NCBI RefSeq assembly: GCF_016902615.1
Contig: NZ_JACJMB010000002.1
Coordinates: forward strand, 62,001-126,000
Direction of reading: 5' to 3'
From: Collinsella tanakaei
GTDB lineage: Bacteria; Actinomycetota; Coriobacteriia; Coriobacteriales; Coriobacteriaceae
Length of the DNA stretch: 64,000 nt
Shown in pieces: positions 1 through 64,000 of this stretch. The notes under the pieces were generated by a model. The model saw only the letters and a list, made by a program, of their open reading frames with translations, was not told where the DNA came from and made no database searches. The first letter of the stretch is position 1, and every line of letters begins with the position of its first letter. A program made the position numbers and the translations under genes.

Positions 1-1
1 C

Positions 2-1117
2 TATCGTCGCTGCTTCAAGGCCGTCTCCCGCCACATCGGCAAGGCCGACGTCGCCCTCATCACGCCCGAGATGATCGAGGACATGTACGCGGCGATGCGC
101 CAGGGCGACACGCTTTCGGGAAAACCGTCGAGCGGGGCCTACCTGAACCAGATCAACAAGACCCTCGACCTCATGTTCCGCGACCTCGTTGAGCGCGAGG
201 TCATCGTGCGCAACCCCATCGACAAGGTGGCGACGCCCAAAGTCGACACCAAGGAGAAGCAGGCCCTCACGCCGGCTCGCATGCGACAGCTCGTCGATCA
301 GCTCGAGGTCGAGACCTCGTGCGACATCGGCTACTTCCTCGCCATCACGATGGGGCTCCGCCGGGGCGAGATCTGCGCGCTGTCGTGGCGAGACATCGAC
401 TTCGACAACAAGGTGCTCACCGTCAACCACAACTTCGACGCGTTCCGCAACCTCAAGGAGGCGAAGACCCACGCCGGCATGAGGAACCTCCCCATGCCCG
501 AGTTCGTCTGCGATGCGCTGCTGCGCCGCAAGAAGGCCCAGCAGGAGTACTTCCTCACGCGCAACTACCTCCACCGGGGGCTCAAGAAGGGCTGGAGCGA
601 GCAGACCGAGGACACGCCCGTCGTGCTCGACTTCTACGCCCAGCGCGTGCATCCCGACACCTTCGGCAAATGGTGGGAGCGCGACCGCAGGCTCCTCGGC
701 CTGGACGGCTGGTGCCTCCACGAGCTGCGCCACTCCTACCTCTCGATGCTCGCCCAGCAGGGCGTGCACCCCAAGGTGATGCAGGAGCTCGCCGGCCACG
801 CCAGCGCCACGATCACCATGGACATCTACACCCATGTGAACATGGACCAGAAGCGTAAGGCCGCCGACGTCATGGAGGACGCTTTCCAGAGCATCGGCGC
901 CGAGGAGGAGTTCATGGTGAAGCACGCCGAGGACGCCCCGAAGGGCCGCCCCTACAAGGTCCGCCACGTCCGCCCGTCACGCCGCACGAGAGCACCAGAG
1001 CAAGCCCCGGTACAAACCGAGGAACGATTCGTACCAGATTCGTACCAGCAGCCCGACCGCCCCAAGTTCCAAGTAATCACCACCGCCCCTGACCTGCGAG
1101 TTTCAGAGGCAATCTAA
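2..1117 (+). CDS. Tyrosine recombinase (integrase), 5' end outside the window
   Basis: The reading frame is already open at base 2, so the N-terminus lies upstream. The first in-frame ATG at 71 is internal to a core-binding domain. The catalytic set of the tyrosine recombinase family is visible in order: Arg in GLRRGE near base 360, HELRH near 720, the His of GHASA near 795 and the nucleophilic Tyr of DIYTH at 827-829. The enzyme would cut and rejoin DNA at att sites for integration and excision of a mobile element. About 75 residues of polar, Arg/Pro-rich tail follow the Tyr, longer than in most integrases. The gene ends directly against a regulator lacking its own start, which marks this as one edge of an integrated element whose body lies to the left. 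Confidence 0.93.
   Translation, partial: YRRCFKAVSRHIGKADVALITPEMIEDMYAAMRQGDTLSGKPSSGAYLNQINKTLDLMFRDLVEREVIVRNPIDKVATPKVDTKEKQALTPARMRQLVDQLEVETSCDIGYFLAITMGLRRGEICALSWRDIDFDNKVLTVNHNFDAFRNLKEAKTHAGMRNLPMPEFVCDALLRRKKAQQEYFLTRNYLHRGLKKGWSEQTEDTPVVLDFYAQRVHPDTFGKWWERDRRLLGLDGWCLHELRHSYLSMLAQQGVHPKVMQELAGHASATITMDIYTHVNMDQKRKAADVMEDAFQSIGAEEEFMVKHAEDAPKGRPYKVRHVRPSRRTRAPEQAPVQTEERFVPDSYQQPDRPKFQVITTAPDLRVSEAI
1026..1047. repeat. Tandem 11-bp direct repeat GATTCGTACCA at the 3' end of the integrase gene
   Basis: Two head-to-tail copies of GATTCGTACCA lie inside the integrase coding sequence, 70 bases before its stop. Short direct repeats of 11-12 bp near an integrase gene end often serve as arm-type binding sites of the recombinase N-terminal domain. 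That role is inferred; only the repeat is seen. Confidence 0.55.
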
Positions 1118-1118
1118 C

Positions 1119-2078
1119 AAGTTCAACCAACGAACCGTCTCCAACTGGGAGGCAGAAAAGAGCTATCCCGAGATGGACAAGCTCCTCAAGCTCTGCCAGA
1201 TTTTCGAATGTACGCTCGACGATCTCGTGCAGGGCGATCTGACCGGCCGTGCGCCCGAGCCCAAGGCGGCGTCCGTGCCCGCCGGTCCGCCGACCGACAT
1301 CTGCGGCTACGACGAGCATCAGCGTATGATGGCCTGGAAGATTCCCACCGGCGTTGCGGCCATCCTGGTCGGCATCGCCATCGGGCTGTTCTTTGAAGGT
1401 GCGGTCGACTTGGCTTCGGTGGGAGCGCGCGACGGCCTCTTCGTCATCATTGTCCTTGCAGGTATCCTCGTCGGCCTTGCGTTCCTTGTCCCCGCCGGCA
1501 TGGATCATTCCGCGTTCATCAAAGCGCACCCTTTCGTCGAGGACTTCTACACCGAGGATGATCGCCTGGGCGCACGCAAATCGTTTACGGTCGGCCTCAT
1601 CATGGGCATCGCCCTCATTTTTGTGGGTATCGGCTGCCTGGTCATGCTCGAGGAGATGGCCACCGAAAACGTTGCCCTGTTCTTCCTGCTGTTTTTCATC
1701 GCGCTGGGCGTGTGGAACATCATCCACTATGGCATGCTGCTCGGCCGCACTGATGTCGCAGAATACAACCGTTCCGTTGCGGAGGACCTCGAGGTCGAGG
1801 ACATCGTCAGCGCGCAGCTGGACGACGAGCGCCGTGAGGCTTTGCTGGCGAGCAAACGCGCCGACCAAAAGATCGGCGCTGTATGCGGCGCCATCATGAT
1901 CGTGGCCACTATCATCGCCTTTGTGCTGCTGTTCGCACCGGTGCTGTCTTCCCCCGACCCCGACGCCTTCGAGCCACTCGGCACCTCGTCTGCATGGTTT
2001 TGGGCCGCCTGGCCCATCGGTGGCATGATCTGCGGCATTGTGACCATACTTATGAAGGCTTTCGGCAAGCAAGGGTGA
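1119..2078 (+). pseudogene. Membrane-bound XRE-family regulator, 5'-truncated at the element junction
   Basis: Before the first ATG (1173) the same frame already reads NKFNQRTVSNWEAEKSYP, the recognition-helix half of an XRE helix-turn-helix. The frame is open only from base 1077, just after an in-frame TAA, and no ATG, GTG or TTG is available there. The first half of the HTH, some 25 residues, is therefore missing. After the HTH remnant and a short linker come about six hydrophobic segments (from residue ~50 of the ATG reading), the layout of HTH proteins with a membrane-anchored C-terminus. The break falls within some 100 bases of the integrase stop, so the integration event probably removed the start. 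The remaining piece could still be translated from 1173 as a membrane protein without DNA binding. Confidence 0.75.
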
Positions 2079-2263
2079 CAAGATGGGGGCGGGTCAATTT
2101 GTGTCGCTGCGGACAACGCCAACGGTCACTGCACACCGCTAAAGTGAGCAAATCGGCCGCTGCTCCAAAGTTATCCACCGCCTACCAATTTCTGCGTATA
2201 GACACGCTCTCGTCGTTATAGAGTGGTATAAGGGGGATATCGGCTCCGTCGAGGGGATTCGAT

Positions 2264-4534
2264 ATGGACCGGAAGTGGCTGAGAGCTGCATATAGAGCGC
2301 TGACCGGACGTGCGTTCGTCGCCGTCCTGACGCTTGCTGCCGCGCTTATCGCCCTGCCGACACTCCAGCCATCCACATCAGCCTCATTGCGGTCGGGCGA
2401 GGTGCAGACCATCGCCGAGCATGATGCGCTGCGCGCTGTATACGACGGCCTTCCAGCAAGGATTGCGCAGCTGGAGCACGAGGTGGCGGCGCTGCCCGCA
2501 AGCGCGGCGGCACAGCGGGCGCTTGAGGGCGCGCGCGATCAGTACACGGCGCTCACCCATGCCTTTGCGGCGCGGGATGAGGAGACCTACCTTACCGCCA
2601 TGGCCGCGTATTACGAGACGGTCTCTGGCCTCACGGGATCTAATCGGGCGTATTACGATGCGCGGGCAATCCAGCTTCATGCGGTGGCGGAGCTCGGCGA
2701 ACCGGAGCTCTATCGGCTGCCGCAAGATATGCCCGCAGCGCTCTACCTTGTTTCCGATCAGTTCTCGGCAGCGCCTCTTGCGCTCAATATCGCCCAGCTC
2801 ATGGGCGATAAGGCGCCCTCGTACGACGGATCGCTCGATTTCCTCGTGTTGCTCATTCCGCTTGCGTGGGCGGTCCTGCGTGGGGCCGATGCGGCCTGGG
2901 TGACAGTTTGCCGTGGCGGCGAAAAGCCGAGCGCGCGCGACATCGCCGGCGTCGCGGCATTCGCGACCGCGATCGGCATCGTCGCCTGCGCGGCGGCGGT
3001 CCTGCCGGCGGCAATCATCGCGTACATGCGCAACGGGCTGGGCGACCTATCCTATCCTGCCGTGACGATGCGCGGCGCGGCGTACGAGATCTTGTCGGTC
3101 GGCGCCGTGTTGGTGGTTCGCGCAGCGCTTTACGTGGCGCTTGCGGGATTCGTAGCCGCCCTGAGCACTGTGTCTCTAGCGTTTACCCGGAACTCTAAGG
3201 TCGCGCGTGCGGCCATGGCGCTGATGCTTTTCGCTGTGGCGCAGCCCTGGTACTTTGCGCCGCTGGGCCCCGTTTCCGACTTCGCGCAATCGTTGCCGAC
3301 GACGTATTTCGATGTTGCGCGCCTGACGGGCGTCTGCCGCGATGTGATCGTGTCCTCGTCGTCCACCTCCTCGCCCGTCGGGGCGGGCGCGCTTGGCGGC
3401 ATCATCGTGCTCTCGGCGTTTGCGGGGGCGCTGCTTGGCGCGGCGGCGCTGGGCGTGCGCCTCGCATCGCCTGCGGCGTCGGATAGCCCGGCGACACCGG
3501 CTGCCGTCTGGTCACCGTGGCACATGATGCGAAGTCCCGTCATGTGGGCCGTCCTCGTGCTCACACAGGTGTCTGCTGTCTGGCCGCTTCTTGCACCGCG
3601 GGTCGATTCCGAGGCGTCCGTCGCCTCGATGGCGCAGCTCGGCGTTGTCGGCTACACGCTTGCGTTGCTGCGGTTCACGCCGCTCGTGGTCCTCATCGCC
3701 CCTTCGATAGCCTGCGCATTGGGGTTCGCGTGGCGGATCTGCCGGGGTGCCCCGCCCGGTGCGAGCAGGCTGACTCCCGCGCCGCGTCCGGGCTGTCCGT
3801 CAACAACGCATCCCGTCCTCTCTTATCTGCCACGGATCGCACTTGTGGTGTGGATGTCGCTCCGCTCCGCTGCATGGGGCACAGTGTTCCTGTGCGTCGC
3901 CGCGATGCCGGCTCAGCTGGTTGCCCTCCAGCTTCAGGGCGCAGCCGTCGTCTCCCATGGGCCTTCCCTGCTGGTGGCGTGCGGGTTGGCGCTTTTCCTC
4001 ATCAATTTCATCGCAAGCTTGACCGTGATCGCTGCTGCGGCGATCACGCACAGCTTCGCACGGGCGTGCGCGACGGCTGTCGTCGTGTGCGCCTGCGTCG
4101 CGTTTGCAGATAGCGAGGCGCGCACGGGCGGACGAGCAGCTGCGCTCCATCAGATGTGTCGCCTCGGGCTTCTTGTGGTGTTTCCCCTCCTGGTTGACTT
4201 GATGCGGTCGGCGCCTACGCACACAGCTTTCGCGTGCACGCAGGGTGTCCGTGCGCTCTCGGGTGTTCTGCCCTATGCGCAGAGGTGCTGGTACACAGCG
4301 TTCATGGCGCGCGCAGGACGCGTGCGCGGTTCCGGCATGGGCGCAGATGGACAAGGAGATGAGGACGATGACCCTCACACGGCGATGGGCGGACGCATGG
4401 CGTCTTGCCGGAATCGTGATTCGAACGACCATCAGAAGCAGGCTGCTGATCGCCTTGCTTCTTCTGATGGCCGGTTTTTTATGCTTCGAGCTCGCGGTGG
4501 TTGGGGTGCCGATGTTCGGCTCTCTGAGCCGTGA
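2264..4534 (+). CDS. Large polytopic membrane protein, ABC-2-like permease subunit
   Basis: Start ATG at 2264 follows GAGGGG at good spacing. The protein (756 residues) opens with a membrane segment, then a ~150-residue charged helical extracytoplasmic region, then a bundle of membrane segments containing NGLGDLSYP, and a second membrane bundle from about residue 420. The same plan and the same NG-G-SYP motif recur twice in the next gene, so the two are duplicated relatives. With the ATPase at 6700 they form an ABC system; export is more likely than import because no binding protein is present, and the substrate is unknown. The last ~55 residues, from about base 4368, are charged and lie over the start of the next gene in another frame, so the natural end may be earlier (see finding). 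Confidence 0.75.
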   Translation: MDRKWLRAAYRALTGRAFVAVLTLAAALIALPTLQPSTSASLRSGEVQTIAEHDALRAVYDGLPARIAQLEHEVAALPASAAAQRALEGARDQYTALTHAFAARDEETYLTAMAAYYETVSGLTGSNRAYYDARAIQLHAVAELGEPELYRLPQDMPAALYLVSDQFSAAPLALNIAQLMGDKAPSYDGSLDFLVLLIPLAWAVLRGADAAWVTVCRGGEKPSARDIAGVAAFATAIGIVACAAAVLPAAIIAYMRNGLGDLSYPAVTMRGAAYEILSVGAVLVVRAALYVALAGFVAALSTVSLAFTRNSKVARAAMALMLFAVAQPWYFAPLGPVSDFAQSLPTTYFDVARLTGVCRDVIVSSSSTSSPVGAGALGGIIVLSAFAGALLGAAALGVRLASPAASDSPATPAAVWSPWHMMRSPVMWAVLVLTQVSAVWPLLAPRVDSEASVASMAQLGVVGYTLALLRFTPLVVLIAPSIACALGFAWRICRGAPPGASRLTPAPRPGCPSTTHPVLSYLPRIALVVWMSLRSAAWGTVFLCVAAMPAQLVALQLQGAAVVSHGPSLLVACGLALFLINFIASLTVIAAAAITHSFARACATAVVVCACVAFADSEARTGGRAAALHQMCRLGLLVVFPLLVDLMRSAPTHTAFACTQGVRALSGVLPYAQRCWYTAFMARAGRVRGSGMGADGQGDEDDDPHTAMGGRMASCRNRDSNDHQKQAADRLASSDGRFFMLRARGGWGADVRLSEP

Positions 4535-6689
4535 GGCGGTCGAGTTCCAGGCTGAGCTCAACGAGGCAGTGCGCGCGCAGAACGAAGCGTGGCTCGATGC
4601 GCCGTCTTCCACGGAGGCCGAGGAGCGCTCGAAAGCATATCTGCGCGAAAGCAACGTGCTCTTCGACGAGATGCTCACCGCGCCGGATGATCGGGCGTTC
4701 TACGAGGCGGAGGCATGCTATGAGCGTTTCGAGGCAGATCACGCGGCGGGAGCGGGGCGTATGGCGGGAACCGATGCTGCCGGCTCCGAGTTGCGGGCGC
4801 GCTTCATGGAGCGCCTGGTCGAGCTTGGCGATCCGGCTGTATACACATCCACAGCGCAGATGCCTGCGCTCGTGATGCTTGCCGCTAGGTGGCAAGAGAA
4901 CCTGGCCGTGCCCGGGGCACGGCAGCTGGGGACCCTTCTATCCACTGCGCCCGCATATCAGGTCGAGGCATTGGGGCCGTTGGCGCCGGAAGCGTATTGT
5001 ATGGCGCTGCTGCCGATGGCCATCGTCGCCGTGCGCACGGTTTCGTGGCGTTCGCGCGAGCGTTTGTTGGCGGTTGCGCCCATCTCCGGCGGCGCGGCAT
5101 CGGCCGTCACGATCGTCGCGGCGACGCTGCTCTCGCTCGCGGCGCTCGGTGTCACCATGGCACCGGCTGTGATCTGGCTTGCGGTTGTCAATGGTGTGGG
5201 CGACCCGTCGTATCCTGTCGCGTTCTTCTGGGCGCGTACACCCGTGCTCACCGATGCGGGCGCAATCGTGGCGCAGGCGGTGGTGCTGTATATGCTGGTT
5301 GCGCTGGTGCTCGCATGCGCGGCAGAGCTTACGGTCCAGCTGACCCACCATGTGGCACCCGCTGTCGTTGCGGTCGCGGCAATCGCTGCGGTGCCCCTTG
5401 CGCCCGAGTACTTCGAGACGTGGTCGCCTCTGGCGGACATCGCTCCCTGGTTGCCCTCTTCTTATTTCGCCGTCCCGCTCGCCACGGGTTCGCTCGGCTA
5501 TTTCATCAATGCCGAGAACGTTGCCATCCCCCTGGCCGGTATGAGTGTCGTGCGGGGTGCGACGGTGCTTGGCATAACCGCTGGAGCCTGCGTGTTCGCG
5601 CTGGCGCTCGTGTACGGCGTGCGGACGATTCGACGCCTGCGGGCGCACAGTGGTTGGGGGGATTTCAGGGGCACGGGGACTCCGCGCGGCGGCGTGTTTG
5701 CGTCCGGGTCGTCGGACCCCGCGGATGCGCCTGCCGGGAAGCATGCCAGGATGCGGGCGACGTCAGACCCTGTCTCCGAATATGGCGGCCGGTCGGCAAC
5801 GCTGTCCGAATACACCTCGTCGCTGGTGGCAGCGTCACGCGGCGTTCCGCTTTCATGCGTGACGGCTGCCCTTGTGCTCATGTCGATAGCCCCCGTCGTT
5901 TTCGGGTTCGCCTCGGGCATGGCGGTCTTCGAGCGACCGTGGTACGAGGAGCGGCTGCGTGTCCTGCAGGCGGACTATGCCGAGCGGGCGTCCGCCATGT
6001 CCATCGAGGAGCGCCAGGCGGCAGAGCAGCAGGTCGCGTTTTGTCGCGAGGTCGTCTATTCACGCGATGCGGGGGCCTTCGTGGATGCGGCGATCGCCTA
6101 TGAGACATGGTGTGCCGAGGGCGCGCCTGCCGGGTCCTCTGCTCAGGGCAGCGTCCAGGGGGAAGGCTCTCCGGCGATGCGGGCGTCGTTTTTCCGGATG
6201 CTGCGCGCCTGCGGGGATGTGCGGCTGTTCTCAACGGCGGCTGACATGCCGGGTATACCCTACCTGGCGTTTCTCTCGCGCGTGATCCCGCTTGCGGTGT
6301 GGGCGGCGCCGTCGTGCGTGATGGCTGTGCGCATCGCGGTGCGCATGCGTGCGGGACTGCTGCGAGGCGCACCGGTGCGCCTCCGCATGCGGCTGTTCGC
6401 CCACATCTCGCTGTCGATTGCCTTCGGCGTCATCGTCGACGCGCTTGCGCTGACGGGGGCGTTGCTGATCGCCGGGACCGCAAACGGATGGGGCGTGCTT
6501 TCCTACCCGCATGTCGCGAGCATGGCGGGGGAGATCCTGACGGCGAGCGCCGCAATAGGCCGCCATCTCGTGACCACCATGTTCGCGAATGCGCTCGTTT
6601 CCTGTTGCGTTGCCGCAGCGGCTGCTGTTCTGTGCCGCGATCGGCGCCCACGCCGTGTGCCGGCTGCTCGTTTCATCGCCTATCGATAA
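4368..6689 (+). CDS. Two-module membrane protein, ABC-2-like permease subunit
   Basis: I chose ATG 4368 (MTLTRRW) because AAGGAG lies nine bases upstream; ATG 4359 is in frame but abuts that site, and an upstream extension to 4245 reads as a shadow of the previous gene. The protein (773 residues) contains two copies of one module: a membrane segment, a charged helical outer region of ~100 residues, then four or five membrane segments. Module 1 carries NGVGDPSYP near 5193 and module 2 NGWGVLSYP near 6485, matching NGLGDLSYP of the upstream gene. A ~65-residue polar linker joins the modules near 5650-5840. It is followed after ten bases by the ATPase gene, so the three genes form one operon. 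The substrate is unknown. Confidence 0.78.
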   Translation: MTLTRRWADAWRLAGIVIRTTIRSRLLIALLLLMAGFLCFELAVVGVPMFGSLSREAVEFQAELNEAVRAQNEAWLDAPSSTEAEERSKAYLRESNVLFDEMLTAPDDRAFYEAEACYERFEADHAAGAGRMAGTDAAGSELRARFMERLVELGDPAVYTSTAQMPALVMLAARWQENLAVPGARQLGTLLSTAPAYQVEALGPLAPEAYCMALLPMAIVAVRTVSWRSRERLLAVAPISGGAASAVTIVAATLLSLAALGVTMAPAVIWLAVVNGVGDPSYPVAFFWARTPVLTDAGAIVAQAVVLYMLVALVLACAAELTVQLTHHVAPAVVAVAAIAAVPLAPEYFETWSPLADIAPWLPSSYFAVPLATGSLGYFINAENVAIPLAGMSVVRGATVLGITAGACVFALALVYGVRTIRRLRAHSGWGDFRGTGTPRGGVFASGSSDPADAPAGKHARMRATSDPVSEYGGRSATLSEYTSSLVAASRGVPLSCVTAALVLMSIAPVVFGFASGMAVFERPWYEERLRVLQADYAERASAMSIEERQAAEQQVAFCREVVYSRDAGAFVDAAIAYETWCAEGAPAGSSAQGSVQGEGSPAMRASFFRMLRACGDVRLFSTAADMPGIPYLAFLSRVIPLAVWAAPSCVMAVRIAVRMRAGLLRGAPVRLRMRLFAHISLSIAFGVIVDALALTGALLIAGTANGWGVLSYPHVASMAGEILTASAAIGRHLVTTMFANALVSCCVAAAAAVLCRDRRPRRVPAARFIAYR

Positions 6690-6699
6690 GGGGGAAAGC

Positions 6700-7383
6700 A
6701 TGTTGACATTCGATCGCATCACTATGGGGTACGGTTCGCATATCCTGCTTGAGGACCAGCGGCTCGTGATCGAGCCCGGTGCCATCGCAGGGCTGGTTGC
6801 TCCGAACGGCTACGGCAAGACCACGCTGCTTCGTGCCATCGCGGGCCTGCCGGGCGCACGGGTGCGCGGCAATCTTGATGTGGACGGCATCGACCCGCGC
6901 GATGGGACGGCGCTCAAGCGCGCGGTGTTCTACGCGCCGGGAGACGCGAGCCTGCTTTATCCGAACCTGACGGTGCGCGAGCATCTGCGTATGGCTCAGC
7001 GCCTGTGGCGTTCACGCCTGAGTGCCGAGGACGTGGCGGAAAAATGCGGGATCGAGCCGTTTGCGAACAAGCGGGTGCGTGCGTGCTCACAGGGTATGAA
7101 GCAGCAGGTTACGTTGGCGATTGCCTACCTTACTGATGCACGCTACCTGCTGCTCGACGAGCCCATGAACGCGCTCGACCCGACGAACGTGCAGCTCCAC
7201 ACCAAGATTATGCGCGGCATGGCGAAGCGGGGGAAGGGAATCGTGATGAGCTCCCACATCCTGGACAATGTCGATCAGGTGAGCGATACGATCGTGTTCA
7301 TCAAGAATCGTCATCTTCTGAGCCATGATCCATCCTCGGCCGCGGACCGCGCCATCGACCGCTACAACGAGCTTTACGGGTAG
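6700..7383 (+). CDS. ABC transporter ATP-binding protein partnering the two repeat permeases
   Basis: ATG 6700 follows AAGGGGGAAAG. The 227-residue protein is a single nucleotide-binding domain: Walker A APNGYGKTT, signature SQGMKQQ (the variant typical of ABC-2 exporters rather than LSGGQ), Walker B YLLLDEP followed by a D-loop ALDP, and a switch His in SSHILD. It hydrolyses ATP in the cytoplasm to drive the membrane proteins encoded just upstream. Related ATPases serve drug, bacteriocin or lipid exporters, and nothing here settles which. A dispersed repeat unit follows at 7400. Confidence 0.92.
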   Translation: MLTFDRITMGYGSHILLEDQRLVIEPGAIAGLVAPNGYGKTTLLRAIAGLPGARVRGNLDVDGIDPRDGTALKRAVFYAPGDASLLYPNLTVREHLRMAQRLWRSRLSAEDVAEKCGIEPFANKRVRACSQGMKQQVTLAIAYLTDARYLLLDEPMNALDPTNVQLHTKIMRGMAKRGKGIVMSSHILDNVDQVSDTIVFIKNRHLLSHDPSSAADRAIDRYNELYG

Positions 7384-7399
7384 CGTGTAGGGCATCGCG

Positions 7400-7427
7400 T
7401 GTCCTCATCGGGGACGGGGTTGTTTGG
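7400..7427. repeat. Dispersed repeat unit (TGTCCTCATCGGGGACGGGG family), single arm
   Basis: The core TGTCCTCATCGGGGACGGG is also found at 18215, at 22242 with its reverse complement, and with one mismatch at 59140. This copy lies just after the ATPase stop and has no facing arm. No transposase is nearby. Confidence 0.7.
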
Positions 7428-7552
7428 CCGTTGCACCGATGTTCTCTGCCGCCCACCAATTTCATCGCATATATATGTCCCCAGACGGGTTTACTTGTTG
7501 TATCGGTCAGTAAACCGCGCCGACATCGGCGCCCGACAGCTAGGAGGCCATC

Positions 7553-7858
7553 ATGGGACTGAAGGCTGACGAGACGATACCCCTGAGCTTCGAGGAGCTC
7601 CTTGGTTACCTGCGCTCCAAGACCCGTGTGTTTATGGATATCGATGATGATCAGTACTACATCACCCATACCGACGGATATTGGCGCGTGCAGGACTGCT
7701 CGAAGCTGAACGAGAAGGGTCGCTTCACCGATTGCTCCGAGCTGGTCACCACCCTGTCCGAGCTCGCTGAGCTTCCGTGGCGCGATGGCCAGAGCCTGCA
7801 CGATCTGTGCGACAATGCCACGTTCCACGAGTCCATCCAGGAGGGATGGACACTGTAG
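7553..7858 (+). CDS. Small conserved-looking acidic protein of unknown function
   Basis: The start is well supported by AGGAGG seven bases before ATG 7553. The product has 101 residues, is acidic and soluble, and has no signal peptide or membrane segment. It contains aromatic patches (DQYYITHTDGYWRV) and two Cys. I recognise no family motif. It is a stand-alone gene with a clear terminator at 7901. The upstream 170 bases hold the dispersed repeat and an AT-richer patch near 7470 that could house its promoter. Confidence 0.7.
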   Translation: MGLKADETIPLSFEELLGYLRSKTRVFMDIDDDQYYITHTDGYWRVQDCSKLNEKGRFTDCSELVTTLSELAELPWRDGQSLHDLCDNATFHESIQEGWTL

Positions 7859-7900
7859 GCGCACGACGGCGCACGCCGTCCGTAGCATCGCCTTTCCCCC

Positions 7901-7938
7901 ACGCCCGTCGGTCCTATCGCTCCGACGGGCGTTCTTTG
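7901..7938 (+). terminator. Rho-independent terminator
   Basis: A perfect 11-bp stem, ACGCCCGTCGG with CCGACGGGCGT, and a ten-base loop are followed by TCTTTGT. It ends the small gene at 7553. Confidence 0.8.
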
Positions 7939-7986
7939 TGCAGCGATGTCACGCCGGCGGCTGTTTTGCCGCTCTATCCTCCTGCA

Positions 7987-8033
7987 TTGACGATTATCCG
8001 AAATCGGACTAACATGCCCTGCTGATATTCGGA
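7987..8033 (+). promoter_or_regulatory. Promoter and probable MarR operator of the exporter operon
   Basis: TTGACG (7987-7992), a 17-base spacer and TAACAT (8010-8015) form a good sigma-70-like promoter. An inverted pair, TCCGAA at 7997 and TTCGGA at 8028, sits in the spacer and just after the expected start of transcription. That placement suits autorepression by the MarR protein encoded next. The operator role is inferred. Confidence 0.55.
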
Positions 8034-8060
8034 ATGCACGTCGTATCAAGGGAAGGTGGC

Positions 8061-8582
8061 ATGGGGGAATCGGACGTCCCGACAGCGCCGGATGATCCGC
8101 GCGAACTCGACTATCTCTATAAAGAGGCGGACCGCATCTACTACGTGTTCGCGCGCCGCGCTGGGCTCTCGAGCTGCGCGTACTGGATGATGTACGACAT
8201 CGACCGCGCGGGAGGTGCTCTTGCGCTGCGCTCGCTCGCCGATTCATGGGCCTATAGCAAGCAGACGATCAGTTCGGCCATCAAGTCGCTCGAGGCGCGC
8301 GGGCTCATCGAGCTCGCTTTCGAGGAGGGCAGCCGCAAGAACAAGGTTGCGCATCTGACGGGGGCGGGCCGCGCGTTCGCCCAACGCTACGTGAAGCCCG
8401 GGCAGGCGGCGGAGCGCCGGGCGTTCTGCACGCTCGCTCCCGACGAGCGGGCGCAGTTCATGTCGCTCGCACGCGCCTACACGGCGGCACTCGCGGCGGA
8501 GATGGCCGCACTCGAGACCGATGAGGAAGGGGTGCCGTGCACACCGACGATGACGAAGAGAGGGGAAGGGGAGACTGCATGA
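8061..8582 (+). CDS. MarR-family transcriptional regulator
   Basis: I chose ATG 8061 because GGGAAGG precedes it; ATG 8034 has no ribosome site and sits only about a dozen bases after the predicted transcription start. The 173-residue protein has the winged-helix core of MarR regulators: SLADSWAYSKQTISSAIKSL is the recognition helix and the wing follows at EEGSRKNKVAHLT. Such proteins usually repress their own operon and release DNA on binding a small aromatic ligand. The stop overlaps the first ABC exporter start (ATGA), so regulator and pump are translationally coupled. This supports a role in sensing a compound the pump exports. Confidence 0.9.
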   Translation: MGESDVPTAPDDPRELDYLYKEADRIYYVFARRAGLSSCAYWMMYDIDRAGGALALRSLADSWAYSKQTISSAIKSLEARGLIELAFEEGSRKNKVAHLTGAGRAFAQRYVKPGQAAERRAFCTLAPDERAQFMSLARAYTAALAAEMAALETDEEGVPCTPTMTKRGEGETA

Positions 8583-10339
8583 AATTGCTGCTCAGGTTCC
8601 TGAGACCGCATAGGGCACTGGTAGCGGTGACGCTCGTGGTGCTTTTGCTCGACAACACGGGCACGCTGCTCGTGCCGACGATGCTCGCGAACATGGTGAA
8701 CGAGGGTATCACCAGCGGCAGCATGGATCATATCGTGAGCGGCGGCCTGCTGATGCTCGGTGCCTCCGTGCTCGCGAGCGGCGGCGCGCTCACGGGCGCC
8801 TACCTGGCGGCGCGCCTGGCGTCCAACGTCGGCCGCGACATCCGCAACGCCATCTACGACAGCTCGCTTGCGTTCTCGAACAGCGATTTCGAGCGCTTCG
8901 GCACGGGTTCCATGATCACGCGCTCGCTGAACGACATCAATGTCGTGCAGCAGTCCATCATCGCCACGATCCAGATGGTGCTGCCGCTGCCATTTCTGTG
9001 CGTCGTCGGCATCATCATGGCCTGCATGATCGACTGGCAGATGGGCCTGCTCCTCGCCGCGGTGACCGTGGTGGTGCTCGCCATCGCGGGCATCACCATC
9101 GCGAAGGCCGCCCCCATCTTCACGCGCCTGCAGGGACTCATCGACCGCATGAACGTCGTGCTGCGCGAGAGCATCATCGGTGTGCGCGTCATCCGTGCGT
9201 TCACGAAGGAGCGCCACGAGGAGCGCCGCCTCGACGAGGTGTTCTCCGATTACGCGAGCTCCGCCATCAAGGTGAACATGATGTTCGCGGGCGTCGATGC
9301 GGCGAGCTTCTTCCTCATGAACATCACCGAGGTCGCGGTGCTGTGGCTCGGCGGCGACCGCGTGGGCGCGCACGCCATGGAGATCGCGAGCATCTCGGCG
9401 GTGCTCGAGTACGCCATGCTCATCCTGTTCTACATCATGGCGGCGCAGATGGTTGCGCTGACCCTGCCGCGCGCGAAGGCCTGCCTCGATCGCGCGGCCG
9501 AGGTCATCGACCTCAAGCCCGAGATCTGCGACCCCGCAGATGCCGCGGCGGACGCGAAGCAGCCGAGCGGGGGCGCCGCGTCTGCGCCGGGTGAGGTCGT
9601 GGCGGCGTTCGACCATGCGTCGTTTCGCTTCTCCGACGCCGACGAGGACACCCTGCACGACCTGAACTTCTGCTGCCGGCGCGGCCAGACGACGGCCATC
9701 ATCGGCTCGACGGGTTCGGGCAAGTCCACGGTGGCGAAGATGCTGCTGCGCTTCCACGACGTGACGGCGGGCTCGGTTCGCTTCCTCGGCCGCGACGTGC
9801 GCGAGATGGGCCAGCAGGAGCTGCGCGGCCGCATCGCCTACGTGCCGCAGAAGGCGTGGCTGTTCTCCGGCACCATCGCGAGCAACCTGCGCTTCGGCAA
9901 CGAGAACGCGACGGATGCCGAGATGCGCCACGCGATCCAGGTGGCGCAGGCGGAGTTCGTCTACGAGCAGCCCGAGCGCCTCGAGGCCAAGGTGGCCCAA
10001 GGCGGCACGAATTTCTCGGGCGGCCAGCGCCAGCGCTTGTCCATCGCCCGCGCGCTCATGAAGCGCGCCGACCTCTACATCTTCGACGACAGCTTCTCGG
10101 CACTCGACTTCAAGACCGACGCGGCCCTGCGCCGTGCGCTCGTGCCCGAGACGCGCAATGCCGCGGTGCTCATCATCGCGCAGCGCATCTCGACGATCCT
10201 GCATGCCGACCAGATCGTCGTGCTGAAAGACGGCGTGGTCGAGGGCGTGGGCACTCACGAGGAGCTCATGGAGACCTGCGAGGTGTACCGCTCGATCGCC
10301 GAGTCGCAGATGAAGGGAGGTGAGGGCGATGTCCGATAA
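8579..10339 (+). CDS. Heterodimeric ABC exporter, subunit with degenerate catalytic site
   Basis: ATG 8579 overlaps the MarR stop. The product (586 residues) has six membrane segments, residues ~15-310, then a nucleotide-binding domain with Walker A GSTGSGKST and signature FSGGQRQR. The Walker B segment reads LYIFDDSFSALD: Asp replaces the catalytic Glu after Walker B. The next gene has the complementary pattern. This matches the known asymmetric exporters of the TM287/288, BmrCD and LmrCD type, in which one ATP site is inactive. It would act in the cytoplasmic membrane, extruding drugs or lipidic compounds. The reading overlaps the next gene by 11 bases. Confidence 0.93.
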   Translation: MKLLLRFLRPHRALVAVTLVVLLLDNTGTLLVPTMLANMVNEGITSGSMDHIVSGGLLMLGASVLASGGALTGAYLAARLASNVGRDIRNAIYDSSLAFSNSDFERFGTGSMITRSLNDINVVQQSIIATIQMVLPLPFLCVVGIIMACMIDWQMGLLLAAVTVVVLAIAGITIAKAAPIFTRLQGLIDRMNVVLRESIIGVRVIRAFTKERHEERRLDEVFSDYASSAIKVNMMFAGVDAASFFLMNITEVAVLWLGGDRVGAHAMEIASISAVLEYAMLILFYIMAAQMVALTLPRAKACLDRAAEVIDLKPEICDPADAAADAKQPSGGAASAPGEVVAAFDHASFRFSDADEDTLHDLNFCCRRGQTTAIIGSTGSGKSTVAKMLLRFHDVTAGSVRFLGRDVREMGQQELRGRIAYVPQKAWLFSGTIASNLRFGNENATDAEMRHAIQVAQAEFVYEQPERLEAKVAQGGTNFSGGQRQRLSIARALMKRADLYIFDDSFSALDFKTDAALRRALVPETRNAAVLIIAQRISTILHADQIVVLKDGVVEGVGTHEELMETCEVYRSIAESQMKGGEGDVR

Positions 10340-12251
10340 GGAGCGCGTCAGCAAGACGGCCGATATCGCCGCGGCAGGGGCAGACCTGTCCGAATTCGAC
10401 GAGAACGACCGCCTCGAGCGCGACGCCCGCGCGCTCGAGGCGCTCGGGCTCGACGAGGAGGAGGCGCCCGAGGTTCCGCGCGATACCGTGGCGACCGTGC
10501 GCCGCCTGTGGACCGAGGCCGCTGGCCAGCGCTGGCGCTTCGGCATCGTGCTCGTGTGCGTCGTGCTCTACACTGTGTTCAGCGTCGCCGCGCCCGCGTT
10601 CTCGGCGCACGTCATCGATGCGCTGTGGACCGAGATCCAGGCCGCCTTCGCCGAAGGCCGCGACTTCACGGTCGACTGGGCGCACGGCGGGCGCGAGATC
10701 GCCGTGTACCTCGGCGTGTGGACGCTCGCCTTCGTGTTCTACGCGACGCAGGTGTTCACGATGGCGGGATTCGCCGAGCGCCTGAACCTCGCGCTGCGCA
10801 ACCGCATCGCCAAGAAGCTCAACCGCATGCCGCTGTCCTACTTCGATGCGCACAAGCCCGGCGAGATCGTGAGCCGTGCGACCAACGACCTCGACAAGAT
10901 GTCCGAAGTGCTCCAGACGGGCCTTCTGCGCCTGTTCACCGCGGTGGGTAGCATCGTGGGCGCCGTGGTGATGATGTTCGTCTACAGCCCCCTGCTCGCC
11001 TGCATCTTCCTGGTGTTCTCGGCCGTGGCTATCGGTCTCACCCGTTTTGCGGCCGGCAAGAACCTGAAGCTTGCCGCCGAGCGGCAGATGTGGGTGGGGC
11101 ACCTTACCGGTGCGGTGGAGGAGGCCTACAGCGGCCGCGTCATCATCCGCGCGTTCAACCGCGAGCAGGCGAGCTCGGCCGATATCCACCGTCTGTCCGA
11201 CAAGCTCGCCGACGCGAGCCGTCGCGCGGACTTCTTCACGAACGCGACCGGCCCGGGCATCCGTTTCGTCGGGCGCGTGGCGCAGGTGGTCATCGCCATG
11301 ATCGGGTGCGCCATGCTCATCGGCGGACGGCTGACCGTGGGCACGTTCCAGGCGTTCTTCCAGTACATCATGCAGGCCTCCGAGCCCATGACGCAGATGT
11401 CCATGACGGTGAACACGCTGCAGAGCGCGCTTGCGAGCGTGGAGCGCGTGTTCGACATCCTGGACGAGCCGGAGATCGAGCCCGACCCGGCGCCCGAGGT
11501 CGCGCTCCATGTGCCGCAGCCCGTGGAGGGTCGCGTTGCCTTCGAGCACGTGCGCTTCGGCTACACACCGGAAAAGACGCTCATGTACGACGTGTCCTTC
11601 CGTGCGCAGCCCGGCCAGAAGATCGCTATCGTGGGCGCGACGGGCGCCGGCAAGACGACGCTCATCAACCTGCTCATGCGCTTCTACGAGGTCGATGGTG
11701 GGCGCATCACGCTCGACGGGGTGGACACGCACGCCATGACGCGCGCCGAGCTGCGCCAGAACTTCGGCATGGTGCTGCAGGACGCCTGGCTGTTCGATGG
11801 CACGGTCGCCGAGAACATCGCCTACGGGCGCCCCGACGCCACGCGCGAGGAGATCATCGAGGCGGCCAAGATGGCGCACGTGGATTTCTTCGTGCGCACG
11901 ATGCCACACGGCTACGACACGCGGGTCGCGAACGACGCGGAGAACATCTCCCAGGGCCAGCGGCAACTGCTCACCATCGCGCGTACGATCCTCACCGACC
12001 CGAAGATCCTCATCCTGGATGAGGCGACCTCGAGCGTGGACACGCGCACCGAGCATGCGATCGTGCACGCCATGGAGAACCTCATGGCCGGCCGCACGAG
12101 CTTCGTGATCGCGCACCGTCTGTCCACGATCGTGGATGCGGGCCTCATCCTCGTCATGAGCCACGGCACGATCATCGAGCAGGGCACGCACGCCGAGCTC
12201 CTTGCCGAGAACGGCGCGTACGCGAGCCTCTACAACTCGCAGTTCATGTAG
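10329..12251 (+). CDS. Heterodimeric ABC exporter, subunit carrying the catalytic Glu
   Basis: ATG 10329 is chosen because GGAGGTGAGGG precedes it; ATG 10320 lies inside that site. The 640-residue protein has a ~70-residue acidic N-terminal extension, six membrane segments, and a nucleotide-binding domain with Walker A GATGAGKTT, an altered signature ISQGQRQLL and intact ILILDEATSSVD. SQGQ plus an intact Glu here, and SGGQ plus Asp in the partner, is the classic split of heterodimeric exporters. Start and stop overlap with the partner, so equal synthesis is expected. A strong bidirectional terminator follows. Confidence 0.93.
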   Translation: MSDKERVSKTADIAAAGADLSEFDENDRLERDARALEALGLDEEEAPEVPRDTVATVRRLWTEAAGQRWRFGIVLVCVVLYTVFSVAAPAFSAHVIDALWTEIQAAFAEGRDFTVDWAHGGREIAVYLGVWTLAFVFYATQVFTMAGFAERLNLALRNRIAKKLNRMPLSYFDAHKPGEIVSRATNDLDKMSEVLQTGLLRLFTAVGSIVGAVVMMFVYSPLLACIFLVFSAVAIGLTRFAAGKNLKLAAERQMWVGHLTGAVEEAYSGRVIIRAFNREQASSADIHRLSDKLADASRRADFFTNATGPGIRFVGRVAQVVIAMIGCAMLIGGRLTVGTFQAFFQYIMQASEPMTQMSMTVNTLQSALASVERVFDILDEPEIEPDPAPEVALHVPQPVEGRVAFEHVRFGYTPEKTLMYDVSFRAQPGQKIAIVGATGAGKTTLINLLMRFYEVDGGRITLDGVDTHAMTRAELRQNFGMVLQDAWLFDGTVAENIAYGRPDATREEIIEAAKMAHVDFFVRTMPHGYDTRVANDAENISQGQRQLLTIARTILTDPKILILDEATSSVDTRTEHAIVHAMENLMAGRTSFVIAHRLSTIVDAGLILVMSHGTIIEQGTHAELLAENGAYASLYNSQFM

Positions 12252-12272
12252 CGCATGCAGACATATTCGATC

Positions 12273-12310
12273 GAGAGCAAGAAGGGCCCCGCGGGGCCCT
12301 TCTTGCTCTC
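12273..12310. terminator. Bidirectional hairpin terminator between convergent genes
   Basis: A perfect 18-bp stem (GAGAGCAAGAAGGGCCCC and its complement) with a two-base GC tip lies between the exporter operon and the convergent quinone reductase gene. Each arm carries a run of pyrimidines for one strand. Confidence 0.75.
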
Positions 12311-12329
12311 GGTGGGATGTCCCGTGCGC

Positions 12330-12911
12330 CTACGCGCGCACGAGCTTGCGCAGCCACTCCACGTAGGCGACAGCGCTCGCCTCGAGCTGGTCGTCTGAGA
12401 GATCGCCTTCGGTGCCGAACAGGCAGAACGGCTCAGCCTCGCAGGTGGCGCCCACGTAGTTTGCCGTCGCACGGAAGGGGATGATGACCTCGCTCGGCGT
12501 GAAGCCGACGGTGCCGGTGGCGCAGTAGTTCGCCTCGATATCGCCGGCGCACATGGCCACGGCGAAGCGCTTGTTCGCAAGCGCGCGGCCCGGCTCGCCG
12601 GGTGCGGCCTTTTCGCCGCCGTAGGCCCAGCCGAAGCCGTAGACCTCGTCGGTCCAGGTGCGCAGAAGCGCCGGGGCGCTGTACCAGTAGACCGGGAACT
12701 GGAAGATGATGAGGTCATGGGCAGCGAGCGCGGCGCGCTCGACGGATATACCGTCCTCGTCGAGGGAGCCTTCGGGGTAGAGGGCGTATAGATCGCGCAC
12801 CTCGAACTCATCGGGATGCTTCGCAAGCTCTTCGGCCCAGCGGCGGTTCACGCGGCTTGTCCCCGCAAGGTCCGGATGAGCGACGATGACAAGGGTTTTC
12901 GGTGCGGACAC
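12330..12911 (-). CDS. NAD(P)H-dependent flavin oxidoreductase, flavodoxin_2 / quinone reductase type
   Basis: The 193-residue protein begins TLVIVAHPDLAGTSRVNRRW, the FMN/FAD phosphate-binding start of the KefF/MdaB/NQO1 group, and has the FQFPVYWYSAPALLR segment characteristic of that family near residue 70. Family members pass two electrons from NAD(P)H to quinones or other electrophiles in the cytoplasm, often for detoxification. It is a single gene on the minus strand, convergent with the exporter operon. Its upstream region is short, and a repeat element lies 75 bases away. Confidence 0.9.
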   Translation of the reverse strand: MSAPKTLVIVAHPDLAGTSRVNRRWAEELAKHPDEFEVRDLYALYPEGSLDEDGISVERAALAAHDLIIFQFPVYWYSAPALLRTWTDEVYGFGWAYGGEKAAPGEPGRALANKRFAVAMCAGDIEANYCATGTVGFTPSEVIIPFRATANYVGATCEAEPFCLFGTEGDLSDDQLEASAVAYVEWLRKLVRA

Positions 12912-12985
12912 GGGCTCCTCCTGCCCTCTTAGGCGGTTTCATATGCTTCCATTGTCCCACGCAGCGCGCTGCGCATCGTCGACAG

Positions 12986-13123
12986 CCTACTTTCAGTACT
13001 TTTTTGCGGGGGTCCCGAGTAGCCCCGGATTTTCAAGCTGATTTCATCGGCGTTTTCCCAGTTGAGCACTCCATTACACTAAAGCGTACTTGAGGGGGAC
13101 CTGAAAAAAGTGCTGAAAGTGGG
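12986..13123. repeat. Inverted-repeat element, copy A
   Basis: CCTACTTTCAGTACTTTTTT (from 12986) faces AAAAAAGTGCTGAAAGTGGG (ending 13123). Arms of about 20 bases enclose ~100 bases of AT-richer, non-coding sequence. An inner pair, GGTCCC near 13011 and GGGGACC near 13095, extends the fold. The same arms bound copies at 27485 and 44909. It occupies much of the 318-base gap between the oxidoreductase start and the esterase terminator; nothing else is seen there. Confidence 0.8.
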
Positions 13124-13197
13124 CCCGCCTCGTTTGGGAGCCCCCGCGCGGCACGCTTGGAAGCCGCCCGCAGCACATCCAAGAGCGCCGCAGCATG

Positions 13198-13226
13198 AAA
13201 AACGGCGGCCCCAAAAGGCCGCCGCC
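13198..13226 (-). terminator. Terminator of the esterase pair
   Basis: On the minus strand, CGGCGGCC and GGCCGCCG form an 8-bp stem with a six-base loop and are followed by TTTTT (13202-13198). Confidence 0.85.
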
Positions 13227-13229
13227 ATG

Positions 13230-14117
13230 CTAGTTGTCGTCTTTCAGGACGAAGGTGCCCTCGTCGGGCGGACGCAGGGTGGTGAGTCCCGTGTAGTCCA
13301 CGTCCGCCGAGCTCGGCTTCATCTCGCCCGGTGCATACCAGTCGAGCGCGCAGTCGATCCACGCGTTCCAGAACGGCCATTCGTGGCTGCCGATCTCGGG
13401 CTCCCAGTACGTGACGTCGAAGCCGGCATCCTCGAGCAGCCCTACGACCTCGCGGTTGTTTTCGCACAGGTTGTCGTGCTCGCCGCAGGCGCCGTAGAAC
13501 TTGGGCTTCGGCAGATCGGGGTCCTCTTTGAACTTGTCGATGAGCGTCACGTAGTCCTTGTCGGTGCCGATGACGGTATCCAGGTCGCCGAACCAGCGCT
13601 CGTAGTACTTGCGCTTGCGTGGGCTGTGCGACTCGACGGCCTCGATGATGCGGTCGCGCATGAAGGCGCCCGACAGCGCGACGATGCTGCCGAAGCGGTC
13701 GGGGCGCAGAAGGCCGTTGATGAGCGCGGTGTAGGCGCCGATGGAGATGCCGGCCAGACAGGTGTCCTCGCGTTTGCGCGACAGCGGGAACAGATGGCGC
13801 GTCACGTCGACGAGCTCCTCGCTGATGAACTTGCCGTGCCATTCGTTGATCTCGGGTTTGTCGAGATACAGGCCGTCCTCACCCGACGGCATGATGAGGG
13901 CGACGTCGCGCGCCTCCGCGGTCTCAACGACGTGGGTCTTGTCGATCCAGTCGTAGTCGCGTCCGAACAGGCCGTGCAGCAGGTACATGGTGCGATACGG
14001 TCCCTGGCGGCGCTTGGCGCGCTTGTTGCCGTCCATCTTGTCGACGGGGATGACGGCGGTCAGAAGAACGTTGCGCTGAAGATAGTTGGAGTAAAAATCG
14101 ACCTTGAGCAGTGCCAT
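13230..14117 (-). CDS. Esterase D-like alpha/beta hydrolase (first of a tandem pair)
   Basis: ATG 14117 (MALLKVDFYSNYLQR) is preceded by AAGGAGAGG; the upstream ATG at 14165 lacks such a site. The 295-residue protein has the nucleophile elbow GISIGA, an oxyanion/turn region LLHGLFG, and a C-terminal GSHEWPFW with the likely catalytic His. This is the PF00756 family of esterases, which cleave short acyl or feruloyl esters. No signal peptide is seen, so it should be cytoplasmic. The neighbour at 14218 is a paralogue with the same plan; their substrates may be acylated sugars or host or dietary esters, which is inference. Confidence 0.88.
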   Translation of the reverse strand: MALLKVDFYSNYLQRNVLLTAVIPVDKMDGNKRAKRRQGPYRTMYLLHGLFGRDYDWIDKTHVVETAEARDVALIMPSGEDGLYLDKPEINEWHGKFISEELVDVTRHLFPLSRKREDTCLAGISIGAYTALINGLLRPDRFGSIVALSGAFMRDRIIEAVESHSPRKRKYYERWFGDLDTVIGTDKDYVTLIDKFKEDPDLPKPKFYGACGEHDNLCENNREVVGLLEDAGFDVTYWEPEIGSHEWPFWNAWIDCALDWYAPGEMKPSSADVDYTGLTTLRPPDEGTFVLKDDN

Positions 14118-14217
14118 GGTTGACCTCTCCTTCTTAAAGAGCAGCTCGAGGTGACGAACATACATTGTAATTATTTATACCCGACACCCGTGAGACAGCG
14201 AACGACGTTTCGGCGAA

Positions 14218-15057
14218 TTACCCGCGCGGGAGCCAGTCGAGTGCCTGGGGCAGCGCCTGGTTCCAGAAGTCCCAGTCATGGCCGCCGGCGAACTCGCGCT
14301 GCTCGACCTCGATGCCGGTACCGCGCAGGCGCGCGGCGAGCACACGGTTGGGCTGGGCCAGCGGGTCCTGGTTGCCCCAGGCCATGAACACGCGCGGGCG
14401 CGGACGATCGCAGTACACGACGTCGGCGGCGAGGCGGCCGGGATCCTTGTCGGAGTCGACGACGCGGTTCAGGTCGCCGAACGTGGACTCGAGGAAGGGG
14501 CGCGACAGGAAGAACGGCTCGTCGCGGATGAGCGCGTCGAAGTTGTCGATGATCATCGCGCTCGACAGCGCGATGATGGCGCCGAAGTTCTCGGCGTACT
14601 TGAAGCCGTTGCGCAGCGCGCCGTAGGCACCCATGGAGATGCCGCCGATGAACATGTCCTCACGGCGCTCGGAGAGCGGGAACATGCGGCGTACGACGTT
14701 GGGCAGCTCGAGGCCCACGAAGCGACCGAAGTAGTTGTGGGTCTCGGGGTTGTCGATGTAGAACGCGTTGTAGCCCGACGGCATCACGACGGCGAGCTGG
14801 TGCTCGGACGCCCACCGGGCGATGCGCGTCTCGGAGATGATGTCGGTGTGGTTGCCGTTGATGCCGTGCAGCAGGATGAGCGTGCGGAACGGGGGCTTCT
14901 TCGGCGGATAGGGCGCGGCTTCCCAGTTGTGGGGGTCGCGGCGCAGATTGGCGTCGACCGCCCAGGCGTCATCGGGGTTGTCGAACGGCAGGATGACGTC
15001 CAGCGTGGTCGTGCGCATGAGCGAAGAGGAGTAGTAATCGACGCTGATGCTTGCCAT
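14218..15057 (-). CDS. Esterase D-like alpha/beta hydrolase (second of the pair)
   Basis: ATG 15057 is preceded by TAGGGAGGATAT. The 279-residue product shares with its neighbour the start (VDYYSSSLMRTTTLDVILP against VDFYSNYLQRNVLL), the LLHGINGNHTD turn, the elbow GISMGA and the GGHDWDFW catalytic His segment. The acid residue probably lies near the WGNQDPL segment. A 100-base gap separates the two genes, so they may be co-transcribed from upstream of 15057 or separately, since an AT-rich promoter-like patch lies at 14155-14180. The duplication probably allowed substrate divergence. Confidence 0.88.
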   Translation of the reverse strand: MASISVDYYSSSLMRTTTLDVILPFDNPDDAWAVDANLRRDPHNWEAAPYPPKKPPFRTLILLHGINGNHTDIISETRIARWASEHQLAVVMPSGYNAFYIDNPETHNYFGRFVGLELPNVVRRMFPLSERREDMFIGGISMGAYGALRNGFKYAENFGAIIALSSAMIIDNFDALIRDEPFFLSRPFLESTFGDLNRVVDSDKDPGRLAADVVYCDRPRPRVFMAWGNQDPLAQPNRVLAARLRGTGIEVEQREFAGGHDWDFWNQALPQALDWLPRG

Positions 15058-15325
15058 ATATCCTCCCTAGATCGCCGGTCTCACGGGTCTTGAGGCGGCG
15101 CGATCGATTGCGTTTTGGACTATGACAGTATAAGCCAACACCCGCCGCGGCAGGTATTACGCCATCGGCGCCCCGCCTGCCGACCGCGCGCCGCCGGCGG
15201 CACGTTCGGCGCGCCGGTTTGTGCTTCCGGTGCGCCCGATATGCGTTTCCGGTGCATAACGCGGTGGTCGCAACGCGAGCGGCTATCATCGTTCACGGCA
15301 ACGACGGCGAATCAGAAAGGCGTTC

Positions 15326-16009
15326 ATGGAAGACGCATTCTTTTCCTTTATCAGCCAGTTCGGCTATCTTGCGGTGTTCGGTCTCATCTTCTTCGAGAAC
15401 GTGTTCCCGCCCATCCCCAGTGAGCTCATCTTGCCCCTGTCGGGTTTTCTCGTCATCCAGACGACCATGAAGCTGCCGCTCGTCATCGTGGCAGCGACCA
15501 TCGGTTCGGTCGTCGGCGCCTTCGTGCTCTACGGTATCGGTCGCCTGCTGTCGCAGGACCGCCTTGAGAGCTTTTTCGACACCAAGCCCATGCGCCTGCT
15601 CGGTTTTCACTCCGGCGACGTGGCGAAGGCCATCGGTTGGTTCGACCGCCGCGGCCAGATCACGGTGCTTCTGTGCCGCTGCATTCCCGTCGTGCGCAGC
15701 CTCATCTCCATCCCCGCGGGCACGGCGAAGATGAGCGTCGTGCGTTTCACGCTCTACACGCTCGTCGGCTCGGCGGTGTGGAACACGGTGCTGTGCAGCC
15801 TGGGCTATGCGGCAGGCGGCGCCTGGGAGACGGTGACGGCTCAGGTCGAGGGCTTTTCGGACATCGTCAAGATCGTGCTCATCGCGATCGTGCTCATCGT
15901 CGTGGTGTTCTGGGTCGTGAAGCGTATCATCCCGGCGCTGAAGGCGGACAAGGCGGGCTCATCGGCGGCCGACGACGTGCATCCGGGCAGCCATTTTTCC
16001 GACAAGTAG
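15326..16009 (+). CDS. DedA-family membrane protein
   Basis: ATG 15326 follows GAAAGG. The 227-residue protein has the DedA/VTT core: the re-entrant ENVFPPIPSELILPLSGF near residue 24, and the second hairpin FDRRGQITVLLCRCIPVVRS-SIPAG near residue 105, with membrane segments between and after. Related proteins translocate phospholipid or undecaprenyl phosphate carriers across the membrane. A hydrophilic C-terminal tail follows the last membrane segment. It is a single gene with its own terminator. Confidence 0.93.
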   Translation: MEDAFFSFISQFGYLAVFGLIFFENVFPPIPSELILPLSGFLVIQTTMKLPLVIVAATIGSVVGAFVLYGIGRLLSQDRLESFFDTKPMRLLGFHSGDVAKAIGWFDRRGQITVLLCRCIPVVRSLISIPAGTAKMSVVRFTLYTLVGSAVWNTVLCSLGYAAGGAWETVTAQVEGFSDIVKIVLIAIVLIVVVFWVVKRIIPALKADKAGSSAADDVHPGSHFSDK

Positions 16010-16048
16010 CCACACGGTACTGTCTCCACAAGCTGTAAGGCGTCTGTG

Positions 16049-16077
16049 CGCCGGCCCCCATCGGGCCGGCGTTTTTT
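16049..16077 (+). terminator. Rho-independent terminator after the dedA-family gene
   Basis: CGCCGGCCC and GGGCCGGCG pair in a compact hairpin followed by TTTTTT. The convergent cysE gene ends 25 bases further on. Confidence 0.9.
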
Positions 16078-16100
16078 GTGCGCGCGGGCGGCGTGCGGCC

Positions 16101-16829
16101 CTATCGGCCCTTTGCGTGGCGGTTGTTCTCGGCGCCCGCAAGCGTCTGCACGAGATCCGTCAGCTCGCGCACCTGCTGCTCCAGCTCCTGGATGCGGCGG
16201 GCGTTGTCGGCGATGCCCTCGCGGTTCAGCAGCGACGCCTCCTCGACGGGGTCGGGCATGCTTTCGCGATGCTGCTTGGCGTCGAAGCTCTCGGCCATCA
16301 CGCGGCAGCCGTTGCGGCGCACCACGCGGCCGGGCACGCCTACCACGGTCGAGTTGGGCGGCACGTCCTTCACCACGACGGAGTTGCCACCGATGCGCAC
16401 GTTGTCGCCGATGTGGATGTTGCCGAGCACCTTGGCGCCGCTGCCCACGGTGACGTTGTTGCCGAGCGTGGGGTGGCGCTTGCCCTCCTCGTTGCCCGTG
16501 CCGCCGAGTGTGACGCCCTGGTAGAGGGTGCAGTCGTCGCCCACGATGGTGGTCTCGCCGATGACGACGCCCATCGCGTGGTCGATGAAGAAGCGCCTGC
16601 CGATCTGGGCGGCCGGGTGGATCTCCACGCCCGTCATGAAGCGGGTGATTTGCGAGAAGATGCGTGCGATGCTGCGGGCGCCGTGGTTCCACAGCCAGTG
16701 CTCGGGCGTGTGGGCCCACTTGGCATGAAGGCCGGGATAGGACAGGAAGATCACGAGGCCGTTTTGCGCCGCGGGGTCGTTGCGCTTGACCGTGGCGATG
16801 TCCTCTTTGATGGTCGTGATGAATCCCAC
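16101..16829 (-). CDS. cysE: Serine O-acetyltransferase
   Basis: The start is GTG 16829, supported by GAGGGAGGGG eight bases upstream. The 242-residue protein has the short N-terminal helical part of the EpsC/CysE type followed by hexapeptide repeats of the left-handed beta helix, with FIDHAMGVVIGETT (catalytic His) and GVTLGGTG characteristic of the family. It transfers acetyl from acetyl-CoA to L-serine, the first step of cysteine synthesis, in the cytoplasm. A 60-residue C-terminal extension predicted as coiled coil (ARRIQELEQQVRELTDLVQ) goes beyond the usual end. No cysK gene is adjacent. A palindrome lies in its upstream region. Confidence 0.93.
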   Translation of the reverse strand: MGFITTIKEDIATVKRNDPAAQNGLVIFLSYPGLHAKWAHTPEHWLWNHGARSIARIFSQITRFMTGVEIHPAAQIGRRFFIDHAMGVVIGETTIVGDDCTLYQGVTLGGTGNEEGKRHPTLGNNVTVGSGAKVLGNIHIGDNVRIGGNSVVVKDVPPNSTVVGVPGRVVRRNGCRVMAESFDAKQHRESMPDPVEEASLLNREGIADNARRIQELEQQVRELTDLVQTLAGAENNRHAKGR

Positions 16830-16864
16830 GGGCGCCCCTCCCTCTCGCGTGCGAATGCGATTAA

Positions 16865-16890
16865 GTATAGCGAATCTATAGCGATTCGCT
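16865..16890 (-). promoter_or_regulatory. Candidate cysE promoter with palindromic operator
   Basis: AGCGAATC (16869-16876) and GATTCGCT (16883-16890) form a perfect 8-bp inverted repeat with a six-base spacer. It overlaps a minus-strand TATACT (16870-16865) 36-41 bases before the cysE start codon. No good -35 box accompanies it. A regulator responding to sulfur state is plausible but not shown. Confidence 0.45.
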
Positions 16891-17088
16891 AGGATTAACA
16901 GACCGGCAACACTGGGTGCTGCCGGTAAGCGGCGGTCCCGGTCGCCCCGCCGGGCCTGGTCGGCTGTCCTTCATGTATCGAAACGGAAAACTCTCGGGAG
17001 CGCTCCATCGCGCGGGAGTAGAATCGTTCGCAACGCTGCCGCGCCGTGTTGGCGCGCGGCTGTGCACGTAATGAAAAAGGAGTTCACC

Positions 17089-18132
17089 ATGGCAGTTGAG
17101 AAGAAGGATATCGACTGGGGCAACCTGGGCTTCGCCTACCGTCCCACCGACTACAGCTATGTTTGCAATTATAAGGACGGCGCGTGGGAGGAGGGCGGTC
17201 TCACGACCGACCACACCCTGACGCTCTCCGAGTGCGCGGGCATCTTCCACTATTGCCAGGAGGTTTTCGAGGGCCTGAAGGCCTACACGACGGCGGATGG
17301 CCGCATCGTCTGCTTCCGTCCCGACCTGAACGCGAGCCGCATGGCCGATTCGGCGCGCCGCATCGTGATGCCGCCGTTCCCCGAGGACAAGTTCCTCGAG
17401 GCCGTGAAGATGGTCGTCAAGGCCAACGAGGCATGGGTGCCGCCGTTCGGTTCGGGCGCGACGCTCTACATCCGCCCGCTCATGGTCGCCACCGGTGAGG
17501 TCATCGGCGTGGCCCCCGCTGACGAGTACCAGTTCCGCATCCTCGTGACGCCCGTGGGCCCGTACTACTCGGGCGGCGTCAAGCCCGTCGCGGTGAAGGT
17601 CCCCGAGTACGATCGCGCCGCGCCCCACGGCACCGGCGCCATCAAGGCGGGCCTCAACTACGCCATGAGCCTGTATCCGAGCGTCCAGGCCCACGCCGAG
17701 GGCTTCGCCGACAACATGTTCCTCGACCCGCAGACCCACACCTACGTGGAGGAGTCCGGCGGCGCGAACTTCCTGTTCGTCGATGCCGACGGCTCGCTTG
17801 TGGTGCCGCAGTCCGCGACGAACTCCATCCTGCCCTCCATCACCCGCCGCTCGCTCGTGCAGGTGGCCCAGGACATGCTGGGCATGACCGTCGTCGAGCG
17901 CCCGGTGAAGTTCTCCGAGGTCGCCTCCGGCGCGTTCACCGAGTGCGGCATGTGCGGCACCGCCGCCGTCATCAGCCCGGTGGGCAAGGTCGTGTGCGGC
18001 GACGAGGAGATCGTCTTCGCGAGCGGCATGGAGGAAGTCGGCCCCGTGATGAAGAAGCTCCGCGAGACCCTGACCGCCATCCAGGACGGCGAGATCGAGG
18101 GTCCCGAGGGCTGGGTCGTCGAGATCTGCTAG
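17089..18132 (+). CDS. ilvE: Branched-chain amino acid aminotransferase
   Basis: ATG 17089 follows AAAAAGGAG; an ATG at 17062 is in frame but lacks a site. The 347-residue protein is a fold-type IV PLP enzyme of the longer BCAT class: the PLP lysine lies in GTGAIKAGLNYA near residue 190, and EESGGANFLFV forms the cofactor pocket. It interconverts Leu, Ile and Val with their 2-oxo acids using glutamate/2-oxoglutarate. It is monocistronic, between a structured leader and a strong terminator. The 260 bases upstream contain GC-rich hairpin-forming sequence (for example ACCGGCA...TGCCGGT near 16901-16925) but no clear riboswitch that I can name. Confidence 0.94.
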   Translation: MAVEKKDIDWGNLGFAYRPTDYSYVCNYKDGAWEEGGLTTDHTLTLSECAGIFHYCQEVFEGLKAYTTADGRIVCFRPDLNASRMADSARRIVMPPFPEDKFLEAVKMVVKANEAWVPPFGSGATLYIRPLMVATGEVIGVAPADEYQFRILVTPVGPYYSGGVKPVAVKVPEYDRAAPHGTGAIKAGLNYAMSLYPSVQAHAEGFADNMFLDPQTHTYVEESGGANFLFVDADGSLVVPQSATNSILPSITRRSLVQVAQDMLGMTVVERPVKFSEVASGAFTECGMCGTAAVISPVGKVVCGDEEIVFASGMEEVGPVMKKLRETLTAIQDGEIEGPEGWVVEIC

Positions 18133-18166
18133 CTCCGACGCGACAAGACATTGTTTCGCTATGCCA

Positions 18167-18198
18167 AGCGGGGGAGGGCGATGCCCTTCCCCGCTTTT
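18167..18198 (+). terminator. Rho-independent terminator of ilvE
   Basis: GCGGGGGAGGGC and GCCCTTCCCCGC pair around a three-base loop, followed by TTTTT. Confidence 0.88.
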
Positions 18199-18214
18199 TC
18201 GCGTTCGCGGGCTC

Positions 18215-18242
18215 TGTCCTCATCGGGGACGGGGTAGTTTGG
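18215..18242. repeat. Dispersed repeat unit (TGTCCTCATCGGGGACGGGG family), single arm
   Basis: The first 22 bases are identical to the arm of the large palindrome at 22242. The copy lies directly downstream of the ilvE terminator and has no facing arm. Confidence 0.7.
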
Positions 18243-18372
18243 AAATCCGGCTGAATCCATTGCCGGCCGAAATCCCGCACGTCATAATGGCGTCTATCCT
18301 CGCATGCGCGTTCGCGCATATGCACCCGATATGTACTCTCCCCACAGGGGACGCTGAACCAAGGAGGATCCC

Positions 18373-19854
18373 ATGACGCTTCGGCATCGTGCTGTTTTCG
18401 CGGGCCTGACCGCTGTCTGCGCGTTCGCGCTCACGGGCGCGCCGGCCGCCGCCTCGGCGGATACGGGCGGCCTTTCGTCTGCCGCATCCGACGCGACTGC
18501 CCAGCTTCCCGCTCCGGGCGACTTCGACCGTGCGGACGCCTACGAGGAGGACCCCTCGCTGTCCTCAGATATCGACTTGCTCTCAGGGGGCTCTGCGCGC
18601 CTGGCTCCCCAGGCGCTGTCCTCCGAGATGAAGTACTTCGCCGAAAACGAAAGCGGCTCCAACTACAACCAGGGCTTCAGCTACGGCGACGGCTACAACG
18701 CCATGGGGTTCTACCAGTTCGACCGCCGCTATGCGCTCGTGCCGTTCATCCAGGCGGTCTATGAGTACAACCCGACAAAGTACGCCATGTTCGGCCCTGT
18801 CGTGGCACGCGGCGAGGAGCTGAAGGCCGCCGCCATCTACGACAGTGCGACCAAACAGCTGACCGAGATCGGGCGCCTTGCCGAGGACGCCTGGCATGCT
18901 GCCTACCAGACCGACCCCACGGAGTTCGCCGCGTTGCAGGACGCTTATGCCTACCAGGAGTATTACCAGCCGGTCGAGCGCATCCTGCGCAACACGTTCG
19001 GCGTCGACATCTCCGGGCGCGCCGACTGCGTCAAGGGCCTGGCATGGAGCCTGTGCAACCTGTTCGGGTCGGGCGGGTGCCAGAAGTTTTTCCGCGACGC
19101 GAACCTGACGAGCTCCATGACCGACCGCCAGTTCGTCAACGCCCTGTGCGACGCGGTCGTGCGCGGCGTCTACACCTACGACTACGCTTATGCCGACAGC
19201 TACGCGGCGCGCTATGAGCGCGAGCGCGCGACGTGTCTGGCATACATCGCCGAGGACGAGGCGAGCTTGTCGAGCACCCTGCCCTTCGCCGACGTGGGCG
19301 ACGCGTGGTATACCGACGCGGTGGCCTACATGTATGAGCACGGTTACATGAGCGGCGTGGATGGTCCCGTGAAGTACTTCTACCCGAACAGCGCCATCAA
19401 GCGCGAGGATGCCGCCGTCGTCATCTACAACATCTTGGGTGGCGGGCAGAGCTTGCAGGCGTGCGGGCTTGCCGACGTGAACCAGGGCGCGTACTACGCG
19501 AAGGCCGTCAACTGGGTGGTTGCGCGCGGCTACATGCAGGGTTATCAGAACGCCGCGGGCGTCTACACGGAATTCGGCGTGGGCGACTACGTGACGCGCG
19601 AGCAGCTTGCCTGCGTGATCGCCAATATCGCACGCGTGCCGGGCAGCGCGGTCGACGCGTCGAAGTTCACCGCTATGCTCGACTGGCGTGAGACCAGCCC
19701 ATGGGCGCAGGGCGGCGTCATCTGGGCGCTTGCCAACGGGGTCATCAATGGCGTGCCGACGGCCAACGGCTACACCATCTCTCCCGCCAGGAACGCATCG
19801 CGCGCCGAGATGGCCGTCATTATGAAGAACTGCATCGATCAGAGCATCTTCTAA
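18373..19854 (+). CDS. Secreted SLH-domain protein with an N-terminal lysozyme-like domain
   Basis: ATG 18373 follows AAGGAGG. A Sec signal peptide ends near GAPAAASA (residue ~30). Residues ~80-300 form a domain beginning ENESGSNYNQG with GYNAMGFYQF; its Glu and aromatic pattern resembles lysozyme/transglycosylase-type hydrolase folds, but I cannot assign it firmly. Residues ~300-493 hold three S-layer homology repeats, recognisable from LPFADVGDAWYTDAVAYMYEHG, LADVNQGAYYAKAVNWVVARG and WAQGGVIWALANGVINGVP. SLH repeats bind secondary wall polymer, so the protein should sit on the cell surface. It could remodel the organism's own wall or act on external glycans. The gene is monocistronic with its own terminator. 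Confidence 0.8.
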   Translation: MTLRHRAVFAGLTAVCAFALTGAPAAASADTGGLSSAASDATAQLPAPGDFDRADAYEEDPSLSSDIDLLSGGSARLAPQALSSEMKYFAENESGSNYNQGFSYGDGYNAMGFYQFDRRYALVPFIQAVYEYNPTKYAMFGPVVARGEELKAAAIYDSATKQLTEIGRLAEDAWHAAYQTDPTEFAALQDAYAYQEYYQPVERILRNTFGVDISGRADCVKGLAWSLCNLFGSGGCQKFFRDANLTSSMTDRQFVNALCDAVVRGVYTYDYAYADSYAARYERERATCLAYIAEDEASLSSTLPFADVGDAWYTDAVAYMYEHGYMSGVDGPVKYFYPNSAIKREDAAVVIYNILGGGQSLQACGLADVNQGAYYAKAVNWVVARGYMQGYQNAAGVYTEFGVGDYVTREQLACVIANIARVPGSAVDASKFTAMLDWRETSPWAQGGVIWALANGVINGVPTANGYTISPARNASRAEMAVIMKNCIDQSIF

Positions 19855-19874
19855 GAGGGGCTGATCGATGGGGG

Positions 19875-19910
19875 AGCCACCCGTTCGGAGTGTCGAGCGG
19901 GCGGCTTTTT
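19875..19910 (+). terminator. Rho-independent terminator
   Basis: AGCCACCCG pairs with CGGGCGGCT (one mismatch) and is followed by TTTTT. It ends the SLH gene. The 728 bases from here to the next gene hold only the two palindromic elements and the promoter listed below. Confidence 0.8.
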
Positions 19911-20157
19911 GTGCGCCTAACGGTGTCTTGGGTCAGGCCTCGGGGGCATCGCTGCAGAAGGTCCTTGCGCGGACAGCGTGCGGCCGCGCCGGCACTTCCC
20001 GCACCCCACGGGCGTTGCCGCGCGCGATGCCCCATGGAATTGGACTGCGCTCCGCTCCGCTGGGGAAGACGCTAGATGTATAAGCAGCGGATAGAACTGC
20101 ATAAAATCGTCCGTCTCAATGTGCTTGTTAACGAGCAGATTAAATAAAAGATTGTCC

Positions 20158-20283
20158 GGGGTACGATTTTCGGGTGTCATGTGCCCATGGGCGCCATACC
20201 CTCTGACATTTCCCCAGTTAAATCCTGCGGGAATGGTGAGGGGCTTCCGGCGGTGGCGTCGGGGCACCGAAAAATCGTACCCC
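20158..20283. repeat. Inverted-repeat element with GGGGTACGATTTTCGG ends
   Basis: GGGGTACGATTTTCGGGTG (20158-20176) faces CACCGAAAAATCGTACCCC (20265-20283), with about 88 bases between the arms including the palindrome GCCCATGGGC. The flanks are AT-rich (near 20140-20160 and 20285-20310), unlike the rest of the window. The arms differ in sequence from the 13-, 27- and 45-kb family, but the design is the same. Confidence 0.7.
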
Positions 20284-20350
20284 TAGCAATATTTAATATG
20301 TATTCATAGGATTTCAGGCAATGCCGAGAGGTTGCCGGCAGCGACATCTA

Positions 20351-20411
20351 ATATCGCCCTGCGGGAAAGCCGGTCGAGTGGATCGCGAGCGGCCTTCCCG
20401 CAGGGCGATAT
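20351..20411. repeat. REP-like hairpin
   Basis: ATATCGCCCTGCGGGAAAGCCG and its facing copy (20390-20411) match at 21 of 22 positions around a 17-base loop. No T-run follows on either strand, so it is not an ordinary terminator. It lies upstream of the amino acid importer promoter. Confidence 0.75.
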
Positions 20412-20537
20412 CCGGACCCACGACAGGCGCTGAAGCCCTGGCCGTTGCCCACGGCGCCCCATTCGCATCTGGGCCGGGCGCCGCGACAGGGTTTCGTGTC
20501 GGAGCGATTTCCCATCAGAGCTCCGGCAAAAAGATAC

Positions 20538-20566
20538 TTGCCGTGTGTACTACACCATAGTAAAGT
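20538..20566 (+). promoter_or_regulatory. Probable promoter of the amino acid importer
   Basis: TTGCCG (20538-20543) and TAAAGT (20561-20566) are separated by 17 bases, about 70 bases before the binding-protein start. Confidence 0.4.
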
Positions 20567-20638
20567 GAAGTCCGTTGCAATCCAGCGCCCGGCGCCGCGT
20601 GCGGTGGTGGGCGTGAGACCTGATAGGGAAGGTAGAGC

Positions 20639-21484
20639 ATGAAGAAGAATCGTCTGTTCGCGCCCATCGCCGCGACCGTTGCGTTCGCGGGCGCCCTCGC
20701 GCTTGCCGCTTGCGGCGGCTCTCCGGCGGCGGACGAGCCCGCCGACACCGCGACCGCCGAGGACACTTCGGCGGATATCGCCACGTTCACCGTCGGTTTC
20801 GACCAGTCTTATCCGCCTTACGGCTATGTGGGCGATGATGGCGAATTCACCGGCTTCGACCTCGACCTTGCGGCAGAGGTCGCCGACCGCAACGGCTGGG
20901 AGATCGAGCTCGAGCCTATCGATTGGGACGCCAAGGATACCCTGCTCGACTCCGGTGCCATCACGTGCATCTGGAACGGCTTCACCATGGAGGGCCGCGA
21001 GGAAGACTACACGTTCTCGAGCCCGTACATGCTGAACGGCCAGGTTGTCGTCGTGAAGGCCGATAGCGGTATCGAGAACCTCGAGGACCTTGCCGGCAAG
21101 ACGGTCATTACCCAGGTCGACTCCGCGGCGCTCGACGTGCTCGAGGGCGACCAGGCCGAGCTTGCCGCTACGTTCGCCTCGCTCGAGCAGATCGGCGACT
21201 ACAACACGGCGTTCATGCAGCTCGAGTCCGGTGCGGTCGACGCCGTTGCCTGCGACCTCTCCATTGCCGAGTACCAGATGGCCGCGAAGCCCGACGCCTA
21301 CGTTCAGCTGCCCGATATGCTCTCCGAGGAGCACTACGCCGTCGGCTTCAAGAAGGGCAGCCAGGAGCTTGCCGATACCGTGACCGACACGCTGCGCGAG
21401 ATGGACGAGGACGGTACCGTCAAGGAGCTGTGCGACAAGTACGCCGAGTACGGCATCTCCTACGAAAACTGGGTTCTGGAGTAG
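20639..21484 (+). CDS. Amino acid ABC transporter substrate-binding lipoprotein
   Basis: ATG 20639 follows GGGAAGG. The 281-residue protein begins with a lipoprotein signal (lipobox LAACG, Cys at residue ~24), then an acidic linker, then an SBP family 3 domain: FDQSYPPYGYVGDDGEFTGF is the first ligand segment, followed by GFTMEGREEDYTFSSPY. It would bind a polar amino acid outside the membrane and deliver it to the permease encoded next. Family 3 proteins serve Gln, Glu, Arg, His, Cys or related ligands; the exact one cannot be read here. Confidence 0.94.
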   Translation: MKKNRLFAPIAATVAFAGALALAACGGSPAADEPADTATAEDTSADIATFTVGFDQSYPPYGYVGDDGEFTGFDLDLAAEVADRNGWEIELEPIDWDAKDTLLDSGAITCIWNGFTMEGREEDYTFSSPYMLNGQVVVVKADSGIENLEDLAGKTVITQVDSAALDVLEGDQAELAATFASLEQIGDYNTAFMQLESGAVDAVACDLSIAEYQMAAKPDAYVQLPDMLSEEHYAVGFKKGSQELADTVTDTLREMDEDGTVKELCDKYAEYGISYENWVLE

Positions 21485-21526
21485 GTTGCGCCCGGGCCAG
21501 CAGGGCTTGAGGCGATTGAGAATCGG

Positions 21527-21560
21527 ATGGGAAACCGGGGTGAGCTCGGTTTCCCATTTT
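21527..21560 (+). terminator. Intra-operon terminator between binding protein and permease
   Basis: A perfect 11-bp stem, ATGGGAAACCG with CGGTTTCCCAT, has a nine-base loop and a TTT tail. It would let most transcripts stop after the binding protein, giving more of it than of the membrane parts, as is common for binding-protein transporters. Confidence 0.7.
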
Positions 21561-21579
21561 GCTGCATGAAAGGGGACGC

Positions 21580-22233
21580 ATGGACATCACGACCATGACC
21601 GGGATGCTGCTGGAGGGCTTCGGCACGACGATCACGATCTTCGCGCTGACGCTCGTGGGGTCGATTCCCCTTGCCGTGCCCATCGCGCTGGCGCGCATGA
21701 GCCGGTTTCTCCCCCTGCGCACGCTCGCCCGCGTCTACATCTCCATCTTGCGCGGCACGCCGCTCATGTTGCAGATGTTCGCGATCTACTTCGCACCGTA
21801 CTACGTGTTCGGCATCGAGCTCACGCCCGACTCGAAATGGCAGGCGTGCATCATCGCGTTCATTGTGAACTACGCCGCCTATTTCGCCGAGATCTACCGC
21901 AGCGGCATCCAGTCCATCCCGCGCGGCCAGTACGAGGCCGCCGAGGTGCTCGGCTACTCGCGTGCGCAGACGTTCGCGCGCATCGTGCTGCCCCAGGTGA
22001 TCAAGCGCATCCTGCCCTCCATGGGCAACGAGGTCATCACGCTCGTGAAGGATACGTCGCTCGCGTTCGCCATCGGCGTGGCGGAGATGTTCTCCACCGC
22101 CAAGGCGCTCGTGGCCTCGCAGGTGAGCATGGTGCCGTTTGCCATCTCGGCGGTGTTCTACTGGGTGTTCAACTTCCTGGTCGAGATCATCATCGGCCGT
22201 GTGGAGAAAAAGCTGGACTACTACCACGATTAA
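21580..22233 (+). CDS. Amino acid ABC transporter permease (His/Glu/Gln/Arg/opine family)
   Basis: ATG 21580 follows AAAGGGGA; an upstream in-frame ATG at 21559 lies against the terminator hairpin. The 217-residue protein has about five membrane segments, the family start GFGTTITIFALTL, SILRGTPLMLQ, and the EAA loop YEAAEVLGYSRAQTFARIVLPQ that contacts the ATPase. It probably forms a homodimer as no second permease gene is present. It lies between the binding-protein gene and the ATPase gene. Confidence 0.95.
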   Translation: MDITTMTGMLLEGFGTTITIFALTLVGSIPLAVPIALARMSRFLPLRTLARVYISILRGTPLMLQMFAIYFAPYYVFGIELTPDSKWQACIIAFIVNYAAYFAEIYRSGIQSIPRGQYEAAEVLGYSRAQTFARIVLPQVIKRILPSMGNEVITLVKDTSLAFAIGVAEMFSTAKALVASQVSMVPFAISAVFYWVFNFLVEIIIGRVEKKLDYYHD

Positions 22234-22240
22234 GGACGGT

Positions 22241-22332
22241 CTGTCCTCATCGGGGACGGGGTAGCCTGGCGCCACCCTGCCCCCTCATGGGGGCAGGGTG
22301 GCGCCAGGCTACCCCGTCCCCGATGAGGACAG
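22241..22332. repeat. Perfect 44-bp palindrome between permease and ATPase genes
   Basis: The left arm (22241-22284) and right arm (22289-22332) are exact reverse complements around the loop TCAT. The outer 22 bases are the dispersed TGTCCTCATCGGGGACGGGG unit; the inner part is GTAGCCTGGCGCC and CCTGCCCCC. The right arm ends 17 bases before the ATPase start, just ahead of its ribosome site. No T-run follows. In RNA it would fold into a very stable hairpin that could block 3' exonucleases or act as an RNase III site. Confidence 0.9.
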
Positions 22333-22349
22333 CATGAAGGAGGAGGGAC

Positions 22350-23117
22350 ATGGCAGAGCCGGTCTTTGCGATGGAGCATGTGAGCAAGGCGTTCGGAGGC
22401 AACGTCGTGCTGCGCGATATCTCGCTGTCGGTCGAGCCGGGCGAGGTCGTGGCGATTATCGGCCCGTCAGGCGGCGGCAAGTCCACGCTGCTGCGCTGCG
22501 CGACCACGCTTGAGCAGATCGACAGCGGAACCCTGAGCTACGGCGACCTGCAGGTGGCCACGACCGACGCGAGCGGCAACGTGGCCTACCTCAAGGGCGA
22601 TGCGCTGCGTCGGGCGAAGAGCCGTTTCGGCCTCGTGTTCCAGAGCTATAACCTGTTTCCGCATATGAGCGTGCTGAAAAACATCATGGATGCGCCCATC
22701 GTGGTGCAGAAGCGCGATCGGGCCGAGGTGGAGCGCGAGGCCCGCGCGCTCATCGCCAAGATGGGGCTCACGGGCACCGAGGACAAGGTGCCCTGTCAGC
22801 TTTCGGGCGGCCAGCAGCAGCGCGCAAGCATCGCACGCGCTCTTGCGCTCAATCCCGACATCCTGTTTTTCGACGAACCCACGAGCGCCCTTGACCCTGA
22901 GCTCACCGGCGAGGTGCTGAAGGTCATCCGCCAGCTCGCCGCCGAGGACATCACGATGATCATCGTGACCCACGAGATGGCGTTCGCGCGCGATGTGGCC
23001 GATCGTGTCGTCTTCATGGACGGCGGCATGATTGTGGAGGAGGGCGACCCCGCCGAGGTGCTCGCCAACCCGAAGCAGGAGCGCACGCGGGCATTTCTCG
23101 CGCGCTACAGCGGATAG
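22350..23117 (+). CDS. Amino acid ABC transporter ATP-binding protein
   Basis: ATG 22350 follows GGAGGAGGGAC. The 255-residue protein has Walker A GPSGGGKST, Q-loop VFQSYNLFPH, signature LSGGQQQR, Walker B ILFFDEPTSALDPE and the switch His in VTHEM, the set typical of the GlnQ/HisP family. It supplies ATP hydrolysis for the importer encoded upstream. A ~15-residue insertion between the Walker A helix and the Q-loop (near ATTDASGNVAYLKGD) is longer than in E. coli GlnQ. Confidence 0.95.
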   Translation: MAEPVFAMEHVSKAFGGNVVLRDISLSVEPGEVVAIIGPSGGGKSTLLRCATTLEQIDSGTLSYGDLQVATTDASGNVAYLKGDALRRAKSRFGLVFQSYNLFPHMSVLKNIMDAPIVVQKRDRAEVEREARALIAKMGLTGTEDKVPCQLSGGQQQRASIARALALNPDILFFDEPTSALDPELTGEVLKVIRQLAAEDITMIIVTHEMAFARDVADRVVFMDGGMIVEEGDPAEVLANPKQERTRAFLARYSG

Positions 23118-23230
23118 AAGCCGGACCCGCCGCGTCCGTTGCGTACGGCATCGCCGTGTCGGGTATATCATAGAGCGCAGTGTACCCGGCTGCCGGACGC
23201 GCGCACGAACACGACCAGATAGGAGTGCCT

Positions 23231-23503
23231 ATGTATTCCGAGGAGACCACCATCGTCAACGCCACGGGCCTGCATGCCCGCCCCGCCTCGCTGTTCTGCA
23301 AGACGGCGTCGGGGTTCTCGTCGAACGTCACTGTCAAGAAGGCCGGTGCCGACGGTGACGGCGTGAGCGCCAAGAGCATGCTCGCCCTTATGACGCAGGG
23401 CCTTTCGTGCGGCTCCAAGATCATCATCACCGCCGACGGCGACGATGAGCAAGAAGCGGTGAAGGCGCTCGTGCAGCTCGTCGAGAGCGGCTGCGGCGAG
23501 TAG
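23231..23503 (+). CDS. ptsH: Phosphocarrier protein HPr
   Basis: ATG 23231 follows ATAGGAG; an ATG 51 bases upstream adds an unrelated extension and is not used. The 90-residue protein has the phosphorylated His15 in GLHARPA and the regulatory Ser in AKSM (residue 49, equal to Ser46 of other HPr proteins after a three-residue insertion). HPr accepts phosphate from enzyme I and passes it to sugar-specific enzymes II. The Ser site suggests HPr kinase control. No ptsI lies next to it; it is monocistronic with a terminator. TTGCGT at 23139 and GTATAT at 23163 are possible promoter boxes. Confidence 0.96.
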   Translation: MYSEETTIVNATGLHARPASLFCKTASGFSSNVTVKKAGADGDGVSAKSMLALMTQGLSCGSKIIITADGDDEQEAVKALVQLVESGCGE

Positions 23504-23537
23504 GGGCACACAGCGCTAGCGCATCAACGTGATGTGG

Positions 23538-23577
23538 AGGCGTCCCGTCGGCTGCGTGAGCCGCGGGGCGCCTTTCT
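23538..23577 (+). terminator. Rho-independent terminator of ptsH
   Basis: AGGCGTCCCGTCGGCT pairs with AGCCGCGGGGCGCCT, with small mismatches, and is followed by TTCTT. Confidence 0.75.
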
Positions 23578-23663
23578 TGTGCGGACCACTGCGGTGCGCC
23601 CATTCGCGCCCGCCGGCGCGCGCATGGGTGCCGTCTTGCTAAGATGGTTGCAGTCTGCATGCC

Positions 23664-23683
23664 GACGCCGCCGTCGCGGCGTC
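23664..23683 (+). promoter_or_regulatory. Leader hairpin of pyrE
   Basis: GACGCCGC, CGTC loop, GCGGCGTC form a perfect 8-bp hairpin six bases before the AAAGGA ribosome site. It may affect translation of pyrE; no PyrR-type anti-terminator is evident. Confidence 0.4.
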
Positions 23684-23699
23684 TGTCGAAAGGATGCCT

Positions 23700-24383
23700 A
23701 TGGAGGCCTATAAGCAGGAGTTCATCGAGTTCATGGTCGAGTCGGACGTGCTCAAGTTCGGCGAGTTCGTGCTCAAGAGCGGCCGCACCTCGCCGTTCTA
23801 CATGAACGCGGGCGCCTACGTGACCGGCGAGCAGCTCAAGCGTCTGGGCGAGTACTACGCGCGCGCCATCCACGACAACTTCGGGTTGGACTTCGACGTC
23901 GTGTTCGGCCCGGCCTACAAGGGCATCCCGCTGTCGGTCGTGACCGCCATCGCCCTGCACGAGCTCTACGGCAAGGAGGTCAAGTACTGCTCCGACCGCA
24001 AGGAGGTCAAGGACCACGGCTCAGATAAGGGCAACATGCTCGGGTACGAGCTGGCCGACGGCGACCGCGTGGTGATGGTCGAGGATGTGACCACCTCGGG
24101 CAAGTCCATCAACGAGACGTATCCCAAGCTGATGGCCGCGGCGAACGTCGAGGTCAAGGGCCTGATCGTATCGCTGAACCGCATGGAGGTCGGCAAGGGC
24201 GGTGTCACGACCGCGCAGAAGGAGATCGAGGCAAAATATGGGTTCCCGGTCGCCTCCATCGTGTCGATGGCCGAGGTCGTCGAGCACCTCTACAACCGTG
24301 AGGTGAACGGCCGCGTGGTGATCGACGACGCGATCAAGCAGGCGATCGACGCCTACTACGAGCAGTACGGCGCCAAGGAGTAG
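23700..24383 (+). CDS. pyrE: Orotate phosphoribosyltransferase
   Basis: Two in-frame ATGs lie at 23694 and 23700; the second has correct spacing to AAAGGA. The 227-residue protein has the type I PRTase PRPP loop VVMVEDVTTSGKS near residue 125, an N-terminal FGEFVLKSGRTSPFYMN hood typical of OPRTase, and the flexible loop region CSDRKEVKDHG. It joins orotate to PRPP giving orotidine 5'-phosphate in pyrimidine synthesis. It stands alone rather than in a pyr operon. Confidence 0.95.
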   Translation: MEAYKQEFIEFMVESDVLKFGEFVLKSGRTSPFYMNAGAYVTGEQLKRLGEYYARAIHDNFGLDFDVVFGPAYKGIPLSVVTAIALHELYGKEVKYCSDRKEVKDHGSDKGNMLGYELADGDRVVMVEDVTTSGKSINETYPKLMAAANVEVKGLIVSLNRMEVGKGGVTTAQKEIEAKYGFPVASIVSMAEVVEHLYNREVNGRVVIDDAIKQAIDAYYEQYGAKE

Positions 24384-24555
24384 CAGCGCCTGCGCGCGTT
24401 CGCGCAAACGGGGCGCGCCGACGTGATGTGCGCCGCGCCCGGCGCGATGCTTCCGGGCGCGGTGGCGCGTCTCGGCGCCACCCCTCTATACCATGACGCA
24501 TCCGGGCGCGCCCGCAGCTCAGTCGGGCGCGTTCGCGTATCCAAGGGAGGAAGCG

Positions 24556-25161
24556 GTGGGAAAACGATTTGCATCCGCCATCGTGGCACTTGCCTGCGCG
24601 GCGGTGGTTGCGCTGGCGGGCGGCTGCGGCGGTCCGTCCGATGAGCAGCAGATCCGCGAGGGCATCACGCAGGCCTTCGACGAGATCGCCAACCAGGAGT
24701 CCGAGGCGCGCCGCCAGATGGTGGACACGATGAGCGCTGACGGGAGCCTGACCGACCTTGGGGTCGATCCCCAAGAGCTGTCAGATGCCCTGTTTGACGG
24801 ATTCGGCTATAAGATCGGCGATATCGAGGTGGATGCCGAGCAGGGCACGGCGACCGCCGAGGTCACGCTGACGTCCAAGACGCTTGCCGGTGTGGTCGGC
24901 GGCCTCAAGCAGGGCATCGTCGAGGTGCTCGGCTCCGGCGGCATCCTGACCATGACACAAGACGAGATCAACGCCGAGGTGGGCGATATGCTGGTCAAAG
25001 CGCTGGATGAGGCGCCTGTTGAGGAGCAGGAGATCTCCCTGCCGTGCTCGCGCACCGGCGAGGGAGCCTGGTCGCTCGACGAGGACGCGGGCAAAGCCGT
25101 GGGGCGCGCCCTGGTCGGCGACCTAGCCGGCGAGGCGACCTCTGCGCAGCAGGCTCAGTAA
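24556..25161 (+). CDS. Putative lipoprotein of unknown function
   Basis: GTG 24556 (VGKRFASAIVALACA) is preceded by AGGGAGGAAG; the ATG at 24493 would put a polar stretch ahead of the signal peptide. The 201-residue product has a signal peptide ending in an atypical lipobox LAGGC, then an acidic alpha/beta domain without catalytic motifs I can recognise (KIGDIEVDAEQGTATAEVTL reads as beta strands). It may belong to the small cystatin-like lipoproteins seen in Gram-positives; that is a guess. It is monocistronic. Confidence 0.72.
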   Translation: MGKRFASAIVALACAAVVALAGGCGGPSDEQQIREGITQAFDEIANQESEARRQMVDTMSADGSLTDLGVDPQELSDALFDGFGYKIGDIEVDAEQGTATAEVTLTSKTLAGVVGGLKQGIVEVLGSGGILTMTQDEINAEVGDMLVKALDEAPVEEQEISLPCSRTGEGAWSLDEDAGKAVGRALVGDLAGEATSAQQAQ

Positions 25162-25226
25162 TAGCTGCGTCCGCACGGGTGCTGAAGGTCCGATGGTAAC
25201 GCGTTCGTAACAGTTTGCTCCCTGTT

Positions 25227-25254
25227 TTGACTTTCGCTCGCTAAAGCGTAGACT
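25227..25254 (+). promoter_or_regulatory. Promoter of the leader peptide-cstA unit
   Basis: TTGACT (25227-25232), a 16-base spacer and TAGACT (25249-25254) place the transcript start about 60 bases before the leader peptide ATG. Confidence 0.6.
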
Positions 25255-25319
25255 ATGTTTCGCCTTGTAAGGGAACGCGGATATCCGTCCGCGCCACGTA
25301 ACGAAGAAGGTTCATCACG

Positions 25320-25364
25320 ATGAGGAACATCAACCTGCTATCCATTATCAGCGAGATTATCTGA
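25320..25364 (+). CDS. Ile-rich leader peptide MRNINLLSIISEII
   Basis: A 14-codon frame from ATG 25320 to TGA 25362-25364 has the ribosome site GAAGAAGG nine bases upstream. Five of its 14 residues are Ile and two are Leu; the last two sense codons are ATT ATC. It stops two bases before the first stem of a terminator-bearing leader. This is the layout of amino acid attenuators, in which a ribosome stalled at scarce-amino-acid codons changes leader folding. It is too short to be a functional protein. Confidence 0.75.
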   Translation: MRNINLLSIISEII

Positions 25365-25365
25365 T

Positions 25366-25455
25366 ACGGGTTGGTGACACATGCCAGCCCGTGCGATAGC
25401 GGGCGGCTGAAGGCTACGGGGGCCGTCGAGAACATGTCGACGGCCCCCGTTTTTT
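25366..25455 (+). promoter_or_regulatory. Transcription attenuator upstream of the cstA-type gene
   Basis: Segment 1 ACGGGTTGG (25366-25374) pairs with segment 2 CCAGCCCGT (25384-25392) directly after the leader stop. The terminator is a perfect 14-bp stem, ACGGGGGCCGTCGA (25416-25429) with TCGACGGCCCCCGT (25437-25450), and TTTTTT. CCCGT of segment 2 can also pair with ACGGG of the terminator's left arm, giving a possible anti-terminator; a further alternative is pairing of CAGCCCG with CGGGC at 25400. A ribosome held at the final Ile codons would cover segment 1. T-box motifs are absent. Confidence 0.7.
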
Positions 25456-25492
25456 ATTGCATCGGGTGGCCTTCCGGGGGAAAGGATTTGGT

Positions 25493-27340
25493 ATGAACGG
25501 TATCGTCGTAGTGGTGGTGGCGGCAGTCGTGCTGGCTGCCGGCTACCTGGGCTATGGCCGCTGGCTTGCGGCCAAGTGGGGCGTCGACCGCGAGGCCATC
25601 ACGCCCGCACGTCGCATGGAGGACGGCAAGAACTTCTCGCCCGCCTCATGCTTCACCGCCTTCTCGCACCAGTTCAGCTCCATCTGCGGTGCTGGCCCGG
25701 TGACGGGCACGATCGCCGCCATGATGTTCGGCTGGCTGCCGGTGCTTCTGTGGGTGCTCGTGGGCGGCATCTTCTTCGGCGCCGTGCATGACTTCGGCGC
25801 CTTGTACGCCAGCGTGAAGAACAACGGCAAGTCGCTCGCGCAGCTGATCGAGAAGTACATCGGCCGCACCGGTCGTCGTCTGTTCCTGCTCTTCAGCTGG
25901 CTGTTCACCATCATCGTCATCGCTGCCTTCGTCGACATGGTTGCCGGCACGTTCCAGGCGACGTTCGACGCCTCGGGCGCGGTCGATACCGCCGCTTCCT
26001 ATGCCGGCGGCACGGCGGGCACCATCTCCATCCTGTTCACGTTCGTGGCCATCGCCTTCGGCTGGCTGAACCGCCGCTTCCAGCTTTCCGGCGTCCGTGA
26101 GCTCGCGCTCGCCGTCGTGCTGTTCGTCGCCATGTTCGCCGTCGGGATGCAGTTCCCGGTGTACCTGTCCAAGTTCGGCTGGTTTGCCGTTATCGCCGTC
26201 TACCTGCTGTTCGCGGCCGCCATGCCCATCCAGACGCTCAAGCAGCCGCGCGATTATCTCACGAGTATCATGATGATCGTCATGATCGTGTGCGCCGTGC
26301 TCGGCATCTTCGTGCTCGGTGCGAACGGCCAGGCCACGATGACCGCGCCCATGGTCGCCGACATCTCCGCGCTCGCCGCCAAGGGCAGCTACCTGTTCCC
26401 GCTGCTGTTCGTGTCCGTCGCCTGCGGCGCCCTCTCCGGTTTCCACAGCCTCGTGTCCACGAACACCTCCTCGAAGCAGATTGAGAAGGAGTCCGACATG
26501 CTGCCCGTCGGCTACGGCGCCATGGTCGTCGAGTCCTTCGTGGGCGTGCTCGCCATCGTCGTGGCCGCCATCATGTTCTCCGACCTGAACACCGCCGGCA
26601 CCGGCGCTCTCAACAACGGTGTCGCCGCCACCCCGTTCTCCATCTTCTCGCAGGGCATCGCCCGCGGCATGATGGCTTTCGGTATCGACGGCACCCTCGC
26701 GACCGTGTTCATGACCATGTGCGTCTCCGCGCTCGCGCTCACCTCCGTCGACGCCGTCGCGCGCATCGGCCGTCTGTCGTTCCAGGAGTTCTTCGCGCGC
26801 AGCAACGACGCGCTCGAGGATGAGCAGGCGTCCCTCACCGGCGTGGAGAAGGTCGTCACGAACACCTGGGTTGCCACCGTGCTCACGCTTGCGCTCGGCT
26901 TCGCACTCGCCTTCGGCGGCTACAACAACATCTGGCCTCTGTTCGGCGCTTCCAACCAGCTGCTCGGCGGCATGACGATGATCACGCTCGCGGTCTTCTG
27001 CAAGTGCACCGGTCGCCGCGGCTGGATGTTGTACGTGCCCGTGGTATTCCTGCTGTGCTGCACGTTCACTTCGCTCGTGCAGAGCACGATCGGCTGCGTG
27101 AACGCGCTCGCCGCGTCCGGTGCGGCTGTCATCGCCACGTCCGGTCTGCAGCTCGTGTTCGCCATCTTGCTGATGGTCCTCGGTGTGATCGTGGCCTATA
27201 ACTGCCTGAAGGAGTTCTTCACCAAGGAGGCCGGCTCGATGCCCGACGAGGAGCCCGAGTGGACGGAGATGGGTCGCGAGCACGTGCGCGAGCAGGCCGC
27301 CGCATCCGCTCAGGACGCCGGCAGCGAGAACGTCGCGTAG
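25493..27340 (+). CDS. cstA: CstA-family carbon starvation / peptide or pyruvate transporter
   Basis: ATG 25493 (MNGIVVVVVAAVVLA) follows GGGGGAAAGGA; an in-frame ATG at 25457 sits inside the leader after the terminator. The 615-residue protein has about 16 membrane segments and the CstA signatures FSPASCFTAFSHQFSSICGAGPVTG near residue 45 and CGALSGFHSLVSTNTSSKQI near residue 310. It is shorter than E. coli CstA (about 700 residues). Known members import peptides or pyruvate. An Ile-rich attenuator precedes it, which suggests demand-controlled uptake of peptides as an amino acid source. Confidence 0.92.
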   Translation: MNGIVVVVVAAVVLAAGYLGYGRWLAAKWGVDREAITPARRMEDGKNFSPASCFTAFSHQFSSICGAGPVTGTIAAMMFGWLPVLLWVLVGGIFFGAVHDFGALYASVKNNGKSLAQLIEKYIGRTGRRLFLLFSWLFTIIVIAAFVDMVAGTFQATFDASGAVDTAASYAGGTAGTISILFTFVAIAFGWLNRRFQLSGVRELALAVVLFVAMFAVGMQFPVYLSKFGWFAVIAVYLLFAAAMPIQTLKQPRDYLTSIMMIVMIVCAVLGIFVLGANGQATMTAPMVADISALAAKGSYLFPLLFVSVACGALSGFHSLVSTNTSSKQIEKESDMLPVGYGAMVVESFVGVLAIVVAAIMFSDLNTAGTGALNNGVAATPFSIFSQGIARGMMAFGIDGTLATVFMTMCVSALALTSVDAVARIGRLSFQEFFARSNDALEDEQASLTGVEKVVTNTWVATVLTLALGFALAFGGYNNIWPLFGASNQLLGGMTMITLAVFCKCTGRRGWMLYVPVVFLLCCTFTSLVQSTIGCVNALAASGAAVIATSGLQLVFAILLMVLGVIVAYNCLKEFFTKEAGSMPDEEPEWTEMGREHVREQAAASAQDAGSENVA

Positions 27341-27390
27341 CGCGCTGTCGCCGTCGCCAATATGCGCGCCCGCAAGGGTGCGAAAAAACG

Positions 27391-27430
27391 AAGCCGCGTC
27401 CGGGGTTCAGCTCTCCCGGGTGCGGCTTTT
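27391..27430 (+). terminator. Rho-independent terminator of the cstA gene
   Basis: AAGCCGCGTCCGGG pairs with CCCGGGTGCGGCTT, with a ten-base loop, and ends in TTTT. Confidence 0.85.
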
Positions 27431-27484
27431 GCCGTGTGAGACGACGGTGCATCGTAGATTTCGGCGATGTTGGAACCTCGAGGG

Positions 27485-27633
27485 CCTACTTTCAGTACTT
27501 TTTGGGGTGCCCGCGCTGAAGGGGCGCCATATCGCTCAATCGACAGCAAGAAAACAGCAGGTCAAAGGCTATGTCCATTATGGGCATATATTGCGCTTCA
27601 GCCAACGGCCTGAAAAAAGTACTGAAAGTAGGG
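27485..27633. repeat. Inverted-repeat element, copy B
   Basis: CCTACTTTCAGTACTTTTT (from 27485) faces AAAAAAGTACTGAAAGTAGG (27613-27632), a perfect pairing over 19 bases. An inner pair GCTGAAG / CTTCAGC and the flanks CTCGAGG / CCTCGA extend the symmetry. About 110 bases of AT-richer non-coding DNA lie inside. It sits between convergent transcription units, after the cstA terminator and downstream of the truncated uxaA remnant. Confidence 0.85.
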
Positions 27634-27685
27634 GGTCCTCGATTAAAGAACCCCCTTTAGCACCTTGCAGGATGCTCTGGTAGGG

Positions 27686-28108
27686 CTACACGAAGCGGCA
27701 GACGTGGTCCACGGCGATGTCCGAGAAGCCGTAGGCCTCGGCCTTGGTCAGCTTGCCGTTGCAGATGGCCACGATCTCGTCGAGCATCGCCGCGCCCATC
27801 TCGGCTGCGGTCTGCTCACCGCGCACGATGGGGGAGAGATCGTAGTCCATGTTGTCCTCCATGTGCTGATAGGTGCGCTCGTTGGCCGTGACCTTCATGA
27901 CCGGCGCGATGGCGTTGCCGGTGGGGGCGCCGCGTCCGGTGGTGAAGATGACCAGCTGGCAGCCGCCTGCCACCATGGAGGTGACCGACGAGATGTCGTA
28001 GCCGGCGGTGTCCATCACGAGCGCGCCGTGCTCGGTGGGGCGCTCGGCCTGCTCGAGCACCTCGCGGATGGGACGCGTGCCACCCTTGCGGATGCAGCCC
28101 AAGCAAGT
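27686..28108 (-). pseudogene. C-terminal remnant of a UxaA/GarD-family sugar-acid dehydratase
   Basis: The frame reads GCIRKGGTRPIREVLEQAE, then GGCQLVIFTTGRGAPTGN, and ends near SDIAVDHVCRFV. These match the C-terminal part of altronate/galactarate dehydratases, which run to about 390-520 residues; only ~135 residues are left. Upstream the frame meets a stop (28111-28109) within three codons of the conserved start of the remnant, and only a TTG could serve as initiator. The N-terminal and catalytic portions are missing, so this is a deletion relic. The join lies near 28108 and unrelated sequence leading to the next gene follows. Confidence 0.8.
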
Positions 28109-28220
28109 TTATGGACGAAGGTCATGGGGAGATATGGCTGTGGGCGCAACCGGGTCCATGGGGTATACGCGGCTGTGTTACGGTAAATAGGTTGTACTGC
28201 CAAAGAAGGAACTGTGTCTT

Positions 28221-30020
28221 ATGGAGCCTGTGCTGCTTTCCGATAACGAAGAGGTCGTGGGCGCGCTGTCCGCGTGGATTCAAGGCGCCACGGAGCTGGG
28301 TCGCCGCAAGTCGTTCACGCTGGCCCATGCGCTGCTGTGCCGCAAGGAGCCCAAGATCAAGCTCGGCGCCATCAACCAGGTGCTGCGTTCCATCAACGTG
28401 GGCGAGGGCTACGACGATCTGCGGGACAGCCTGGCCGACAAGGGGCTGCTCGTGCCGACGGCGGGCAACCACGGCGCCACGGTCTATCAGATCGACCTTG
28501 CGGTCGCCGGCATCGATATGGAAGAGGTGCGCGAACGCATGGCGGCCGCCGCGGCGGAGCGCGCTGCGGCGGAGATGGAGGCCGAGGCCGACGCTGCGGA
28601 TGCATGCGATGCTGCTGCGTCGGCAGATGATGACGCTTCGGCAGACGATGCGCCGTGCGAACGGGACGACGAGGCGGCCGATGGGCAGAAGGCACCTGCA
28701 GAGGTGGTGCAGCCCGCGGGCGAGCAGTCTTCTCCGGTGGAGTCTGCCGCTGAAGGAGGTGCTCCCACCGAACGCGCGCCGCGTGATGCCGACGCTCCGC
28801 GAACGAAGCGCTCCCGTACGCGTCGTCGTCGCAACAAGGAGGGTCGGAGCTCGGAGGTGCCTGTGCAGCGGCAGCAGCGGGACGAGGGCCGGGGCGAGGG
28901 TCGAAAGCGGCAGAAGGCGAAGCCGGCTCCCGCAAAGCCTGCGCATGACGAGACGCTTGCAACCGATCCGTCGCGCTCCCGCAAGCTTGTCGCCATGCCG
29001 GCGAAGCTGCTCCAGCTTCATCCGATCCAGACGATATCGGCGGGGCTGTCCCACGTGAAAAGCGTCTCAGCCGATGCGACGGCCTCGATTGTCGCGCACC
29101 TGCCGGCACAACTCTCCCGGATGGGAGGTGCTTCCGAGAGGGAGCACTTTGTAGCGAAGGCGGCTCCGAAGGGGTCGAAGTCCCCCAAGGGCGGCCATTC
29201 GGGCAAGCTGGAGAAGACCGAGCCTCGCGCGCAAAAGACGAATGCCAAGCAGAGCGCGCAGGACGATATGGCGCGCGTGAGCGCCTGGGTGCATGTGCAC
29301 GAGGGCGAACAGGTCCCCTATGCGACGCGTCGGCAGCGGGCCTATCAGATTTTCGACGACGAGAAGGCGCTCGAGGGCAAGCGCGGCGAGCGCCTTATGA
29401 AGCGCATGAACGCGTCGGGCATGAATCCCATGATGCTGCGCATCTCCTCCAACCAGACACCCGTGCTGCACGGCTTCTACGGAATCGGGTCCGACCGTCC
29501 CTTCATCGTGGTCGAGAACATCGACGTCTACGAAGAGATCGTCACGCTGCTCAAGGGGCAGCGCAACGTGCGCCTGTTCGGCAAGCGCGTGGGCGGCGTG
29601 ATCTTCGGTGCCGGGCATAACGTGTGCATCGCGCATGCGATCGACGACTTTCTGCACGATATCGGCTATCGCTTCGACTACGTCTACTATGCGGGCGATG
29701 TGGACCGCGAGGGCGCGCGGCTCGTTGAGCGGGCGCGCGAGGTGAACGTGATCGATATTCGCCTGCATACGGGTATGTACCGGGCCATGTTTGCGGCGAA
29801 CCGCGCGCACGTCCAGCAGGATGGCGGACGCGAGAATGCGGCGGTGAACCAGGAGGCCCCGCGCGATTTTGCGCGCCTTGTGAAGGATCTCCCCGTGCCG
29901 CTTCGCCTGGCGTTCAAGCGTGCGCTACGCGACAACATCCGCATCCCCCAGGAGGTGCTGACAAGCGACGATTACCGGCGCGCGAGCCACGGCTCGTCGG
30001 ATCGCTTGATCGACCGGTAG
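28221..30020 (+). CDS. Orphan Toprim-domain protein (JetD / DUF2220-like) with winged-helix N-terminus
   Basis: ATG 28221 follows AAGAAGGAAC. The 599-residue protein has three parts. Residues ~5-95 look like a winged helix (LRDSLADKGLLVPTAGNHGATVYQI). Residues ~100-340 are disordered and charged, Ala/Asp/Glu-rich and then strongly basic (TKRSRTRRRRNK near 195). Residues ~345-590 form a domain with the Toprim acidic set: Glu432 in FIVVENIDVY and Asp493/Asp495 in YYAGDVDREGARL, preceded by GAGHNV. VVEN plus GDxDxxG matches the C-terminal nuclease domain of Wadjet JetD and of topoisomerase VI A. No JetA, B or C genes are present. It may cleave DNA or RNA; the Toprim call is fairly firm and the JetD kinship is inferred. 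Confidence 0.7.
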   Translation: MEPVLLSDNEEVVGALSAWIQGATELGRRKSFTLAHALLCRKEPKIKLGAINQVLRSINVGEGYDDLRDSLADKGLLVPTAGNHGATVYQIDLAVAGIDMEEVRERMAAAAAERAAAEMEAEADAADACDAAASADDDASADDAPCERDDEAADGQKAPAEVVQPAGEQSSPVESAAEGGAPTERAPRDADAPRTKRSRTRRRRNKEGRSSEVPVQRQQRDEGRGEGRKRQKAKPAPAKPAHDETLATDPSRSRKLVAMPAKLLQLHPIQTISAGLSHVKSVSADATASIVAHLPAQLSRMGGASEREHFVAKAAPKGSKSPKGGHSGKLEKTEPRAQKTNAKQSAQDDMARVSAWVHVHEGEQVPYATRRQRAYQIFDDEKALEGKRGERLMKRMNASGMNPMMLRISSNQTPVLHGFYGIGSDRPFIVVENIDVYEEIVTLLKGQRNVRLFGKRVGGVIFGAGHNVCIAHAIDDFLHDIGYRFDYVYYAGDVDREGARLVERAREVNVIDIRLHTGMYRAMFAANRAHVQQDGGRENAAVNQEAPRDFARLVKDLPVPLRLAFKRALRDNIRIPQEVLTSDDYRRASHGSSDRLIDR

Positions 30021-30087
30021 GATGTTTGGACGGGCGGGGCTGCCGTACTCTCGTCCATCAGATGCTGCGCGTGAATTGGTGGTGCGT

Positions 30088-30118
30088 TTGGCCCATAATT
30101 GGCCCACCATTTGGCCCA
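30088..30118. repeat. Three TTGGCCCA direct repeats beside tRNA-Gln
   Basis: TTGGCCCA occurs at 30088, 30099 and 30111, an 11-12 base period. On the minus strand the stretch can be read as VGQMVGQLWAK, resembling a recombinase C-terminal tail. It lies ~150 bases from the 3' end of a tRNA gene, a common integration site. It may be the relic of an att region with arm-type sites. Confidence 0.4.
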
Positions 30119-30220
30119 CAGGGTGCATTGGGAGCACGAGGCTTGCGGCGCGCGATGCCCTGCGGGACGGATTTCATGACTGTTTCATGGCGCGTTTCAA
30201 GACTTGGACGCCAACAAAGA

Positions 30221-30258
30221 AGCAGGTCAGACATCCCACCGTGTCTGACCTGCTGTTT
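30221..30258. terminator. Bidirectional terminator between the Toprim gene and tRNA-Gln
   Basis: A perfect 13-bp stem, AGCAGGTCAGACA with TGTCTGACCTGCT, has an eight-base loop. GTTTTAT follows on the plus strand and TTCTTTGTT on the minus strand. It ends the tRNA transcript and may also stop plus-strand reads. Confidence 0.85.
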
Positions 30259-30265
30259 TATCGGG

Positions 30266-30336
30266 CTGGGGCAGAGGGATTCGAACCCCCGTAACCGGCA
30301 CCAAAAACCGGGGTCCTGCCGCTGGACGATGCCCCA
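30266..30336 (-). tRNA. tRNA-Gln (anticodon TTG)
   Basis: Read on the minus strand, a 7-bp acceptor stem TGGGGCA/TGCCCCA, a D-arm GTCC/GGAC, an anticodon stem CCGGT/GCCGG with loop TTTTGGT (anticodon TTG), and a T-arm with GGTTCGAATCC are complete. The 3' CCA is not encoded. The terminator at 30221 follows. Its 3' side faces the repeat-bearing att-like region. Confidence 0.97.
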
Positions 30337-30380
30337 ATACGGTCCTCGACCGTGCATCCGGTCGGGTTCACTCAGTGTAC

Positions 30381-31292
30381 CTAAACGTTCAGTGCGGCGC
30401 AAACGCCGTCGAGCAGCCGTACGGCGAGTGTCTGGGCGTCGCTCGACGTGAACATGCCGTTGTAGCTGCTGATTCCCGTGAGCTCCATACGGATGAACGC
30501 GGGGCGCTCCTTCGCTGCGGCAAACGCCGTACCGATGCGCTGCGACAGGTTTACGCACTCCTCGAGCGCGATGGTGGGACGGGGCTCCGCGTCATCGGGC
30601 AGGCCGGTGCCGGCGAGCTCGAGCACGAGGTCCATGTCGGCGGGAATGGCCTCCTTGCTGTCGCAGAGCACCATGCCGCTTGTCTCGGTCGTCGCCGAGG
30701 CGATGTTCCACATGCGCGAGGCGACGCTGCGTGCGATGGGGTCCTCGCCGTACACGGCGATTCGGTAGTTCTCGAGCACCTCGGCGGCGCGGGCGAACCC
30801 GATGCGCTCCTCGGCCTCCACGATGGAGGGCTTGCCCTCCCACACGTGGCGCAGGCGCTCGATATAGGCGTAGGTGTCCTGAAAGGCCATGCCGTCGGCG
30901 AACAGGCCGACGTTCTCCTGGAACTGCTGCAGCGCCGCCTCGGTATGCGGGCCGAAGTATCCGTCGTCGGTGCCGCAGGCGAAGCCGAGGACGTTGAGCG
31001 CCTGCTGGAGCGCGCGCACGTCGGCGCCGTGGAAGTTGGGCAGGCGCAGGTAGAGGGTGCGGTCACCCAGGCGATACGACGCGTCGACCAGCGCCGACCA
31101 GCAGGTCATGTCCACCTCATCGCCGGGGGCGAGCCCGCTGTCCTCCCTAAAGGAGCTGACGGCATGTGCGGTGCTGTCGCCGAAGAGCTTCTCGTCACGT
31201 TCCGCCTGGTCGATTTCTATGCCGAGAATAGCGAGTCGCGACTGGACGTCTTCGACCGCGGGTCCCTTCATGCCTTTGACGATCGGCTCCAT
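30381..31292 (-). CDS. Peptidoglycan-binding domain protein
   Basis: ATG 31292 (MEPIVKGMKGPAVEDVQ) follows AAAGGGG; the longer reading to 31397 has no site. The 303-residue protein has two PG_binding_1 domains, at residues ~5-75 (KGPAVEDVQSRLAILG) and ~85-150 (GADVRALQQALNVLGF, DGYFGPHTEAALQQF). The C-terminal ~130 residues (ERIGFARAAEVLENYRIAVYG onward) form an alpha/beta domain that resembles the fold of N-acetylmuramoyl amidases in length but has no clear metal ligands. There is no signal peptide, so its way to the wall is unclear. It ends 45 bases before tRNA-Gln. Confidence 0.8.
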   Translation of the reverse strand: MEPIVKGMKGPAVEDVQSRLAILGIEIDQAERDEKLFGDSTAHAVSSFREDSGLAPGDEVDMTCWSALVDASYRLGDRTLYLRLPNFHGADVRALQQALNVLGFACGTDDGYFGPHTEAALQQFQENVGLFADGMAFQDTYAYIERLRHVWEGKPSIVEAEERIGFARAAEVLENYRIAVYGEDPIARSVASRMWNIASATTETSGMVLCDSKEAIPADMDLVLELAGTGLPDDAEPRPTIALEECVNLSQRIGTAFAAAKERPAFIRMELTGISSYNGMFTSSDAQTLAVRLLDGVCAALNV

Positions 31293-31590
31293 GCGAACCC
31301 CTTTCACGTGAGTATGCTGCAAGGCCGCCCAGTGCCCGAAGGGCGGGGCGGCATCGATATTCAACAAGATGCCCTTCCAGTGTATCAAGATACCCATACC
31401 ACTGCATGACCAGTATCTGCACTCGGTGCGTCCTCAACAAAGAATCGATGGGCATCATGCGAACACCGCCTGCTGCCGGTGCGTAGGAAGTTTTGTGACA
31501 GGCATCTGCCATCATGGGGTCGGCGGCACGCAAGCGCGGTGCGCGTGCGGGAGCCGCACCAGTCCGATTCGTGATGAGAAGGAGGGCACG

Positions 31591-32331
31591 ATGGAGCGCG
31601 AACAGCATGCAGGATCAGGATACCTGCTGGTCGTGGATGACGAGCGGGCGATCTCGGCGATGCTCCAGGAGTACTTCTCCATGGAGGGATACCGCGTCGA
31701 CACTGCAGCGAGCGGGCCGGAGGCTATCGACCTGATCGTCTCCGCTGCGGAGGGCGGCGGTCCCTACGACCTGATATTGCTCGATGTCAACATGCCGGAT
31801 ATGGATGGCTTTGAGACCTGCCGCCGAATCCGCGAGACCGTCTCGTGCCCCATCATCTTTCTGACGGCGCGCGTCGAGGATGCCGACCAGCTCGACGGCT
31901 TCGCAGCCGGTGGCGACGACTATGTGCTCAAGCCGTTCTCGCTGACCGTGCTCGGCGGTCGCGTGCGGGCGCATCTGGCTCGCGAGACCCGGCGTGCAGC
32001 GATGCCGTCTGCCCGCGTGCGCTTCTCAGGCGGCATCGCCATCGACTACGGCAGCCGCATCGTCGAGGTTACGGCGGCGGGCGAGGCGCCTCGCCGGCTC
32101 GACCTCACACGCACGGAGTTCGACATCGTGGCGCTGCTCAGCAAGAAGCCGGGGCGCGTGTACGATCGCGCGAGCATCTACGAGCAGGTGTGGGGCTGGA
32201 ACGCCGAGGGCGACCCATCGATCGTGCGCGAGCATATCCGCCGCATCCGCAAGAAGTTCGCCGAGGCGGCTTGCCCGGTTGACCCCATCGAGACCGTGTG
32301 GGGCGTGGGTTATCGCTGGAGCGCATCATGA
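31591..32331 (+). CDS. OmpR/PhoB-family response regulator
   Basis: ATG 31591 follows AAGGAGGGCACG. The 246-residue protein has a receiver domain with the phospho-acceptor Asp65 in LILLDVNMPDMDG, acidic DDE at ~16, and Lys in VLKPFS; then a winged-helix effector with REHIRRIRKKF and VWGVGYRW at the C-terminus. Its stop overlaps the start of the kinase gene (ATGA), so the two are translated together. Regulated genes are not evident, except perhaps its downstream small gene. Confidence 0.95.
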   Translation: MEREQHAGSGYLLVVDDERAISAMLQEYFSMEGYRVDTAASGPEAIDLIVSAAEGGGPYDLILLDVNMPDMDGFETCRRIRETVSCPIIFLTARVEDADQLDGFAAGGDDYVLKPFSLTVLGGRVRAHLARETRRAAMPSARVRFSGGIAIDYGSRIVEVTAAGEAPRRLDLTRTEFDIVALLSKKPGRVYDRASIYEQVWGWNAEGDPSIVREHIRRIRKKFAEAACPVDPIETVWGVGYRWSAS

Positions 32332-33941
32332 TGGGGGGGCGGACGCCCGAGAAGCGCTGCAGCCTCAAGGGTCTCAAGGGGCGCGTGTGCGCTCTCTGGG
32401 ATGACATGCCGCTCATGAGGACGTTTTTCTGCTATGCCGCGGGCTGCGTCGCGGTCTCGGTTGTCGTGTCGATCGCGATCGTGTTCAGCCTCATGTTGGC
32501 CTACGCCGCGCTGCAGAGCGAGGAGTGGGAGGGGCGCATCGATGTCAACGACGTGCCCTATATCTACGATGAGGAGGCCGATGAACTCGTGCCCGCCGTC
32601 GCTATCGAGTTCGACGACGGCAACCGCGTGACGTTTCTGGGGTCGCGCAGCGGCGCCTTGACGATGGGGGCGGGCGTCAACGTTATCAATGCGGAGACCG
32701 GGGCGCCGATCGGCTACGCGACGATGGATATGGTGCGCGACGACGCGACGCTGCGCGTGTACGATTGGGGCGGCAACTACACCACGCGCGATTTCGAGAT
32801 CGGAGACCCGTACTCCCCGGTAATCATCGACAGCGCGGATCTCGCGTCATACGACGCGCGCGAGCGCGCAGAGCGCCTGCCCGTCGATGCCGAGATCGGC
32901 AATCTCGTGGCCGGCAACGATGATCTGATCGTCTCGAACATCGCGTACTTCATCTACCGCGATAACCTGGCGATTGAGACCCCGCTGATGATGGGGCTGC
33001 GCATCGCGTCGGCGGCAGCACCCTTTATCGTGCTCGGCGTGTTCTCTGTCCTGTTCTTCCGGCGCTTCTACCGCAAGCGCCTCGGTGGGCCCCTCTCGGT
33101 GTTCTGCGACTGCGCGAACCGCGTGGCGGCGCAGGATCTCGACTTCACGACGCCCGCGGTGCCCGGCCGCGAGTTCGCGCGCTTGGGTGAGGCCTTCGAG
33201 AAGATGCGCGCCTCGCTCGAGGCGTCCCAGCGCGAGCTGTGGCGTACCGCGGAGGAGCGACGTCGCCTGAACGCCGCGTTCGCGCACGATCTGCGCACGC
33301 CGGTGACCGTGCTCGCGGGTACCGTCGAGATGGCCCAGCTGCGCGCCGCGCGCGGGGAGGCCATCGGCGCCGACGCCCTTGAGACCATCAAGACCCAGGT
33401 TATCCGGCTGGAGCGCTATGCGCAGGCCATGAGCGGGATCGCGCGTCTGGAGGACCGTAAGGTCGAGCGCGAGATCGTCGAGGCGGGCGCGCTTGCCGGC
33501 GCCTTGCGCGCCCACGCGCAGGGGCTAATCGGCGCCCAGCGGCCGGATGTTGCGCTCGGTGTCGATACGTCCGGCATGGCGCCCGACGCGACGCTGTCGG
33601 TCGATCGCGCCCTGGTCGAGGAAGTGCTCGACAACCTGCTCGGCAACGCATGCACCCATGCGGATTCGCGCATCGCGCTGGGGCTCGCGCTCGATACGGC
33701 TTTCGGCATGCTGGCCGTGCGCGTGGCAGACGATGGCCCGGGCTTCAGCCCGGAGGCGCTGCGGCGCGGCTGCGAGGCTTTCTTCGGCGAGGCCAAGAGC
33801 GCCGAGCACTTCGGTCTCGGCCTGAGCATCGTAGCCACGCTGGCGCGCCTGCATGGAGGTGCGGTCGTGCTCGAAAACGCGCCGTCGGGCGGTGCCATCG
33901 TGACCGTGACCATCGACGTCGCGCCCCCGGAGGACGCATAG
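32328..33941 (+). CDS. Sensor histidine kinase
   Basis: The product (537 residues) has a first membrane segment at residues ~33-57, an extracytoplasmic sensor domain of ~155 residues rich in Asp (NDVPYIYDEEADELVPAV), a second membrane segment at ~220-245, then HAMP-like and HisKA regions with phospho-acceptor His320 in AFAHDLRTPV, and a HATPase domain (DNLLGNACTHA, DDGPGFS, GLGLSIV). It would phosphorylate the response regulator encoded just upstream. The signal is unknown; the sensor domain resembles others that read envelope or peptide stress in length only. Confidence 0.94.
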   Translation: MMGGRTPEKRCSLKGLKGRVCALWDDMPLMRTFFCYAAGCVAVSVVVSIAIVFSLMLAYAALQSEEWEGRIDVNDVPYIYDEEADELVPAVAIEFDDGNRVTFLGSRSGALTMGAGVNVINAETGAPIGYATMDMVRDDATLRVYDWGGNYTTRDFEIGDPYSPVIIDSADLASYDARERAERLPVDAEIGNLVAGNDDLIVSNIAYFIYRDNLAIETPLMMGLRIASAAAPFIVLGVFSVLFFRRFYRKRLGGPLSVFCDCANRVAAQDLDFTTPAVPGREFARLGEAFEKMRASLEASQRELWRTAEERRRLNAAFAHDLRTPVTVLAGTVEMAQLRAARGEAIGADALETIKTQVIRLERYAQAMSGIARLEDRKVEREIVEAGALAGALRAHAQGLIGAQRPDVALGVDTSGMAPDATLSVDRALVEEVLDNLLGNACTHADSRIALGLALDTAFGMLAVRVADDGPGFSPEALRRGCEAFFGEAKSAEHFGLGLSIVATLARLHGGAVVLENAPSGGAIVTVTIDVAPPEDA

Positions 33942-34062
33942 GCGGCGCGCCTGGCGACCGCGCCGGCACAGAATGCTTTTCTGGACCCTTCGGCTGCGCT
34001 TACAGAAGCTTTTCAATCGTCGCCTACGATAGGTGTCGTGGGCGCAAGACAAGGAGTGATGG

Positions 34063-34218
34063 ATGATGCTCAAGAGCCTCGGCGAGGTCATGGTTCTAGA
34101 GGACGGTACGGAAGCGCAGGTGACGCCTCTGAAAGAGGATCGCGGTGCGCTCGCCTCCCTTGTGCTGTTCGCCCTGATCGCCATCGCGATGGTCGTCTAC
34201 AGCCTGCTGTTCGCCTAG
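34063..34218 (+). CDS. Small single-pass membrane protein, 51 residues
   Basis: ATG 34063 lies six bases after AAGGAG; a second ATG follows immediately. The peptide begins MMLKSLGEVMVLEDGTEA, is charged for ~28 residues, then has one membrane segment ALASLVLFALIAIAMVVYSL to the end. It lies 120 bases after the histidine kinase stop on the same strand. It may be a small regulator of the two-component system or of another membrane protein. The good ribosome site and the clean amphipathic-then-hydrophobic pattern support a real gene. Confidence 0.65.
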   Translation: MMLKSLGEVMVLEDGTEAQVTPLKEDRGALASLVLFALIAIAMVVYSLLFA

Positions 34219-34273
34219 CGCGGTGCGAAGGCGCTCCGACGGCGCCTCCCGACATGCCCCTTCCCCATCCATT

Positions 34274-34396
34274 GGGCCCCGTCCGGGTCATCGAGGTTAT
34301 TGCATGGGACCTCATGACCCCGGCGGGGCCCAACTGCGTGCATGGCGGCTGTGGGGTGCATCTCGCGGGATGCACCGCGCGTCGTGCGCCCCACAG
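34274..34396. other. Two consecutive large hairpins in a gene-free region
   Basis: Hairpin one pairs 34274-34295 with 34311-34331 (outer GGGCCCCG/CGGGGCCC, then CCGGGTCAT with ATGACCCCGG, one bulge). Hairpin two pairs CTGTGGGG (34349-34356) with CCCCACAG (34389-34396), with an inner GTGCATC/GATGCAC. Neither is followed by a T-run. A structured RNA or a palindromic repeat pair is possible. Confidence 0.55.
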
Positions 34397-34426
34397 GTGA
34401 TGGTGCACGGTCATTGCGGACAGCTC

Positions 34427-34479
34427 GAAAACAATAACGCCCCGGGCGCGCTCAGCTGAATCCGTGCGCGCCCGGGGCG
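34427..34479 (-). terminator. Terminator of the prenyl synthase gene
   Basis: On the minus strand, a perfect 14-bp stem (CGCCCCGGGCGCGC at 34438-34451 with its complement at 34466-34479) is followed by TTATTGTTTT. Confidence 0.8.
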
Positions 34480-34502
34480 ATCGTGTATCAAGGCGGTGCG
34501 CG

Positions 34503-35516
34503 CTAGCTCAGGCGCTCCACGAAGAAATCGGCCATGGCGAGGAAGAGGGCGCGGCAGTCCTCGTCGAGCTCGATGGTGGCGAGCGTCTCTTTCGCGCGGG
34601 CGATGAGGTCGAGTGCGTAGCGGTGCGCGTAGTCGATGGAGCCGCAGGTCTGGAGGATGTCCACGGCGCGCGCCAGTATCGCAGGGTCCTCGGTGCCCGA
34701 GGAGAGGATCTCCACGAGCTCGTCGTGGACCTCGGGGCAGCCGAGCGCGTGCACGGCAACGAGCGTGCGCTTGCCCTCGGTGATGTCGCTGCGGAAGTCC
34801 TTGTTCTTCGACTCCTTTTCGCCGATCAGGTTGAGCAGGTCGTCTTGAATCTGGAAGGCGAGGCCGGTGTCCATGCCGAACGAGCGCAGCGCCTTGATTT
34901 GCTCGGGCGTGCCGCCGCCGATGATGGCGCCGCAGGCCAGAGGGGTCGCCCCGCTGTAGTAGGCGGTCTTGTGGGTCGCCATGCACAGGTAGTCGTCGAC
35001 CGTGAGGTCGAAGCGCCCGTCGCGCACCCAGCCCAAATCGAGCGCCTGCCCCTCGATAGTGCGGGTCGTCATGTCGACGAGCTCATGCAAAAGGCGGATC
35101 TTCAGGCTATCGGAGAGCGTGTCGTCGTCGAGCACGCTGCCGGTTACGAGCGACAGCGCCAGGTCCCCGCAGTTGATGGCGATGCCCTCGCCTTCGGTCA
35201 GGTACATGCAGGGTTGGCCGCGGCGCACGTGCCCGTTGTCGGCGATGTCGTCGTGGATGAGGGCGGCGGACTGGAAATGCTCGATGGCGGCAGCCGCACT
35301 GATGGCGCTTGAGAAGTCGCCGCCCACGGCTTGGGCCGCGAGCATGCAGATAAGCGGGCGATGGCGCTTGCCGGGGTTTTCGGCAAACCGCCCGAGCGGC
35401 GCGTAGAGGTACGCATCGATGTCCGGGTTATCGGTCTTACCGTGGAAGAAGGAGATGAGGTAGCGGTTGATCTCGTCCATATGGCGGTTGAGAAACTCGA
35501 TAAACGGGCTTTGCAC
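34503..35516 (-). CDS. Polyprenyl (geranylgeranyl-type) diphosphate synthase
   Basis: The likely start is GTG 35516 (VQSPFIEFLNRHMDEINRY), 12 codons before an ATG at 35480; the frame stays open upstream into the galE region but that part is a shadow. The 337-residue enzyme has the first Asp-rich motif in LIHDDIADNG and the second in FQIQDDLLNL, where the usual final Asp is Asn. The small-protein-like GKRHRPLICML segment binds diphosphate. It condenses isopentenyl diphosphate with allylic diphosphates to give C15-C20 or longer chains, for example for quinone or carrier lipid. It ends with its own terminator. Confidence 0.9.
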   Translation of the reverse strand: MQSPFIEFLNRHMDEINRYLISFFHGKTDNPDIDAYLYAPLGRFAENPGKRHRPLICMLAAQAVGGDFSSAISAAAAIEHFQSAALIHDDIADNGHVRRGQPCMYLTEGEGIAINCGDLALSLVTGSVLDDDTLSDSLKIRLLHELVDMTTRTIEGQALDLGWVRDGRFDLTVDDYLCMATHKTAYYSGATPLACGAIIGGGTPEQIKALRSFGMDTGLAFQIQDDLLNLIGEKESKNKDFRSDITEGKRTLVAVHALGCPEVHDELVEILSSGTEDPAILARAVDILQTCGSIDYAHRYALDLIARAKETLATIELDEDCRALFLAMADFFVERLS

Positions 35517-35540
35517 GGGTGGCCCCACTCTCTCGATGTG

Positions 35541-35574
35541 AAAAGACTGCGGCCCGCTGGGCGGACCGCAGTCT
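35541..35574 (-). terminator. Terminator of galE
   Basis: AGACTGCGG and CCGCAGTCT form a 9-bp outer stem with inner CCG/CGG; the minus strand continues TTTTC. It separates galE from the downstream prenyl synthase. Confidence 0.82.
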
Positions 35575-35617
35575 ATTGTACGCTTAGAACCGTTGCGCGC
35601 GATACCGGGCGCACGCC

Positions 35618-36676
35618 TTAGGCGGTCTCGAACCCGTCGGGGTTGTGGGACTGCCAGTTCCAGGAGTCGCGGCACATGTCGTCGATGTCGTACTCGGCGG
35701 TCCAGCCCATCTCCTCGCGCGCCTTCGCGGCGTCGCACCAGTTGGCGGCGATGTCGCCATCGCGGCGCGGGCAGATCTTGTAGGGCAGCTCGTGACCGCA
35801 GGCCTTCTCGAACGCATGGATGACGTCGAGGACGCTCGAGCCCGTGCCGGTGCCCAGGTTGAAGATGCCCACCTCGGAGCGGCCGTTCATCCACTCGAGC
35901 GCGGAGACGTGTCCGCGGGCGAGGTCGACGACGTGGATGTAGTCGCGCACGCCCGTGCCGTCGTGGGTGGGGTAGTCGTCACCGAAGACGTTGATGCATT
36001 CGCGCTTGCCCACGGCGACCTGCGCCACGTAGGGCACGAGGTTGTTGGGGATGCCCTTGGGGTCCTCGCCGATCAGCCCGCTCGGATGCGCGCCGATGGG
36101 GTTGAAGTAGCGAAGCAGCACGACGTTCCAGGCGGGGTCGGCGGTGTGCAGGTCCATGAGGATCTGCTCGATCATCCACTTCGTCCAGCCGTACGGGTTC
36201 GTGGCGGGCTTTTTGGGGTCGGCCTCGGTCACGGGCGGGTTGTCCGGATCGCCGTAGACGGTCGAGGAGCTCGAGAAGATGATGGACGTGCAGCCGTGGT
36301 CGCGCATGACCTCGCAGAGGGCGATCGTGCTGCCGATGTTGTTGTGGTAGTACTCAAGCGGCTTGTGGACCGACTCGCCGACGGCCTTGAAGCCGGCGAA
36401 GTGGATGACGCGGTCGATATGGTGCGCATCGAAGATGTGGCCAAGGGCGTCGCGGTCGAGGATGTTGGCCTCATAGAACGTGAGGTTCTTGGCCGCGTCG
36501 TCGCCGACGATCTCCTTCACGCGGTCGATGGCCACCGGGCTCGAGTTGGACAGGTCGTCGACCACGACGACCTGATAGCCGCGCTGGAGCAGCTCGACGA
36601 CGGTATGGGAGCCGATGAACCCCGCGCCTCCGGTTACAAGGACGCAGGTATCGGCAGGGGCAAGCTTCGTGGACAT
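35618..36676 (-). CDS. galE: UDP-glucose 4-epimerase
   Basis: ATG 36676 follows AAGGAGACC. The 352-residue protein is an extended short-chain dehydrogenase: TGGAGFIGSHT binds NAD, SSSTVYG carries the catalytic Ser, and NPYGWTKWMIE the catalytic Tyr and Lys. It interconverts UDP-glucose and UDP-galactose. Its place 1.5 kb from the beta-galactosidase operon fits galactose use by the Leloir route, although no galK or galT lies here. A palindrome GCCCTAGGGC sits at 36746-36755 upstream. Confidence 0.96.
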   Translation of the reverse strand: MSTKLAPADTCVLVTGGAGFIGSHTVVELLQRGYQVVVVDDLSNSSPVAIDRVKEIVGDDAAKNLTFYEANILDRDALGHIFDAHHIDRVIHFAGFKAVGESVHKPLEYYHNNIGSTIALCEVMRDHGCTSIIFSSSSTVYGDPDNPPVTEADPKKPATNPYGWTKWMIEQILMDLHTADPAWNVVLLRYFNPIGAHPSGLIGEDPKGIPNNLVPYVAQVAVGKRECINVFGDDYPTHDGTGVRDYIHVVDLARGHVSALEWMNGRSEVGIFNLGTGTGSSVLDVIHAFEKACGHELPYKICPRRDGDIAANWCDAAKAREEMGWTAEYDIDDMCRDSWNWQSHNPDGFETA

Positions 36677-36848
36677 GAGTCGGTCTCCTTTCAGCGCGCA
36701 GGGCGCTCATGGGTTGCACCTCAGTATAGCTTAGGTGTCAGGGACGCCCTAGGGCATAGTCGCGCATGTGTATGCCAGCAGACGAGCACATATGAACAGG
36801 GCGCTTCATGTGGGCTGTGAGGCGCCCGGGACGGGCGGACGCGGCTTG

Positions 36849-37865
36849 CTATACCGAGTCGCGCTCGATGAGCTCCATATGGAGGACCGTCGTGGTTGGC
36901 TTGTCGCCGCGGATCATGTTGAGGGCGATGTCTGCAGCCATGGCGCCCTCCAGCTGCAGCGGCTGCCGTATGGTCGTGAGCCGCGGCGTCACCTTCTCGG
37001 CGATGGGATGGTCGTCGAACCCGATGACCGAGACGTCGTCGGGAACGGCAAGGCCGTGGTCGCGCAGGGCCTCGAGCACGCCGGAGGCGATGCGGTCGGA
37101 TCCCGCGAGGACGCCGTCGATGGGGATGTCCCGCTCGAGCATGCGGCGCATGGCGATGAACCCGTCGCTCGCGCTCCAGCCGGTGCAGACGACGCGGTCG
37201 GCGCTCAGGCCCCGTCCCAGCACGTTCGTGTAGCCGCGGATGCGGTCGGAGACGGCGGGGTTGTCCTGCGGGCCCAGGATGGCGACGCAGTGCTCCCGGC
37301 CGCGCTCCACGAGGGCACGCGCGGCGAGCTCGGCGCCCTCGACGTCGTCCGAGTAGACGGTCGAGAACACGTCGCGATAGGGGTGCCCCTCGAGCTGTCC
37401 GCACAGCACGGTCGGTATGGCGAGGTCGCGCAGGACCTCGAGCAGGTCGGAGCCCCGGTAGGGGGAGATGTCGATGACGGCGTCGAACGAGAAGCGCTCG
37501 AAATGGCGCACGACGCGCTCGCGCTCGTGCTCGCTCGAGGCCTGCAGCAGCACCGGCAGGTACTCGGATTCGGAGAGCTCCTCGGTGATGCCGCCGAGAA
37601 ACGCCCCGTAGGTGGGGTCGGAGAACAGCTCGTCGAGCGGCTCGGTGACGAGCATGGCGATGGTCTCGGAGCGGCCGACGGCGAGCGCGCGGCCGCGCGC
37701 GTTGGGCACGAAGTTGATGTCGCGGGCGATCTTGCGGATGCGCTCCTTGGTCGCCTCGCTGATGCGGGGCGAGTCGTTGAGCGCGCGCGACGCGGTCGAT
37801 CGGGATACGCCCGCCGCAGCGGCGACGTCGGCGAGCGTCGACTTGGTGCTTCTCGATACGGACAT
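36849..37865 (-). CDS. LacI-family repressor of the beta-galactosidase operon
   Basis: I prefer ATG 37865 (MSVSRSTKSTLADVA), since AGGAGG lies just before it, though spacing is short; ATG 37877 has no site. The 338-residue protein has an N-terminal LacI HTH (LADVAAAAGVSRSTASRALND) with hinge helix FVPNARGRALAVG, then a periplasmic-binding-like core (IPTVLCGQLEG, DVEGAELAARALVERG, GFDDHPIAEKVTP). It is divergent from the ebgA-like gene, and two CAACCGGTTG palindromes lie between, so local repression with a galactoside or lactose-derived inducer is likely. EbgR plays this role in E. coli. Confidence 0.93.
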   Translation of the reverse strand: MSVSRSTKSTLADVAAAAGVSRSTASRALNDSPRISEATKERIRKIARDINFVPNARGRALAVGRSETIAMLVTEPLDELFSDPTYGAFLGGITEELSESEYLPVLLQASSEHERERVVRHFERFSFDAVIDISPYRGSDLLEVLRDLAIPTVLCGQLEGHPYRDVFSTVYSDDVEGAELAARALVERGREHCVAILGPQDNPAVSDRIRGYTNVLGRGLSADRVVCTGWSASDGFIAMRRMLERDIPIDGVLAGSDRIASGVLEALRDHGLAVPDDVSVIGFDDHPIAEKVTPRLTTIRQPLQLEGAMAADIALNMIRGDKPTTTVLHMELIERDSV

Positions 37866-37990
37866 GTCCCTCCTCATGCGATGCGCCCGTGGGCTCCGGA
37901 TACCGTCACTGTACTACAGGCAACCCCGGCACGCGCGCCGTGACGGCTCGCGTGCCCGCGGCAAGCGCAGGCACGCCGCGGCCATTATGA

Positions 37991-41242
<3,252 letters not shown>

Positions 41243-41244
41243 GC

Positions 41245-41700
41245 ATGCACGTGTATGAGACGCGCGCCCGCCTCGACGCCGAGCTGGGCCATGTCAAGAA
41301 GTGGATGCGCGTGGGCCAGGCGCTCGATATCGCGCCGACGCTCCTGCGCGACGTCGCGTACTCCATCGGCGACTCGCTGACCTACTGGTGGGACCGCACG
41401 CCCGCCGTCGCGACGCCCGACATGGTGGGCAGCCGGCGCTACCTGAGCGTGCTCGCCCCGATCGACGGTAGCGCCCAGGTCGTCGTGGCTCCCAAGGCGG
41501 AGCTTTCGCAGACCGTCGCCTACAGCGACCTGGACGATCGCGAGCGCTTCGAAGCCGTCGACACCCCGGTCGTCACGGTGCCCGCCGGCGGCGTGCTCGT
41601 GATGGACGAGGACGAGGCGTTCCGCGCGCTTCCCGATCCCGACGTCGCCGTCGTGGTGGTGCGCGTCACCGTCGAGGGATACAGCTTCCCCAACAAATAA
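41245..41700 (+). CDS. EbgC/YhcH/YiaL-family protein
   Basis: ATG 41245 follows AAGGAGG; the gap to the beta-galactosidase stop is two bases. The 151-residue protein belongs to the cupin-fold DUF386 family by its shape: RRYLSVLAPIDG, a core YSDLDDRERFEA, and a C-terminal metal-like PAGGVLVMDEDEAFRALP. EbgC is the small subunit needed for full activity of E. coli Ebg beta-galactosidase. The usual PxxxH motif is not obvious here: PAGGVLVMDED has no His, and the family's GAHR-like C-terminus is also lacking, so it may act as a structural subunit. Confidence 0.82.
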   Translation: MHVYETRARLDAELGHVKKWMRVGQALDIAPTLLRDVAYSIGDSLTYWWDRTPAVATPDMVGSRRYLSVLAPIDGSAQVVVAPKAELSQTVAYSDLDDRERFEAVDTPVVTVPAGGVLVMDEDEAFRALPDPDVAVVVVRVTVEGYSFPNK

Positions 41701-41794
41701 GGTACCGTGCGCCTGCGCCCTCGCACGATTGAGCCCGGCTGGGGCGCAGGCGTCTGAAGGATGCTGGATCGAACGTCCAGCACGTAAATTGTGA

Positions 41795-43270
<1,476 letters not shown>

Positions 43271-43298
43271 TCCGACAGCTTGCCATACCTCTCTGACA

Positions 43299-43334
43299 GG
43301 CGGCGGCCCCCATGGCGCGGGGCCGCCGCCTTTT
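43299..43334 (+). terminator. Rho-independent terminator
   Basis: A perfect 12-bp stem, GGCGGCGGCCCC with GGGGCCGCCGCC, is followed by TTTT. A second stem at 43341-43377 (AAGCGGGCCGG with its complement) without a T-run may stop the convergent minus-strand gene. Confidence 0.88.
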
Positions 43335-43454
43335 CGCATGAAGCGGGCCGGAAACCCTTTTTGGGTCCGGCCCGCTTCCCTGATGGTCGATGTGAGGTCC
43401 GCCCGCGATGCGCGAGTCGGGTATGGGGTTGCCCCGCGCATCGCGCACCGGGTG

Positions 43455-44738
43455 TCAGCGGCCCTCGAGGCTGACGCCGTTTGCCCAGCCCCAGCGCGGG
43501 GTGGAGGTGGCGCCGTAGTAGGAGATCCACTCGTCGACGTCGATCGTGCGGATGTAGCCGATGTTGTCGCGCACGATGTTGTCGCCCACGTAGATGCCCA
43601 CGTGACCGTAGATGCGGCCGGCGGAGGTGTGCGGGTGCGTGGGCACGGCGATGATCATGCCCACCTTGAGGTTCGCCTTGTTCGAGCTCGTGCAGAAGTT
43701 CGCGTACATGTCGTCAGCGTTGCCCGGTACGTTGCCGAAGCCCGCGCGCTCGAACACGTCGGACACCCACCAGGCGCACAGGCCGGCGCCGGGTGAGGGC
43801 GTGCTGTAGGCGTAGTCGACGATGCGCTGCTGTGCGGTGCCGGCGTTGATGGCGCTCTGGCCGCTGCCGGGAATCGATGTCGTGCCACCGCTGCTCGCCG
43901 CGGCCTGCTCCGCGAGCTTGCGGGCCTCTTCCTCCTGGCGGGCTGCCTCGAGGATCTCGGCATCGCGCTTGGCCATGAGGTCCTTCACGTCCTGGCTGAG
44001 GCCGTCGAGGATCTTCTGTACCTCGTCCTTCTTGGCCTTCATGTCATCGAGCTGCTGGACCTGCGTGGCCTTCAGCCCCTCGAGCTCGGAGCGCTGGCTC
44101 TCGAGCTCGGTCTTCTGCTGCTCGAGCTCGGTCTTCTGCTGCTCGAGCGCGGCCTTCTGGGCGGCAAGCTCGTCCTGGATGCGGTGAACCTCGTCGATGG
44201 CCTCCTTATCGCTTTGGTTGACCTTGTCGATGTAGTGGGCCTTCGAGATGAGCTCATCAAACGACTCGGAGGACAGAAGCAGCGAGATGGCAGTGTTACC
44301 GCCCGACTTGTAGCTCGTTACGACGCGGCGGGAGAGCTCCTCCTGCTTGTCGCCGAGTTCCTCCTGCTTCTCCTCGATGTCGTCTTGGGTCTCGTCGATG
44401 CTGTCTTGGGTGTCATCGATGTTCGTCTGGGTGTCATCGATTTGACCCTGGACGTTCTCGATCTTGCCCATGGTGTCATCGAGCTGGACCGAGAGGTCCT
44501 CGAACTGGTAGGAGATGTCATCGAGCTGCGCCTGGGCCTCATCGAGCTGCTGCTGCGCTTTCTCGAGGGCCTCGGTCGTCTCTTTCGTCGCCTCGGCGGC
44601 GCGCGCCTGCGCGGGCAGGGCGATGAGCGCGGCGGCCCCGGCGAGTGCGGCGCCGAGGGCAGCGCGTCGCGTGAGCAGGGGGGTGCGGGCGGAATCTATA
44701 GCGCTGTGCTGCGGGTTCGAAAAGAAATGTTGTGACAT
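43455..44738 (-). CDS. Secreted coiled-coil CHAP-type peptidoglycan hydrolase (PcsB-like)
   Basis: ATG 44738 follows CGGAG. The 427-residue protein has a signal peptide with a twin-Arg pattern (TRRAALGAALAGAAALIA) ending near PAQARA. Residues ~50-290 are long coiled coils with heptads of Gln/Glu/Asp/Leu (SRRVVTSYKSGGNTAISLLLSS marks the hinge). The C-terminal domain (~310-427) has Cys in GLCAWWVSDVFERAG and His in GHVGIYVGDN, the dyad of CHAP/NlpC-type amidases. The plan equals that of PcsB/CwlO hydrolases, activated by FtsEX for wall splitting. No ftsEX genes are in this window. Confidence 0.85.
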   Translation of the reverse strand: MSQHFFSNPQHSAIDSARTPLLTRRAALGAALAGAAALIALPAQARAAEATKETTEALEKAQQQLDEAQAQLDDISYQFEDLSVQLDDTMGKIENVQGQIDDTQTNIDDTQDSIDETQDDIEEKQEELGDKQEELSRRVVTSYKSGGNTAISLLLSSESFDELISKAHYIDKVNQSDKEAIDEVHRIQDELAAQKAALEQQKTELEQQKTELESQRSELEGLKATQVQQLDDMKAKKDEVQKILDGLSQDVKDLMAKRDAEILEAARQEEEARKLAEQAAASSGGTTSIPGSGQSAINAGTAQQRIVDYAYSTPSPGAGLCAWWVSDVFERAGFGNVPGNADDMYANFCTSSNKANLKVGMIIAVPTHPHTSAGRIYGHVGIYVGDNIVRDNIGYIRTIDVDEWISYYGATSTPRWGWANGVSLEGR

Positions 44739-44908
44739 ACAGGCTCCGTTTGTGTTGTATGTATATGTCGATCAACGTGTATGTAGGTGTAAGGATACCG
44801 CAGTTGCAGGGCTGCGGCTCGATTTTCACAACCAGTCGACGGTCTCTTAACGTTGGGCAGATGTCGGAGGGCATCCAACAGAGCGCCGCTCGCCCTTCAA
44901 GCCACGAG

Positions 44909-45055
44909 AGGTGCCCACTTTCAGTACTTTTTAGCGGAGCCCAATCGTACACTTTAGCAAGATAAAGCACTTAACTGGGCAAACAATGCTGGTTTTCAGC
45001 CGGATCAGCGTCGCTTTTTGGAGGGTGGCGAAAAAAGTACTGAAAGTAGGCACCC
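44909..45055. repeat. Inverted-repeat element, copy C
   Basis: GGTGCCCACTTTCAGTACTTTTT (from 44910, in three parts of the arm) faces AAAAAAGTACTGAAAGTAGGCACC (45031-45054). Only one mismatch interrupts about 22 paired bases. Its interior shares TTTTCAGCC, GCGTCG and CTTTAG-like words with copy A but is otherwise divergent. It fills much of the gap between the CHAP gene start and the end of the ECF gene; the rest shows an AT-rich patch at 44740-44800 that may hold the CHAP gene promoter. Confidence 0.85.
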
Positions 45056-45104
45056 TTCGATTTCACTGGGGCGCACAGGGCGGTTGATGGCGGCCGCCAG
45101 GCAC

Positions 45105-47783
45105 CTACATGAGAGATAAAACGGTTAAAGCGGCCAAATAAACAAGGCTGATGGCGATAGCGGCTCGGTCGCGGCCCTCGAGGCGCAGGCGGTGCCAACT
45201 CGTGCGGTGCTCGTCGCCGGTATAGCAGCGCGCGTCCATGGCGCGGCCCAGGTGCTCGGCATGGCGGAGGGTGCTCGTGAACAAGGGCGTCGCCATCGGT
45301 ATGCAGGCGCGGACGAAGGCGAGGGGGCCGCGCCCCGAAAGCCCTGCGCCGCGCGCCGTTTGGGCGTCCGCGATGTCTCGTGCGTCGCGCGCGAGGATCG
45401 GTACGAAGCGCAGCGCGATGGAGATCGCCATGGCTGCCTCGCCGGTCTGGATGCCAAAACGCGAGAGCGGCGACAGAAGTGAGCGCAGGCCGTCGGCGAT
45501 CGCGATGGGGGTCGTCGTGAGTACGAGCAGCGTGCCGGCGACAAACATGAGCAGGAAGCGGACGGAATAGAGAACGGCCGCGTCGGCGCCGTCGGCATGG
45601 ATGGCGATGGGTCCCCAAGAGGCGAGCAGCTCCCCGCCGTCGATGGTCAGCAGGTTCACAAGTGCACTGATGGCAAGCACCAGCAGGAGCGGACGAAGTT
45701 GCCGGATGAGGGCGACAGGCGGAATGCGGGCGATAAGGCAGAGGCCCACGACCGCCGTGGCCGCAAGCACGAGGGCCGCTACGCCCTGGGCGGCAAGACA
45801 GCTTGCCATGAACACGAGTACGCCGCCGACCTTCACACGCGGGTCGAGCAGATGGATGGGGGAGCGCGCGCCGATGACACGGCCGCGGTTTGCCAAGGGT
45901 CCGCGGGCGGGAGCAGCTGTATCGGGTTTATCGGGGCGCGCGGGGTCCGCGGGCGCGGTTTGCCTTGCCAGGATAGGGCGTTCGCATCGAGCGGTTGCAT
46001 CAAGGCGCCCGTTTGCGGTCGTGAGCTGTGCCAGTTCGCGAGCCAGCTCATCGCGCGTATAGGCGCGGACGGGAACTCCGACGCCGTAAGCGGCGAGCCG
46101 GCTGGCGAAGGAGCGCGTGCGGGGCATGCCGAGCGCAAGGCCGCCATCTGCGCCATCCGTTATGTGCGGATTGCCGAACACCTCGTCGGGTGTACCGAGT
46201 GCGACAAGCTGCCCTGCATCGAGGACGGCGATGGCGTCGGCGAGCTCTGCCGCGTCGTCCATATCGTGCGTGATGAGCAGGATGGTCCTGCCCTCCGCGC
46301 GCAGCTCGCGGACGAGCGCGCGAAACCGCTCGTGTGCCCTGGCATCGAGGCCCGCGCCGGGCTCGTCGAGAACGAGGACCTGCTGGTCCATGGCGAGCAC
46401 GCCGGCGAGAGCGACCGTGCGGCGCTCGCCTCCCGAGAGCTGGTGGGGCGAGCGGTCGAGGAGCCGCGCGGGGTCGTGGGCGCCGCTGCGCGCGAGCGCC
46501 CGGAGCGCAAGCTCCTCGATATCGTGCTCGGCGAACCCGAGGTTGCGCGGTCCGAAGGCGATGTCGTCGGCGACGGTCGCGGCGAAGAGCTGCCGTTCGG
46601 GAAACTGCCCGACGTAGCCCACCGCCGAGCGTACCGCGGTCCGTGCCGCGCGTTCCGCGGTGTCGGCACCGTTTGCGATGACGTGGCCCGTATCGGGAAT
46701 CTTCAGGGCGCAGGCGAGCGCGGCGACGGTCGACTTGCCCGCGCCAGTGTGCCCGATCAGGGCGGTGACGGTTCCGGGCGCGAGCGCGAAGGACACGTCG
46801 TGCACTGCGCAGGACGCAGTACCGCTCGCGGGCCGGGTACCCACGCGGTAGCGAAACGAGACATGGTCGAAGACGAGGGAAGGGGCGCTGTGCTCGCTGT
46901 GGGCTTCGCGCTCGGTAACGGCCGTCGCCTGCTGTGAGGTGCCGTCGCTCAGCATGCGCGCGAGCGCGTCAGCCAGGGTATCGTCGCTGCTGCAGGGGGG
47001 CACGGCAAGGCCGCGCTCGCGCAGGCGACAGGAAAGGTCGAGCGCGAACGGCAGCTCGATGCCGAGCTCGCGCAGCGTGTCCGCATCCCCCGCAAGCGCA
47101 TCGGGCATGCCCTCCCAGGCGATGCGGCCGGCGTGCAGGGCGATGACGCGGTCGGCGCGCAGGGCGTGGACGATCGTATGGGTGACGTGGACGACGGCGA
47201 TGCCGTGGGCGTTCAGGTGCTCTATGGCGCGCATCACCAGGTCGCTTCCGGCCCGATCGAGCATGGCGCACGGCTCGTCAAGTATCAGGACCTGCGGTTG
47301 CATCGCGAGCGCGCCGGCGATGGCCACGCATTGGCGCTGACCGCCGGAAAGCGTCGCCGGGTCTCTTCCGGCAAGGTGCGCGATGCCGAGTTGCTCGAGC
47401 GCGTTTCGTACGCGTGCGGTGATCTCGCCGCGGGGAAGCCCGAGGTTCTCCGGTCCGAACGCTACATCGTCGGCCACGACGCTCGTGACCAGCTGGTCGT
47501 CGGGGTCCTGGAACACGGCGGCGACCATGCGCCGGGCCTCAAGCGTGCGCGCGGGCTCACGCACCGGGTCGATCCCGCCGATGAGCGCCCGTCCCGCAGT
47601 CGGCTTCAACAAGACGCTCAGGAGCTGTACCAAGGTTGATTTACCCGAACCGTTGCCGCCCACGATGCACACGTGCTCGCCGGGATAGACGGCAAGCGAG
47701 ACCTCGCTCAGTGCGGTCTCTGTCGCCTGAGCATAGGAGAAGCTTACGCCATCGAGGCTGATGAGGGGTGCGGGTGGTGTCAC
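45105..47783 (-). CDS. Fused ECF transporter core (EcfA1-EcfA2-EcfT in one chain)
   Basis: The start is GTG 47783, after AAGGAA. The 892-residue protein has two ATPase domains and one membrane component. Domain A1 (residues ~5-245) has GGNGSGKST, LSGGQRQC and LILDEPCAMLD. Domain A2 (~300-555) has GHTGAGKST, LSGGERRT and LVLDEPGAGLD. After a ~80-residue polar linker the T component follows with five or six membrane segments and the coupling motifs QTARGA and LGRAMDARCY. This is an energy-coupling module for vitamin or metal uptake. No S component lies nearby, so it should serve several S proteins encoded elsewhere. Confidence 0.93.
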   Translation of the reverse strand: MTPPAPLISLDGVSFSYAQATETALSEVSLAVYPGEHVCIVGGNGSGKSTLVQLLSVLLKPTAGRALIGGIDPVREPARTLEARRMVAAVFQDPDDQLVTSVVADDVAFGPENLGLPRGEITARVRNALEQLGIAHLAGRDPATLSGGQRQCVAIAGALAMQPQVLILDEPCAMLDRAGSDLVMRAIEHLNAHGIAVVHVTHTIVHALRADRVIALHAGRIAWEGMPDALAGDADTLRELGIELPFALDLSCRLRERGLAVPPCSSDDTLADALARMLSDGTSQQATAVTEREAHSEHSAPSLVFDHVSFRYRVGTRPASGTASCAVHDVSFALAPGTVTALIGHTGAGKSTVAALACALKIPDTGHVIANGADTAERAARTAVRSAVGYVGQFPERQLFAATVADDIAFGPRNLGFAEHDIEELALRALARSGAHDPARLLDRSPHQLSGGERRTVALAGVLAMDQQVLVLDEPGAGLDARAHERFRALVRELRAEGRTILLITHDMDDAAELADAIAVLDAGQLVALGTPDEVFGNPHITDGADGGLALGMPRTRSFASRLAAYGVGVPVRAYTRDELARELAQLTTANGRLDATARCERPILARQTAPADPARPDKPDTAAPARGPLANRGRVIGARSPIHLLDPRVKVGGVLVFMASCLAAQGVAALVLAATAVVGLCLIARIPPVALIRQLRPLLLVLAISALVNLLTIDGGELLASWGPIAIHADGADAAVLYSVRFLLMFVAGTLLVLTTTPIAIADGLRSLLSPLSRFGIQTGEAAMAISIALRFVPILARDARDIADAQTARGAGLSGRGPLAFVRACIPMATPLFTSTLRHAEHLGRAMDARCYTGDEHRTSWHRLRLEGRDRAAIAISLVYLAALTVLSLM

Positions 47784-47852
47784 GGCAGCGTGTTCCTTGC
47801 GATCCGAACGGGGGCGCCCGCGCCAGCTTGGACGCCGAGAGAATCGGTTGCC

Positions 47853-47939
47853 ACTATAGCGTGACCGGGTTTGTTGTCAACGCGCACGCTTGCGCGTGAG
47901 CGCGGGGCGCATGGGGTATAGTCAACCCAGTATGTTGAC
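47853..47939. promoter_or_regulatory. Divergent promoter region with GTCAAC palindrome (ECF gene / murB)
   Basis: Minus strand: TTGACA (47880-47875), 16 bases, TATAGT (47858-47853), a strong promoter for the ECF gene. Plus strand: TATAGT (47917-47922) for murB, without a clear -35. GTCAAC (47921-47926) and GTTGAC (47934-47939) form an inverted repeat over the plus-strand start. GTTGTCAAC recurs at 47873-47881 over the minus -35 box. One regulator could touch both. Confidence 0.55.
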
Positions 47940-47965
47940 CGGATCCAAGACAAGGCGGTTCTGCC

Positions 47966-48925
47966 ATGCATGAATACGATGGTATCAGCGACGAGGTGCT
48001 CTGCGCGCTCGGTGCGGACGCGGGGGAGGACAACGTCGCCCTGTTCGAGCCCATGAGCGCACACACGACCTTCAAGATCGGTGGCCCCGCCGACGTCGTC
48101 GTGACACCGACGAGCACGACTGACGCGGCCGCGGTGCTCGACACCTGCGCGCGGGCGGGGGTTCCCGTGACCGTGGTGGGCAACGGGTCCGACCTGCTCG
48201 TGGGCGATCGCGGTATCCGCGGCGTGGTCGTGCTTTTGCGCGAGAACCTGAGCGCGGTAGGCGTCGAGGGCACGCGGGTGCGCGCCGAGGCGGGTGCGTT
48301 GCTGCGCGATGTCGCGCTTGCCGCCGCCGACGCGGAGCTGACCGGCATGGAGCCGCTCTGGGGCATCCCCGCTACCGTGGGCGGCGCCTGCCACATGAAC
48401 GCCGGCGCCTACGATGCGGCGTGCGCGGACGTGCTCGAGTCCGTCGAGGCGTACGTGCCGGGAGATCTGGCACCTGATGGGAGCCGTGGCCGCGGCTTCG
48501 TGCGCACGTTTTCGGTTGAGGACCTGCACATGGGGTACCGAAAGAGCCGCGTGCACGACGAGGGCCTCATCGTCCTTTCGGCAACCTTCGCGCTCGCGCC
48601 CGGCAACAGCCGGATGATCCGCGCCGCGATGGATGACTACCGGAACCGTCGCGAGGAGAAGCAGCCGCTCGAGATGCCGAGCGCCGGGTCCACGTTCAAG
48701 CGCCCCCAGGGGCACTTCGCCGGCAAGCTCATCATGGATGCGGGTCTGCGCGGGTACCGCATCGGCGGCGCGCAGGTCTCCGAGAAGCACTGCGGCTTCG
48801 TGGTGAATACCGGCAACGCCACGGCAGCCGACGTCAACGCGCTCATCGAGCACGTGCAGGATGAGGTGAAGCGGCAGTTCGGCGTCGAGCTCGAACCGGA
48901 GGTTCTGCGCGTCGGGCAGTTCTAG
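47966..48925 (+). CDS. murB: UDP-N-acetylenolpyruvoylglucosamine reductase
   Basis: ATG 47966; a weak site AAGGCGG lies 10 bases upstream. The 319-residue protein has the FAD-binding start FEPMSAHTTFKIGGPADVVVTP, GNGSDLLVGDRGIRG, WGIPATVGGACHMNAGAY, and the catalytic AGSTFKRPQGHFAGKLI. It belongs to the type II MurB group, in which the Tyr loop is lacking. It reduces enolpyruvyl-UDP-GlcNAc to UDP-MurNAc with NADPH for peptidoglycan. It stands alone here, not in a dcw cluster. Confidence 0.95.
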   Translation: MHEYDGISDEVLCALGADAGEDNVALFEPMSAHTTFKIGGPADVVVTPTSTTDAAAVLDTCARAGVPVTVVGNGSDLLVGDRGIRGVVVLLRENLSAVGVEGTRVRAEAGALLRDVALAAADAELTGMEPLWGIPATVGGACHMNAGAYDAACADVLESVEAYVPGDLAPDGSRGRGFVRTFSVEDLHMGYRKSRVHDEGLIVLSATFALAPGNSRMIRAAMDDYRNRREEKQPLEMPSAGSTFKRPQGHFAGKLIMDAGLRGYRIGGAQVSEKHCGFVVNTGNATAADVNALIEHVQDEVKRQFGVELEPEVLRVGQF

Positions 48926-49024
48926 GCCATCGCTAATCGAGCCCGTTCGCGGCCGGGATCTGCGCGAGAGGCGCCCGCGAGCTCAGAGCGCGCGGGCGGC
49001 GGTAGGACGTGCGATCGTGATACG

Positions 49025-49062
49025 AAAAACGAGGGGGCACCGGTCAAACCGATGCCCCCTCG
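49025..49062 (-). terminator. Terminator of the kinase / wall growth operon
   Basis: On the minus strand a stem of GAGGGGGCATCGGT with ACCGGTGCCCCCTC is followed by GTTTTT (49029-49025). The preceding 100 plus-strand bases to murB hold nothing further. Confidence 0.9.
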
Positions 49063-49090
49063 CTCATAGCTGTTGGCTTGTGTTGCAGGC

Positions 49091-51151
49091 CTACTCCGCC
49101 TCAGATGACGAGCCGCCCGAACCGTCCGAGGTTCCACCGCCGCTCGAATCCGAATCAGACCCGGAACCGGATTCTGAGTTCGAACCCGATCCCGAACCCG
49201 AACCGGAGCTCGACGGGCCGGTGGAGATGTAGATCCAGACGGTCGTGCCCGGATCGACCTCGCCCTTCGGGCTGTAGCGAATAACCTGGCCAACCGGGAC
49301 GGAGTCACTCGACTCGCTCACGGGGTTATAGTAGAGGCCCGCATGGGAGATGGCGTCCTGGGCGTCCTCGGCGTACATGCCGACGAGGCCGAGCGCATCG
49401 ACGTCGACCTTTTCGGTCGAGGGGTCGGGGCCCTGCGAGATCACGACGGTGATCGTTGTGCCGGGCTCCTGCTTGCCGGAGGGATCCCAGCTGATGACGG
49501 TGCCCTCGGGCACGTTGTCGCTGTACTCCTCGTCGACCGTCATGCCGAATCCGGCCTTATCGAGGGCGTCGGAGGCCTCGGAGCGGCTCATGCCGGTGAG
49601 GTCGGGCACCGAGGTGGTGTCGGGGGCGACGATGACGGTGAAGTTGACGGTAGTGTCGACATCGACGGTCTGGCCGGCCGTGGGGCTCTGATCGGTGATC
49701 GTGCCCTCTTCCTCGTCACCGCTGGCGGCCTTCTCGGTCACATCGCCGACCTTGAGCTTGGCGGCGAGGATCATCTTCTCCGCCTCGTCGCGGCCGTTGG
49801 CCTGCGACAGATCGGGGACCTCGGTGGTGTCGACGGGTTCGGGACCCTTGGAGATGACGATGTCGATCTCGGAGCCGGCGGGTTGGGGATCCTCGCTGCC
49901 GGGGTGCTGCTCGCAGACCTGGCCGGCGGGGTATTGGTCGCTGTAGCCGTCATCGACCGAGCCGACCTTAAAGCCGTACTCGCTAATCGTGTTGATGGCG
50001 TCCTCGCGCGTGAGCGACAGGAGGTTCGGCACGGTTGTGAGCTCCGCGGGGGCAAGCAGGCCACTTACGGCGAAAATGGCCGCGGCGACGACCGCGACGA
50101 CCACCAGCGCGATGGCAGCGATCCTGCCCTTGCTCATGCCGTCGTTCTTCTTCGTCTCGTACATGCCGGTGTCGAACTGGCCGGTCGTCGTGCGCCCGGC
50201 GGCGTTGACGGCGGCGGCGCCGCCCACGGGGCGCGCCATGGCCTGCGTCTGGTCGCTCATGACGCGGGTGGTCGTGTTGCCGGCGGCTGCCGCGCCGATG
50301 ATGCGGGTGGGCTCGGGCACGTCGACCGTATGGCCCGCCATGTAGTTGTTGAGCACGCGGCGGAGCTCGTCGGCAGTCTGGAAGCGGTTCGCGGGGTCCT
50401 TTTCCATGCAGCGCAGGATGATGCGCTCGAGGTCGCCGTCCACGTTGGGGTTGATCTGCGAGGGCGGGACGGGCAGCTCGTTGACCTGCTTCAGGGCGAC
50501 GGAGATGGCGTCGTCGCCGTCGAAGGGGACCTTGCCCGTGGCGCACTCGTACATCACGACGCCCAGCGAGTAGATATCCGAGGTAGGGCCGAGCTCCTGG
50601 CCGCGGGTCTGCTCGGGGCTGACGTAGTGGGCGGTGCCCAGCACGTTGTTGTCCTGCGTGAGGTGGCTGTTCTTCGCGCGTGCGATGCCGAAGTCCATCA
50701 CCTTGATATTGCCGTCGGGCAGCACCATGATGTTTTGCGGCTTGATGTCGCGGTGGATGATCTCGTGCTTATGGGCGACGGACAGCGCACCGCAGATCTG
50801 GCTGCCGATCTGGGCGACCTTCTTGGGGTCGAGGGCGCCGTGGCTGCGGATGCCGCTCTTGAGGTCGGTGCCGCGCAGGTATTCCATCACGATGTAATAG
50901 GTGTCGCCGTCCTTGCCCCAGTCGTAGACGCCCACGATGTAGGGGCTGGAGAGGGCCGCGGCTGCCTGCGCCTCCTGTTTGAAACGCGCGGCGAACGTCG
51001 CATCGCTTGCGTACTGGGGCAGCATGATCTTGACGGCCACCGTGCGGTCGAGCACCTGGTCGGTCGCACGGTAGACCGAGGCCATGCCACCGGCTCCCAC
51101 TTTATCCTTGAGGAGGTATCGTCCTCCCAGCAATGTCTTCTGCTCTGCCAT
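49091..51151 (-). CDS. pknB: Ser/Thr protein kinase with PASTA domains
   Basis: ATG 51151 follows GAGGAGTAAGAG. The 686-residue protein has a Hanks kinase domain (residues ~10-270): GAGGMASVY loop, VAVKI Lys, HRDIKPQN and DFGIA. A juxtamembrane region of ~80 residues leads to one membrane segment at ~345-367. Four PASTA repeats follow (near TVPNLLSLTRED, EVPDLSQANG, SVPDLTGMSR, and a divergent VDALGLVGMY). The C-terminus is a ~35-residue Ser/Gly tail. PASTA domains sense muropeptide or lipid II, so the kinase can tune wall synthesis. It is the last gene of the operon. Confidence 0.96.
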   Translation of the reverse strand: MAEQKTLLGGRYLLKDKVGAGGMASVYRATDQVLDRTVAVKIMLPQYASDATFAARFKQEAQAAAALSSPYIVGVYDWGKDGDTYYIVMEYLRGTDLKSGIRSHGALDPKKVAQIGSQICGALSVAHKHEIIHRDIKPQNIMVLPDGNIKVMDFGIARAKNSHLTQDNNVLGTAHYVSPEQTRGQELGPTSDIYSLGVVMYECATGKVPFDGDDAISVALKQVNELPVPPSQINPNVDGDLERIILRCMEKDPANRFQTADELRRVLNNYMAGHTVDVPEPTRIIGAAAAGNTTTRVMSDQTQAMARPVGGAAAVNAAGRTTTGQFDTGMYETKKNDGMSKGRIAAIALVVVAVVAAAIFAVSGLLAPAELTTVPNLLSLTREDAINTISEYGFKVGSVDDGYSDQYPAGQVCEQHPGSEDPQPAGSEIDIVISKGPEPVDTTEVPDLSQANGRDEAEKMILAAKLKVGDVTEKAASGDEEEGTITDQSPTAGQTVDVDTTVNFTVIVAPDTTSVPDLTGMSRSEASDALDKAGFGMTVDEEYSDNVPEGTVISWDPSGKQEPGTTITVVISQGPDPSTEKVDVDALGLVGMYAEDAQDAISHAGLYYNPVSESSDSVPVGQVIRYSPKGEVDPGTTVWIYISTGPSSSGSGSGSGSNSESGSGSDSDSSGGGTSDGSGGSSSEAE

Positions 51152-51216
51152 CTCTTACTCCTCACACAAGTACAAGCTCACGTACAGGGTTGTCGTTTCG
51201 CATGCGCGCCGGGCCC

Positions 51217-54108
51217 TTATGCGCCCTGCGCGGCGAGGGCGGCTGCGAGTACCTTGCCGGCAATTGCGGCGGCGGGCTCGTCGACGCCCTCCTCGTAGTT
51301 CTCGATCATGACCGAGATCGCCACGGTGGGCGTATCGTAGGGCGCGAAGCCCACGAAGGCGGTGTTTACCTGGTCGTTGGTGGCCTCGGCGGTGCCGGTC
51401 TTGCCGGCGACCTGCACGCCGGCGATCGACGCGGCCGAACCGCTGCCCTCGTCGACGACCTCGAGCATGGCCTCTTTGACGTCGAGTGCGGCGGCGGCGC
51501 TGATGGCCTGGCCGAGCGAACGCGGCTGCGTGGTGCGCACGACGGTGCCGGTGGGCGAGAGCGTCTGCGCCACGATGTAGGGGTTCATGACGAGGCCGTT
51601 GTTGGCGATGGCCGCCACCATGACGGCGTTCTCCATGACGGTGGTCTGCGGGCCGGGCGTGTGGCCCTGGCCGACCGGCTGGCCGGCGCCCGCCCAGGCG
51701 AGCTCCCATTCGGTCATCTGCGAAGGGTCGGGCATGATGGACGCCTCGGTGGAGAAGTCCTGTCCGAGCGACTGGCCGTAGCCGAAGGAGCGCGCGTAGT
51801 TCACGAGGCTGTCAGCGCCGACCTGGGTGGCAACCTGGCCGAACGCGACGTTGGAGGAGTAGGCGAACGCCATCTCCAGGGTGAGGGTGCCGAGGTCCAT
51901 GCCCTTGTTGTTCACGACCTCGGCGCCGCCGATCTCCATTTCGGAGGGGCTGTCGTAGGTAGTCTGGAGCGTGGCGGTGCCCGAATCGAGCGCAGCGGCG
52001 AGCGTGATCACCTTGAACGTGGAACCGGGCGTGTAGAGCGCCTGGGTCGCGCGGTCGAACAGCGACTGGTCGCCGTCGTCGGTGCCGCCCATGAGGGCGG
52101 AGACGTCCGAGTTGTCGTAGCTCGGCGCGCTCGCCTTGGCGAGGACCGCGCCGGTGCGCGGGTCGAGCACGACGATGGCGCCGCGCTTGCCCGACAGCGC
52201 CAGCTCGGCGGCCGCTTGGATGCGCGAGTCGATGGTGAGCTGGACGGAGTTGCCGGGCTGGCTGATGCCGGCGAGCGAATTGATGGCGTTCTGCCAGCTG
52301 GAATAGTCCTGCGAGCCGGTGAGGGTCTCGTTTTGCGAGGCCTCGATGCCCGAGGCGCCGTACTGGTTGGAGAAGTAGCCGACCGTATGCGCTGCCATGT
52401 TGCCATTGGGGTAGGAGCGCACGTACGTGCCGTCCTCCTGCTGCAGCGACTCGGCAAGGGTCACGCCGTCGGAGGTGATGATGGAGCCGCGCTTGATGTA
52501 GGCGGCCTTGGCGATGGTGTGGTTGTTGTTCGGCATCTCCTGGTAGGTTTTCGCCATGACGACCTGGATGTAGGTGAGGTTGCCGATGAGCAGGGCGAAC
52601 AGGCCCGTGAACAGGACGACCTCGCGCGTCAGGCGCTTGGCGAGGGCCACGCGGCCGAGCACGCCGCTCTCGGGCGTGTCGAGCGCCCGGCGGCGTACGC
52701 GCGAGCCGGGGCGCGCATGGCCGCCCACAGCGGATCCGCTGACGGCGCCGAAGATGCGGGTGCCCGCCTTGCTCACGCCCGCGGCGGTAAGCGAGGGCGT
52801 AGGCGCCTCGGCCTGACCCGTGCCGGTGCCCGCGAGCTCGACGTTTCGCCCGGTTGCCTCGTCGCCGGCGCGCATGAGTAGCGCGACGATGATGAAGCTC
52901 GCGAGCAGCGATGAGCCGCCTTGGCTCATGAACGGCAGGGTGACGCCCGTCAGCGGGATGAGGCGGGTGACGCCGCCCACGATCAGAAATGCCTGGAACG
53001 AGATGGATGCGGTGAGGCCGCTGGCGATAAAGGCCGCGAGGTCGCTTTTCGCGCGCGCCGCCACGGTGAGGCCGCGCACGGCGAACAGCATGAACAGCAG
53101 CAGTACAGCGGCACCGCCGAGCAGGCCCATCTCCTCGCCGATGGCGGAGAAGATGAAGTCTGACTCCACGACCGGGATGGACGAGGACAGACCGCGTCCG
53201 ATGCCCACGCCCACAAGCCCGCCGTCGGCGAGCGAGTAGAGCGACTGGACGAGCTGGTAGCCGTCGCCTTGCGGGTCTGCGAACGGATTGAGCCAGATGT
53301 TGAAGCGCACCTGCACGTGGTCCATGATTTGGTACATGCCGAAGCCGCCGATGAGCAGCAGAAGGATGCCGATGACGACGTAGGACACGCGGCCGGTGGC
53401 TACGTAGAGCATCATGAGGAAGACGGTGTAGAACAGAAGGGCGCTGCCGAGGTCGCGCTCGAAGGCGACGATGGCCATGCAGACGCCCCAGACCACGAGC
53501 AGGGGCAGAAGCAGGCGGAAGCGCGGGATCTTGAGGCCCAAAAACTTGTGGTTCGAGATGGAGAGCAGCTCTCGGTTCTCGGACAGGTAGCCCGCGAGGA
53601 ACAAGACGATGAAGATCTTGGCGAACTCACCGGGCTGGATGGTGCCGATGCCGGGAATCTTGATCCACAGCTTGGAGCCGTAGATCGTGGTGCCCACGAA
53701 CATGGGCAGCAACAGCAGCACGATGCCGATGATGCCGAAGGTGTACTTGTAGCGCCTGACCATGTCCAGGTTTCGCACGAGCGCAAGCGTCACGACCATG
53801 AGTGCGATCGACGCGAACAAGATCATGAGCTGGTTCATGGCGAGTTCTGGCTTCAGCCTGGTCACGAACGTGATGCCGATGCCCGACAGCACGAACACGA
53901 TGGGCAGGATGGCCGGGTCGGCGCCGGGTGCGAGGATGCGCTCGGCGATGTGCGCCGCGGCGAAGGCGGCGAACAGGCCGAGGGGCACGGCGAGGGTCTC
54001 GAAGCTGAGCGTGGCGCCGGTCGTCGTGACATAGAGCGCGTACAGAAGAATGACCGGGAACGCGGACGCGATGAGCAAGAAGAGCTCGGTGTTGCGACGG
54101 CTGCCCAT
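51217..54108 (-). CDS. RodA/FtsW (SEDS) polymerase fused to a class B penicillin-binding protein
   Basis: The ATG 54108 shares its A with the phosphatase stop TGA. The 963-residue protein combines two enzymes. Residues ~10-425 are a SEDS glycosyltransferase with ten membrane segments; markers are [27 protein letters not shown] and [14 protein letters not shown] ~65-residue linker carries an RRR stretch. Residues ~490-960 are a PbpA-like transpeptidase with one anchor segment, TPGSTFKV (nucleophile Ser696), YSSNVAF and GKTGTAEA. In Mycobacterium and most Actinomycetes rodA and pbpA are two adjacent genes; here they are one. Confidence 0.93.
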
Positions 54109-55883
54109 CAGGCGCCTCCTTCCTGGGGTTGGGTTTGCGTATCTTGCGGGGCGGATGCGGCATCGGCGGGATTGGCCTCGGCTGCCTGCGGGGTGTCGCC
54201 CGCGCCGCCCCGCGCCGCTTCCGCTTCCTGCGCCTGCTGTTCGGCCTTGGCGCTCTCGCGGATGGTCTCGCCGTCCTCGGCCTGCTTGGTCTGGGCATCG
54301 TTGATCTGCTGGCGATAGTCGGACAGCGTGTCCCAGGCCTGCTCGAGGCTCTCCTGCGAGATGCCCTCCCGCAGGCGGTTCTGGGTGTCTTCGGGCAGGT
54401 CGGTAAGCTTGATGGAGGTCTTCTCCTCGAGCCGGTTGAGGTGGATGCCCGCGACCTCACCGGGAAGGCCCCGGAAGAGACCCACGGTATCGCCGTTCAC
54501 CCCGAGGAAGATGGAGTTGGAGATCGAGTAGAACAGGAAGGCGATGGTGATGAGGACGGCCGCCACGAGCAGCCCGATCGCGATGAAGACGTTGCGCCGG
54601 TGGGTGCGGATGACCTTCTTCAGGCGCCCGTCGTCCACGACGTCGACGACCACGACCGACACGTTGTCCGCGCCGCCCGCCGCGAGCGCGGCGTCGACGA
54701 GGTTGTCGGTGCACATCTGGGCAGTGGACGACTTGGCCGCGATGCTCTCGATCTCGTTGTCGGGAATCATGCTGGACAGGCCGTCCGAGCACAGGATGAG
54801 ACGGTCGCCCTCCTCGATGTTCAGCTGGAAATGGTCTGCGTACATGGTGGGGTCCGACCCGAGCGCGCGGGTGATGACCGAGCGGTTGGGGTGCACGCGC
54901 GCCTCGTCGGCGGTGATCTCGCCGGCATCCACGAGCTCCTCCACATAGGAGTGGTCGCGCGTGATGCGGGTGAGCACGCCGTCGTGCACGAGGTAGGCGC
55001 GAGAGTCGCCCACATGCGCGATGGCGATGGTGTTGCCCTCGATGTAGGCGACCGTGGCGGTGCAGCCCATGCCGGGCCGACCGATGCCCTGTGCAGCCGC
55101 CTCGATGATGGCGGAGTTGGCGGCCTCGACGGCTGCCGCGAGCTTCGCGGCGTCGGCGGTGCCGGGCGAGAGCTTGCCGATCGTCTCGACGGCGATAGAG
55201 CTCGCGACCTCGCCGGCGGCGTGTCCACCCATGCCGTCGCAGACGGCGAACAGAGGCGATGCCACGAGGTAGGAGTCCTCGTTGTGCGAGCGCACGCAGC
55301 CCACGTCGGAGCGCGCGCCCCACATGAGCGAGGTGGTCGTGCCGGCGTCGTAGGTCGAATCGGTCACGACGCGCTCTTCGGTGAGCGGCTGGAAGCTCTG
55401 GGTCGTGCCGGGGTCGGAGAGCTTGGATTCAAGATGGGCGACATCGATCTCGGCGGTGTCGTCGGGCGCATGGAGCTCGGCGGCGGCGACGGCCGCCTCG
55501 AGGGCGTCGAGCGGCGGCAGCTCGCCGGTATCCTGGTCGCCCAGGAAGTCGGGTTGGGGTGCCGTCGGAGAACTCGCGGCCTCGTCTAAGGCAGCGACGT
55601 ACTCGATTGCCGTACCGGCGAGTCCGGCGTCGGCGGCGAGCTCGGGCGCGATCTCGGCGAAGTGCTGGGCCTCGGTGCGCGCATCGGGGAGCGCCGTCTC
55701 ATCCTCAGACGGATCGGACGCCGCGGCATCCACCCACGCGGGGCGCGCAGGCGCCGGATCGCCTGCGGCGGCGTGCTTGCCCATCGGCTCATCCTCAGGG
55801 GCGGGCCGATGGGCACCGATGGCGCCCTCGGGCTCCGGCACGTCGCCGGCAGCATATGAGAAGGTGCTCTTCTCGTCGGTCAT
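54108..55883 (-). CDS. pstP: PP2C-type protein phosphatase
   Basis: ATG 55883 overlaps the FhaB stop (ATGA). The 591-residue protein has a long Ala/Asp/Glu/Pro-rich N-terminal extension (residues 1-~190), absent from PstP of Mycobacterium, then a PP2C domain ([50 protein letters not shown] with metal-binding Asp residues), a membrane segment at ~435-455, and an extracytoplasmic tail of ~130 residues rich in Gln and Ala. It removes phosphate from substrates of the neighbouring kinases. Its stop overlaps the RodA-PBP start. Confidence 0.94.
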
Positions 55884-56293
55884 CGGCGATTCACTTTCAT
55901 GACCACGTCGCCGATCTGCACCTCATCGCCCTCGCGTAGCGTGGCGGGCTCAGCAAGCGGACGCCCGTTCACGAGCGTGCCGTTGAGCGAGTTCAAGTCC
56001 TCGATCACGAGCGCGGGACCCTGCAGCGAGAAGCGCGCATGGGAGGCCGACACGAAGGGCTCGTTGATGCAGATATCGGAACTGGGGGAGCGGCCGACGA
56101 TGACCGGGCCGAGCATGTCGACATGGATGCCGCGGATGCCGCGGGGGCCCTTGTCGACGTCGATGGTCCAGATGGCGGAGTCGCGGCGCTGACCGCGCAC
56201 GAGGCCCACGCCGGTCTTCATGACCGCGAACAGGAAGATGTACAGCAGGACAACCAGTACGATGCGGCCTGCAAACAAAATGAGGTCGATCAT
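55880..56293 (-). CDS. fhaB: FHA-domain protein FhaB (FipA-like)
   Basis: The 137-residue protein starts with a membrane segment (LFAGRIVLVVLLYIFLFAV), then an FHA domain: VIVGRSPSSDICINEPFVSASHARF, LNSLNGTLVNGRPL. FHA domains bind phosphothreonine peptides, so it links kinase output to the SEDS/PBP machine. It lies seven bases after FhaA and overlaps the phosphatase start. Confidence 0.92.
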   Translation of the reverse strand: MIDLILFAGRIVLVVLLYIFLFAVMKTGVGLVRGQRRDSAIWTIDVDKGPRGIRGIHVDMLGPVIVGRSPSSDICINEPFVSASHARFSLQGPALVIEDLNSLNGTLVNGRPLAEPATLREGDEVQIGDVVMKVNRR

Positions 56294-56300
56294 ATGAGGA

Positions 56301-57218
56301 TCATCCCCTGAACTCGAAGGTGCTGAGACCGAAGGTCAACAGGTCGCCGTTGCGCAGCGGGCAGCGCGTGATGCGGCGGTTGTTGACGAGGGTGCCGTTG
56401 GTGGAGTTGAGGTCCTCGATGGACCAGTCGGAACCGGTGTAGAGCAGCTCGGCGTGGCGGCGGCTGACGTTGGGGTCGCGCAGGACCACGTCGGCGGCGG
56501 CGCGCTCGCGGCCGACGATGCAGCGCGAGCCGCTGATGGGCAGCACGTCTCCCGTCACGACGTCCACGAGCTGGGCGAGCGGCGCGGCAGCGCGCTGCTG
56601 CGGGCGGGAGCTCGCCATGTTGGCGGCGATGCTCGCGCCGGCGCCGGCGGCCATCTGGGCGCGCGTGACGGTCTTGGGCACGGCGATGGGCTCGGGTTCG
56701 CTCGGGGCGAACGGATCGGAGACGGCGAACGGGTCGGGCTCGGCGGGTGCCGCCTGGCGGGCGGGTGCCGGAGCAGGACGCGGGTTCACGATGTTCATCT
56801 GGCCCGAGAGGCCCTTCTGATAGGCGCGCTCCTCCTCGTAGAGGCGGCCGAGGGTCGCGGCGTCGACGTTCTCCGCGAACACGGAGAAGCGCCCCGCCTT
56901 GAGCGAGGGGTCGATCATGAAGCGCACGAGCGGCTCGCCCACGAAGGTGTAGTGCTTCTTCTCGGCACTGGCCTTCACGAACTCGCTGACCTCGCGCGTG
57001 AGCTGCGGATAATAGGGAGCCATGAGGGGATCGTCCTCGTTGGCGATGAGGATGGTGTAGAGGGCGGGAGCCGTGTTGACGCCGTTGACCACCAGCGTCT
57101 GGTCCTCCATCTCGTGCGCCGCCTGGCGGGCAAGCTTCTTAAAGGAGAACGGGGAGCGGGCAGCGCCGAAGATACCCGCCACGTGGTCCTCGAAGGTGCT
57201 CAGGAAGTTCACGAACAA
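56301..57218 (-). CDS. fhaA: FHA-domain protein FhaA with DUF3662 N-terminus
   Basis: The start is TTG 57218, right after the kinase stop (TGATTG), with GGAG five bases upstream. The 305-residue protein has the FhaA_N domain (residues ~1-120, starting MFVNFLSTFEDHVAGIFG), a Pro/Ala-rich linker, and a C-terminal FHA domain with GRERAAADVVLRDPNVSRRHAEL and LNSTNGTLVNN. In Mycobacterium FhaA binds MviN and regulates wall synthesis at the pole. It is the second gene of this operon. Confidence 0.93.
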   Translation of the reverse strand: MFVNFLSTFEDHVAGIFGAARSPFSFKKLARQAAHEMEDQTLVVNGVNTAPALYTILIANEDDPLMAPYYPQLTREVSEFVKASAEKKHYTFVGEPLVRFMIDPSLKAGRFSVFAENVDAATLGRLYEEERAYQKGLSGQMNIVNPRPAPAPARQAAPAEPDPFAVSDPFAPSEPEPIAVPKTVTRAQMAAGAGASIAANMASSRPQQRAAAPLAQLVDVVTGDVLPISGSRCIVGRERAAADVVLRDPNVSRRHAELLYTGSDWSIEDLNSTNGTLVNNRRITRCPLRNGDLLTFGLSTFEFRG

Positions 57219-59081
57219 TCACACTCCGGTCGAACTTTTTCGATAGCCGAATAGGTACAGGTAAATCCAAACGATTATAGAGGATGCAATCCCGCATGCC
57301 GCTACCGTTGCGGCGCGCATGGGCGATAAGCTGGGAATTTCCATAGGGTATGCAAGAGCGAATCCGACGAGTGCCGCAGCTGCGGGCACGAGCGAGGCGA
57401 GCACGTAGCCCCCTGTTTTCGCAGCGTCTTGGTAGCGCTGCCAGGCGCGCGCGAGTACAGCCGAGGCCCCCATGGCGGCCGCGGCCCCGAGCGCGAGCGA
57501 GGCGAGCGAGGGCAGGTTCACGACGGCTTGGGCGGCCTCTGCGATGCCGAGCGCGCCCTCTGTCTGCCCGAGTACGGCCACGAGGCTGCCCAGGGCCCCG
57601 CCGAGGGCCACGGCGCTTGCAGCCGCGGGCCCCTGAGCGAGCAGGGCGGCGGCGGTGACGGCGAAGGGCATGGCGAGCACGGGGTCCCCCGCACCCGCGA
57701 AGAGCGCGGAGGCGATGACGAGCGCCGCCGAGGCGCCCGCGTCGAGGCGGCCCCAGACGAGCCACCACGCGCCGCCGAGGGCGAGCGCGAGCACGACGAC
57801 GGGCAGGGCGGCGAGCAGCGGGGTGCCCGCGAGCGCGGTCACGATCAGTCCCGTGATGACAAGGGCGGAGCCCATCTGGGGCGCCGCGCCGGCGGCCGCA
57901 CCGATCGCCGCGCCGGCGGCTCCGCGCGCCACGGCGGTGTCGGGGCCGACGAGGGCGAGCAGCGCCCAGCTCACGAAGGCGACGGAGAGTCCTGCGCCAA
58001 GCCCGGTGAGGATACGGCGGGCGTGCGGGGTTTGGCTGCCAAGATAGCCCTCCGTCGGGTCGAGCTCCCAGGTGCGCTCGGCGCGCCCGGGGGCCTCGGC
58101 ATCCTCATCGGCCTCGTCGGAGGTGAGGCGCGCGATCATGGTCGCAAGGCTCTTTCGGCCCTCGCGCGCGTGGCCGAGGCCCGCGAGCAAAAGGTCGCCG
58201 AAGGCGGCGACGCTGGTCATGCGGTCGCGCGGGCTGGGGGAGAGGGCGCAGAGCAGCGCCTCCTCGGTGTTCTCGGGGATATCGGGCAGCAGGTCGGACG
58301 GATAGAGCACGCCCTGCTCGATGCGGCTCTCGGAGTCCGCCGGCGTCGCCGCGCGAAACGGCGCGGTACCGCAGAGCGCCTCGTAGATGACGGCGGCGAG
58401 CGCGAAGATGTCGGTGCGCTCGTCGACCTCGTCGCCGCGGAGCTGCTCGGGGGGCATGTAGCCGATGGTGCCGCCGCGCGCCCCGCCGAAGCCGGCGGCG
58501 CTCGTGAGCGTCGCCATGCCGAAATCGGTCAGCTTCACGTGGCCGTTGCGGTCGATGAGCACGTTGGCGGGCTTGATGTCGAGGTGCAGCACGCCGTTTT
58601 CGTGGGCGAAGGTGAGCGCCTGCACGAGCGCGTCGGCGATGCAGGCTGCCTCGTCGTAGGTGAGCGAATGGCCGTCGACCTCGGCGAGGAACTCCTCGAG
58701 GCTCATGCCGTCGACGTACTCCATCACAAGGTACGCGTAGGCGGCGTCGTAGGTGAAGTCGATGACCGAGACGATGTTGGGGTGCTGGAGCATGCTCGCC
58801 GTGCGGGCCTCGGCGAGGGCGTCCGCGACGGTTTCCGCCGTCGTGCGCACGTCGGGCGAGGTGAGCGGGATGCGCTTGATGGCCACGCGCCGTTGCAGGC
58901 GGGAGTCGAGGCAGATCTCGACGCTGCCGAAGCCTCCTGCCGCCCGGGTCTCGAGCGGCCTATAGCGCCGCAGCAGGGCAGACGCCGTCGCGTCCGGGGC
59001 GGGAACCCGCTCGGGGACGGGGCGGCGCTCGAAAAAATCGAGTACGCGCGTGCGCTGTTGCGAAGGCGAGGTGTTGGGCAT
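57219..59081 (-). CDS. Ser/Thr kinase with multi-spanning C-terminal membrane domain
   Basis: ATG 59081 follows AAGGAAGCC. The 620-residue protein has a kinase domain (residues ~40-310) with RAAGGFGSVEI loop, VAIKRI Lys, LHLDIKPANVL and DFGMA. The catalytic loop has HLD rather than HRD, a non-RD kinase not needing activation-loop phosphorylation in the usual way. The C-terminal half (~370-620) has at least nine membrane segments, in contrast with the single anchor of PknA/PknB. It heads the operon, the place taken by pknA in other Actinobacteria. Confidence 0.9.
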   Translation of the reverse strand: MPNTSPSQQRTRVLDFFERRPVPERVPAPDATASALLRRYRPLETRAAGGFGSVEICLDSRLQRRVAIKRIPLTSPDVRTTAETVADALAEARTASMLQHPNIVSVIDFTYDAAYAYLVMEYVDGMSLEEFLAEVDGHSLTYDEAACIADALVQALTFAHENGVLHLDIKPANVLIDRNGHVKLTDFGMATLTSAAGFGGARGGTIGYMPPEQLRGDEVDERTDIFALAAVIYEALCGTAPFRAATPADSESRIEQGVLYPSDLLPDIPENTEEALLCALSPSPRDRMTSVAAFGDLLLAGLGHAREGRKSLATMIARLTSDEADEDAEAPGRAERTWELDPTEGYLGSQTPHARRILTGLGAGLSVAFVSWALLALVGPDTAVARGAAGAAIGAAAGAAPQMGSALVITGLIVTALAGTPLLAALPVVVLALALGGAWWLVWGRLDAGASAALVIASALFAGAGDPVLAMPFAVTAAALLAQGPAAASAVALGGALGSLVAVLGQTEGALGIAEAAQAVVNLPSLASLALGAAAAMGASAVLARAWQRYQDAAKTGGYVLASLVPAAAALVGFALAYPMEIPSLSPMRAATVAACGIASSIIVWIYLYLFGYRKSSTGV

Positions 59082-59139
59082 GGCTTCCTTGGTGCGTTAA
59101 TGGTATGAGTGGATTGCCGTATTCGCCTATGGTACCACG

Positions 59140-59160
59140 TGTCCTCATTGGGGACGGGTA
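59140..59160. repeat. Dispersed repeat unit, one-mismatch copy
   Basis: TGTCCTCATTGGGGACGGGTA is the same unit as at 7400, 18215 and 22242 with one base changed. It lies in the divergent region between the kinase operon and the small gene at 59281, where nothing else is seen. Confidence 0.6.
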
Positions 59161-59280
59161 TCCAGGTGCCATCTCGTCTCCTTTAGGTTCAGGCGGCGCG
59201 GGTCCTGCGGGCACGGGCGCCTTGCGGGAGGCGCGGCGCGTATCATATGCAGCGGTTTTGAAGCGATGAAGGAGGTTGCC

Positions 59281-59475
59281 GTGGACGATTCCGAGCGCCT
59301 TTGCGCATATGACGCCTTTGCGGAGGACGTGCGGCGCGAGCATGCCGAGATCGAGGCGAAGATGGATGAGCTCAAGGCGGCGGGCAAGGTGAAATCCGCC
59401 ACGTACCGGCATCTGTTCGCCGCGCGGATCACCTTGAAAGATATCGAGCGGCGCCTGCGCGAGCACGGCCTGTAG
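59281..59475 (+). CDS. Small helical protein of unknown function
   Basis: The start GTG 59281 follows AAGGAGGTTGCC, a near-perfect site; the ATG at 59266 lies within it. The 64-residue product is highly charged and helical (DAFAEDVRREHAEIEAKMDEL, then LKDIERRLREHGL). It has no membrane segment. It is followed by a hairpin and dnaX. A role with the replication or recombination genes downstream is possible, but no motif supports it. Confidence 0.75.
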   Translation: MDDSERLCAYDAFAEDVRREHAEIEAKMDELKAAGKVKSATYRHLFAARITLKDIERRLREHGL

Positions 59476-59481
59476 GAGCTG

Positions 59482-59513
59482 CCCGCTCGGGCGCCGGGCG
59501 GCGCCCGAGCGGG
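59482..59513. other. Hairpin upstream of dnaX
   Basis: A 14-bp stem, CCCGCTCGGGCGCC with GGCGCCCGAGCGGG, has a GGGC-type tip. No T-run follows; TATCAT after it may be a dnaX -10 box. It may be a weak terminator for the small gene. Confidence 0.55.
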
Positions 59514-59556
59514 TATCATGGGGTGCAACCGATTCGCGTGAAGGGAACGAAGCTCC

Positions 59557-62193
59557 ATGGAGTCGCTGTACCGGAAATATCGCCCGCTCACCTTCGAGAG
59601 TGTCGTGGGCCAGCAGCATATCGTGTCGACGCTCGAGCATGCGGTGGCGGAGGGGCGCCTTTCGCACGCCTATCTGTTCTGCGGCCCGCGCGGTACGGGC
59701 AAGACGACCATGGCGCGCATCCTCGCCAAGGCCCTTCTGTGCGAGCACGCCGATGCGGCCCGTGCGCAGGGGGCGAGCGGCTGCATGCCCGATGGCACAT
59801 GTCCGGAGTGCGAGGCCATCGCCGCCGGTACGCACCCGGACGTCTACGAGCTCGACGCCGCGTCGCGCACGGGCGTCGACAGCGTGCGCGAGGAGATCAT
59901 CAGCTCGGTGAACTTCGCCCCGGTGCGCGGCGCGTACAAGGTCTACATCATCGACGAGGTCCACATGCTCACGGCGGCGGCGTTCAACGCGTTGCTGAAG
60001 ACGCTCGAGGAGCCGCCGAGCCACGTGGTCTTCATCCTGTGCACGACCGACCCGCAGAAGATCCTCGAGACGATCCTCTCGCGCTGCCAGCGCTTCGACT
60101 TCCACCGCATCTCCAACGAGGACATTGTGGGACGCTTGCGCTACATCTGCGAGCAGGAGGGATTTGACGCGGACGACGAGGCGCTCGAGATCGTGGCGCG
60201 CCACGCGCGCGGCGGCATGCGCGACGCCCTCTCGACGCTCGAGCAGCTGTCGGTGTTCGGCGACGGCGCCGTTCGGGTGGACGATGCCCGGGCGCTGCTC
60301 GGCGAGGTGGCGGGCACGGTGCTGGCGCAGTTTGCGACGGCCATCGCCGCGCGCGATGTGGCCGGGCTGTTCGCGATGGTCCGCGCGCAGGCGGACGAGG
60401 GCAACGACCTGCTCGAGTTCACGCGCGACCTCGTGGCGCACGTGCGCGACGTGTACACCGCCTGCGTGGCGGGCGACCGCGCCGAGCTGTTCGACGGAAC
60501 GCCCGATGAGGTCGCGGCGCTCGTGGAGGAGGCTTCCCGCTTCGAGGGAGCGGACCGCTTGGCACGGGTGCTCACGGTGCTGGACGACGCCGCCATCGAG
60601 ATGCGCGGCGCTTCCGACGCGCGCCTCGTGCTCGAGATCGCCTGCACGCGCCTGGCGCGCCCGGAAAGCGACCTGTCGCTCGAGGCCCTATCCGAGCGGC
60701 TCGACCGCATCGAGGCCCAGCTCGCGGCCGGCGTCCCGAGTGCCCCGCTCGATGCCGCGAGCATCGCGGCGCTGACCGGCGCGAAGACGCCGGCCCCGCG
60801 CGCAACGAGTCAGGGCGAGCCCGCGGGCACGCAGAGGGCAGCTGCTCCCGCGGCCCCGGCGGGTGCCGCTGCGCCTCCGTGGTCTCAGCCGAAGACGGCG
60901 CCGCGTCAGCAGCCGGCCGCATCGTCGAGTACGCCGCGTCCCGCCGACGCGCCTGCGCCGGCGGCAGGCACCGAGAAGCGGCCCGCTCCCGCAGCGCCGC
61001 TCGCTTCCGCTGAGCGGACGGATACCGCCCCGGCTCCTGCCGAGCAGAAGGGCGCTGCCGCCCCGGCGGTTTCGGCAACCCCGATTGCTCCGGTGACGCA
61101 GCAGGCGCCCGCTTCGCCCGAGGCGCCCGCCCCCGCAGCGCCCAAGGCGCCCGCGGCATCCACTCCCCAGGATGAGCCGGTTGCCGCAAGCGTCCCGTCT
61201 GAGGCCGTGGCCGATGCAGGCGAGCTGCAGCGCAGGTGGGCCGAGGTCGTGAAGCGCGTCACGGCCGCCCAGGCGTCGCGCGGCGCGCTGCTGCAGTCGT
61301 CGCGCGCGAAGTCCGACGACGGGTCGCGGCTGGTCGTCGGATTCCCCAAGGGGTCGAACTTCGCCATCAAGATGCTCGGCCGAGCCGATTCCCACGAGCT
61401 GATCATGCCGATCGTCGCCGCGGTGTTCGGCTCTCGTGCCGTGGACTACGTGATGGACGGCGGGGCGCCGTCCCAGCAACAGGCTGCTGCCACCGCGCCC
61501 GCAGCGCAGCCGGCGCAGCGTTCGGCCGAACCCGCCCGGCCTGTTCAGGCGACGGCACCGGCGGCATCCGGTGCCTCGCCGCGCCAAGCCGCCGCGCCGC
61601 AGCCGGTAACTCCGGTTCCCGCCGCGACCCCCGCACCCGCTTCGGCGTCGGCGACGGTGCCGGCCGCGTCTGATGCGGCGCCCGCTTCGGCGCCGACGTC
61701 GCCCGTCCCCGCAGCAGCTGCGCCCACGGCCGCGCCCAATCTCGCCGCCGGTCCCGGCGCAGCTCCCACGCCTGCCGCCCAGGCAGCGCCCGCGCAGGTG
61801 CCGGCGCCTGAGACCGCGCCCGCGGTCGACGAGGTCAGCGGGCCCACGATCGTGCCCGAGCCGGATATCGAGGCGGACCGTCGCGCCTGGGAGGACGAGC
61901 AGGTCCCCTATGACGATGCGGCCATCGCGGCCTACGAGGACGAGGAGCTGCCTCCCTTCGACGTGCCCGCCGACATGCCGGCAGTCCCCGTTGCGGCTCC
62001 CGTCGCGCCCGCGCCCACGCCTGCCGCCAAGGCGCCCGCACGCTCGGCTGCCCCTCTGGGCGCCGCGCCGTGGGCCGGCGCGCCCACGCCTGCCTCCGAG
62101 GAGACCCAGGTCCCCCAGAGCGAGGAGGAGGCGAAGGAGATGCTGAGCAGCATCTTCGGCAACGTCGTCTTCAAGGACGCGTCTCAGGAGTAG
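59557..62193 (+). CDS. dnaX: DNA polymerase III subunit gamma/tau
   Basis: ATG 59557 follows GAAGGGAACG. The 878-residue protein has the clamp-loader AAA+ domain (residues ~1-370): YRKYRPLTFESVVGQ, GPRGTGKTTMAR, zinc-binding Cys around CMPDGTCPECEA, and DEVHMLTAAAFNALLKTLEEPP. Residues ~400-545 and ~650-800 are long Ala/Pro-rich tracts that separate a folded tau-like segment (LQRRWAEVVKRVTAAQASRGALLQ) and an acidic tail. It is longer than E. coli tau (643 residues). It loads the beta clamp at the replication fork. Confidence 0.96.
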   Translation: MESLYRKYRPLTFESVVGQQHIVSTLEHAVAEGRLSHAYLFCGPRGTGKTTMARILAKALLCEHADAARAQGASGCMPDGTCPECEAIAAGTHPDVYELDAASRTGVDSVREEIISSVNFAPVRGAYKVYIIDEVHMLTAAAFNALLKTLEEPPSHVVFILCTTDPQKILETILSRCQRFDFHRISNEDIVGRLRYICEQEGFDADDEALEIVARHARGGMRDALSTLEQLSVFGDGAVRVDDARALLGEVAGTVLAQFATAIAARDVAGLFAMVRAQADEGNDLLEFTRDLVAHVRDVYTACVAGDRAELFDGTPDEVAALVEEASRFEGADRLARVLTVLDDAAIEMRGASDARLVLEIACTRLARPESDLSLEALSERLDRIEAQLAAGVPSAPLDAASIAALTGAKTPAPRATSQGEPAGTQRAAAPAAPAGAAAPPWSQPKTAPRQQPAASSSTPRPADAPAPAAGTEKRPAPAAPLASAERTDTAPAPAEQKGAAAPAVSATPIAPVTQQAPASPEAPAPAAPKAPAASTPQDEPVAASVPSEAVADAGELQRRWAEVVKRVTAAQASRGALLQSSRAKSDDGSRLVVGFPKGSNFAIKMLGRADSHELIMPIVAAVFGSRAVDYVMDGGAPSQQQAAATAPAAQPAQRSAEPARPVQATAPAASGASPRQAAAPQPVTPVPAATPAPASASATVPAASDAAPASAPTSPVPAAAAPTAAPNLAAGPGAAPTPAAQAAPAQVPAPETAPAVDEVSGPTIVPEPDIEADRRAWEDEQVPYDDAAIAAYEDEELPPFDVPADMPAVPVAAPVAPAPTPAAKAPARSAAPLGAAPWAGAPTPASEETQVPQSEEEAKEMLSSIFGNVVFKDASQE

Positions 62194-62349
62194 GCGGGCG
62201 AGCCCCCGCAATCCCTGACCGTCCGGGTGAACCCGCGCAGGCGCATGGAGGTTTTCAGACCCCGTGCGCCCGCGTGCGCGCATGGTACGATAGCGGACGG
62301 AAAAATCGAGATGCCGCGCTTGCGCGGCCGACGACATCGAGGAGGCCCC

Positions 62350-62670
62350 ATGGCCAATATCAACATGCAGCAGATGATGAAGCAGGCCCGCAAGATGCAG
62401 GAGCAGCTCGCCGCGGCCCAGGAGAACCTCGAGGCCACGAACGTCGAGGCCAGCGCCGGCGGCGGCATGGTCAAGGTTGTCGTGAACGGCAGCATGCAGC
62501 TCGAGTCCATCACCATCGATCCCGAGGCGCTCGACCCCGAGGACGTGGAGATGCTGCAGGACATGATCGTCGCCGCGGTGAACGAGGGCGTGCGCCAGGT
62601 GACCGAGATCGCCCACAAGCAGATGGGCTCCATCACCGGCGGCCTCAACATCCCGGGCATGCCGTTCTAA
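62350..62670 (+). CDS. ybaB: YbaB/EbfC nucleoid-associated protein
   Basis: ATG 62350 follows GAGGAGG; an earlier ATG at 62227 begins an unsupported extension. The 106-residue protein begins MANINMQQMMKQARKMQE and has the core EASAGGGMVKVVVNG and ITIDPEALDPEDVEMLQD of the family. Members dimerise and bind DNA. Its place between dnaX and recR is conserved in most bacteria. Confidence 0.95.
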   Translation: MANINMQQMMKQARKMQEQLAAAQENLEATNVEASAGGGMVKVVVNGSMQLESITIDPEALDPEDVEMLQDMIVAAVNEGVRQVTEIAHKQMGSITGGLNIPGMPF

Positions 62671-62711
62671 GACGGCTGTGCGGGAATCTCATCCCGCATG
62701 CAAGGTGAACC

Positions 62712-63308
62712 ATGAGCGCGGACCGCAGTCTACAGATTCTTCTCGATGAGCTGGGCAGGCTTCCGGGTATCGGCCCGAAGTCAGCCCAGCGCATCGCCTA
62801 CTACCTGCTGGAGGCAGACGCCGAGGAGGCGCGCCGGCTGGCCGACGCCATCCTCGCGGTGAAGGCGCAGGTCCATTTCTGCAGCCGCTGCTTCAACTAT
62901 GCGACGGACGACGAGTGCGCCATCTGCGAGGACATGAGCCGCGACCGCACCCGCATCTGCGTGGTCTCCGAGCCACGCGACGTGACGGCCATCGAGCGCA
63001 CGGGCAGCTACCGCGGCCTCTACCACGTGCTCGGCGGCGTCATCAGCCCCATCGACAAGATTGGGCCCGAGCAGCTCCACGTCCGCGAGCTGCTGGCGCG
63101 CCTGGGCGCCGAGGACATCCAGGAGGTCATCATCGCCACGAACCCCAACATCGAGGGCGAGACGACGGCGAGCTATCTCGCGCGCATCATCAAACCGCTC
63201 GGTGTGGCGGTGAGCCGTCTGGCGAGCGGCCTTCCCGTGGGCGGTGACCTCGAGTACGCCGACGAGCTCACGCTGGGGCGCGCCATCGAGGCCCGCCGCG
63301 CCCTGTAG
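62712..63308 (+). CDS. recR: Recombination mediator protein RecR
   Basis: ATG 62712 follows AAGGTGA. The 198-residue protein has the N-terminal helix-hairpin-helix [17 protein letters not shown], a C4 zinc finger ([16 protein letters not shown]), a Toprim domain ([27 protein letters not shown]), and a Walker-B-like C-terminal [29 protein letters not shown]. With RecO it helps RecA load on gaps. It ends the dnaX-ybaB-recR cluster. Confidence 0.96.
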
Positions 63309-63472
63309 GGGCGGCGCCGCCCACTGAACGGGCGCTTGCGCGCAGATACTCCCTTATCTACGTAATGAGTGCGCGCGCGATGTTCCGGTCGTGTGCCCGT
63401 CCTCATTCGTGCCAATATGCTTCCATTCGCTCCGCGGGTGTCGCGCACGCTGGCGAGAGGAAGGGGCACATC

Positions 63473-63919
63473 GTGAGCGAGACCGCGAAAGACGCACGCG
63501 TCGGCAAGCTCGTGTGCAAACTCATGGTTGCGTTCGTCCTGTTCGCGCTCGTGGCCATCGCGCTGTCCGCCGCGTTCATCTACACCAGCGTGCGGAGCAC
63601 CTACCTGGACACCCAAGCGGATCGTCTGGCGCAGCTGGCGGACCATGCCGGCGCTTCGGCCTCCCAAAACGGCTACGACGCTGGCGACGACCTGCCCGCA
63701 TGGCTCGAGATGGACGATATCATCGGCCGCGACGTCTCCTACAACGAGTTCGTGGCAGAGCAGCAGGAAGCAATCGATGCCTACAACAGCCTGGTAGAGC
63801 GCTACAACGCCGCCGAGGAGGCAGGGGACGCGAGCACGACCGCAGCGGACGGCACCTATGAGGAGCTTATGGAGCGCGGCGGCCTGTTCGCCTCGCTCGT
63901 CGCCCGCCAGCAGGCGTAG
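63473..63919 (+). CDS. Single-pass membrane protein with helical outer domain
   Basis: The probable start is GTG 63473 (VSETAKDARVGKLVCKLMV), with AAGGGG eight bases upstream; an open extension to ATG 63365 has no site and is shadow-like. The 148-residue product has one membrane segment (LMVAFVLFALVAIALSAAFIY, residues ~14-35), then a ~110-residue polar, helical exterior domain ending RQQA. It resembles the N-terminal sensor half of chemoreceptor- or kinase-like proteins, but no cytoplasmic output domain follows. It may be a truncated sensor or a partner of a gene that starts beyond the window. Confidence 0.6.
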   Translation: MSETAKDARVGKLVCKLMVAFVLFALVAIALSAAFIYTSVRSTYLDTQADRLAQLADHAGASASQNGYDAGDDLPAWLEMDDIIGRDVSYNEFVAEQQEAIDAYNSLVERYNAAEEAGDASTTAADGTYEELMERGGLFASLVARQQA

Positions 63920-63975
63920 CCATGCGGATGTGAAGCGTGCGGTGCCGGGACGCGGCCCCGACGGGGAAAGGCGGT

Positions 63976-64000
63976 GTGTCCCTGCTGTTCTTTTTCTGGC
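63976..64000 (+). CDS. Possible start of a hydrophobic protein, cut by the window end
   Basis: GTG 63976 follows GGGGAAAGG and reads VSLLFFFW to the window edge. A membrane segment at the start is suggested, but the frame is too short to judge. Confidence 0.25.

Follow-up and report, generated by a model that had tools for sequence, protein, structure and literature searches.

A conserved isoleucine-codon leader, probably a ribosome-mediated attenuator, upstream of a CstA-family transporter gene in Coriobacteriia

The his operon attenuator of Enterobacteria is a six-segment leader (A-F) in which an alternating chain of hairpins is set by the position of the ribosome. Rfam has attenuator families for the amino acids His, Leu, Thr and Trp, whose targets are mostly biosynthetic (PMC3766115). 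In Actinobacteria leader-peptide attenuators are on record for trp, ilvB, trpS and leuS (PMC1262725), and codon changes in a Streptomyces ilvB-type leader were without effect (PMC1262725). T-box control of transporters is also known, including isoleucine (Ile) and branched-chain carriers (PMC2494555), and a doubtful T-box has been noted upstream of cstA1 in Bacillus methanolicus (PMC4342826). For E. coli CstA, both peptides and pyruvate have been reported as substrates (PMC5847655, PMC7730263). In the open-licence literature we found no leader-peptide attenuator described for Coriobacteriia or upstream of cstA.

Here we describe a leader upstream of a cstA-family gene in a 64,000-nucleotide stretch of Collinsella tanakaei DNA (the window; contig NZ_JACJMB010000002.1, positions 62,001 to 126,000). 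Its parts, conservation, compensatory changes and behaviour under ribosome masking were computed. We consider it very probable that the leader senses charged tRNA-Ile and controls the CstA-family transporter by ribosome-mediated transcription attenuation.

Layout of the leader and its alternative folds

The unit comprises the following parts, in window coordinates:

25227-25254, +, promoter-like site TTGACT-16 nt-TAGACT, 9 of 12 matches, recurring in relatives
25307-25311, +, GAAGG, likely ribosome binding site of the leader ORF, 9 nt 5' of the ATG at 25320
25320-25364, +, leader peptide ORF MRNINLLSIISEII, stop codon at 25362-25364
25331-25342, +, segment 0, inside the leader codons, able to pair with segment 1 (CAACC:GGTTG and TATC:GATA in the MFE fold)
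25366-25374, +, segment 1 ACGGGTTGG, directly 3' of the leader stop, pairing with segment 2 with compensatory changes
25383-25392, +, segment 2 GCCAGCCCGT, partner of segment 1 or of segment 3
25400-25408, +, segment 3 CGGGCGGCT, partner of segment 2 (OFF) or of the terminator 5' arm (ON)
25416-25429, +, segment 4, terminator 5' arm, of which GGCCGTC (25421-25427) pairs with GGCGGCT (25402-25408) as the antiterminator
25437-25455, +, segment 5, terminator 3' arm and T-run
25493-27340, +, cstA-family transporter gene, 615 aa (PF02554, E 9e-139)

The promoter-like site, the Ile-rich ORF with its ribosome site, the first stem, the terminator and the CstA gene all lie where a sequence-only reading had placed them. 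The peptide MRNINLLSIISEII has five Ile (codons at 25329, 25344, 25347, 25356 and 25359) and two Leu, and comparable purine-rich sites precede the leader ORFs of relatives. The terminator is a perfect 14-bp stem, ACGGGGGCCGTCGA/TCGACGGCCCCCGT (25416-25450), followed by the T-run (25416-25455 as a whole). The fold of the leader RNA is more stable than those of all 200 dinucleotide shuffles (z -4.65). The promoter spacer of most relatives keeps CTAAAG (TTGAC..GCTAAAGCGTAGACT) at the same place as in 25227-25254, and a related ACTAAAGTG is found 5' of ilvD in the same genome as the window (L130); the conserved spacer may be an operator or a promoter feature of the lineage. A neighbouring frame (27686-28102, -) matches only the C-terminal part of a D-galactarate/altronate dehydratase (profile positions 106-236 of 242) and could be a fragment.

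The antiterminator and terminator folds are mutually exclusive, and both carry compensatory changes. In the ON fold segment 1 pairs with 2 and segment 3 with 4 (GGCGGCT, 25402-25408, with GGCCGTC, 25421-25427); in the OFF fold segment 2 pairs with 3 (GCC-A-GCCCG, 25383-25391, with CGGGCGGC, 25400-25407) and the terminator forms from 4 and 5. Covariation was assessed in 36 leaders against 500 shuffles. For the ON fold 92% of cells were paired, with 30 double-change cells against 8.3 in shuffles, and for the OFF fold 89% were paired, with 66 double-change cells against 22; in neither case did any of the 500 shuffles reach the observed value, and shifting the partner by one to three columns destroyed both signals. 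The wiring is of the his type, with an extra 2:3 pairing between the 1:2 hairpin and the antiterminator. In the sequence-only reading stem 2 could pair with stem 1 or partly with an arm of the terminator. The first pairing holds; the terminator arm receives 0.0 expected pairs on average, and the other partner of stem 2 is the segment at 25400-25407, itself the partner of the terminator arm. A chain of 1:2, 2:3 and 3:terminator arm, or the terminator, replaces the earlier four-segment wiring.

Further support for three of these pairings is provided by comparing a leader's own strands with strands swapped between species, which gave z of -11.2 for 1:2, -7.6 for 2:3 and -17.4 for 4:5. In cstA leaders the own 3:4 partners were not favoured; there the two strands hardly vary, so the test is uninformative. 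With the leaders of other genes (see below) added, 3:4 shows compensatory changes from G-C to A-U in six and from C-G to U-A in two, and in these leaders a change from GGGCGGC to GGGCAGC in segment 3 is coupled to a change from GCCGT to GCTGT in segment 4. Pairing of the leader codons with segment 1 (0:1) gave a weak signal (z -2.8), and 15 of 52 leaders beat 90% of their synonymous recodings.

A compact conserved RNA without a known family might instead be a metabolite-binding riboswitch or a small RNA. When the leader was compared with Rfam, no attenuator family was matched and the hits were sub-threshold chance matches such as McaS, none above its gathering score; the T-box covariance model gave no match either. 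We regard a riboswitch or small RNA as very improbable, since the pairing chain accounts for the conservation outside the ORF, and the ORF itself keeps its frame, start, stop and Ile codons.

Ribosome position and the codons of the leader peptide

Folding the leader with and without a masked ribosome, a check proposed in the sequence-only reading, showed that the fold depends on ribosome position. The transcript was cut in the terminator loop and the ribosome footprint was masked in 52 leaders with eight footprint sizes, in a thermodynamic, not kinetic, model. The antiterminator formed in 62-67% of the 52 leaders with the ribosome at the first Ile, in 2-4% with the ribosome at the stop codon and in 12% with none, and its dependence on the stall was stable across the eight footprints. 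In the window leader a ribosome stalled at 25344 gives 7.0 expected pairs for 3:4, one at the stop codon gives 1.1, and the ribosome-free RNA gives 4.8. About one third of leaders gave no clear antiterminator under the mask. Overall, ribosome position selects the fold in this model. A stall at the last Ile pair near the stop (including position -2) already favours the OFF fold, and given this a graded behaviour of the switch is possible.

On this model, cstA should be switched on when Ile is short and off when it is sufficient. When Ile-tRNA is short, the ribosome would stall at the first Ile codons (25344-25349), leaving segment 1 free to pair with 2, and segment 3 would pair with the terminator 5' arm; with that arm sequestered, RNA polymerase would continue into cstA (ON). 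When Ile is ample, the ribosome would reach the stop codon and cover segment 1, so that 2:3 would pair, the terminator would form and transcription would end (OFF). In the absence of translation, several leaders would pair their codons with segment 1, likewise ending OFF. We infer that termination does occur at this site, that it responds to Ile in this direction, and that CstA would help to restore Ile or a precursor of it. The proposal of an Ile-codon attenuator before cstA is thus backed by conservation, compensatory changes and masking.

The peptides themselves are diverse (for example MRACPQLSIIRQII, MFTHQLNIISVVII, MHAYLLISGEIIS, MGVSTLAEVIIII and MFVAAALILSNLIIC). The sequence-only reading had made its attenuation model depend on the retention of Ile codons in orthologous leaders, and all 46 distinct cstA leader peptides have at least two (mean 3.9). 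Ile makes up 31% of leader residues, compared with 4.7% in six window genes. Its most constant codon is at position -2 from the stop, in 49 of 52 leaders. Codon use is 143 ATT to 66 ATC in leaders and 9 ATT to 93 ATC, with 1 ATA, in the window genes. The preference for ATT would suit a sensor role; alternatively, it could keep the ORF poorly structured.

These data also bear on whether the leader responds to impaired translation in general (a slow start, antibiotics, or a lack of Leu or Val as well), with any stalled ribosome leading to ON. Such a sensor would fit the finding that stalls at most early codons also give the antiterminator under the mask, as well as the presence of Leu in 46 of 46 cstA leader peptides and the Leu-rich leaders of one genus (g58 in family f2). 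However, Ile is the one residue that no leader lacks (46 cstA and 15 other-gene distinct peptides, minimum two), at fixed places near the stop and mostly as ATT, which is rare in the genes examined. The leaders of other genes keep Ile, whereas Leu is missing from 4 of those 15 and most are without Val. We therefore think a general sensor distinctly unlikely and favour the sensing of charged tRNA-Ile.

Distribution, other targets and the transporter

The search for cstA took in relatives and 395 genomes of the order, and 105 cstA upstream regions were read. Families and genera are given as numbers; judged from named protein matches, f1 comprises Collinsella, Enorma and allies, f5 resembles Atopobiaceae and f2 resembles Eggerthellaceae. 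An Ile-rich ORF, a hairpin, a GGGCGGCT-like segment and a terminator precede cstA in 63 of the 105 regions. In the order sample, the Ile-rich frame and terminator that the sequence-only reading had proposed to look for in related genomes were present in all 62 cstA-bearing genomes of f1, the window's own family, and the element was not found in the three f1 genomes without cstA. It also precedes cstA in f5 genera g5, g46, g47 and g48, in one g13 genome and in f2 genus g58. No leader was found before cstA in most genomes of g13 (Olsenella/Thermophilibacter-type), g33, g40, g44, g45 and g53. The cstA leader is a real and strongly conserved observation.

Terminator-like sites alone are frequent (2.2 expected per shuffled region), as they would be if the region held an ordinary terminator and unrelated hairpins after upstream genes, with a short ORF by chance. 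Such a coincidence is extremely improbable: the complete unit accompanies cstA in one genus after another, it is also found 5' of unrelated genes, where the peptide follows the same logic, it shows compensatory changes, and it has its own conserved promoter-like site. We retain the attenuator. Among g13 cstA regions without the leader (L031, L040, L045, L056) there are other conserved elements, such as GAACGG..GTTTC-like repeats and a GTTGCGCGCGCAAC palindrome, possibly a regulator site. In-frame TAG codons in Olsenella-type cstA proved to be a natural stop near the C-terminus in the two genomes checked.

With a covariance model built on the leader we searched the order and a phylum-wide sample of 396 genomes; in the latter all matches at E <= 1e-4 fall inside the order. 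Strong matches away from cstA lie mainly 5' of an MFS carrier, in about 13 genomes of f2 and f5, whose best model is TIGR00883 (metabolite:H+ symporter, MHS-type; 394 bits, under the 443 cut-off). In G021 the leader also precedes a PanE/ApbA-like reductase, and it stands before an HpaH/MhpD-like hydratase both there and in G097 (L109, L116 and L117 for the reductase and hydratase loci). Several of these leaders likewise show a stall-dependent antiterminator in the masking model. The MFS carrier was not found in five f1 genomes tested, and in no genome did we see both carriers preceded by the switch. The switch appears to track function rather than gene family. In L117 a reductase gene follows the hydratase gene. 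In G124, about 4 kb 5' of its cstA (L114), a leader precedes a hydratase gene that has in-frame TAG codons and a lost frame; it looks like a pseudogene with an intact attenuator.

The genome of the window encodes ilvC and ilvD close together, with frames between them that by eye resemble ilvB and ilvN, and a BrnQ-family carrier. The idea that the switch fits an organism living on peptides finds no support in this gene content, and ilvC and ilvD speak against a peptide-living auxotroph. The element is present in genomes with ilvC and is also kept in C. aerofaciens-type genomes, which have neither ilvC nor an ilvD above the cut-off. A general rule that CstA brings pyruvate for Ile synthesis is therefore unlikely; presence in ilvC-less genomes does not favour peptides over 2-oxo acids. 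Directly 5' of ilvD in the window's genome is a weak T-box-like match (25.9 bits, gathering 93; L130:2387-2488), and a weak match of this kind occupies the same place in two relatives (L131:3968-4068, L132:3676-3783), so Ile synthesis and cstA may answer related signals via different RNAs. A TPP riboswitch match near threshold (51.1 bits, gathering 54.3; L132:3207-3332, -) adjoins the ilv region of G202.

The nearest named protein matches of the window CstA are those of C. ihumii (94%) and C. tanakaei (92-93%). It is 28% identical to E. coli CstA over 595 positions and 34% to BtsT over 382, and is shorter (615 aa versus 701 and 716). It belongs to the wider Pfam family PF02554 and falls far below the cut-off of the NCBIfam pyruvate-symporter (CstA equivalog) model (182.5 bits versus 1188). 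No YbdD/YjiX partner was found in the window's genome, and no PDB relative by sequence. We link CstA to Ile supply because of the Ile codons of the leader. A wider reading, which we offer tentatively and consider rather unlikely, is a small Ile-rescue regulon in Coriobacteriia, in which CstA or the MHS-type MFS carrier, sometimes with the PanE-like reductase and the HpaH/MhpD-like hydratase, would supply Ile precursors by importing and converting branched-chain 2-oxo or hydroxy acids, with CstA a carrier of 2-oxo acids, not of peptides or plain pyruvate. Where the substrate of the CstA family is disputed between peptides and pyruvate, the switch gives an independent clue to a role in Ile supply here. 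Some genomes without a leader-controlled cstA have this switch on an unrelated carrier. The two carriers, from common gut bacteria, may be functional analogues, which can be tested, and the shared switch hints at the strategy of these bacteria under isoleucine shortage.

Comparison with known attenuators

T-box leaders resemble the cstA leader in sensing aminoacylation and controlling uptake genes, but they work by direct binding of uncharged tRNA and do not require a leader ORF. The ilvBNC leader peptides of Actinobacteria (PMC1262725, PMC10272879) belong to the same phylum and likewise combine a short Ile/Val/Leu-rich ORF with a terminator; they precede biosynthesis genes and have runs of Val and Leu, whereas the cstA-type leaders are Ile-centred and have mainly transporter targets. 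With the his attenuator the cstA leader shares an ORF with control codons and a hairpin chain in which ribosome position decides between antiterminator and terminator, and it differs in having Ile instead of His codons, a transporter as its target and Coriobacteriia as its lineage. The mechanism is already known in kind; the targets, the lineage and the swap between unrelated carriers are new.
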